Shown here one piece after another: positions 1-34,298 of a stretch of 34,298 bases of DNA. The translations under genes and the position numbers were made by a program. How positions within the stretch are numbered: the stretch's first letter is position 1; each line of letters starts with the position of its first letter. Source of the DNA: Novosphingobium sp. (lineage in GTDB: Bacteria; Pseudomonadota; Alphaproteobacteria; Sphingomonadales; Sphingomonadaceae). The notes beneath the pieces are model-generated. The model was not told the origin of the DNA, did not search any database, and saw only the letters and a program-made list of their open reading frames with translations. The stretch spans positions 1 through 34,298 of the forward strand of contig PNJT01000008.1 of the NCBI GenBank assembly GCA_013822005.1. The letters are read 5' to 3'.

Positions 1-259
1 GCTAGTGGATTGGCGGAAACGAAAGAGTCCGATTGGGGGTTCCCATCTGTCTTTTGGATATGCGATTGAGGTTGGATGCGCAAAGGGATACCATTCGCAC
101 TCACCATGTCTGACCGTGCTCGCTTGAGCAAGGTCGTGCGCTCGCCTCAACCCCAAGCTACACCACGTCCGGGGACACCATCCCTCCACCCTTCCCCCGG
201 CACCCCATTGCCAGCCGCCGCAACCGCAGGCATCCTTCCGGCCAAGAAGGAGAATCGCG

Positions 260-622
260 ATGCGGCAACACCTTGGCTTTCTTTCCCTCGCGCTGGCGGA
301 CAAGCATACGCAGGGATCGAAGGAGGACCCGGTGCGGGTCGCCCGGCCTGAAGGCCAGCGGCGCTATCTGGGCCGGCTGCGGTGCAGCGATGGCAAGGCA
401 CCCCGGTTCTTCCGCGCCGACAATATTGGCGACGGGCCGTTCGGCAATATCGTCGACCTCTATATCGTCACTTGCGAGGGCGGGGAGCCCAAGGAGAGCG
501 AGATCCACATGGACCTGAACCACAAGGGCCATGACGAGCAGCGGCTTGTCCCGGGCTTTGCCAATGAGGTGGTGCCCGAACCGGAGCGCGCCCCGGCCCC
601 GACCGCCGATCCGCGGGCTTGA
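260..622 (+). CDS. small hypothetical protein upstream of an amidase
   Basis: A 120-residue ORF that I do not recognise. The start is supported by an AAGGAG ribosome-binding site 7 bases upstream of the ATG. Its stop codon overlaps the start region of the amidase gene (TGA at 620-622, amidase ATG at 625), which suggests translational coupling. The product has no obvious signal peptide or membrane segment. It has a compact middle part with motifs such as GPFGNIVDLYIVTCEGGEP and a Pro/Ala-rich end. It may be a small conserved protein co-expressed with the amidase, but no function can be assigned. The overlapping ORFs at 76-351 and 147-401 have no such start signal. Confidence 0.6.
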   Translation: MRQHLGFLSLALADKHTQGSKEDPVRVARPEGQRRYLGRLRCSDGKAPRFFRADNIGDGPFGNIVDLYIVTCEGGEPKESEIHMDLNHKGHDEQRLVPGFANEVVPEPERAPAPTADPRA

Positions 623-624
623 AC

Positions 625-2169
625 ATGAGCGGGATATCACTACGGCTGGCCCTGCTGGGCCTCGGCCTCGTCCTCGCCCAGCCCGCCACGGCGAAGGAAC
701 GCAAGCCCAAGCTCAAGCCAGTGCCGGTGGTTGACCAAAGCGCGGCGGCGGCCAATGCGGCCTCTGCGGCGGCGATGCGGCATCTGGATGCCATCGCCCG
801 GCTGGACGATGCCGCGGGCGGCCCGCAGCTCAATGCGGTGATCGTGTTCAACCCCACAGCGCCAGCGGAAGCGGCGCGGCTTTCGGCGACCGGGCGGCTC
901 AAGGGACGGACCGTGCTGGTCAAGGACAATGTCGAGACCAAGGAGTGGGCGACCACGGCCGGCAGTCTGGCCTTGAAGGACAACAAGACTGGCCGCGATG
1001 CGCCGCTGGTGGCGCGGATCCGGGCCGATGGCGGAGTGGTGCTGGGCAAGACCAACCTGAGCGAATGGGCCAACATCCGCTCGCCCGCGAGCTCGTCCGG
1101 CTGGTCGGGTGTGGGCGGGCAGACGAAAAACCCGCATGCGACCGACCGCAACCCTTGCGGTTCCAGCTCGGGCAGCGGGGCGGCGATTGCGGCGGGGATG
1201 GCCTGGGCGGCGGTCGGGACCGAGACCGACGGGTCGATCACTTGCCCGGCCAGCGCCAATGGGATCGTGGGGTTCAAGCCCACGGTGGGGCTGGTCAGCC
1301 GCACCTTCGTGGTGCCGATCAGCCACAGCCAGGACACCGCCGGGCCGATGGCTGCTTCGGTGTTCGGCGCCGCGTTGCTGCTGAGTGCGATGGCCGGCAG
1401 CGACCCGGCCGATCCGGCGACTTTGGAAGCCGACAAGTACAAGACCGATTACACCGCCGGCCTCGGCCTCTCCAGCCTGAAGGGCGTGCGGATCGGGGTG
1501 CTGAGCAAGCAGAGCGGCAAGCATCCGGGGGTCAACCGGGTGTTCGACCGCGCGCTGATGGATCTCTCTGCCGCCGGAGCCGTGCTGGTGCCGATCGCCT
1601 ATGACTTCCCCCCCGAGCTGGGCCGCGATGAGGGCGTGGTGCTCTATTTCGAGCTGCGCGAGGACCTCGATGCCTACCTCGCCGCCCTGCCTGGCACGCC
1701 GCCGGTGCGCAGCCTTGCCGATGTGATCATGTTCAACAAGGACCACGCCAACGAGGAGCTGCGTTGGTTCGGGCAGGAGACCTTTATCAAGGCCGAAAGT
1801 CCGGTCGACCGCGCGATCTATCAAAAGGCCCGCGCCAATTCGCTGCGGCTGGCCGGGTCCGAGGGGATCGACAAGCTGCTGGCCGACAACAAGGTGGTGG
1901 TGCTGATCGCGCCGACCGAGGGCCCGGCCTGGCCGATCGACCTGGTCAACGGCGATCACTACATCGGGATCGGCGCCGGATCGCTGGCGGCGGTGGCGGG
2001 CTATCCGCACCTGACCGTGCCGATGGGCGATGTCGAAGGACTGCCGGTGGGGCTGAGCCTTATCGGGCCCAAATGGGGCGACAAGCTGGTGCTGGACCTG
2101 GGTGCCGCCTATGAACGCGCGCGGACGGTGCAGCTGAAGGCACCCAGCTTCAAACGCTGGGGGGAATAA
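625..2169 (+). CDS. exported amidase-signature family protein
   Basis: A 514-residue amidase-signature enzyme, probably hydrolysing an amide bond of an unknown small substrate in the periplasm. The N-terminus (SLRLALLGLGLVLAQPATA) reads as a signal peptide ending near residue 23. The Ser-cisSer-Lys triad can be placed: the lysine in VLVKDN near residue 100, the cis-serine in CGSSSGSGAA near 181, and the nucleophile in TDGSITCPA near 204. Length fits exported members of the family. The ATG at 625 is preferred over an in-frame TTG at 619 because it follows directly on the upstream stop codon. The gene is likely co-transcribed with the 120-residue ORF and ends at a strong hairpin terminator. Family assignment is secure; substrate is unknown. 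Confidence 0.9.
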   Translation: MSGISLRLALLGLGLVLAQPATAKERKPKLKPVPVVDQSAAAANAASAAAMRHLDAIARLDDAAGGPQLNAVIVFNPTAPAEAARLSATGRLKGRTVLVKDNVETKEWATTAGSLALKDNKTGRDAPLVARIRADGGVVLGKTNLSEWANIRSPASSSGWSGVGGQTKNPHATDRNPCGSSSGSGAAIAAGMAWAAVGTETDGSITCPASANGIVGFKPTVGLVSRTFVVPISHSQDTAGPMAASVFGAALLLSAMAGSDPADPATLEADKYKTDYTAGLGLSSLKGVRIGVLSKQSGKHPGVNRVFDRALMDLSAAGAVLVPIAYDFPPELGRDEGVVLYFELREDLDAYLAALPGTPPVRSLADVIMFNKDHANEELRWFGQETFIKAESPVDRAIYQKARANSLRLAGSEGIDKLLADNKVVVLIAPTEGPAWPIDLVNGDHYIGIGAGSLAAVAGYPHLTVPMGDVEGLPVGLSLIGPKWGDKLVLDLGAAYERARTVQLKAPSFKRWGE

Positions 2170-2175
2170 AGAACA

Positions 2176-2203
2176 AAGGGCTCCGGATCTCTCCGGAGCC
2201 CTT
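2176..2203. terminator. hairpin terminator between convergent amidase and tig
   Basis: Perfect 11-bp stem AAGGGCTCCGG / CCGGAGCCCTT with a 6-base loop, 7 bases after the amidase stop and 24 bases before the end of tig. The stem has A-rich sequence on one side and CTT on the other, so it may act in both directions for the convergent genes. A long U-tract is lacking. Confidence 0.75.
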
Positions 2204-2226
2204 CGAATTCCTGACCGGAAAGCGGC

Positions 2227-3705
2227 TTACTTCTTCGCGGCAGCTTTCTTGGGCGCAGCCTTCTTTTCGGCCTTTTCAGCCTTGGGCGCTGCTTCCTTCT
2301 TCTCAGCCTTGGGGGCAGCTTCCTTTTTGGCGGCGGCCTTCCTGGGTGCGGCTTTCTTGGCCGGGGCCGGGGCAGTCTCTTCGGCTTCGATCGCGGCCTG
2401 GAGTTCTTCCTTGGTCACGGTCTTTTCGGTGACTTCGGCCTTGTCGAACAGGAAATCGACGACCTTGTCTTCATAGAGCGGGGCGCGCAGCTGGGCGGCG
2501 GCGAGGGCATCCTGCTGGATGTATTCGACGAAGCGCTGGCGGTCTTCCGGGCGGTACTGCTGGGCAGCCTGCTGCATCAGCATCGACATTTCCTGGCTGC
2601 TGACTTCGACGCCGTTGGCCTGGCCGATTTCCGAGAGCAGCAGCCCCAGGCGCACGCGGCGCACGGCGATGGCTTCGTATTCGCCCTTCTCGTCCTCGAT
2701 TTCCTTGAGCGCAGCGGCCGGATCGGCGTCCTGGGCAGCTTCCTGCTGGAGCTGGGCCCAGATCTGCTGGAATTCGGCTTCGACCATCGACGGCGGCACA
2801 TCGAAATCATGGCCCGCGGCCAGAATGTCGAGCAGCGCGCGCTTCATCTGGGTGCGGGTGAGGCCGGCAGTTTCCTGCTCCAGCTGGCCGCGCAGCAGGC
2901 CCTTGAGCTGGGCCAGATCGGTCAGCCCCAGGCTCTTGGCAAATTCGTCGTCGATCTTGGTTTCGCCGGCCACTTTGACGGCCTTGACCACGATGTCGAA
3001 CTGGGCGTCCTTGCCCTTGAGGTTCTCAGCCGGATAGTCGGCCGGGAAAGTCACGGTGATGGTCTTTTCGTCACCGGCCTTCACGCCGACGAGCTGTTCC
3101 TCGAAGCCGGGGATGAACCGGCCCGAGCCGATTTCCAGCGCCGCGTCTTCGGCCTTGCCGCCGTCGAATTCGACACCGTCGAGCTTGCCGGTAAAGTCGA
3201 TGATCAGCTGGTCGCCGTCTTCGGCCTTCTTGCCCTTCTTGGCATCGACAAAGCTCTTGGCGTTGCCCGCCAGGCGCGCGACCTGTTCATCGACTTCGGC
3301 ATCGCTGACCGGCACGACCAGCTTGTCGAGCTTGAGGCCGTCGATCGACGGGGCCGGGATCGTCGGCAGCACTTCAAGGCTGACGTTCAGTTCGGCGTCC
3401 TTGCCTTCTTCATAGCCTTCACCCAGCGCGATCTGCGGCTGCATCGCGGGGCGCAGCTTGTTGTCGCCCAGCAGCTTCTGGATCGCTTCCTGGACCGAGG
3501 TGTTGAGCGCTTCCTGGTGAAGCTGCGGCCCGTGCATCTTCTTGACCAGGTTGGCGGGGACCTTGCCGGGGCGGAAGCCGGGCATGCGCACTTGCGGAGC
3601 GATCTTCGCCACTTCGCCATCAATGCGCGCGGCAATATCCTTGGCGGCGATCTTCACGCTGTAGGCGCGCTTCAAACCCTCGTTGGTGGTCTCGACAATC
3701 TGCAT
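2227..3705 (-). CDS. tig: trigger factor
   Basis: Ribosome-associated chaperone with peptidyl-prolyl isomerase activity that receives nascent chains at the tunnel exit. The ribosome-binding signature GFRPGKVP is at residues 43-50. An FKBP-like isomerase domain follows at about 163-245 (GDQLIIDFTG, then FIPGFEEQLVG), then the long helical C-terminal chaperone domain. At 492 residues it is longer than the usual 430-450. The excess is a Lys/Ala/Pro/Glu tail from about residue 445, made of KKEAAPKAE-type repeats. The start is the only ATG that gives the canonical N-terminus (MQIVETTNEG). It lies downstream of tRNA-Leu on the same strand. clpP, a frequent downstream neighbour, is absent here. Confidence 0.97.
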   Translation of the reverse strand: MQIVETTNEGLKRAYSVKIAAKDIAARIDGEVAKIAPQVRMPGFRPGKVPANLVKKMHGPQLHQEALNTSVQEAIQKLLGDNKLRPAMQPQIALGEGYEEGKDAELNVSLEVLPTIPAPSIDGLKLDKLVVPVSDAEVDEQVARLAGNAKSFVDAKKGKKAEDGDQLIIDFTGKLDGVEFDGGKAEDAALEIGSGRFIPGFEEQLVGVKAGDEKTITVTFPADYPAENLKGKDAQFDIVVKAVKVAGETKIDDEFAKSLGLTDLAQLKGLLRGQLEQETAGLTRTQMKRALLDILAAGHDFDVPPSMVEAEFQQIWAQLQQEAAQDADPAAALKEIEDEKGEYEAIAVRRVRLGLLLSEIGQANGVEVSSQEMSMLMQQAAQQYRPEDRQRFVEYIQQDALAAAQLRAPLYEDKVVDFLFDKAEVTEKTVTKEELQAAIEAEETAPAPAKKAAPRKAAAKKEAAPKAEKKEAAPKAEKAEKKAAPKKAAAKK

Positions 3706-3761
3706 GACTAAACAGGCCTTTTCGAACTAACTGCCCCGTTGGACGGCAATGCCAGTGGAAC

Positions 3762-3846
3762 TGGTGCGGGCGAAGGGACTCGAACCCCCACATCTTGCGA
3801 TACTGGTACCTAAAACCAGCGCGTCTACCAATTCCGCCACGCCCGC
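3762..3846 (-). tRNA. tRNA-Leu (anticodon UAG)
   Basis: On the minus strand the sequence folds into a class II tRNA. The acceptor stem is GCGGGCG/CGCCCGC with discriminator A and an encoded CCA. The D-arm is typical (GGCGGAATTGGTAGAC), the anticodon arm is CTGGT-TTTAGGT-ACCAG with anticodon TAG, and there is a variable arm. The T-arm is GGGGGTTCGAGTCCCTT. It sits between sppA and tig. Confidence 0.97.
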
Positions 3847-3948
3847 GGCCCGACGAAGCCCTACCCCCGCAGTTCAGCGCGAGAGTCTGGAATCAAGGCG
3901 TGGCCCTTAGTGGCCCCTTTGCCAAAGGGCAAGCAGGGATGCAGCGGT

Positions 3949-5823
3949 TTAGCCGATCCCCAGCACAGTTGCCAGTTTGAGCAGCCAATTGGACTGCTTT
4001 TCAAGCCGCATGCCGCCTGCCGGAACCGGACAATCGAGGCACAAAGCTTGCGCCCCGCGAACCTCGCCCAGCCAGCTGAGTTGAGCCAGCGCCCGGCTCT
4101 GCTTGGCCTGTTCGCGCAGCGCCATCTGGGCGAACATATCGCCCCCCTGCCCGGCGCTGTCCTCTTCGCCGCCGCCCAGCCGCTCAAGCAGGCTGGCATA
4201 GGGATCGGCCTCGCCGCCGTAATGCCGGGCGTGCCAGGTCTCCAGCTTGGCCTGCTTGGCCGCCCAGGCCAGCGCATCGTCAAGCCCGCCGAACTGATCG
4301 ACCAGCCCGTTCTGCCGCGCTGTGCCGCCATCCCAGGCGCGCCCCTGGGCGATCGCATCGACCTGTTCGGGGGTCTTGCCGCGGGCCTTGCTGACCAGAT
4401 CGATGAAGCGGCGATATCCGGATTCGATCGCGCCCTGCATCAGCACGTGGGTTTCGGGGGTGAAGCCGCCCATCACGTCGGGCTGGCCGCTGAGCGGCGT
4501 GGTGCGCACCCCGTCCGAGGTGATCCCGTATTGCGCCAGCGTCCCTTCAAACGATGGCATGATCGCAAAGATCCCGATCGATCCGGTAACGCTGCTCGGC
4601 TGGGCGAAGATGCGGTTGCCGCCGGTCGCGATCCAGTAGCCGCCGCTGGCGGCGACATTGGCGAACGACACCGCCACCGGCTTGCCCTTGGCCTTGAAGC
4701 GATCAACCGCCCCCCGAACCTGTTCGGACGCCAAGGCCGAGCCTCCCGGCGAATCGATCCGCAGCACCAGCGCCGCGGCATCGTCGGCATTGGCCTCGTC
4801 GATCAACCGGGTGATCCGGTCGCCCCCGGCGGTCCCCGGACCGGCTTTGCCGTCGATGATCGTGCCGGCAACGGTCACCACCGCGATGGCCTTGCCATCC
4901 TGGTCCGCCGGATGCGCCGCCAGCAGCGCGCCCATGCCCGAATGGGCATAGCTGCCCGGTTGCTTGCTCGACCCGTCCTTACCGGCCAGTTGCTTGACGC
5001 GTTCGCCGAATTCCACCGCATCGCCCAGCTTATCGACCATCCCGGCCTTGAGCGCGGCTTGCGCCAGGTCTCCGTTCGAAGCCTTGACCCATGTCACCGG
5101 GTCCTTGGCGACCTGGGCATATTGCGCCTTGGGCCGGGCCTTGCTGACATTGGCCAGCCAATTGTCGAAGACCGATTCGAGCAGCGCGGTGCGCGCCTCT
5201 TTCGAGGGCGCCGAGGCCCGATCAAGCAGATAGGGCTCGACGAAATCCTTGTAGGTCCCGACCTTGTAGATGTGGACCTTGACCTTGAAGCGTTCGAGCA
5301 GCCCGGCGTAGTAGGTCTGGTTGCCGCCCGGCCCGGCAATGGCCGCGCCGCCCATCGGATGGACCCAGGCCTCGCTGGCATGGGCCGCCAGCATCAGGCT
5401 GTCGTCGAGATAGGCGATGGCATAAGTCAGCACCGGCTTCTTGGCGGCGCGTGCCTCGTCCATCGCCGCGGCGACTTCCTCCACATTGACCAGGCCCCCG
5501 CCAGTGAAGCTCGACAGGTCGAGCACTACCGCCTTGATCCGGTCATCCTTGGCCGCCAGCTTGATCGCGCGGACTACGTCGCGGGTGCGGTATTCGCGGA
5601 TCGGGGCCCCGCCCATCAGCAGTTCCAGCGGATCGCTTTCGGCCGGTTCCTCGACCAGCGAACCGTTAAGCTTGATCAGCAGCGCGCCGTCCTTGACCAG
5701 CCCGGCGCTGGGCCGGGCAGTCAGCGCGCCATAGAGCATGATGAAGAACAGCAGCATGAAGAACAGCACCAGGCCATCCTTGATCGCGACCAGGAGGTGC
5801 CAGACCTTGCGGGCAAACAGCAT
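3949..5823 (-). CDS. sppA: signal peptide peptidase SppA, 67 kDa type
   Basis: Membrane-anchored serine protease that degrades cleaved signal peptides in the inner membrane. From the ATG at 5823 the protein has 624 residues, close to the 618 of E. coli SppA. A single N-terminal membrane helix lies at about 16-34 (DGLVLFFMLLFFIMLYGAL). Two tandem peptidase-S49 domains follow. The Ser-Lys dyad is split between them as expected: K192 in GTYKDFVEPY and S393 in VAASGGYWIA, about 200 residues apart as in E. coli (K209/S409). The ORF track runs on to 6357, but that extension overlaps the divergent toxin-antitoxin genes and is not coding. An in-frame ATG at 5862 would add 13 residues and lacks a ribosome-binding site. 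Confidence 0.95.
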   Translation of the reverse strand: MLFARKVWHLLVAIKDGLVLFFMLLFFIMLYGALTARPSAGLVKDGALLIKLNGSLVEEPAESDPLELLMGGAPIREYRTRDVVRAIKLAAKDDRIKAVVLDLSSFTGGGLVNVEEVAAAMDEARAAKKPVLTYAIAYLDDSLMLAAHASEAWVHPMGGAAIAGPGGNQTYYAGLLERFKVKVHIYKVGTYKDFVEPYLLDRASAPSKEARTALLESVFDNWLANVSKARPKAQYAQVAKDPVTWVKASNGDLAQAALKAGMVDKLGDAVEFGERVKQLAGKDGSSKQPGSYAHSGMGALLAAHPADQDGKAIAVVTVAGTIIDGKAGPGTAGGDRITRLIDEANADDAAALVLRIDSPGGSALASEQVRGAVDRFKAKGKPVAVSFANVAASGGYWIATGGNRIFAQPSSVTGSIGIFAIMPSFEGTLAQYGITSDGVRTTPLSGQPDVMGGFTPETHVLMQGAIESGYRRFIDLVSKARGKTPEQVDAIAQGRAWDGGTARQNGLVDQFGGLDDALAWAAKQAKLETWHARHYGGEADPYASLLERLGGGEEDSAGQGGDMFAQMALREQAKQSRALAQLSWLGEVRGAQALCLDCPVPAGGMRLEKQSNWLLKLATVLGIG

Positions 5824-5954
5824 TGCTTGGGGCTTTCTTTCAAGGGACTTGGCCGAAGACATAGGCAGCGCCGGCGCGATTGGCCAGTGTGCTGTCGATG
5901 AACCGCCGACTGCGGCTTGCGGATGACCATTATGGCCGCCAATCGCATTGACGC

Positions 5955-5974
5955 ACTGACCCAAGTGAGTCAGT
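5955..5974. promoter_or_regulatory. inverted repeat before the antitoxin gene, possible operator
   Basis: ACTGAC and GTCAGT flank an 8-base spacer, ending 8 bases before the preferred antitoxin ATG at 5983 and in the gap between divergent sppA and the toxin-antitoxin pair. TTGACG overlaps its left side and could be a -35 element. Autoregulation is common in such modules, but this site is inferred from symmetry alone. If the antitoxin starts further upstream, the repeat would be coding. Confidence 0.3.
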
Positions 5975-5982
5975 CTGCACCA

Positions 5983-6216
5983 ATGCTTCTCGCCGGATTC
6001 CCCCGTATCGCCATCGACCCCGCGATTTGCGGTGGACGGGCGACTATTGCTGGCACCCGGGTCCGCGTCTCTGACATCCTTGAGATGCTCGCAGGGGGAG
6101 CGAGCGAGGCTGAGATCTTGGAAGATTTTCCATATCTCGGCCAGGACGATATTCGCGCGGCACTGGTCTATGCCGCTGCCCAAACCGACCATCCGGTTGC
6201 TCTGGCGGCTGAATGA
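5983..6216 (+). CDS. DUF433 antitoxin-type protein
   Basis: Small DUF433 (COG2442) protein, 77 residues from the ATG at 5983. It shows the family pattern IAIDPAICGGRATIAGTRV followed by a helical DNA-binding-like region (SDILEMLAGGASEAEILEDFP). Such proteins are commonly the antitoxin partner of PIN-like DUF5615 proteins. The gene overlaps the downstream toxin gene by ATGA, which fits a coupled antitoxin-toxin pair. The ORF is open further upstream, with possible starts at 5917 (TTG), 5923 and 5932. I prefer 5983 because it gives the usual family length and leaves an inverted repeat as a leader. Start is uncertain; family is clear. Confidence 0.8.
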   Translation: MLLAGFPRIAIDPAICGGRATIAGTRVRVSDILEMLAGGASEAEILEDFPYLGQDDIRAALVYAAAQTDHPVALAAE

Positions 6217-6536
6217 ACTTCCTGATCGATGCGCAATTGCCGCCAGCCCTGTGCGACTGGCTGAATGAGCGCGGGCATGGTGCGCAACATGTTTCCGGTC
6301 TTGGACTGGAAATTGCCAGCGATCGCGAAATCGCCGAACACGCAGAACGACACGCAATGGTCCTGGTCAGCAAGGACGAGGATTTCCTGACCTTGCGGTT
6401 GCCTGATCGCTTCGCATTCCTGTGGCTGCGCTGCGGCAATTCCACCAACCGGGCGTTGACCGTCTGGCTGGATTTGCGTTGGGAGCAGATCGAAACCTGG
6501 CTCAACGCGGGAGAACGGTTCGTCGAAGCACGGTAG
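6213..6536 (+). CDS. DUF5615 PIN-like toxin-type protein
   Basis: A 107-residue DUF5615 (COG4634) protein with a Mut7-C/PIN-like fold, the putative toxin of the pair. It carries the typical N-terminus [22 protein letters not shown] and the second acidic cluster [12 protein letters not shown] near residue 50. These are the acidic positions (D6, and D/E near 53-54) expected of a PIN-type nuclease site. It overlaps the DUF433 gene by 4 bases and ends 55 bases before pyrB. Nuclease activity has been inferred for the family, and the RNA target here is unknown. Confidence 0.8.
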
Positions 6537-6591
6537 TTCTGGCAACTGCGACTTGCGAACTGCGCGCCGCGCCGCTAAGGCACCGTCTTCA

Positions 6592-7587
6592 ATGACATCG
6601 CCGAACCTTGATGCTGCGGGCCGCTATCCGGCTGGCTCCGCCGCCTTCCCGCACCGCAGCCTTACGGGCCTTGCGGGGCTGGCCCCGTGGGAGATCCTGT
6701 TCCTGCTCGACGAAGCGGAACAATGGGTCGAACTGAACCGCCAGCCGCACAAGCGCAATGACCGGCTGGCAGGCCTCACGATCATCAACGCCTTTTTCGA
6801 AAACAGCACCCGCACGCTGCTCAGCTTCGAGATTGCGGGCAAGCGGCTGGGTGCCGACGTGGTCAACATGCATGCCGCACAAAGCTCTGTGAAGAAAGGC
6901 GAAACGCTGATCGACACGGCGATGACGCTGAACGCGATGCACGCCGATGCGATCGTGATCCGCCACCAGAGCAGCGGCGCGGTGCAGCTGATCGCGGACA
7001 AGGTCGATTGCCCGGTGCTCAACGCCGGGGACGGCCAGCACGAGCATCCCACCCAAGGCCTGCTTGACGCGCTGACCATCCGCCATGCCAAGGGCGCGGA
7101 GTTCGCAGGGATGCGCGTGACGATCTGCGGCGATATCCTGCACAGCCGGGTCGCGCGCTCGAACATCCATTGCCTGACCACTTTGGGGGCCGAAGTGCGC
7201 GTCTGCGCCCCGCCCGCGCTGATGCCGGCCGATATCGAGGCGCTGAAAGTCCACCCGTTCCACGATTTCGACGCCGCGCTGGTTGGCAGCGACGTGGTGA
7301 TGATGCTGCGGCTTCAGCAGGAACGGATGAGCGGGCAGTTCATCCCCAGCCCCCGCGAATACCGCCACCTTTACGGCCTGACGCTGGACCGGCTGGCCAA
7401 GGCCAAGGGCGATGCTCTGGTGATGCACCCCGGCCCGATGAACCGCGGGGTGGAGATTGACAGCAATGTCGCCGACCTGGCGGGGCGCAGCGCGATTACC
7501 ACTCAGGTTGAAATGGGCGTGGCAATCCGCATGGCCTGCCTTGACGTGCTGACCCGGCGAACCCGCGGGCTGGAGGGCTGGGCATGA
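6592..7587 (+). CDS. pyrB: aspartate carbamoyltransferase catalytic subunit
   Basis: Second step of de novo pyrimidine synthesis: carbamoyl phosphate plus aspartate to carbamoyl aspartate. The 331-residue product has the carbamoyl-phosphate signature STRTLLSFE at about 72-80. It also has the HPTQGLLDA motif and [10 protein letters not shown] near the C-terminus. The ATG at 6592 is chosen over an in-frame TTG at 6553 because the extra residues are low-complexity and not family-like. No clear Shine-Dalgarno is visible before it. It overlaps the pyrC-like gene by ATGA, so the two are translationally coupled. No regulatory pyrI is present. The length slightly above E. coli PyrB fits pairing with a PyrC' subunit, as in pseudomonads. 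Confidence 0.97.
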
Positions 7588-8819
7588 GCGCGCCGCGTCC
7601 GCTGACCATCACCGGCGGCCAGCTGGTGCTGCCCGGCAAGAGCCCGGTGCCCGGATCGCTGCGCTGCGAGGGCGGGCTGATCCGCGCTGTCGGCGGGGCG
7701 ATTGCCGGGCCTGACGACCTGGTGATCGACGCCAAGGGCGCGCTGGTCGTGCCCGGGCTGGTCGATCTGGGCGTTTTCGCGATCGACAAGCCGGCTTTCC
7801 AATTCGGCGGGATCACCCGCGCAGCCTTGATGCCCGATCAGGGCGTGGTGCTCGACAAGCCCAGCTCGGTCCGTTTCGCCGCGCAGTCGGGCAAGCCCGA
7901 CCTGTGGGTCCACCCGCTGGCCGCCGCGACCCGCGACCTGGCCGGGAGCGAGATCGCCGAACTGGCGCTGATGCGCGATGCCGGGGCCAAGGCAGTGGCC
8001 ACCGGGCGGCGCTGGATCGGGGATTCCGGCACCATGCACCGCTTGCTGTCCTATGCCGCGATGCTGGGGCTGGTCGTTATCACCCATGCCGAGGATGCCG
8101 GGCTGACCGGCGGGGCAGTTGCCACCGCCGGCGAAATGGCGACGCGCTTGGGCCTGCCGAGCGCACCCGCCGAAGCCGAGGCGCTGGCAATTGCCCGCGA
8201 CCTCGCGCTGGCCGAACTGACCGGCGCGCGGATTCACTTCCGCCAGGTCACCACGGCCAAGGGCCTCGCGCTGGTCCGCGCCGCCAAGGCGCGCGGGATC
8301 AAGGTGACTGCCGGGGTCACGCCCGCGCATTTCATGCTGTCCGACACCGCGATCGGCGATTTCCGGACCTTCACCCGCCTGTCCCCGCCGCTGCGCAGCG
8401 AGGCGGACCGGCAGGCTGTGTTGGCCGCGCTGAGCGACGGAACCATCGACGTGATCTCATCCGGCCACGATCCGCGCGGACCCGAGGACAAGCGGCTGCC
8501 CTTCGCGGATGCCGAACCGGGCATGGCCGGGGCCGAAACGCTGCTGCCGCTAACGCTGGGCTTGGTCCGCGACGGCGTGATTGACCTGCCGCGCGCTTTC
8601 GAACTGCTGGCCGCCAACCCCGCCGCACTGCTTGGGGTCAAGGCAGGCCGGATTGAGGAAGGGCTTGAAGCCGACATGGCCTTGATTGACCCGGCCAAGC
8701 CCTGGGTGGTCGATTCCGACATGATGGCGGCCACTGCGGGCAATACCCCGTTTGACAAGCAGGGCGTCGAAGGCCGCGTGCTGGCGCTGTTCAAGGGCGG
8801 CGTGTTGATCGCGGATTAG
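7584..8819 (+). CDS. dihydroorotase-like protein, probably non-catalytic (PyrC')
   Basis: A 411-residue amidohydrolase-fold protein of the class I dihydroorotase family, encoded directly after and overlapping pyrB. Metal-site residues are largely gone. The canonical DxHxH after PGLVD reads DLGVFA. The HxCHVST strand reads IHFRQVTT, with Arg in place of the zinc histidine. The ATDHAPH strand reads SSGHDPRG. Only the histidine in VITHAED (about 168) is retained. In Pseudomonas such inactive PyrC' proteins act as structural partners of PyrB, and a separate active dihydroorotase is encoded elsewhere. I infer the same here. Pipelines may label it pyrC, but catalysis is unlikely. Confidence 0.88.
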
Positions 8820-8837
8820 CGACGCCCAAACGCAAAA

Positions 8838-8859
8838 CCCCTCCCGCGATGGGGAGGGG
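8838..8859 (-). terminator. terminator of the parA/SPOR operon
   Basis: CCCCTCCC / GGGAGGGG, an 8-bp stem with a 6-base loop, lies between the convergent ends of the pyrC-like gene and the TPR-SPOR gene. On the minus strand it is followed by TTTTGCGTTT, so it best serves the minus-strand operon. The stem resembles the CCTCCCC/GGGGAGG core of palindromes elsewhere in the window. Confidence 0.65.
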
Positions 8860-8888
8860 CTGCGATCCCGTTATGGGGCTGTTTTCGC

Positions 8889-10334
8889 TTATTTCTTGCG
8901 GGCGTTCGAAGGACCGGCAGGACCCTTGACGACCGGAGCGGCCTTGGGCTTGAACGCCAGCTTGGGGCTGGCCTTGACCTTGGCCTGGGCCATCATCTGG
9001 CCGCCGCGCGCCGGGCTGACCGAATAGGCGAAGCAGACCCCGCCGCGGCTCTTGACCGCCGAGCACAGCCCGCCGGCACCGCGGCCATCGAGGCCGGCTG
9101 CGGCAACGCGCCAGTAGCGCTTGCCCTTCACCGTGGCCTGGCTGATCGCCATCTTGAAATTGCGCAGTTCGGGGTTCTTCTTGGCGTAGTAACCCCAGGC
9201 GCGGCGAGCGCCCTGTTCGCTGGCGAACGAGCCGAGCTGGACGGCGTGGCTGCTGCCTTTACCGGCCACGCGGACGCTGGCCTGGCGCGGACGCAGACCC
9301 GGACGGTGCGCAACCGCCTTGGGCTTGGCCGGAACCACCGCGGCGGCAACGCGAACCGGGCGCTGCTTGGCCAGCGGCGCCGCTTCGGGCGAAACGGCGG
9401 GAAGCGGCTGGACCGTTTCGACATTGGCAAACTGCGAAGAGAAAGCCTCAGGCGTGGCTTCGGCCGGAGCCGCAGCGGGCGCATCGACCGGACGGTACTG
9501 GGCCAGCGCAGCGGCGCCTTCGCCGGTTGCGGGCAGTTCACCGGCAGGAACCGGGTTGCGCGCGGCACCGACTTCGGCGGCCAGCTGAACCTGATCGCCA
9601 TTGGCATTGAGCGCCAGCGCAGTGGGCTGACCCGGATCGGCGCGCATCGGCACCTTGAGCAGGCCCGCAACGCGCAGCTTCGAATCTTCGGGCTTGGCCT
9701 GCGCGGCCCAGCTTGACAGGCGCGCGTCGAGCTGATCGGCGGGAACGTCCTGCGCGGCCATCAGCCGGGCTTCGCGCCAGCGCCCGTCGAGCGCAAAGGC
9801 ATAGGCCAGGTTCTGGCGCAGCTTGGGCGACTTGTCGCCCGAACGCAGCGCATCGGTGAGGATCGCGGTGCCGCGCCCGGTTTCCCCGGCCAGCGCATAG
9901 GCCAGGCCCAGGTCGGACGCGGGAATGGCGTCGCGCCAGTCGTTGAGGATTCCGACGGCTTCGCCGTTGCGGCCCGCACCGACATAGGCGAGCGAGAGCG
10001 AGAGCGCGGTCTTGGTCGAATTGTCACCCAGCTTCATCGCATCGTTGAAAGTGGTGACCGCCGAGGTGAAGCGTCCGGCGCGCAAGTAAGCCTGGCCCAG
10101 CAGCGCACGATAGCTGGCTTCGCGCGGATTGGCCGCAACGATGCCTTCAGCCAGCACGATCGCCTTTTCGGCATCGCCCCTGGCCAGCGCCTTCTGCGCT
10201 TCGGCGGCGGTCTTGTCGGGCGTGTTCTTGGCCACGGCCCCGCTGCTGACCCCCGCGCCTGCGGCCAGCGCGATGGCGATGGCGCCAGCGACCCCGATTG
10301 GCAGGACAGAGCGAGTGATGCGCTTGCTATTCAT
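8889..10334 (-). CDS. TPR and SPOR domain exported protein
   Basis: A 481-residue protein with an N-terminal signal or anchor (SVLPIGVAGAIAIALAAGAG). Tetratricopeptide-type helical repeats follow at about 40-215, for example AQKALARGDAEKAIVLAEGIVAANP. A long Ala/Pro linker leads to a SPOR domain at about 363-435, beginning AVQLGSFASEQGARRAWGYY. The C-terminal tail is basic. SPOR domains bind denuded septal peptidoglycan, so a division-site envelope role is likely. It is the last gene of a minus-strand operon after parA and an RHH gene, 26 bases downstream of the latter, and ends at a terminator. The exact partner is unknown. Confidence 0.85.
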   Translation of the reverse strand: MNSKRITRSVLPIGVAGAIAIALAAGAGVSSGAVAKNTPDKTAAEAQKALARGDAEKAIVLAEGIVAANPREASYRALLGQAYLRAGRFTSAVTTFNDAMKLGDNSTKTALSLSLAYVGAGRNGEAVGILNDWRDAIPASDLGLAYALAGETGRGTAILTDALRSGDKSPKLRQNLAYAFALDGRWREARLMAAQDVPADQLDARLSSWAAQAKPEDSKLRVAGLLKVPMRADPGQPTALALNANGDQVQLAAEVGAARNPVPAGELPATGEGAAALAQYRPVDAPAAAPAEATPEAFSSQFANVETVQPLPAVSPEAAPLAKQRPVRVAAAVVPAKPKAVAHRPGLRPRQASVRVAGKGSSHAVQLGSFASEQGARRAWGYYAKKNPELRNFKMAISQATVKGKRYWRVAAAGLDGRGAGGLCSAVKSRGGVCFAYSVSPARGGQMMAQAKVKASPKLAFKPKAAPVVKGPAGPSNARKK

Positions 10335-10360
10335 GGGAAAACTCCCTTCCTCTCAGAAAC

Positions 10361-10798
10361 TCAATTGCGACGCTTGGCCACCTGGGCGGCCAGGTCGGAA
10401 ATATCGGGCAGGCTATCGAGCAGTTGGTCGAGCGCCTGGGTCACCAGTTGCTGGGCGCTGCGACCTTTGACGGTGCAGGCCAGCCGCAGCTTGAGATGGC
10501 GTTCGGCATCGACCCGCAGCGTAAAGGCCGCGCGGCGGCCATCGGCCAGCGCCGAGCGGCGCTCACTGGCGACCTGACGGGCAATCGCGCGTTGCTGGCG
10601 GACCACTTCGGGAACTCGCGCATCGGAATTGATCGGAACCACTTCGGCTTCGGGGGACTCGTGGCCCATGTCGTTCCAGCCGAGGTCTTCATGGCTGACC
10701 ATCACCGCGCTGGCCTGCGAGCGCATCGCCGGCTTGGCTCCGCCCTTGCGCGCCAGCAGCGCGGGATTGAGCGAAGCGAAAGGTTTGGAATCGGCCAT
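10361..10798 (-). CDS. ribbon-helix-helix-like partner of ParA
   Basis: A 145-residue protein not recognised by name. The first about 95 residues look disordered and polar. The C-terminal part (FTLRVDAERHLKLRLACTVKGRSAQQLVTQALDQLL) has the beta-strand plus two-helix pattern of MetJ/Arc/CopG ribbon-helix-helix DNA-binding proteins. It begins 15 bases after the parA stop on the same strand. A flexible tail plus a C-terminal RHH next to a short ParA is the architecture of ParG-type centromere-binding proteins, which use the tail to stimulate ATPase activity. Calling it a ParG analogue is inference; the RHH assignment is fairly strong. Confidence 0.75.
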   Translation of the reverse strand: MADSKPFASLNPALLARKGGAKPAMRSQASAVMVSHEDLGWNDMGHESPEAEVVPINSDARVPEVVRQQRAIARQVASERRSALADGRRAAFTLRVDAERHLKLRLACTVKGRSAQQLVTQALDQLLDSLPDISDLAAQVAKRRN

Positions 10799-10813
10799 GC
10801 CCGCGCGGCTCCC

Positions 10814-11533
10814 TTAAGAACCGGCGACCCGGCGGCCGAAGCCCCCGGCCGGGCGGTGGACGCCCTGGATCGAGGTCACTGCGGTCGGCGCGGCAAACAC
10901 GGTGCGACGGAAGTTCTTTTCCAGCCGGTCCGAAATGTAGTTCCACAGCGCGATGACTTCGGCGGCGCTGCGGCCATTGGGATCGACTTCCATCACCGTG
11001 CGCCCGTCGATCATCGACGCAGCGAAATCGGTACGGTGGTGCAGCGTGATCGGGGCAACGGTGCCGTGCTGCGACAGCGCAACCGCGGCTTCCGAAGTGA
11101 TCTTGGCCTTGGGGGTCGCGGCATTGACCACGAAGATCAGCGGCTTGCCTGCGCGCTCGCACAGATCGACCGTGGCGCCCACGGCGCGCAGATCGTGCGG
11201 GCTGGGACGGGTGGGAACAACAATCAGTTCGGCCACCGCGATCACCGACTGGATCGCCATGGTGATCGCCGGCGGGGTATCGATAACGGCCAGGCGGAAA
11301 CCCTGCTGGCGCAGCACCGCAAGGTCAGCGGCGAGCCGCGCGACGGTGGTCTGCGCAAAAGCGGGGAATTCATCGTCGCGTTCGTTCCACCAATCGGCCA
11401 GCGAGCCCTGGGGGTCGATGTCGATCAGCACGACCGGACCCGCGCCAGCGCGCTGGGCCTGCACGGCCAGGTGCCCGGACAAGGTAGTCTTGCCCGAACC
11501 GCCCTTCTGTGATGCCAATGCCAGTACGCGCAA
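10814..11533 (-). CDS. orphan ParA-family ATPase (short, ParF-like)
   Basis: Deviant-Walker ATPase of the ParA/MinD superfamily, 239 residues. KGGSGKTT with the signature lysine is at residues 10-17, the Walker A' region is DIDPQGSLADWW, and Walker B is FRLAVIDTPP. There is no N-terminal helix-turn-helix, so it resembles type Ib (ParF-like) ATPases. I choose a TTG start at 11533: it gives the family N-terminus (MRVLALASQKGG) and sits 8-9 bases after a strong AGGGGG ribosome-binding site. The track ATG at 11566 would add 11 unlikely residues. No parB or origin genes are near. Neighbours are an RHH protein and SPOR proteins, suggesting positioning of an envelope or DNA cargo. Confidence 0.9.
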   Translation of the reverse strand: MRVLALASQKGGSGKTTLSGHLAVQAQRAGAGPVVLIDIDPQGSLADWWNERDDEFPAFAQTTVARLAADLAVLRQQGFRLAVIDTPPAITMAIQSVIAVAELIVVPTRPSPHDLRAVGATVDLCERAGKPLIFVVNAATPKAKITSEAAVALSQHGTVAPITLHHRTDFAASMIDGRTVMEVDPNGRSAAEVIALWNYISDRLEKNFRRTVFAAPTAVTSIQGVHRPAGGFGRRVAGS

Positions 11534-11781
11534 TGCAATTCCCCCTAACCAGATGCAGGAGCCCATTTGGACTTGCCGTGGGGGATCGCAGATCGTTCCT
11601 AATTTTGAGTTAACGCCCGCGCTGCACTGCGGGGCGGAGGGCGGTCAGCGGGTGCATTAATCCGTTGCTAACGTGCCATTTACTATGTCAGTTAAGCATT
11701 GCAAACCGCTGGCAGGTCTGGCGCGGGCGGTTCCAATACCGCCCGGGCTTAATCCGCTGGCGTGGGGACAGGAATTTTTCA

Positions 11782-12885
11782 ATGGGCCGCAATTATTTGA
11801 TCGCCGCACTGGCGCTGGGTGCCGGAGTGATTCCTTCCGCACCCGCACGTGCCGATACCAGGGCCGGAGTCGATGCCTGGACCAAGGGCGACTATGCCGG
11901 CGCGGTCAAGGAATGGCAGGTGCAAGCCGCCAAGGGCGACGCCGATGCGCTGTTCAACCTGGGCCAGGCCTACAAGCTGGGCAAAGGCGTCAAACAGGAC
12001 CTGATCAAGGCCGAACAGCTATTCGCCCAGGCCGCAGCGATGGGCCATCTGCAGGCGGGTGACAACTACGGGCTGCTGCTGTTCCAGCGCGGCGACCGTC
12101 AGCGCGGCCTGCCCTATATCCGCGCCGCCGCCGATCGCGGCGATCCGCGCGCGCAGTACCTTTTGGGGGTGATGCATTTCAACGGCGAGCTGGTCCCCAA
12201 GGACTGGGTCCGGGCCTATGCGCTGGTCACCCTGGCGCAGCAGCAGGGCCTGCCGCAGGCAGCCGGAGCCATGGCCCAGATGGACCAGCACATCCCCTAT
12301 GGCGAGCGCCAGCAAGGCGTGCAGCTGGCCGCAGAGCTGGCCAGCCAGGCCGACGCCACCCGCGCGCGCCAGCTGGCGGCGGTCGATCTGGGGAGCCAGA
12401 TGCCCAATCCCGTTCCCGCGCCGGTCCGCGGCCCGGTCGTGGCCTCGGCCCAGAGTACGGCCCAGGCCGCGCAAGAGGCGAACCCGGTCTTTACCCGCCC
12501 CAACGACAGCTACGAAGCCACCCGCGCACGCCAGGCAGCGGCCAACCCGGTGCGCGTGCACCAGGGCCCGCCGCCGGGCGTGACCCCGCCCGCACCGCGC
12601 CCGGTTGCCGCTCAGCCGCCGCGCCCGGCTCCTGCGCCTGCGCCAATGCCCGCTGCTGGCGGCTCGTGGCGGATCCAGCTGGGCGCTTTCGGGGTTGCCG
12701 CCAATGCCGATGCGCTGTGGGCCAGGGTCAAGGGCCGTCCAGAAGTGGCCGGGCATCCGCGGCTCAACCTCAAGGCTGGCGCGGTGACCAAGCTGCAGGC
12801 CGGGAACTACAGCCAGGCCGCAGCCCAGGCCGCTTGCGCCCGGCTGAAGGCAGCGGGCTTTACCTGCGTTGCCGTGCCCAATTAA
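11782..12885 (+). CDS. Sel1-repeat and SPOR domain exported protein
   Basis: A 367-residue protein with a signal peptide (LIAALALGAGVIPSAPARA). About three Sel1-like repeats lie at roughly 45-150 (DADALFNLGQAYKLGKGVKQ and DPRAQYLLGVMHFNGELVPK). A Pro/Ala-rich linker leads to a C-terminal SPOR domain starting near 290 (WRIQLGAFGVAANADALWA). The start at 11782 is preceded by an AGGA ribosome-binding site and gives a clean signal peptide; the ORF opens 39 codons earlier without one. It is divergent from the parA operon, which itself ends with another SPOR protein. A role in peptidoglycan or septum binding is inferred. DUF418 follows 3 bases after its stop. Confidence 0.87.
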   Translation: MGRNYLIAALALGAGVIPSAPARADTRAGVDAWTKGDYAGAVKEWQVQAAKGDADALFNLGQAYKLGKGVKQDLIKAEQLFAQAAAMGHLQAGDNYGLLLFQRGDRQRGLPYIRAAADRGDPRAQYLLGVMHFNGELVPKDWVRAYALVTLAQQQGLPQAAGAMAQMDQHIPYGERQQGVQLAAELASQADATRARQLAAVDLGSQMPNPVPAPVRGPVVASAQSTAQAAQEANPVFTRPNDSYEATRARQAAANPVRVHQGPPPGVTPPAPRPVAAQPPRPAPAPAPMPAAGGSWRIQLGAFGVAANADALWARVKGRPEVAGHPRLNLKAGAVTKLQAGNYSQAAAQAACARLKAAGFTCVAVPN

Positions 12886-12888
12886 CGC

Positions 12889-14121
12889 GTGAGCGTTGAC
12901 GCCCCCGACCGGATCCGCACGCTCGACCTGATCCGCGGGGTGGCCGTTCTGGGCATCCTGACGATCAACATCGCCAGTTTCGCCGCGCCGGATTCGGCCG
13001 GCTTTTCGCCCAACCTGCCGCAGCCTGGCAGCACTGCCGACACTTGGTCCTTCGCATTCTCGCTGGTGTTCCTCGAAGGCAAGATGCGGGCGCTGTTCTC
13101 GATCCTGTTCGGAGCCAGCCTGCTGCTGCTTGTCGAGCGCCGCGAAGCGCAAGGCCGGGACGGGCATGGCCTGCAACTGCGTCGGCTGTGGTGGCTGGCG
13201 CTGATCGGCTGGCTGCACTTCGCGCTGCTGTGGGATGGCGACGTGCTGTTCATCTATGCGATCATCGGCTTCGCCCTGTTGTTGATGCACCGCACTCCGC
13301 CGGGGCAATTGCTGGGGATCGCGCTGGCGCTGTTCGCGCTGTGGCAGGCCTGGGGCGTGGTCCGCTGGATGCCCGCCGTCATAGCCGAACAACACGTCAT
13401 CGCCGGGACCGCCAGTCGCGCCGAGCGCAGTGTGTATTCCGCATTCGTTACCGAAGAGCGCCGCCAGGACCGCGCGGACGCCGCCGCCACGCTGTCGCCC
13501 TACAGCGCCGAAGTCGCCGCCCGGCTTGGCGATCGCCCGGCATATCCGCTGTTGCTGCTGATCTACATCTGGGGCGAGACGCTGACCTATGGAATGATCG
13601 GCATGGCGCTGCTCAAAAGCGGGTTCTTCGCCAGTGGCTGGCAGCGCCGCCGGACCGTGCTGCTCGCCGCAGCCGGAACCGCGCTGGGGCTGGCAGCCAC
13701 CACCGCATTCGCAGCCTGGGCGCACCCGCAGGGCTATCCCGAAATGGCGATGCGCATGGCCATCGGCTATGGCCTGGGTTTCGCGCACCTGCTCACCGCG
13801 CTGGGCTATGCCGCGCTGCTGGTGCTTTGCGCCCCGCGCCTGCTGGCCTCGCGGCTGGGCCAGCGGCTGGAAGCCGCGGGGCGAATGGCCTTTTCGAACT
13901 ATCTGGGCACCAGCCTGGCCATGACCGCGCTGTTCAGCGGCTGGGGCCTGGGCCTGTTCGGGCAGTACGGCACCGCCGCCTTGTGGCTGTTCGTCTTCCT
14001 GGGCTGGGCGCTGATGCTGGGCTGGAGCCAGCCCTGGCTGACGCGATACAGGCAGGGCCCGCTCGAATGGCTGTGGCGCAGCCTGACCGAGTGGCAACTG
14101 TTGCCAAATCGCATGCGCTGA
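12889..14121 (+). CDS. DUF418 (YeiB-like) multi-pass membrane protein
   Basis: A 410-residue integral membrane protein of the DUF418/YeiB family. The family opening RIRTLDLIRGVAVLGILTIN is followed by FLEGKMRALFSILFGA. Multiple hydrophobic helices run along the chain, and the C-terminal DUF418 region includes GRMAFSNYLGTSLAMTALF. It starts with GTG 3 bases after the stop of the Sel1-SPOR gene, so the two are probably co-translated. Function is unknown; related proteins are often annotated as transport or acyltransferase-fold-related without proof. Confidence 0.9.
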   Translation: MSVDAPDRIRTLDLIRGVAVLGILTINIASFAAPDSAGFSPNLPQPGSTADTWSFAFSLVFLEGKMRALFSILFGASLLLLVERREAQGRDGHGLQLRRLWWLALIGWLHFALLWDGDVLFIYAIIGFALLLMHRTPPGQLLGIALALFALWQAWGVVRWMPAVIAEQHVIAGTASRAERSVYSAFVTEERRQDRADAAATLSPYSAEVAARLGDRPAYPLLLLIYIWGETLTYGMIGMALLKSGFFASGWQRRRTVLLAAAGTALGLAATTAFAAWAHPQGYPEMAMRMAIGYGLGFAHLLTALGYAALLVLCAPRLLASRLGQRLEAAGRMAFSNYLGTSLAMTALFSGWGLGLFGQYGTAALWLFVFLGWALMLGWSQPWLTRYRQGPLEWLWRSLTEWQLLPNRMR

Positions 14122-14189
14122 TTGCGCCCGCATTCATCTGCGATTAAGGCCCTGGACCGGATCAGACCCGGAGCAATAAAGGGCCCCCC

Positions 14190-16478
14190 ATGACCATTTC
14201 CAAGACTATCCGTTCGCGCAAGCTCTCTTTCGCCATGAAACCGCTGGCTGCCTCATTGGCGGTGGGTCTGGCCGCCTTCGCCTCACCGGCCATGGCCGCC
14301 TGCACCGCGGTCGGCCTGGTGGTGACCTGCACCGGGACTTCGGGGCCCTATGCCAATGGCAGCTCGGGCGTTACGGTCGATGCCCAGGCGGGCGGCACGG
14401 TGACCGGGCCGATGACCATCGGCAGCACCGCAACGGTTACCAACTCGGGCACTTTCAACGGCGCGGCCGGCAGCGCGGCCCTGACCGTGGGAGCGAACAG
14501 CAATGTCACCAACGCGGCCGGGGCCTCGCTGGTCCAGTCCGGGACCACTGCAGGTTCGGAAGGCGTGGTGCTGGGCGATTTCTCGACCCTGACCAACAAC
14601 GGCACGCTGACCGCCACGGCCGGCTTCAATGTCGCGCGCTTCGGGGTTGGCGGCACTTTCATCAACAATGCCAGCGCGCCTGCCGCGGTGACCGGCAATG
14701 TTGCGTTCGGACCCAGCATCGGGGCCAATGTCTCGACCTTCACTAACAACAACACCGCGTTCGGCTTTTCTGGCAATGTTACTGCCAGCGGCAATCTGAA
14801 CCTGACCAATGCGGGCCGCTTTACCGGCAACATCAGCCAGCTGGCCGCAACCGGCACGGTCAACATCAACAACACCGCCGCCGGGACTTTCACCGGGCTG
14901 ATCAACACCGGGGATTCGACCGTGGTGACCAACAATGGCAACATGACGATCACCGGGCTGTCGGCGATCGCCTCGTTCTCGTCGGTCGGCACCTCGTTCA
15001 CCAACAACAACCGGCTCAACATCGGCACCGCCACGGCACCGACCCTGCTGACCGTCAATGGCAACTACATCCAGTCGGGCACCGGCATCCTGGGCCTGAC
15101 GGTTCGCGCGCAGACCACCACCGGTCCGGTTGGCGGCGGCACCTACAGCCAGCTGCGCGCAACCGGCACGGCCAATCTGGCCGGTACCCTGGCGCTGACC
15201 GTGGCCCCCGGATACTACCCCACCAACACGCTCTACAACGTGGTGGTCGGCGATCAGGGTGTGACCGGCAGCTTCAGCACGATCACCGGCAATGTGCTGA
15301 CTTTCGTCACTTTCACGCCGGTCGGGATCGTGACGCTGGCCGGCACCCAGCAGGCCTTCCAGCTGAGGGTTGACCGCACCACGACCTATGCCGCCGGGCT
15401 CGGTTCGGGCGCGACGCCCAACCAGCTGGCGGTTGCCGCGGGCTTCCAGCCGCTGGTCGCTTATGCCGACACGCGCCTGACCACCGATTCCGCCGCGCTG
15501 GTCGGCTCGGTCGATATCCTCACCGCGGCCCAGGCAGCGACTTTCTTCGATTCGGTCAGCCCGGCAGGCTACCTCGCCTATGCCAATTCGATGCGCGACC
15601 ATGCCAGCCTGTTCCAGCGCCAGGTTTCGGCCCGCATGTACGATCACAACAGCGACCAGGCCCAGAAGGGCTGGTGGCTGAACTTCGGAATGCGCGCGCG
15701 GGGCGGCAACGTGACCGGGACCGACAAGACCAGGGTCACCGGTTTCAATTTCGCCGGCGGCTATGACTTCTCCAGACCGAACTATGTGATCGGCCTGACC
15801 GGGGGCTATTCGAGGGGCACGCTGAAGTATGGCCCGGGCACCATGCAAGGCAGCGACAGCGCCTACCAGCTGGGTGCCTATGCCCAGTATTCGATGGGCC
15901 CGCTGTTTATCGGCGCAATCGTCGGTTACCAGTTCGGCAAGATCAAGGCGACCAAGACCAGCACCGCGGGCACCGCTGTGCGCGTCTCTTCGGCCAATGC
16001 GAACAGCAAGCTGCTGACCGCCAGCGGGCGGATCGGGGCCGATCTCGATGCCGGGCCGATCACCCTGCGGCCTTTCGTGGGGGTTGAATACCACAAGGGC
16101 TCGATCGACGGCTTCACCGAAACCGGCGCGGGCGCGGCCAACCTGATCGTCGGCAAGATCAACGCCGACCGCACCGACCTCCTGGCCGGTGCCACCTTGA
16201 CCCGCAGCGAAGGCCGCTGGCGACCTTACGTCAAGGGGACCTACCGCAGCATGATCGGCACCGGACCCAGCAATCGCGTGACCGCAGCCTTCATCGACAT
16301 CCCGACCTCGACCTTCACGGTCACCGGGCGCGGCGCAGGCAAGACGCAGTTCGACGTCGATGCCGGGCTCAACTGGGTCTCGGACGACGAAGGCGGGCTG
16401 TTCCTCGCCTACCAGGGTTCTTACCGCGACGATTACACCAGCCACGGCGTGGTCGCGGGGATCCGGCTGATGTTCTGA
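14190..16478 (+). CDS. autotransporter with C-terminal beta-barrel
   Basis: A complete 762-residue type V secreted protein. A long N-terminal signal region ends near AMA-ACTA (about residue 36). The passenger, about 37-470, is rich in Asn, Thr, Gly and Ala. Repeated strand-like units such as TFTNNNTAFGFSGNVTASGN suggest a right-handed beta-helix. The last about 275 residues are an autotransporter barrel (KGWWLNFGMRARGG onward) ending in a C-terminal Phe (GIRLMF), as expected for BAM recognition. An alternative start is the ATG 15 codons in. No catalytic passenger domain is seen, so adhesion or surface decoration is the likeliest role. It is followed by a strong terminator and shares its barrel with the gene at 32216. 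Confidence 0.92.
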   Translation: MTISKTIRSRKLSFAMKPLAASLAVGLAAFASPAMAACTAVGLVVTCTGTSGPYANGSSGVTVDAQAGGTVTGPMTIGSTATVTNSGTFNGAAGSAALTVGANSNVTNAAGASLVQSGTTAGSEGVVLGDFSTLTNNGTLTATAGFNVARFGVGGTFINNASAPAAVTGNVAFGPSIGANVSTFTNNNTAFGFSGNVTASGNLNLTNAGRFTGNISQLAATGTVNINNTAAGTFTGLINTGDSTVVTNNGNMTITGLSAIASFSSVGTSFTNNNRLNIGTATAPTLLTVNGNYIQSGTGILGLTVRAQTTTGPVGGGTYSQLRATGTANLAGTLALTVAPGYYPTNTLYNVVVGDQGVTGSFSTITGNVLTFVTFTPVGIVTLAGTQQAFQLRVDRTTTYAAGLGSGATPNQLAVAAGFQPLVAYADTRLTTDSAALVGSVDILTAAQAATFFDSVSPAGYLAYANSMRDHASLFQRQVSARMYDHNSDQAQKGWWLNFGMRARGGNVTGTDKTRVTGFNFAGGYDFSRPNYVIGLTGGYSRGTLKYGPGTMQGSDSAYQLGAYAQYSMGPLFIGAIVGYQFGKIKATKTSTAGTAVRVSSANANSKLLTASGRIGADLDAGPITLRPFVGVEYHKGSIDGFTETGAGAANLIVGKINADRTDLLAGATLTRSEGRWRPYVKGTYRSMIGTGPSNRVTAAFIDIPTSTFTVTGRGAGKTQFDVDAGLNWVSDDEGGLFLAYQGSYRDDYTSHGVVAGIRLMF

Positions 16479-16500
16479 TCCGGGCCTTCACGGCAAACGA

Positions 16501-16534
16501 AAAGGGGCGCGGCGAGAGCTGCGCCCCTTTTTGT
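16501..16534 (+). terminator. intrinsic terminator of the autotransporter gene
   Basis: AAAGGGGCGC / GCGCCCCTTT stem, extended by a G-T and two G-C pairs to a GAGA (GNRA) tetraloop, followed by TTTTTGTT. It lies 22 bases after the stop codon. Confidence 0.92.
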
Positions 16535-16588
16535 TGGGTCAGCGAACCAGAGCAACTTGGGCAAAACCTGACCCAAATTCCGTCCATG

Positions 16589-16671
16589 CTGAGCTTGTCG
16601 AAGCACTGCCCTTTTCTTCGTGCCTCGCCCGCAACCGCTTGAAGAAAAGAGCCATCCTTCGACAAGCTCAG
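16589..16671. repeat. palindromic intergenic repeat (CTGAGCTTGTCGAAG family)
   Basis: Perfect 15-base inverted arms CTGAGCTTGTCGAAG (16589-16603) and CTTCGACAAGCTCAG (16657-16671). Inner arms CTTTTCTTC and GAAGAAAAG nest inside them. The same 15-base arms recur at 21021-21103. This type of intergenic palindrome is common in sphingomonad genomes. It lies in the 331-bp gap between the autotransporter and der, which otherwise holds only a terminator and a second repeat. Confidence 0.85.
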
Positions 16672-16692
16672 GATAGTCGGCGCAGGCTGATT

Positions 16693-16779
16693 CCCCCCTC
16701 CCCTGTGGGGAGGGGTTGGGGGTGGGGGTTCCATGCTGGCGTTTTACCCCCAACCCAACCCTTCCCCACCGGGGAAGGG
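16693..16779. repeat. G/C-tract palindromic repeat (GGGGAGGGG...GGGGGTT family)
   Basis: A short hairpin CCCCTCCCC/GGGGAGGGG is followed by TTGGGGGTGGGGGTT. After a spacer comes the mirrored ACCCCCAACCCAACCC with a second hairpin CTTCCCCACCGGGGAAG. The same arrangement occurs at 27863-27957 inside a coding sequence, so this is a mobile or recurrent palindromic unit. No gene is seen in it. Confidence 0.8.
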
Positions 16780-16809
16780 CTTCTTGGCCACACCAAATCG
16801 GGAATGGCT

Positions 16810-18210
16810 TCAGTTCTTGAACGGGTTCTTCGGGCTGCGCAGGGTCAGCCGCACCGGCACTGCGTCAAAGCCCAGGTCGCGGCGCAGCGAGTTGACCAGG
16901 TAACGCTGGTAGCTGGTCGGCAGGTCGTCCAGCCGGGTCCCGAACAGCACGAAGCCGGGCGGGCGCGTCTTGGCCTGGGTGATATAGCGCAGCTTGATCC
17001 GCTTGCCGCCGGGCGCGGGCGGCGGATTCTTTTCTAGCGCTTCTTCGAACCAGCGGTTGAGCAGGCCAGTCGGCACCCGCTTGGACCAGGCCGCGCGGAT
17101 TTCGAAAGCGACCTTGAGCAGCGTGTCGAGGCCCTTGCCGGTCCGTGCCGAAACCGTGAGCACCGGCAGTCCCTTGACCTGGCTGAGGCCATCTTCCAGC
17201 GCGCCCTTGATCCCGTTGAACAGGGTCGAGGCATCCTCGGCGGCGTCTTTGCCCGCGACGTCCCACTTGTTGATCGCGATCATCAGCGCCCGGCCCTCTT
17301 CGAGCACCATCGAGGCGATCTTGAGGTCCTGGTGCTCCAGGCCTCTGGTGGCATCGAGCAACAAGACCACCACTTCGGCGAAATCGACCGCGTGGCGGGC
17401 ATCGGCCACCGCCAGCTTTTCCAGCTTGTCGGTGACTTGCGCCTTCTTGCGCATCCCCGCAGTGTCGATCAGCCGCACGGGGCGCACATCACCGTTGTCG
17501 GGATCGGTCCATTCCCAATCGATCGCAATCGAATCGCGGGTGATCCCGGCTTCGGGTCCGGTCAGCAGCCGGTCTTCCTTCAGCAGGGCATTGATCAGCG
17601 TCGACTTACCGGCATTGGGCCGCCCGACGATCGCCAGCTTGAGCGGCGCCGCATTCAGCGCCTCTTCGTCTTCTTCGTCGAACGGTTCAAACTCTTCCGC
17701 TTCGGGCTGCTTGTCTTCAAGCAGCGGCAGCAGCGCTTCGAACAGATCGGCCATGCCGGTGCCATGTTCTGCGGAAAACGGAATCGGTTCGCCCAGCCCC
17801 AGCGCGAAGCTTTCGTAGACCCCGTGATCGCCTGATTTGCCTTCAGCCTTGTTGGCGATCAGCACCACCGGAACGCTCGATTCGCGCAAGTAACGGCCGA
17901 TCTCTTCATCGAGCGGAGTGAGGCCCGCGCGGGAATCGATCACGAACAGCGCGACGTCTGCGCCAACCAGCGAAGCTTCGGTCTGCTGGCGCATCCGCCC
18001 GGGCAGGCTGCCGGGATCTTCGTCCTCCCACCCGGCGGTATCGACGATCTGGAAATCGAGCCCCAACAGGTGCGCCTCGCCAAAGCGGCGGTCGCGGGTC
18101 ACCCCGGGCTGGTCATCGACCAGCGCCAGTTTCTTGCCCACCAGCCGGTTCCACAGCGTGGACTTGCCGACATTGGGGCGACCGATAATGATAACCTGCG
18201 GGAGCGCCAT
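16810..18210 (-). CDS. der: ribosome-assembly GTPase Der (EngA)
   Basis: Essential double-GTPase needed for maturation of the 50S ribosomal subunit. The 466-residue protein has two tandem G domains: GRPNVGKST at about 10-18 and GRPNAGKST at about 197-205. DTAGWED and DTAGMRKK are the two switch II motifs, with NKAEGK and NKWD as the G4 motifs. An acidic linker at about 168-187 (PEAEEFEPFDEEDEEA) and a C-terminal KH-like domain complete the usual architecture. The start at 18210 gives the family N-terminus MALPQVIIIG; the track start at 18258 adds 16 unrelated residues. It is monocistronic here and divergent from the CHAP gene. Confidence 0.98.
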   Translation of the reverse strand: MALPQVIIIGRPNVGKSTLWNRLVGKKLALVDDQPGVTRDRRFGEAHLLGLDFQIVDTAGWEDEDPGSLPGRMRQQTEASLVGADVALFVIDSRAGLTPLDEEIGRYLRESSVPVVLIANKAEGKSGDHGVYESFALGLGEPIPFSAEHGTGMADLFEALLPLLEDKQPEAEEFEPFDEEDEEALNAAPLKLAIVGRPNAGKSTLINALLKEDRLLTGPEAGITRDSIAIDWEWTDPDNGDVRPVRLIDTAGMRKKAQVTDKLEKLAVADARHAVDFAEVVVLLLDATRGLEHQDLKIASMVLEEGRALMIAINKWDVAGKDAAEDASTLFNGIKGALEDGLSQVKGLPVLTVSARTGKGLDTLLKVAFEIRAAWSKRVPTGLLNRWFEEALEKNPPPAPGGKRIKLRYITQAKTRPPGFVLFGTRLDDLPTSYQRYLVNSLRRDLGFDAVPVRLTLRSPKNPFKN

Positions 18211-18326
18211 GAGCGCGCCTGTGCGCCGGGCGGCAATTTTTTGCAAGGCGAACGGCAATTGGTTGCCGCGCCGTTAACCAAACCGCGCAGCCTCGCCCTA
18301 ACCACCTATCCCTATGTGCTGGGACC

Positions 18327-19004
18327 ATGATCAAGCGCATTCTTCTGACAGCGGGCGCCGCGGCGAGCATTCTGGCAATGCCGGTGAATGCCCGGATCGA
18401 GATAAATACTGACGACAGCGCGGTAACCGGCGGCGGCGGAGCAAACCTGCCGCCCTACCTGCAATGCGTGCCCTATGCCCGCCAGCTGACCGGGATCCAG
18501 ATCCGCGGCGACGCCTGGACCTGGTGGAATCAGGCCGAGGGCCGCTATGCCCGCGGCTTCATGCCCAAGGTCGGCGCGGTGATGGCGCTGAAGCCCCACG
18601 CCAACTCGCGGCTGGGCCATGTGGCGGCAGTCAGCAGAATCGTCGATTCGCGCACGATCCTGATCCGCCATTCGAACTGGAGCCCGATAGGCGGTCGCCG
18701 CGGCCAGATCGAGGACAATGTCAAAGTGGTGGACGTCTCCGAAGCGGGCGACTGGAGCGCGGTGCGGATCTGGTATGCCCCGATCCAGGCGCTGGGCGGC
18801 TCGCACTGGCCGGTCAGCGGGTTCATCTATCCGGGGAAGCCCGCCAAGGCCGAGAAGCTGACCCGCCAACCGCTGCTGCCATGGCCCGAAGCGCCCAAGG
18901 CGGGGAAGCCGGGGAAGCCTGCGAAGGCGGAGAAGGCAGCCAAGCCGACGAAACCGGGCAAGGACCCGATCGCCGATCTGATCAAGAAGAAGACGGGCTG
19001 GTAA
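18327..19004 (+). CDS. secreted CHAP-domain peptidoglycan hydrolase
   Basis: A 225-residue exported protein. An N-terminal hydrophobic signal (ILLTAGAAASILAMPVNA) precedes a CHAP domain at about 42-140. The catalytic Cys47 is in LQCVPYARQ, His98 in LGHVAAVSRI, and the polar third residue Asn117 in RHSNWSP, matching the C-H-N pattern of NlpC/P60-like CHAP amidases or endopeptidases. The C-terminus is a Lys/Pro/Ala-rich basic tail (KPGKPAKAEKAAKPTKPGKD) that could bind the envelope. It likely trims cell wall in the periplasm; bond specificity is unknown. It is divergent from der and convergent with DUF3297. Confidence 0.88.
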   Translation: MIKRILLTAGAAASILAMPVNARIEINTDDSAVTGGGGANLPPYLQCVPYARQLTGIQIRGDAWTWWNQAEGRYARGFMPKVGAVMALKPHANSRLGHVAAVSRIVDSRTILIRHSNWSPIGGRRGQIEDNVKVVDVSEAGDWSAVRIWYAPIQALGGSHWPVSGFIYPGKPAKAEKLTRQPLLPWPEAPKAGKPGKPAKAEKAAKPTKPGKDPIADLIKKKTGW

Positions 19005-19032
19005 TCCTCCCCCTGAGGAGGAGGACTAAGGC

Positions 19033-19320
19033 CTAAGCCTTCGCCACCGGGGCATCGTCGCCCAGATCTTCGTACCATGCCTCGACCGGGCCGTTCAGCT
19101 TGAGCGTCAGCGGCTGGCCGTGGCGGTCCATGGTCTTGCCGGCCTGAACCCGCACCCAGCCTTCGGAAATGCAGTATTCCTCGATATTGGTGCGGACCGT
19201 ACCCTTGAAGCGGATGCCGATGCCGCGCATCAGCTTGTCTTCGTCGAAATATTCGCTGCGCGGGCTGATCGCGATGCGGTCGGGCGGCAGGTCGGGTCCG
19301 GATTTGGTTTCTTCGCTCAT
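19033..19320 (-). CDS. DUF3297 family protein
   Basis: A 95-residue protein matching the DUF3297 pattern: PPDRIAISPRSEYFDEDKL, then IGIRFKGTVRTNIEEYC and SEGWVRVQAGKTMDRHGQPL. The family is small, conserved in proteobacteria and of unknown function; some databases mislabel it as glutathione peroxidase. The length is normal. It is convergent with the CHAP gene, with 28 bases between them that hold only a weak hairpin. Confidence 0.92.
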   Translation of the reverse strand: MSEETKSGPDLPPDRIAISPRSEYFDEDKLMRGIGIRFKGTVRTNIEEYCISEGWVRVQAGKTMDRHGQPLTLKLNGPVEAWYEDLGDDAPVAKA

Positions 19321-19422
19321 CCTGCGCGCACTACCCAGCTTTCAGCCCTTGTCAATTCGCGCAGGGCACTCTAATGGCGCCCATCGCATTATCCGAACGG
19401 CCCTTGCGGCCTTTGGGGGAAT

Positions 19423-19497
19423 GGGCGCGTAGCTCAGCGGTAGAGCACACCCTTCACACGGGTGGGGTCACAGGTTCAATCCCTGTCGCGCCCACCA
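19423..19497 (+). tRNA. tRNA-Val (anticodon CAC)
   Basis: Standard cloverleaf with acceptor stem GGGCGCG/CGCGCCC, discriminator A and an encoded CCA. The D-arm has AGCTCAGCGGTAGAGC, the anticodon arm is CACCC-TTCACAC-GGGTG, and the T-arm is CAGGTTCAATCCCTG. It stands alone between DUF3297 and a convergent secreted-protein gene. Confidence 0.97.
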
Positions 19498-19509
19498 TTC
19501 CCGCCAGTC

Positions 19510-20943
19510 TCAATAGCCGATCAGACCCAGCGCGTGCCGGATAAACATATCGCGGTCGGCCACCCATTGCGATTGCGGGGGCAGTTGCGGATCGGTGAAG
19601 GTCCAGCCCTCTTTCGAATAGACCCGCGCGAACTTGCCGCGGGTATTGAACGCCAGTGAGACCATCCGCTGCTGCGCCCTGGTGGTCAGGGCATTGCCAT
19701 CCACCACCGTGCTGCCGGGCTCAAACCCGGTGCCTTGCGGGCGCAGCGCAAAGACGTAAGGCTCTGTCCGGAAGCTGTCGACCGAGGTGTTGAAGAACAC
19801 CGAGAGGTAAACCTGGTCGAGCGATTGCAGCGGTGCAGCCGGCATGCGCCAGCGCGGATCGACCATGATGTTCCAGGGATAGAGGCCAGGCTGCCCGTAC
19901 ATGATCTCTGTGCGCAGATCGACCAGCGTATCGCGCACCGCCTGTGCCGGGGCCTGGCGCTGGATCTTGAGGCCATTCGACCAGGTGAAGCCGAACGCCG
20001 AAATATCCAGCGGCGGCATGGCCGAGGGCGGCGCGCCGTTGGGGGTGTTGGCGACTGTGACGTTCTCGTAGATCCTGAGGTAGGCCTTGTCCTTCAGCTG
20101 ATGCCCGCTGGCCTGATCGGCCCAGCCGCGCTGCCCGCGCCAGATGGAATTGCGCATGTGCGAAACCAGAATGCCGTTCACGTAAGTCGCGTGTTCCTGG
20201 TCGCTGTTGGTGCCGACATTGCCGGTGAACTCGCTGTCCTCGACATAGAGCATCGACTGCCCGCCGGGGATGAACAGCGCGTTCTTGCCGCCGAACACTT
20301 TCGAGCGGCGGATCACCGCAGTGAACAGCCCGGGCCGCCCGCCCTCGAACGCCTCAAGATGGATCGCGCCCTTGGGCTGGATCGCGCCGGGGAAATCGAG
20401 CTCGATATCGGCCATCTCGAAATGGACGCGCTGCCGCCCGATACCGAGCAAGCGCATGGTGACGGTGGCCCATTGGTCATTCGTCCGGAAAATCACCCGC
20501 TGGCCGGGGATCGAGCTGTGCAGCAGGTACTGCGTGCGATCGGCCGAACCGGCGATCTGCGGCAGCCAAGGGTAGAACGGATAGACACAAGGGTTCCCGG
20601 CCTTGTCCTTGGCCTCGTAGGTTATCTCAAACCCGCCCTCGGCCCGCCCGCCCAGCGAATCCCGGCTGGTCCCGGAGAACACCTCGCGCCCCGCCGCGCG
20701 CGAAGCATCGCATTTGACGTAGAGCCGCACGGCGGGCCGGCGCAGGCCCTGCATCGGCATGTAGAAAGGATAGGCCGATGTTGGCGCAGGCGCGACGGGC
20801 TGCAGCGCGGGTGCCGGTGCGGCCTTGGCCGGTGCGGGTTTGAGCGGCGCAGGCACACCCTGCCCTCCGGCCAGCGCCGCCGCAGCGCCGCCCAGCACGG
20901 CAAGGGTCACCAAGACAAGTTTGCGCGTCATCATCATGAACAT
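19510..20943 (-). CDS. secreted protein of unknown function, probable right-handed beta-helix
   Basis: A 477-residue protein I cannot name. It has a signal peptide (KLVLVTLAVLGGAAAALAG) and a Pro/Ala-rich segment to about residue 55. A long globular part follows whose middle shows the strand-turn pattern of parallel beta-helix proteins: VIRRSKVFGGKNALFIPGG, then MLYVEDSEFTGNVG and ILVSHMRNSIWRGQ. Two cysteines (near 79 and 120) could form a disulfide. Such folds occur in polysaccharide lyases and surface proteins, but no catalytic motif is evident. Start codons at 20943 and 20937 are both possible. The gene is convergent with tRNA-Val and divergent from serS. Confidence 0.75.
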   Translation of the reverse strand: MFMMMTRKLVLVTLAVLGGAAAALAGGQGVPAPLKPAPAKAAPAPALQPVAPAPTSAYPFYMPMQGLRRPAVRLYVKCDASRAAGREVFSGTSRDSLGGRAEGGFEITYEAKDKAGNPCVYPFYPWLPQIAGSADRTQYLLHSSIPGQRVIFRTNDQWATVTMRLLGIGRQRVHFEMADIELDFPGAIQPKGAIHLEAFEGGRPGLFTAVIRRSKVFGGKNALFIPGGQSMLYVEDSEFTGNVGTNSDQEHATYVNGILVSHMRNSIWRGQRGWADQASGHQLKDKAYLRIYENVTVANTPNGAPPSAMPPLDISAFGFTWSNGLKIQRQAPAQAVRDTLVDLRTEIMYGQPGLYPWNIMVDPRWRMPAAPLQSLDQVYLSVFFNTSVDSFRTEPYVFALRPQGTGFEPGSTVVDGNALTTRAQQRMVSLAFNTRGKFARVYSKEGWTFTDPQLPPQSQWVADRDMFIRHALGLIGY

Positions 20944-21011
20944 ACCCCTCGCCCAAACAACTTCCTATCGCGTTAACCGTGCGCGCCAAAACCCGTTCCC
21001 CACCCCCCACC

Positions 21012-21113
21012 CCGTTCGTCCTGAGCTTGTCGAAGGGCCGCCCTTGCCTTCGTGCCGCGCGTACTGACGCCCGAAGAAGAGGACAGTGCTTCGACAAGCT
21101 CAGCATGAACGGG
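21012..21113. repeat. palindromic intergenic repeat (CTGAGCTTGTCGAAG family)
   Basis: Outer arms CCGTTCGTC and GAACGG flank the same perfect 15-base arms seen at 16589-16671: CTGAGCTTGTCGAAG at 21021-21035 and CTTCGACAAGCTCAG at 21089-21103. It fills most of the 253-bp gap between the beta-helix gene and serS. No gene is seen; the ORF opening at 21086 reads through one arm of the repeat. Confidence 0.85.
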
Positions 21114-21196
21114 TTTGGGGGGAGCAGTATCTGTTGAAGGCAGCGCAGCTTCGCAGCCTTGCACCCTTTGGTGCGAAGCGGCATAGCGCCCGCACT

Positions 21197-22474
21197 ATGC
21201 ATGATATCAAGTTCATCCGCGAAAACCCCGCAGCTTTCGACGCCGGTCTGGCGCGCCGGGGGCTTGAGCCGCTTTCGGCCCCAATCCTTGCCCTCGACAG
21301 CGAGCGGCGCAGTGTGGCTACCCGGATGCAGGAAGCGCAGAGCCGCCGCAACGACGCCTCGAAGCTGATCGGCGCGGCGATGGGCCGGGGTGACAAGGAT
21401 GAGGCCGAACGGCTCAAGACCGAAGTTGCGGAACTGAAAGACACTCTGCCCGCGCTCGAAACCGAAGAACGCGAGCTGACCCAGCGCCTCACCGATGCCC
21501 TGGCGATCATCCCGAACCTGCCCGCCCCCGATGTGCCCGAAGGCGCGGACGAGCATGCCAATCTGGAAGTCAGCCGTTGGGGCAGCCCTCGTGCCTTCAA
21601 CTTCCCGCCCAGGGAGCATGCCGACCTGGGCCCGGCACTGGGGCTCGATTTCGAAACCGGCGCGCTGATTTCGGGTGCGCGATTCACGTTCCTGCGCGGC
21701 GGCATGGCCCGGCTGCAACGCGCGATCGGTCAGTTCATGATCGACCACCAGACCAGCGTAAACGGCTACAGCGAATGCAACACTCCGGTGCTGGTGCGCG
21801 ATGAGGCGATGTACGGCACCGACAAGCTGCCCAAATTCGCCGAGGATTCGTTCCGCACCACCGATGGCCGCTGGCTGATCCCAACCTCGGAAGTCACCCT
21901 GACCAGCTCGGTCATGGGCCAGATCCTTGACGAGGCGGCCCTGCCAATGCGGATGACCGCGCTGTCGCTGTGCTTCCGCAGCGAGGCCGGGGCGGCGGGG
22001 AAGGATACGCGCGGGTTCATCCGCCAGCACCAGTTCGAAAAATGCGAGCTGGTCAGCGTGGTCCGCCCCGAAGACAGCGCGGCCGAGCATGAACGCATGA
22101 CCGACGCGGCGGAATCGATCCTGCAAGCGCTGGAGCTGCCCTACCGCAAGGTGCTGCTCTGCACCGGCGACATGGGCTTTGGCGCGCGCAAGACCTATGA
22201 CCTTGAGGTCTGGCTGCCGGGGCAGGAAACCTACCGCGAGATTTCGTCCTGCTCGAACTGCGGCGATTTCCAGGCCCGGCGGATGAATACGCGGTACCGG
22301 CCCGAGGGCGGTAAAGGCACCGAATTCGTCCACACGCTCAACGGGTCGGGCCTCGCAGTGGGCCGCACCCTCGTGGCGGTGCTGGAAAACTACCAGCAGG
22401 AAGACGGCACGGTCGAAATTCCCAAGGCTTTGCTGCCCTCTATGGGCGGGATCGACCGGCTGGTTCCGCTGTGA
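21197..22474 (+). CDS. serS: seryl-tRNA synthetase
   Basis: Class II aminoacyl-tRNA synthetase charging tRNA-Ser. It has 425 residues, typical for bacterial SerRS. The N-terminal coiled-coil arm spans about 30-100 ([20 protein letters not shown]). The catalytic core includes motif 2 ([21 protein letters not shown]) and motif 3 ([20 protein letters not shown]). The ATG at 21197 gives the family start [10 protein letters not shown]; the track ORF begins upstream in a repeat. It is followed by surE after a 96-bp gap holding a long palindrome. Confidence 0.98.
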
Positions 22475-22487
22475 TGTTTCAAATAGC

Positions 22488-22556
22488 CCGTTCGTCCCGA
22501 GCGAAGTCGAGGGACCGCCGCGCACGCGACCCCTCGACTTCGCTCGGGGCGAACGG
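22488..22556. repeat. long near-perfect palindrome between serS and surE
   Basis: Two 26-base arms (CCGTTCGTCCCGAGCGAAGT... and its reverse complement) match at 25 of 26 positions, separated by about 17 bases. The unit is related in outline to the CCGTTCGTCCTGAGC repeat at 21012 but has a different core (GCGAAGTCGAGGG). It ends 14 bases before the surE GTG, so in RNA it would form a strong hairpin just upstream of the surE ribosome-binding site. Confidence 0.88.
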
Positions 22557-22570
22557 ATTTGGGGAATGAT

Positions 22571-23335
22571 GTGAGAATTCTGCTCACCAACGACGATGGC
22601 ATCCACGCCCCCGGGCTCGACGTGCTGGAAGCGATCGCGCGGCAGTTTTCGGACGACATCTGGATCGTTGCCCCGGTCGAGGAGCAATCGGGGGCGGGGC
22701 ATTCGCTCACGCTGGGCCGCCCGGTGCGGCTGCGCCAGCATGCCGAACGCCGCTTTGCCGTATCCGGCACGCCGACCGATGCGGTGATGATGGCACTGAG
22801 GAAGGTCATGCCGGACCGGCCCGACGTGATCCTCTCGGGCGTCAACCGGGGGGCCAATCTGGGCGACGATGTGACCTATTCGGGCACCGTTTCGGCCGCT
22901 ATCGAAGGCGCGCTGGCGGGGATCCCTTCAATCGCGCTGAGCCAGGTCTATGCCAGGGAAGGCATGGGCGACACTGTGCCGTTCGGGGCCGCCGAGGCCT
23001 GGGGGGCCAAAGTGGTCGGGCCCTTGCTCGATGCGCCTTTCGCGCCGCGTACGGTGATCAATGTCAACTTTCCTGCGATCGAGGCGAGTGCAGTTCAGGG
23101 AATTCGCGTGGTTCGCCAAGGATTTCATGACTATGCGCGCGGATCAGTGGTTGAAGGAACCGATCCAAGGGGGTATCAGTACTATTGGTTCGGCCTGCAC
23201 GGGATTGAGCATACCCCCGGTCATGCCACCGACCTTGAAGCAATCCAGGACGGGTACATCAGCGTGACACCACTGCAACTCGACCTGACCCACGATGCGT
23301 CGCTGGCGGCGCTGGCTCCGCGTTTCGCCACATGA
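22571..23335 (+). CDS. surE: 5'/3'-nucleotidase SurE
   Basis: Metal-dependent nucleotidase acting on nucleoside monophosphates, linked to stationary-phase survival. The 254-residue protein opens with the metal-binding signature LLTNDDGIHAPGL (Asp8, Asp9). It continues with the conserved APVEEQSGAGHSLT and LSGVNRGANLGDDVTYSGTV, which supply the remaining Ser and Asn ligands. I choose the GTG at 22571, giving MRILLTNDDG, with GGGGA just upstream; the TTG at 22559 lies in a repeat flank. It overlaps the LysM/M23 gene by ATGA and sits in the common serS-surE-nlpD-like order. Confidence 0.97.
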   Translation: MRILLTNDDGIHAPGLDVLEAIARQFSDDIWIVAPVEEQSGAGHSLTLGRPVRLRQHAERRFAVSGTPTDAVMMALRKVMPDRPDVILSGVNRGANLGDDVTYSGTVSAAIEGALAGIPSIALSQVYAREGMGDTVPFGAAEAWGAKVVGPLLDAPFAPRTVINVNFPAIEASAVQGIRVVRQGFHDYARGSVVEGTDPRGYQYYWFGLHGIEHTPGHATDLEAIQDGYISVTPLQLDLTHDASLAALAPRFAT

Positions 23336-24177
23336 AGCGCACGGGCGCCCTGGCCCTGATACTCGCGGCGCTGATCGCCGCTCCATCCCGTTCGCAAACG
23401 CCCAAAAGCGACCCCAAGACCGAAACGATGCATGTCGTCCAGCCGGGCGAGACGCTGGGCGGGATCGCCCAGCGCGCCGAAGTGCCGCGCGTGCTGATCA
23501 TCGAGGCCAATGGCCTGAAAGAACCCTACGCGCTGAAAGCCGGGCAAAAGCTGGTGATCCCGCGCCGCCGCAGCCATACGGTGAAAGAGGGCGAAAGCGC
23601 CTTTGACGTGGCGATGGCCTATGGCGTGCCTTGGGCCGATATCGCTGCTGCCAATGGCCTGAAGAGCGACGCCAAGATCAAGCCAGGGCAGAAGCTGGCG
23701 ATCCCGACCACCACCGCGGTCAAGGCCGCGCCGCAGAGCACGCCTTCGCCGTCGATCAGCACCGAAGACAGCAAGGACCTTCCCGATACCGCCGCGCCGA
23801 AGTTCGCCTGGCCGGTCAAAGGCAAGGTGCGCCGCGCCTTCCTCGCCGCCAAGGGCGGCAAGACCGGCCACGACGGGATCGACATTCTGGCCGATGAGGG
23901 CACCGCAGCGCGCGCGGCAGCAGCGGGCAAGGTGATCTTCGCCGGACAGGGGCCCGAGGAATACGGACTGACTGTGATCGTCTGGCACACGGGCCGCTGG
24001 ACCACGACTTACAGCTATCTGTCCAAGATCACGGTCAAGGAAGGCGATTCCGTCAAGGCTGTGGAGCGGGTCGGGCTAGTGGGTGAAACCGGCCTCGCCA
24101 CCGAACCCCAGCTCCACTTCGAGATCCGCCGCAACAAGCTGCCGCAGGATCCGGCGCGGTATCTGCCGAAGCCGTGA
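23332..24177 (+). CDS. LysM and M23 (LytM) domain protein, NlpD-like
   Basis: A 281-residue exported envelope protein. A signal peptide ([16 protein letters not shown]) without a lipobox cysteine is followed by two LysM domains at about 33-77 ([13 protein letters not shown]) and 82-125 ([13 protein letters not shown]). An M23/LytM domain occupies about 158-275. The first metal motif HxxxD is kept (H180, D184 in GHDGIDI), but the final HxH reads QLH (Q260, H262) and the YxH position reads YSYL. Loss of ligands suggests it activates amidases, like NlpD and EnvC, rather than cutting peptidoglycan itself. Position after surE mirrors surE-nlpD synteny. Translation is coupled to surE by ATGA. Confidence 0.88.
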
Positions 24178-24188
24178 GTCCTCTCAAA

Positions 24189-24211
24189 ATCCTCCCCCAA
24201 AGGGGGAGGAT
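24189..24211. repeat. short CCTCCCCC/GGGGGAGG hairpin before rimO
   Basis: ATCCTCCCCC-AAA-GGGGGAGGAT, a perfect 10-bp stem with a 3-base loop, 12 bases after the LysM/M23 stop. There is no T-tract on the plus strand, so it is more likely a member of the recurring C/G-tract palindromes than a true terminator. It could weaken read-through into rimO. Confidence 0.6.
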
Positions 24212-24301
24212 CTATGCGATTTGGACCTCGCCCTTGAGTGTTTTCGCCGATTGCGCACCAGCAGTAGCACTTTGCCGCCACCCCGTGTAAGGGGCCGCGC
24301 G

Positions 24302-25666
24302 ATGGCAACCGTAATCCCAGATCAGAAGCGTGTCGGCATGGTCAGCCTGGGCTGTCCCAAGGCGCTGGTCGACAGCGAGCGCATTCTCACCAAACTGCGC
24401 GCCGATGGCTATGCCATGTCGCCCGACTACGAGGGTGCCGACGTGGTGCTGGTCAACACGTGCGGGTTTCTCGATTCTGCCAAGGAAGAAAGCCTGGCCG
24501 CGATTGGCGAGGCGATTGCCGAGAACGGGCGGGTGATCGTCACCGGCTGCATGGGCAATGAGGCCGAGCTGATCCGCGCCAAGTTCCCCGCAGTGCTCGC
24601 GGTCACCGGTGCGCACCAGTACGAAGCAGTGGTCGAGGCGGTTCACGAAGCCGCGCCGCCCAGCCAAGGCCCTTACATCGACCTGGTGCCGCAGCCCGAC
24701 ATCAAGCTGACCCCGCGCCACTACAGCTACCTCAAGATTTCCGAGGGCTGCAACCACGCCTGCTCGTTCTGCATCATCCCGAGCTTGCGCGGAAAACTGG
24801 CCAGCCGCCGGATCGACGCGGTGCTGCGCGAGGCGGAAAAGCTGGTCGCGGCGGGGACCAGGGAGCTGCTGGTGATCAGCCAGGATACCTCGGCCTATGG
24901 CGTCGATGTCCGCCACGAGGAACGCACGTGGAAGGACCACCCGGTCCGCACCCACATGACCGACCTCGCCCGCGAACTCGGCCAGCTGCGCACGCCCGAG
25001 GGTGACACCCCGTGGGTGCGACTTCACTATGTCTATCCCTATCCGCACGTCGATGCGGTGATCCCCTTGATGGCTGAAGGGCTGCTCACCCCCTATCTCG
25101 ACATTCCCTTTCAGCACGCCAGCCCCTCGGTGCTCAAAGCCATGAAGCGCCCCGCCAACGAGGCCAAAGTGCTCGAACGGCTGAAGTCATGGCGCGCAAT
25201 TTGCCCCGATATCGCCGTGCGCAGCTCGTTTGTGGTCGGCTTCCCCGGTGAGACCGAGGCCGACTTCCAGTACTTGCTCGACTGGCTGGATGAAGCCCAG
25301 CTCGACCGCGTCGGCGCCTTCCGCTTCGAACCCGTTGCCGGCGCCTCAGCGAATGACCTGCCCGGCGCAGTGCCCGAAGAGGTCAAGGAAGAACGCTACG
25401 GGCGGATCATGGCAAAGACAGAGGCGATCAGCGCGGCGAAACTTGCCGCCAAGGTCGGCCAGACAATCAAGGTGATCATCGACGAGGTTGGCGAGCCCGA
25501 CGAAGACGGCGATCGCGGCGCGACCGGTCGATCACAGGCCGACGCGCCCGAGATCGATGGTGCGGTATACTTGCGCGAAGTGCCGGACACGCTGAAGCCG
25601 GGTGATTTCGTCGAGGTCCAGATCGAAGACGCCGACGCGCACGATCTGTTCGGGGTAATCGCCTGA
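24302..25666 (+). CDS. rimO: ribosomal protein S12 methylthiotransferase RimO
   Basis: Radical SAM enzyme that methylthiolates the conserved aspartate of ribosomal protein S12. The 454-residue protein has the N-terminal UPF0004 domain with three cluster cysteines (C18 in [12 protein letters not shown]54 in [13 protein letters not shown]83 in TGCMGNEAE). The radical SAM CxxxCxxC motif is C150, C154 and C157 in [12 protein letters not shown]-terminal TRAM domain follows. The [12 protein letters not shown] and [10 protein letters not shown] motifs separate RimO from MiaB. The ATG at 24302 is chosen over the long upstream ORF, which runs out of the M23 gene in another frame. Confidence 0.97.
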
Positions 25667-25724
25667 TCGCAATTGCCGCGCGTCTGGACCGCTTGGACCA
25701 CACCCTTGAGCGGAAAAATTCTCG

Positions 25725-25821
25725 TCCTGCAGCGAGAGCAAACCATGCCCGCAAAGCCGGGGACGCAAGCCAACGATTTCAAAGAACCGCTGCGAACATT
25801 GCAGGCGGCGGGGATGCAGGA
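25725..25821 (+). ncRNA. structured leader resembling a class-I c-di-GMP (GEMM) riboswitch
   Basis: Seen: a perfect 7-bp closing stem TCCTGCA (25725-25731) / TGCAGGA (25815-25821). Inside it lie GCGAGAGCAAACC, a small CCCG/CGGG hairpin, GGGGACGCAAGCC, a second hairpin CCGCTGC/GCAGGCGG, and GGCGGGG before the closing strand. Known: class-I c-di-GMP riboswitches carry GGGCAAACC, GGGACGCAAAGCC and a 3' GCGGGG-like strand in this order. Departures: one A is missing in GCAAAGCC, the first helix is shifted, and the tetraloop-receptor segment is not clear. An 8-bp alternative stem (25808-25815 with 25836-25843) could act as a switch. The family call is tentative; the structure itself is more secure. 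Confidence 0.35.
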
Positions 25822-25881
25822 AAATGTGGGCAGCTATCCCCGCGCCTTTACAGCCCCGGCTGATCCCGGCACTAGCACGGC

Positions 25882-28800
25882 GTGGATATCGCAGCGTTCA
25901 TCGCCAAGTATTGGGGCAAGCCCGGAGGCGCCGAACGCGCCACTTATCAGATGTTCCTGACCGAACTGGCGCAGATGCTGGGCGCGCCCACCCCCGATCC
26001 GGGCAGCGGCGGGGGTGAACTGGGCAATTACCAGTTCGAAGGCCCGGTCAAGAGCGAAGCCGTGTTCCTGTCAAAGGCGAACAAGCGGATCGACCTTTAC
26101 AAGCGCGATTGTTTCATCCTTGAAGCCAAGCAGAGCCAGCTCAAACCCGGCGAAGTGCTCCCGCTCGATCCGCCCGAAGAAGCGTTGGAGCCGGTTTACG
26201 ACCTGTTCGGCAACATCACCGGGCACCAGTCTCCCGGCGGCAGGCGCAAGCCGCGTTATGACCGGCTGATGGCCGATGCCCGCGTCCAGGCCGAACGCTA
26301 TATGCTGGCCCTGCCCAGCGGCCACCGCCCGCCGCCGTTCCTGATCGTGGCCGATATCGGCCGGGCGTTCGAGCTGTACTTCGACTATACCGGCGACGGG
26401 CGCGGGTACGGCTTCTTTCCCGATCAGCAAAGCTACCGGATCGTCCTGACCGCGCTGGGCGAGGCCGATCAGGTTGGCAGCACCGGCCTGTCCGCCTTCG
26501 ATCTGCTGAAGGCAATCTGGCTCGATCCGGCCAGCGTCGATCCGCGCAAGAAAGCGGTGGCGGTCACCCGCGATATCGCCGCCCGGCTCAGCCGCGTGGC
26601 CGAAGCGCTGGAAGCCGAAGAGCGCACCCGCAACCCCGGCAAAGCCGATTTCGAAGTTGCGCTGGGGATCGAAAAGACCTCGCTGTTCCTGATGCGGGTG
26701 CTGTTCTGCATGTTTGCAGAAGATGTGGAATTGCTGCCCAAGGGCAGTTTCACCCAGTTCCTTGAAGAAGCCCGCGGCAAATCGGCGCAATGGTGGTCTT
26801 CGGGGCTGCACGATCTGTGGGCCAAGATGAACCAGGCCGAAGAGGTCAACCGGTTCTGGCCCTATGGCGATGCGATCGTGCGCTATTTCAACGGCAACCT
26901 GTTCAGTTCGGCCAGCGTCTATAACCTGCCGCAGGAATTCAAGGGCGAGCTGTGGGAAGCCGCCAAGCGCGATTGGCGCAGCGTCGAACCGGCGATCTTC
27001 GGCACCCTGCTCGAACAAGTGCTCACCCAGGCCGAACGCTCGAAGCTGGGCGCGCATTACACCCCCCGGCCCTATGTCCAGCGGCTGGTCAACGCGACCA
27101 TCGGCGATCTGCTGGTTCCCGAATGGGAAGCAGCGCGCGATGCGGCCCGCGCCGCCGAGCTGGCCGGGGATCATCCCGCCGCGATGGAAGCGCTGGGCCG
27201 GTTCCACCAGCGGCTCTGCGCGATCCGGGTGCTCGATCCGGCCTGCGGCACCGGCAATTTCCTTTATGTGGCGATGGAACTGCTGCTCCAGCTGGAAAGC
27301 GAAGCGATCCAGCTGGCCGCCGAACTGGGCGAACCGCTCAGCCCCAAGGTTCATCCCAACCAGTTCCTGGGGCTGGAACTGAACCCGCGCGCGGCGGTGA
27401 TCGCCGAACTGGTGCTGTGGATTGGCTGGCTGCGCCACCGCCTGGCCAACCAGCCCGAAGCGATCGGCGATCCGGTGCTGCCAACGCTCAGCAACATCAA
27501 CTTCGGCACCCACGGCGGCTATGATGCAGTGCTGCGCCACAAGCCGACCGGCGAGGCCGATACCGACAATCCGGTGATCCCCGATTGGCCTGAGGCGGAC
27601 TTTATCGTCGGAAATCCGCCGTTTATTGGCGGCAAGGACCTCCGTGCCAAGCTGGGCGGGGACTATGCTGAGGCTTTGTGGAAAGCCAACCCGCGCGTCC
27701 CCAAGAGCGCCGATTTCGTGATGCAATGGTGGGACCGCGCCGCGCATCTGCTGACCGCGCAGGACAGCCCGCTGCGGCGGTTCGGGTTCGTCACCACCAA
27801 TTCGATCACCCAGACCTTCTCGCGCCGGGTGATCGAAGGCTATCTGGGCAAACCTTCTGTCACCCTCCCCGGCGGGGAGGGGTTAGGGGTGGGGGTTCCG
27901 CCCCAGCCGGACAGCACCGAACCCCCACCCCCAGCCCCTCCCCACCGGGGAGGGGAGCAAGCGGGCGAGGAACGCACCCTATCCCTCATCCTCGCGATCC
28001 CCGATCACCCCTGGACCCGCGCCACCAAGGACGCCGCCGCGGTGCGGATTGCCATGACCGTGGCCGAGGCCGGCGTGAAGCACGGCAAGCTGATCGAGAT
28101 CGTGAGCGAAGGCGGGCTCGATACCGACAATCCGGTGCTGGAAGAGCGCGAGGCCGAAGGGCGAATCAATCCGGACTTAAAGTTGGGGGCGGATGCTACT
28201 TCTGTGGTCACGCTCAAAGCCAACGAAGGTCTGGCTTCACCAGGCGTCAAGCTCCACGGCGCAGGCTTCATCGTCTCACCTCAGGAAGCCGCACACCTTG
28301 GCCTGGGCAAGCGCGAGGGGCTTGAGGTGCATATCCGCCCCTATCGCAACGGCCGCGATCTGCTGCAGAATTCGCGCGGGATGATGGTGATCGACCTGCT
28401 GGGGCTGGATGAAAAGGCCGTGCGCCAGCGTTACCCCGAAGTCTATCAGCATCTGCTGGAAACGGTGAAAGGCGAACGCGACGCCAATCGCCGCGACAGC
28501 TATCGCAAGCTGTGGTGGATTTTCGGCGAACCGCGCAAGGACCTGCGCCCCGCGCTGGCCGGACTGCCGCGTTATATCGCGACGGTCGAGACCGCCAAGC
28601 ACCGGGTGTTCCAGTTCCTCGATGCCGCGATACTGCCCGACAACATGATTGTTGTGACGGCCAGCGATGATGCATTTCAACTCGGTATCTTGTCCTCAAG
28701 TTGGCACGTCGATTGGTCGCTGGGAATCGGCGGCACACTCGAAGACCGCCCACGCTACAACAAGAGCCAGATATTCGACCCCTTCCCCTTCCCCGATCCC

Positions 28801-29196
28801 ACTCCCGAACAGCGCGCTGCCATCGCAGACCTTGCCGAGGAACTCGACGCCACCCGCAAGGCGGCGCTGGCCGAAGTGCCCGGCCTGACCATGACCGAGC
28901 TGTACAACTGGCGCGACAAGCTGCGCGTCGGTGTGGAGCTTTCCGCGCAAGATGCCGACCGCGCCCGCCAGGCGCGGGCCGGGATTGTCGATCAGCTTCA
29001 CCAGCAAATCGATGCTGCCGTGGCGGCGGCCTATGGCTGGGCCGATGATTGGAAGAATGGCGACCTGCCCCCCGCCGAAGTGGTCGCCCGGCTGGTCGCG
29101 CTCAATGCGGAGCGCGCCGAAGAGGAGCGCCAGGGCGAGGTCCGCTGGCTGCGCCCCGACTACCAGATCCCGCGCTTTGCGGCGAAGCAGGCCTAA
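25882..29196 (+). CDS. MmeI-like type IIG/IIL restriction-modification enzyme
   Basis: A single-chain enzyme predicted to bind, methylate and cleave DNA; 1104 residues against about 919 for MmeI. The N-terminal PD-(D/E)xK nuclease shows D71-x9-E81-x-K83 (RIDLYKRDCFILEAKQ), almost the numbering of MmeI (D70, E80, K82). The N6-adenine methyltransferase has motif I DPACGTGNFL near 452 and motif IV NPPF near 578. A C-terminal target-recognition region follows. The start is GTG at 25882 with no clear ribosome-binding site. An in-frame palindromic repeat interrupts it at about residues 661-692. The leader is structured. The stop overlaps the convergent oxidoreductase gene by 4 bases. Recognition sequence unknown. 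Confidence 0.88.
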   Translation: MDIAAFIAKYWGKPGGAERATYQMFLTELAQMLGAPTPDPGSGGGELGNYQFEGPVKSEAVFLSKANKRIDLYKRDCFILEAKQSQLKPGEVLPLDPPEEALEPVYDLFGNITGHQSPGGRRKPRYDRLMADARVQAERYMLALPSGHRPPPFLIVADIGRAFELYFDYTGDGRGYGFFPDQQSYRIVLTALGEADQVGSTGLSAFDLLKAIWLDPASVDPRKKAVAVTRDIAARLSRVAEALEAEERTRNPGKADFEVALGIEKTSLFLMRVLFCMFAEDVELLPKGSFTQFLEEARGKSAQWWSSGLHDLWAKMNQAEEVNRFWPYGDAIVRYFNGNLFSSASVYNLPQEFKGELWEAAKRDWRSVEPAIFGTLLEQVLTQAERSKLGAHYTPRPYVQRLVNATIGDLLVPEWEAARDAARAAELAGDHPAAMEALGRFHQRLCAIRVLDPACGTGNFLYVAMELLLQLESEAIQLAAELGEPLSPKVHPNQFLGLELNPRAAVIAELVLWIGWLRHRLANQPEAIGDPVLPTLSNINFGTHGGYDAVLRHKPTGEADTDNPVIPDWPEADFIVGNPPFIGGKDLRAKLGGDYAEALWKANPRVPKSADFVMQWWDRAAHLLTAQDSPLRRFGFVTTNSITQTFSRRVIEGYLGKPSVTLPGGEGLGVGVPPQPDSTEPPPPAPPHRGGEQAGEERTLSLILAIPDHPWTRATKDAAAVRIAMTVAEAGVKHGKLIEIVSEGGLDTDNPVLEEREAEGRINPDLKLGADATSVVTLKANEGLASPGVKLHGAGFIVSPQEAAHLGLGKREGLEVHIRPYRNGRDLLQNSRGMMVIDLLGLDEKAVRQRYPEVYQHLLETVKGERDANRRDSYRKLWWIFGEPRKDLRPALAGLPRYIATVETAKHRVFQFLDAAILPDNMIVVTASDDAFQLGILSSSWHVDWSLGIGGTLEDRPRYNKSQIFDPFPFPDPTPEQRAAIADLAEELDATRKAALAEVPGLTMTELYNWRDKLRVGVELSAQDADRARQARAGIVDQLHQQIDAAVAAAYGWADDWKNGDLPPAEVVARLVALNAERAEEERQGEVRWLRPDYQIPRFAAKQA
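27863..27957. repeat. palindromic repeat inserted in frame in the restriction-modification gene
   Basis: CCCTCCCCGGCGGGGAGGGG with TTAGGGGTGGGGGTTC on one side, mirrored by GAACCCCCACCCCCAG and CCCCTCCCCACCGGGGAGGGG on the other. It is the same unit as 16693-16779. It codes without a stop codon for a Gly/Pro-rich stretch (TLPGGEGLGVGVPPQ and PPPPAPPHRGGE). That stretch sits between RRVIEGYLGK and LSLILAIPDHPW, which are normally nearly adjacent in this family. Confidence 0.85.
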
Positions 29197-30350
29197 ACCG
29201 CCCCGCCAGCCGCGAAGCCGCTCGCCCAGGCCCACTGGAAATTGTAGCCGCCCAGCCAGCCGGTCACGTCCACCGCCTCGCCGATGGCGTAGAGGCCGGG
29301 GACCTTGCGTGCTTCCATCGTCTGACTGGAAAGCTCGGCGGTGCTGATCCCGCCTACGGTGACTTCGGCCTTGGCATAGCCTTCGCTGCCATTGGGGGTG
29401 AAGTGCCAGTCGGCGAGCCGCGCCTCGGCGGCTGCCAGTGCCTTGTCTGACAGGTTGCCCAGTTCGCCTGCGAGGCCGAGCCGATCGAGCAAAGCCGAGG
29501 CCAGCCGTTCGGGCAGTGCATCGCCCAGCACCGTGCGCAGCGCCTTGCGGGGGTTCTGCCGCTTGGCCTCGAGCAGCCAGCCGCGCTGAGCTTCGGGCAG
29601 GAAATCGATCCCCACATCGTCGCCGCGCTTCCAATAGCTGGAGACTTGCAGGATTGCCGGGCCGCTCAGGCCGCGGTGCGTGAACAGCGCCGCCTCCCGG
29701 AACTTGGCCTTGTTGCAGCGCGCCTCGACCGGTGCGGCAACCCCGCTGAGTTCGCGGAACAGCACGTCCTCGCCGCCGAGCGTCAGCGGGACCAGCGCCG
29801 GGCGCGGCTCGACCACCTTGAGCCCGAACTGGCGGGCAAGGTCATAGGCCAGCGCGCTCGCGCCCAGCTTGGGGATCGAGGGACCGCCAGTGGCGATGAC
29901 CAGCGCGGGGGCGCTGGCGCCATTGACGTGGAGGCGCCCGTCGCGGTGTTCGACCGGACCAGTTGGCTCGCCCAGTCGCAAGGTCACCCCGCCTTGCTCG
30001 CAAAGCTCGAGCAACATCGCCAGCACCTGCCGCGCTGATCCGTCGCAGAACAGCTGGCCCAGGGTCTTTTCGTGCCAGGCGATCTTGTGGCCTTCGACCA
30101 GTTCGAGGAAATCGCGCGGGGTGTAGCGCGCCAGTGCCGACTTGGCGAAATGCGGGTTGGCGCTGAGGAAGCGGTCGGGCGCGGTGTGCAGGTTGGTGAA
30201 ATTGCACCGCCCCCCGCCCGAAATCAGGATCTTGCGACCGGGCTCGGCATTGTGGTCCAGCACCAGCACCCGCCGCCCGCGCTGCCCGGCCTGGGCGGCG
30301 CAGAACAGTCCGGCGGCCCCGGCACCCAGGATGATGGCATCGTAAGTCAT
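29193..30350 (-). CDS. BaiN/YhiN-like NAD(P)/FAD-dependent oxidoreductase
   Basis: A 385-residue flavoprotein of the HI0933/YhiN family. It has the dinucleotide-binding GAGAAGLFCA at 9-18, the family motif GRKILISGGGRCNFTN near 43-58, and the C-terminal FAD-contact strand LYAIGEAVDVTGWLGGYNFQ. The substrate is unknown; the bile-acid reductase BaiN belongs to the wider family. The start at 30350 gives MTYDAIILGAG; the nine residues upstream in the track come from a palindromic repeat. That repeat supplies GGGGAGGA immediately before the ATG as the likely ribosome-binding site, unusually close. It is co-directional with the upstream COG2509 gene and tail-to-tail with the restriction-modification gene. 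Confidence 0.92.
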   Translation of the reverse strand: MTYDAIILGAGAAGLFCAAQAGQRGRRVLVLDHNAEPGRKILISGGGRCNFTNLHTAPDRFLSANPHFAKSALARYTPRDFLELVEGHKIAWHEKTLGQLFCDGSARQVLAMLLELCEQGGVTLRLGEPTGPVEHRDGRLHVNGASAPALVIATGGPSIPKLGASALAYDLARQFGLKVVEPRPALVPLTLGGEDVLFRELSGVAAPVEARCNKAKFREAALFTHRGLSGPAILQVSSYWKRGDDVGIDFLPEAQRGWLLEAKRQNPRKALRTVLGDALPERLASALLDRLGLAGELGNLSDKALAAAEARLADWHFTPNGSEGYAKAEVTVGGISTAELSSQTMEARKVPGLYAIGEAVDVTGWLGGYNFQWAWASGFAAGGAV

Positions 30351-30491
30351 TCCTCCCCCTTGGGGGAGGGGGACCATCCTCGAAGAGGATGGTGGAGGGG
30401 CACGTGCGAGTTGTCCGGACGCCGCAGGAAAATCCGCCTGTGCCCCTCCACCATGCTACGCATGGTCCCCCTCCCCTGAAGGGGAGGAATG
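30348..30491. repeat. large nested palindrome between two oxidoreductase genes
   Basis: Outer arms CATTCCTCCCC (30348-30358) and GGGGAGGAATG (30481-30491) enclose further matching arms GGGGGACCAT/ATGGTCCCCC and ATGGTGGAGGGGCAC/GTGCCCCTCCACCAT. Small hairpins sit at each shoulder (CCTCGAAGAGG and GCTACGC). The structure resembles a non-coding miniature inverted-repeat unit. It carries the start codon region of one flanking gene and the stop codon of the other. Confidence 0.85.
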
Positions 30492-32090
30492 GAGCATGTC
30501 CAGCGCCAGCGCTTCGGCAACCTTGATCCCATCAACCGCGGCCGAAAGGATCCCGCCGGCATAGCCCGCCCCTTCGCCAGCCGGGTACAGCCCGCGGGTG
30601 TTGATGCTTTGCAGGTCAGCGCCGCGCTTGATCCGGATCGGCGCGGAGGTGCGGGTTTCGACCCCGGTTATCACCGCGTCGGGATGGTCGTAACCGGGGA
30701 CCTGACGGCCGAACACCGGCAGCGCCTCGCGCAGGGCGTCGGTGACGAACGCGGGCAGGACTTCGCCCAGGTCGGTGGGCTTCACCCCCGGCTTGTAGCT
30801 CGGTTCGACCACGCCGAATTCGGTCGAGGGCTGTCCCGCCAGGAAATCGCCGACCCTCTGCCCGGGCGCATGATAGTTCGAGCCCCCTGCCACGAAGGCC
30901 TTTTCCTCCAGCGCGCGTTGCAGGCGAACCCCGGCCAGCGGATCGCCGGGGAAATCGCGTTCCGGATCGATGTCCACCACCAGCCCCGAATTGGCGTTGA
31001 ACTCAGCCCGCGAATACTGGCTCATGCCGTTGGTGACGACCCGGCCTTCTTCGCTGGTCGCGGCGACGACCCGGCCGCCGGGGCACATGCAGAACGAATA
31101 GACCGCCCGGCCATTGCTGGCCTGGTGGGACAAGGCGTAGGCCGCCGCGCCCAGGATCGGGTTGCCGGCATTGGGGCCAAAGCGGGCCTTGTCGATCCAG
31201 CTCTGCGGGTGCTCGATGCGCACACCGATGGCGAATGGCTTGGCTTCCACATACACGCCGGCAGCACACAAGGCCTCAAACGTGTCGCGCGCCGAATGGC
31301 CGACCGCCAGCACTGCGTGGCGCGCGGGCAGAGTCTCGCCGGTCGAGAGCTTGAGCGCGGCCAGTTGCCCGTCCTCGATCACGAAGTCCTCGACCCGGGT
31401 GCCGAACCGGTATTCCCCGCCCAGCGCCTCGATCGTCTCGCGGATGCTGATCACCATGGTGACCAGCCGGAACGTGCCGATATGCGGGTGGGCCTCGGTC
31501 AGGATCTCTTCCGGCGCCCCGGCCTTGACGAACTCCGCCAGGACCTTGCGGCCCAGATGCCTTGGGTCCTTGATCCGGCTGTAGAGCTTGCCGTCGGAAA
31601 AGGTCCCCGCCCCGCCCTCGCCGAACTGGGCGTTGCTCTCGGTCTCGAGCACCGCGCGGCGCCACAGCCCCCAGGTGTCCTTGGTCCGCTCGCGCACCGC
31701 CTTGCCGCGCTCGATCACGATCGGTTTGAGGCCCATTTGCGCCAGGATCAGCGCCGCGAGCAGCCCGCAAGGTCCGGCCCCGATCACCACCGGACGCTTC
31801 CCGCTCCAGCCCTCGGGCGCACGGACCGGGAATTTGTAAGCGGTATCGGGCGTGGGCTGGACATGCGGATCGCCTGTCAGCCGGGCCAGCAATGCTGCTT
31901 CGTCGGTCACTTCGACATCGAAGCTGTAGACCAGCCTGATTGCCGCCTTCTTGCGCGCATCATTGCCGCGCCGGACAAGCCGGAAGCGCACCAGTTCGGC
32001 CGGCGCAATTCCCAGCCGCGCGGCAATCGCCGGCTCCACCGCTTCAGGCGGATGATCAAGCGGCAAGGCAAGGTTGGAGAGGCGGATCAT
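30456..32090 (-). CDS. COG2509-type FAD-dependent dehydrogenase
   Basis: A 544-residue flavoprotein of the uncharacterised COG2509 family. An N-terminal domain of about 95 residues (PPEAVEPAIAARLGIAPAEL) with Lys/Arg-rich KKAAIRLVYSFDVEV precedes the FAD-binding motif VVIGAGPCGLLAALILAQMG at 102-121. GGAGTFSDGKLYSRIKDPRH and CMCPGGRVVAATSEEG are further family motifs. It ends with GLYPAGEGAGYAGGI and IKVAEALA. The final about 11 residues (HSSPSGEGDHA) and the stop codon are encoded by a palindromic repeat, so the tail is repeat-derived. Substrate unknown. It is likely co-transcribed with the downstream BaiN-like gene. Confidence 0.92.
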   Translation of the reverse strand: MIRLSNLALPLDHPPEAVEPAIAARLGIAPAELVRFRLVRRGNDARKKAAIRLVYSFDVEVTDEAALLARLTGDPHVQPTPDTAYKFPVRAPEGWSGKRPVVIGAGPCGLLAALILAQMGLKPIVIERGKAVRERTKDTWGLWRRAVLETESNAQFGEGGAGTFSDGKLYSRIKDPRHLGRKVLAEFVKAGAPEEILTEAHPHIGTFRLVTMVISIRETIEALGGEYRFGTRVEDFVIEDGQLAALKLSTGETLPARHAVLAVGHSARDTFEALCAAGVYVEAKPFAIGVRIEHPQSWIDKARFGPNAGNPILGAAAYALSHQASNGRAVYSFCMCPGGRVVAATSEEGRVVTNGMSQYSRAEFNANSGLVVDIDPERDFPGDPLAGVRLQRALEEKAFVAGGSNYHAPGQRVGDFLAGQPSTEFGVVEPSYKPGVKPTDLGEVLPAFVTDALREALPVFGRQVPGYDHPDAVITGVETRTSAPIRIKRGADLQSINTRGLYPAGEGAGYAGGILSAAVDGIKVAEALALDMLHSSPSGEGDHA

Positions 32091-32154
32091 CGCCGCGCCA
32101 TAGGCCCTGAGATGCCTTCAGGGAAGCATCGGCGTTGTCCGGCACCCTGAACCC

Positions 32155-32188
32155 AAAAAGGATTGGGCCGACAATCGCTTGCCGGCCC
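32155..32188 (-). terminator. intrinsic terminator of the second autotransporter gene
   Basis: On the minus strand GGGCCGGCAA-GCGA-TTGTCGGCCC forms a 10-bp stem (one G-T pair) closed by a GNRA tetraloop. It is followed by AATCC and then TTTTTG. It lies 28 bases beyond the autotransporter stop. Confidence 0.9.
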
Positions 32189-32215
32189 GTCCCAAGTGCC
32201 TTGTGTTCTTGCGGA

Positions 32216-34298
32216 TCAGAACGAAAGGCGGATGCCCCCGTTCACGCCGTGGCTGTTAAGATCGTTGCGAAACGAGCCCTGATATCCCACGAACACGCCG
32301 GCACTGCCACCGATCTTGGCGCTGAGCCCGGCATTGACATCGATCACAGACCGCCCCGAACCAATGGTCGAAACCGTAAATGTTCCGCCGGTCACGCCGT
32401 TAAAATAGGCACTGACGCTGCCCGGATTCTCGTTCACGTCGTAACGGTAGGCCACATTGAGGTAAGGCGAGATCGAACCCATTGGAGCCGCTATCCGCGC
32501 GCCGACCACCAGGTCGGTCCGTTTGGCATCGATTTGGTTCACCGTCAGGTTGAGCGCGCCCATTCCCGCTTCGGTGAAGCCGTTGACTTGCCCGGAAGCG
32601 AAATTGACCCCGACATAGGGAACGAAGGTGAACTTTTCCCCGCCCATGTCATAGCCCAGTGTCAGCACTCCCTTGAACAGGTTGCCCTTGGTGCTGGCTG
32701 TCGCAATACCCGAAATCAGGGTCTGGCCGCTACCGCCCGAGACAACCTTGGTCGCGGTGATATCGCCCGAAACGTAAGCCACCTGGGCATTCACGTGAAG
32801 CTTGTCCGCCGCATAGCCGACATAGCCGCCAACTTGCCAGGACTTGCTCTTGCCCGCGGAATTGCCGCCCAGGTAGGTCACCTTGTCTTCGCTATAGCCG
32901 CCGGCCACGCCGAATCGCAGGTTGTCCGTTCCGAGGTCGGCACCGATCGCCCCGCCGGTGATCGAATGGTCGTTACCCATCCGGTAATCACCGCGGTCCT
33001 TGCCGCTGCCCCAGCTGCCGTAGGCGTTGATCCACAGCCCGGTCTTGGCATCGTCGCTGCCATTTTCGGCCAGGCGAAGCGCAACCTGGCGCGTGAACAG
33101 TTCACCCTGGTCCAGCAGAGAGGTGGCATAGGCACCATAGGGTTCGGGGCTGGCCGTGGTGAACAGCGCCTCGGCCTGGGCCGCGGTCATGTTGTCGATC
33201 TTGAGGATTGTCGGGGCCGCACCCGCGCTGCCGATGATCCCGGTCAGGCCATTGGCAACCGCGACCTGGTTGGGATTGGTGGCCGCAGTGTTGTAGGCGG
33301 TGCGAACCACGACCAGGCGATAGTTGTTGCCCTGGATCCCGCCGCCGTTGGCAACCGCGTTGGACAGGTTCAGGAAGGCCGAGATATTGGTTCCGGTGAC
33401 CGTGGCAAAGCTGCCGGTGATCCCGCCGGTGGTGGTGATGATGTCAAAGTTCGTCCCCGCCACATAGAGGTTGCTGTTCCTGGTGATCGCCAGTGTTCCG
33501 GCCAGGGTGGCGGTGCCGGGTACGCCCGAAACGGCGATCCGGTCAAAGTCGACCCCGGCGACAACCGTGCTGGTCCCGTTGGAGAGCACTTCGGCCGCAT
33601 AGGTCCCGCTTGAGCCCTGCGTGTAGCTGCCCACAACGGCCAGAATCCCAGGGCTCAGGCCCGGCGAAACCGTGCCGTTGCTGGTCACGGCCCCGACAAT
33701 GGTACCCGGCGCAGTGCCGATCCCGCCGCGCAGCGTGCCGCCCGAAGCGACAGTCACCGTTGGCGAGGTCAAGGTGCCATCGACCCGCAGCGTCGCCCCG
33801 CTGGCCACGGTGGTGGTCGCCGCGCTCAACGTGCCGTCGAGATCGAGCGTGCCGGCATTGACGCCAAGGTTGCCGGTCAGCACGCTGCCAGCCCCTGTGA
33901 GGGCGAAAGTTCCCGTCCCAACCTTGGTCAGACCGCCCGATCCGGCCGCAAACTGACCCGAGAAGGTGGTCGATGCATTGTTGCCGCCGGTGGTCAGTAC
34001 ATTGCCATCCGTCTGCACAGTTCCCGAACCCGACAGCGCGCCGATCGCCTGGTTGCCGACGAAACCGCCAAACTGATCGCCCAAAGTGCCGTTAATGATG
34101 TGGGTCGAATTGGCGCTGAGGCCATTGAGGCTGAGCGCGCCAAGCATATTGCCAACCGCCACCGTGGTCGTGCCCGAGTAGGTGTTCGTCCCGGCCAGCC
34201 CGACGGTGCCTTGAATTTCGACATTGCCGGTCCCCGACATATTGCCGCCATAAATATCGAACGACCCGGTCAAAATGACATTTGCATTGTTGACCACA
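32216..34298 (-). CDS. autotransporter, N-terminus beyond the window
   Basis: The last about 693 residues of a type V secreted protein; the reading frame is open to the window edge, so signal peptide and start are not seen. The visible passenger has autotransporter-associated repeats: GTNTYSGTTTVAVGN, GGLTKVGTGTFALTG and NAGTLDLDGTLSA. They form a beta-helix rich in Gly, Thr and Ala. The barrel starts near residue 410 of the visible part (TGLWINAYGSWGSGKDRGDY) and ends in a C-terminal Phe (GIRLSF). The barrel resembles that of the gene at 14190 (GFTEAGMGALNL against GFTETGAGAANL), so the two are paralogues in this region. Passenger function is unknown. A strong terminator follows. Confidence 0.92.
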   Translation of the reverse strand, partial: VVNNANVILTGSFDIYGGNMSGTGNVEIQGTVGLAGTNTYSGTTTVAVGNMLGALSLNGLSANSTHIINGTLGDQFGGFVGNQAIGALSGSGTVQTDGNVLTTGGNNASTTFSGQFAAGSGGLTKVGTGTFALTGAGSVLTGNLGVNAGTLDLDGTLSAATTTVASGATLRVDGTLTSPTVTVASGGTLRGGIGTAPGTIVGAVTSNGTVSPGLSPGILAVVGSYTQGSSGTYAAEVLSNGTSTVVAGVDFDRIAVSGVPGTATLAGTLAITRNSNLYVAGTNFDIITTTGGITGSFATVTGTNISAFLNLSNAVANGGGIQGNNYRLVVVRTAYNTAATNPNQVAVANGLTGIIGSAGAAPTILKIDNMTAAQAEALFTTASPEPYGAYATSLLDQGELFTRQVALRLAENGSDDAKTGLWINAYGSWGSGKDRGDYRMGNDHSITGGAIGADLGTDNLRFGVAGGYSEDKVTYLGGNSAGKSKSWQVGGYVGYAADKLHVNAQVAYVSGDITATKVVSGGSGQTLISGIATASTKGNLFKGVLTLGYDMGGEKFTFVPYVGVNFASGQVNGFTEAGMGALNLTVNQIDAKRTDLVVGARIAAPMGSISPYLNVAYRYDVNENPGSVSAYFNGVTGGTFTVSTIGSGRSVIDVNAGLSAKIGGSAGVFVGYQGSFRNDLNSHGVNGGIRLSF

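Follow-up and report, generated by a model that had tools for sequence, protein, structure and literature searches.

ParA-type ATPases are known to act through soluble adaptors on cargoes such as DNA, carboxysomes and chemotaxis arrays, and the coordination of nucleoid position with the division wall in alphaproteobacteria is only partly understood, through MipZ and its relatives. A locus in Novosphingobium sp. raises the question of whether a ParA/adaptor pair of plasmid type has been put to use at the septum or envelope rather than in plasmid partition, as a first-pass annotation of the window (the whole 34,298-nucleotide stretch analysed) had proposed. Open reading frame calls and translation placed three genes on the minus strand, namely parA (10,814–11,533), the adaptor gene (10,361–10,798) and a gene for a TPR-SPOR protein (8,889–10,334), with a gene for a Sel1-repeat SPOR protein (11,782–12,885, plus strand) diverging from parA. 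The 15-base gap reported between the parA stop (10,814) and the adaptor start (10,798) was reproduced. Because a terminator-like stem-loop of 10 pairs (8,836–8,861, minus strand) lies 3′ of the third gene, we read ParA, adaptor and TPR-SPOR as a single operon ending in the TPR-SPOR gene, as annotated; a sigma-70 promoter scan gave no match.

Both SPOR proteins surpassed the PF05036 gathering score of 21, the TPR-SPOR protein (481 residues, minus strand; SPOR domain at 9,027–9,257) with 27.1 bits and the divergent Sel1-SPOR protein (367 residues; SPOR domain at 12,655–12,876) with 48.3 bits, so that the second SPOR protein claimed for the locus is genuine. Their N-termini are hydrophobic: the former carries an export signal, which in several relatives is lipoprotein-like, and the latter a cleavable-type signal peptide. 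SPOR domains bind denuded septal peptidoglycan, and the SPOR proteins of the Sphingomonadales locus have no cytosolic part able to touch ParA. In most loci of the genus the gene after Sel1-SPOR encodes a DUF418 membrane protein (12,889–14,121 in the window), which could belong to the same transcription unit, and an autotransporter gene (PF03797; 14,190–16,478) also adjoins the cluster.

The ATPase itself is a 239-residue protein whose TTG start codon (11,533) is preceded by the ribosome-binding site GGGGGA. It was annotated as a short ParA without a helix-turn-helix, and this description stands: there is no N-terminal HTH, and among PDB entries the protein matches ParF/ParA of TP228 best (E 1e-14 with the single sequence, 3e-21 with a profile). 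Motif analysis and alignment identified a deviant Walker A motif, SQKGGSGKTT, invariant across the aligned ParA set, together with IDTPP, RPSPHD and a conserved C-terminal GFGRR tail. The aspartate of RPSPHD, invariant in 12 ParAs, aligns with ParF PSPLD and is the equivalent of ParF Asp-111, which contacts the nucleotide and is required for ParG binding. Against the NCBIfam model NF041546 (ParA family partition ATPase), the protein scored 161 bits, below the curated cut-off of 180, and its relatives and one plasmid cousin scored 158–167 bits.

The 145-residue partner is a ParG-like adaptor with a conserved N-terminal block, ASLNPALLARKGGAKP (residues 8–23; 10,730–10,777, minus strand), a disordered linker and a C-terminal ribbon-helix-helix (RHH) domain (residues 87–130; 10,409–10,540, minus strand). 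Sequence comparison alone shows little likeness to ParG (Pfam E 0.019, under the cut-off; PDB E 0.085). The AlphaFold2 model reached a pLDDT of about 95 at residues 91–140 against about 52–62 over the first 60 residues, and Foldseek placed ParG (1p94) first among the PDB matches of the model (E 0.089, probability 0.96), Arc and CopG being matched as well; a reading of the adaptor as lacking an RHH domain was thereby ruled out. The annotated disordered N-terminus with C-terminal RHH was thus borne out, as was the ParF-ParG layout, with ParF the best structural match of the ATPase and ParG that of the adaptor fold.

Alignment of 23 adaptor homologues from Sphingomonadales showed the block pattern A.L...LLARKG.A.P to be invariant (A8, L10, L14–G19, A21 and P23), whereas the linker between block and RHH domain is highly variable in length. 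The tail, which includes the invariant R17 and K18, is unlike that of ParG in sequence. Within the RHH domain A91, T93, R95, H101, L104, S114, Q116 and A122 are invariant. Arc-type RHH proteins read bases at strand positions i, i+2 and i+4, precisely where A91, T93 and R95 lie, which makes DNA binding by the adaptor plausible. ParG residues 8–22 dock as a helix beside α5 of ParF (PMC7308502), and in McdB the first 20 residues are required for McdA and also suffice for it (PMC12204374). By analogy with these two pairs, ParA would be contacted by the adaptor block, and the load would be the C-terminal domain.

We then considered whether the locus is an integrated plasmid or mobile element. ParAs 63–65% identical to that of the window do exist on small plasmids, and on three of these (PLAsvaD, pZM22-2 and Deefgea piscis unnamed2) the gene following ParA encodes a protein of 80–114 residues with the same block (e.g. 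SLTSGLVAKKGQA.PA) and an RHH domain, near a replication gene. The recurrence of block and RHH beside plasmid replication genes indicates that the pair and plasmid type Ib systems have a common origin; transfer may have run in either direction. These plasmid pairs differ from the window's in adjoining replication genes, in their shorter partner and in having no SPOR genes. In two complete relatives (G052 and G365), the locus is present as a single copy on the main chromosome of 3.2–3.4 Mb, approximately 1.4 and 0.8 Mb from parB, and a different contig of the window's genome holds its parB along with a parA. Moreover, none of 72,556 plasmid records matched the adaptor, GC content is flat across the whole window, and no rep or integrase gene was detected among the neighbour genes scanned, in line with the annotated absence of parB and plasmid genes nearby. 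Chromosomal position in complete relatives and conservation throughout the order (below) contradict an integrated plasmid, flat GC and the unmatched adaptor count against it as well, and we rejected this explanation as scarcely credible. Separately, a small genome of another family (G198, L165:2372-3279) encodes a 48% identical ParA followed by an 84-residue RHH-like protein, which resembles one on the E. coli plasmid p2018-05-2CC_3 (L278).

The annotation further called for a search for conservation of the gene order across Sphingomonadales, and conservation was found in most of the order (Novosphingobium, Sphingomonas and Sphingobium), where the four-gene cluster is kept even with all other neighbours different. 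The adaptor was present in 26 of the 41 genomes searched. Within the genus the cluster is usually flanked by pyrB-pyrC on one side and DUF418 on the other; the remaining families of the order have no pyrBC close by, and Sel1-SPOR, ParA, RHH and TPR-SPOR are still together. In two genomes of another family (G028 and G040), the Sel1-SPOR gene has moved between the RHH and TPR-SPOR genes and so stays inside the cluster. Of 27 named Sphingomonadales loci whose ParA is at least 78% identical, 24 have ParA-RHH or ParA flanked by both SPOR genes, and two of the remaining three end at contig edges.

Losses were also observed. Two Novosphingobium loci (L211, and L233 of N. organovorum, matching G002) have lost the RHH gene, so that ParA is followed by TPR-SPOR with Sel1-SPOR adjoining; their SPOR genes were examined as candidate fused partners and rejected, being TPR-SPOR genes left after RHH loss. 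In G025 (L279:2930-5919) TPR-SPOR and Sel1-SPOR are divergent and about 500 bases apart, with no ParA-RHH between them. Since such lineages keep the SPOR genes without RHH or ParA-RHH, the ParA-RHH pair is separable from them. The persistence of the SPOR pair in G025 and the restriction of losses to single lineages would suit a neighbourhood without function, in which nothing but inherited synteny keeps the two SPOR genes beside an orphan ParA pair. We regard this as very improbable, given that the cluster persists while its other flanks change, and through rearrangement, and given the partners in other orders described below. Two further loci show losses as well: in G016 (L265:5908-7575) an in-frame deletion leaves the N-terminal portion of ParA fused to TPR-SPOR and takes out the remainder of ParA together with the RHH gene, and in G012 (L281) the RHH gene adjoins the C-terminal part of DUF418, with ParA and Sel1-SPOR missing from the locus and no ParA found in the genome. 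As the G012 assembly is fragmented, the latter arrangement, a deletion or a misassembly, may be an artefact.

To follow the pair beyond the order, we sampled 385 alphaproteobacterial genomes, of which 52 encoded the ParA (E < 1e-50) and 45 gave an adaptor match; in the first 20 loci inspected, the adaptor directly follows ParA in all 20. At nine loci of the class-wide set the gene right after ParA encodes, in place of an RHH protein, a membrane protein with the adaptor block at its N-terminus and a SPOR domain at its C-terminus (hereafter TM-SPOR). Approximately 18 named genomes show this order, including Parvibaculum species, Tepidicaulis marinus and one Kiloniellaceae genome. In these partners the block (L...LLxRKGxAxP) occupies approximately residues 6–22, a single hydrophobic segment starts between residues 51 and 269, lysine and arginine are commoner on its N-terminal side in nine of nine, and the C-terminal SPOR domain scores above the Pfam cut-off. 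The block was found by searching whole genomes with a profile built from the RHH adaptors of the order alone, and every SPOR reading frame that we inspected among its matches adjoins ParA. By comparison, the block is absent from the three further SPOR proteins of the window's genome, one of which is FtsN-like. The presence of the same N-terminal block on a TM-SPOR protein right behind an orthologous ParA makes the link to the envelope much stronger, and it suggests that the RHH half of a plasmid adaptor was swapped for a wall-binding half.

Five genomes (G248, G163, G267, G049 and G183) encode two ParAs each, of which one has an RHH partner and the other a TM-SPOR partner. In the ParA tree, SPOR-type rows are nested among RHH-type rows and the best tree has two changes, which favours two independent origins of the TM-SPOR form; a single origin was not rejected (p-AU 0.20). 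Kordiimonadaceae, Emcibacteraceae and Kiloniellaceae combine an RHH adaptor with a separate SPOR gene downstream. Outside Sphingomonadales and its nearest relatives, SPOR genes are missing from the vicinity of most RHH-type loci, although these SPOR counts are lower bounds because our first SPOR profile missed a Pfam-detected SPOR gene near ParA in G378. At two loci (L107:5712-6233 and L158:4521-5057) the partner has an LLxxKGxA block with an HTH-like or unassigned helical C-terminus and no RHH domain.

Collectively, these findings lead us to propose, with a probability of roughly 0.55, that the locus is a chromosomal positioning module derived from a plasmid-type (Ib) ParA/adaptor pair and linking the nucleoid to the division wall. 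ATP-bound ParA dimers would cover the nucleoid as a gradient, the adaptor block (L...LLARKGxAxP) would dock at the ParA dimer and stimulate ATP hydrolysis, and anything joined to the adaptor would be moved or held along the nucleoid. In the Parvibaculum type, the partner would span the membrane once, with the block in its cytosolic tail and the SPOR domain in the periplasm, where that domain is expected to bind denuded septal peptidoglycan; with both parts on one protein, the load would be the division wall itself. We propose more tentatively, and at somewhat less than even odds, that ParA with a transmembrane SPOR adaptor couples nucleoid to wall in such a way that late division proteins are directly steered or licensed by chromosome position. 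The Sphingomonadales block is instead carried by an RHH dimer predicted to be able to bind DNA, and the two periplasmic SPOR proteins are encoded alongside; during division, the module would connect wall remodelling with a site on the nucleoid by way of a further contact. Because the load here is the RHH domain and the SPOR proteins are distinct, exported proteins, the model has to suppose such an extra contact or a DNA site. The annotation of a septum- or envelope-tied system instead of plasmid partition is accordingly upheld in part: chromosomal location, kept gene order and the TM-SPOR partners agree with it, and lineages in which the SPOR pair has outlasted ParA or RHH show that the parts can be separated.

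We also examined the region upstream of parA. A conserved, CtrA-box-like dyad, TTAACTCAAAATTAGG (11,598–11,613, minus strand; approximately TTAAC-N6-TTAG), matched the CtrA type at 8 or more of 10 positions in 51 of 52 upstream regions, which are related and not independent, as against 12% of Markov shuffles; CtrA may therefore bind here, an inference from the motif. Beside it lies a conserved block (11,584–11,599), which occurs in the genome as a single exact copy plus one site with two mismatches, so that the repeated RHH-binding sites sought in the chromosome on the suggestion of the first-pass annotation did not emerge. This upstream block is retained in two loci without RHH and is thus not simply the operator of the adaptor; as an RHH operator or a centromere it was left unsupported. 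A search of 11,534–11,781 for centromere repeats yielded only short, chance-like ones, though degenerate tetramer boxes may be present.

These data bear on the main rival to the positioning module, a domesticated DNA-partition system in which the RHH protein binds a centromere-like chromosomal site, ParA segregates it and the SPOR genes are merely co-regulated. The ParA-RHH pair is separable from the SPOR genes, and this reading would also account for the kept RHH fold with its DNA-facing residues, for plasmid cousins with the same block beside rep genes, for RHH-type loci outside the order that mostly lack SPOR neighbours, and for a CtrA-like dyad, which suits a cell-cycle operon. However, no repeated site was found, the intergenic region has no more than chance-like repeats, the upstream block outlasts RHH loss, and this rival leaves the swap of RHH for TM-SPOR behind the same ParA unexplained; we consider it unlikely. 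RHH proteins frequently autoregulate, and the promoters of parA and Sel1-SPOR are divergent, which together would fit a regulatory unit in which the adaptor mainly represses the SPOR genes and ParA modulates it. The retention of the upstream block in genomes without RHH, and the conservation of the N-terminal block even on partners without a DNA-binding domain, make this quite improbable.

Compared with known systems, the positioning module that we favour resembles ParF-ParG of TP228 (type Ib) in its short ParA without HTH, with the ParF Asp-111 equivalent kept, and in the small protein encoded directly after it, which has a disordered N-terminus, a C-terminal RHH domain and ParG as its top fold match. 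Unlike that system, the locus is chromosomal, with no rep gene and no recognised centromere repeats; its LLARKGxAxP block is absent from ParG, and its operon includes a SPOR gene. With McdA-McdB, PpfA-TlpT, ParC-ParP and other orphan ParA systems it shares a chromosomal ParA and a cargo-specific partner, and McdB is bound through a short N-terminal segment, as proposed here; in the three named pairs, however, the cargo is a carboxysome or a chemotaxis array and the partner is neither SPOR nor RHH. Like chromosomal parABS and MipZ, it comprises a Walker-type ATPase with a presumed nucleoid-related function, but no ParB is encoded nearby, the genome having its own parB and parA elsewhere. The TM-SPOR partners of relatives recall FtsN, RgsS and DamX, being bitopic with the N-terminus inside, a Pro/Ala-rich periplasmic stretch and a C-terminal SPOR domain. 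They are set apart from FtsN-like proteins by a cytosolic tail with the ParA-partner block and by a gene that follows parA; the NCBIfam Caulobacter FtsN model scored far below its cut-off (39 of 300 bits). A literature search on ParA with SPOR returned no relevant paper among those it covered, and none that describes such a ParA/ParG-like variant.

If the model is correct, an adaptor that crosses the inner membrane and reads septal peptidoglycan would provide a direct physical route from nucleoid to division wall. The occurrence of one block on a plasmid RHH protein, a chromosomal RHH protein and a membrane SPOR protein illustrates adaptor evolution through domain exchange, and at about 16 residues the block offers a simple experimental handle. 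Finally, in three other alphaproteobacterial families a CAAX-protease-like gene (PF02517; L081:6313-7326, L092:4283-5257 and L098:4402-5373), itself giving no functional hint, lies directly after ParA-RHH, and its product may be another membrane partner.
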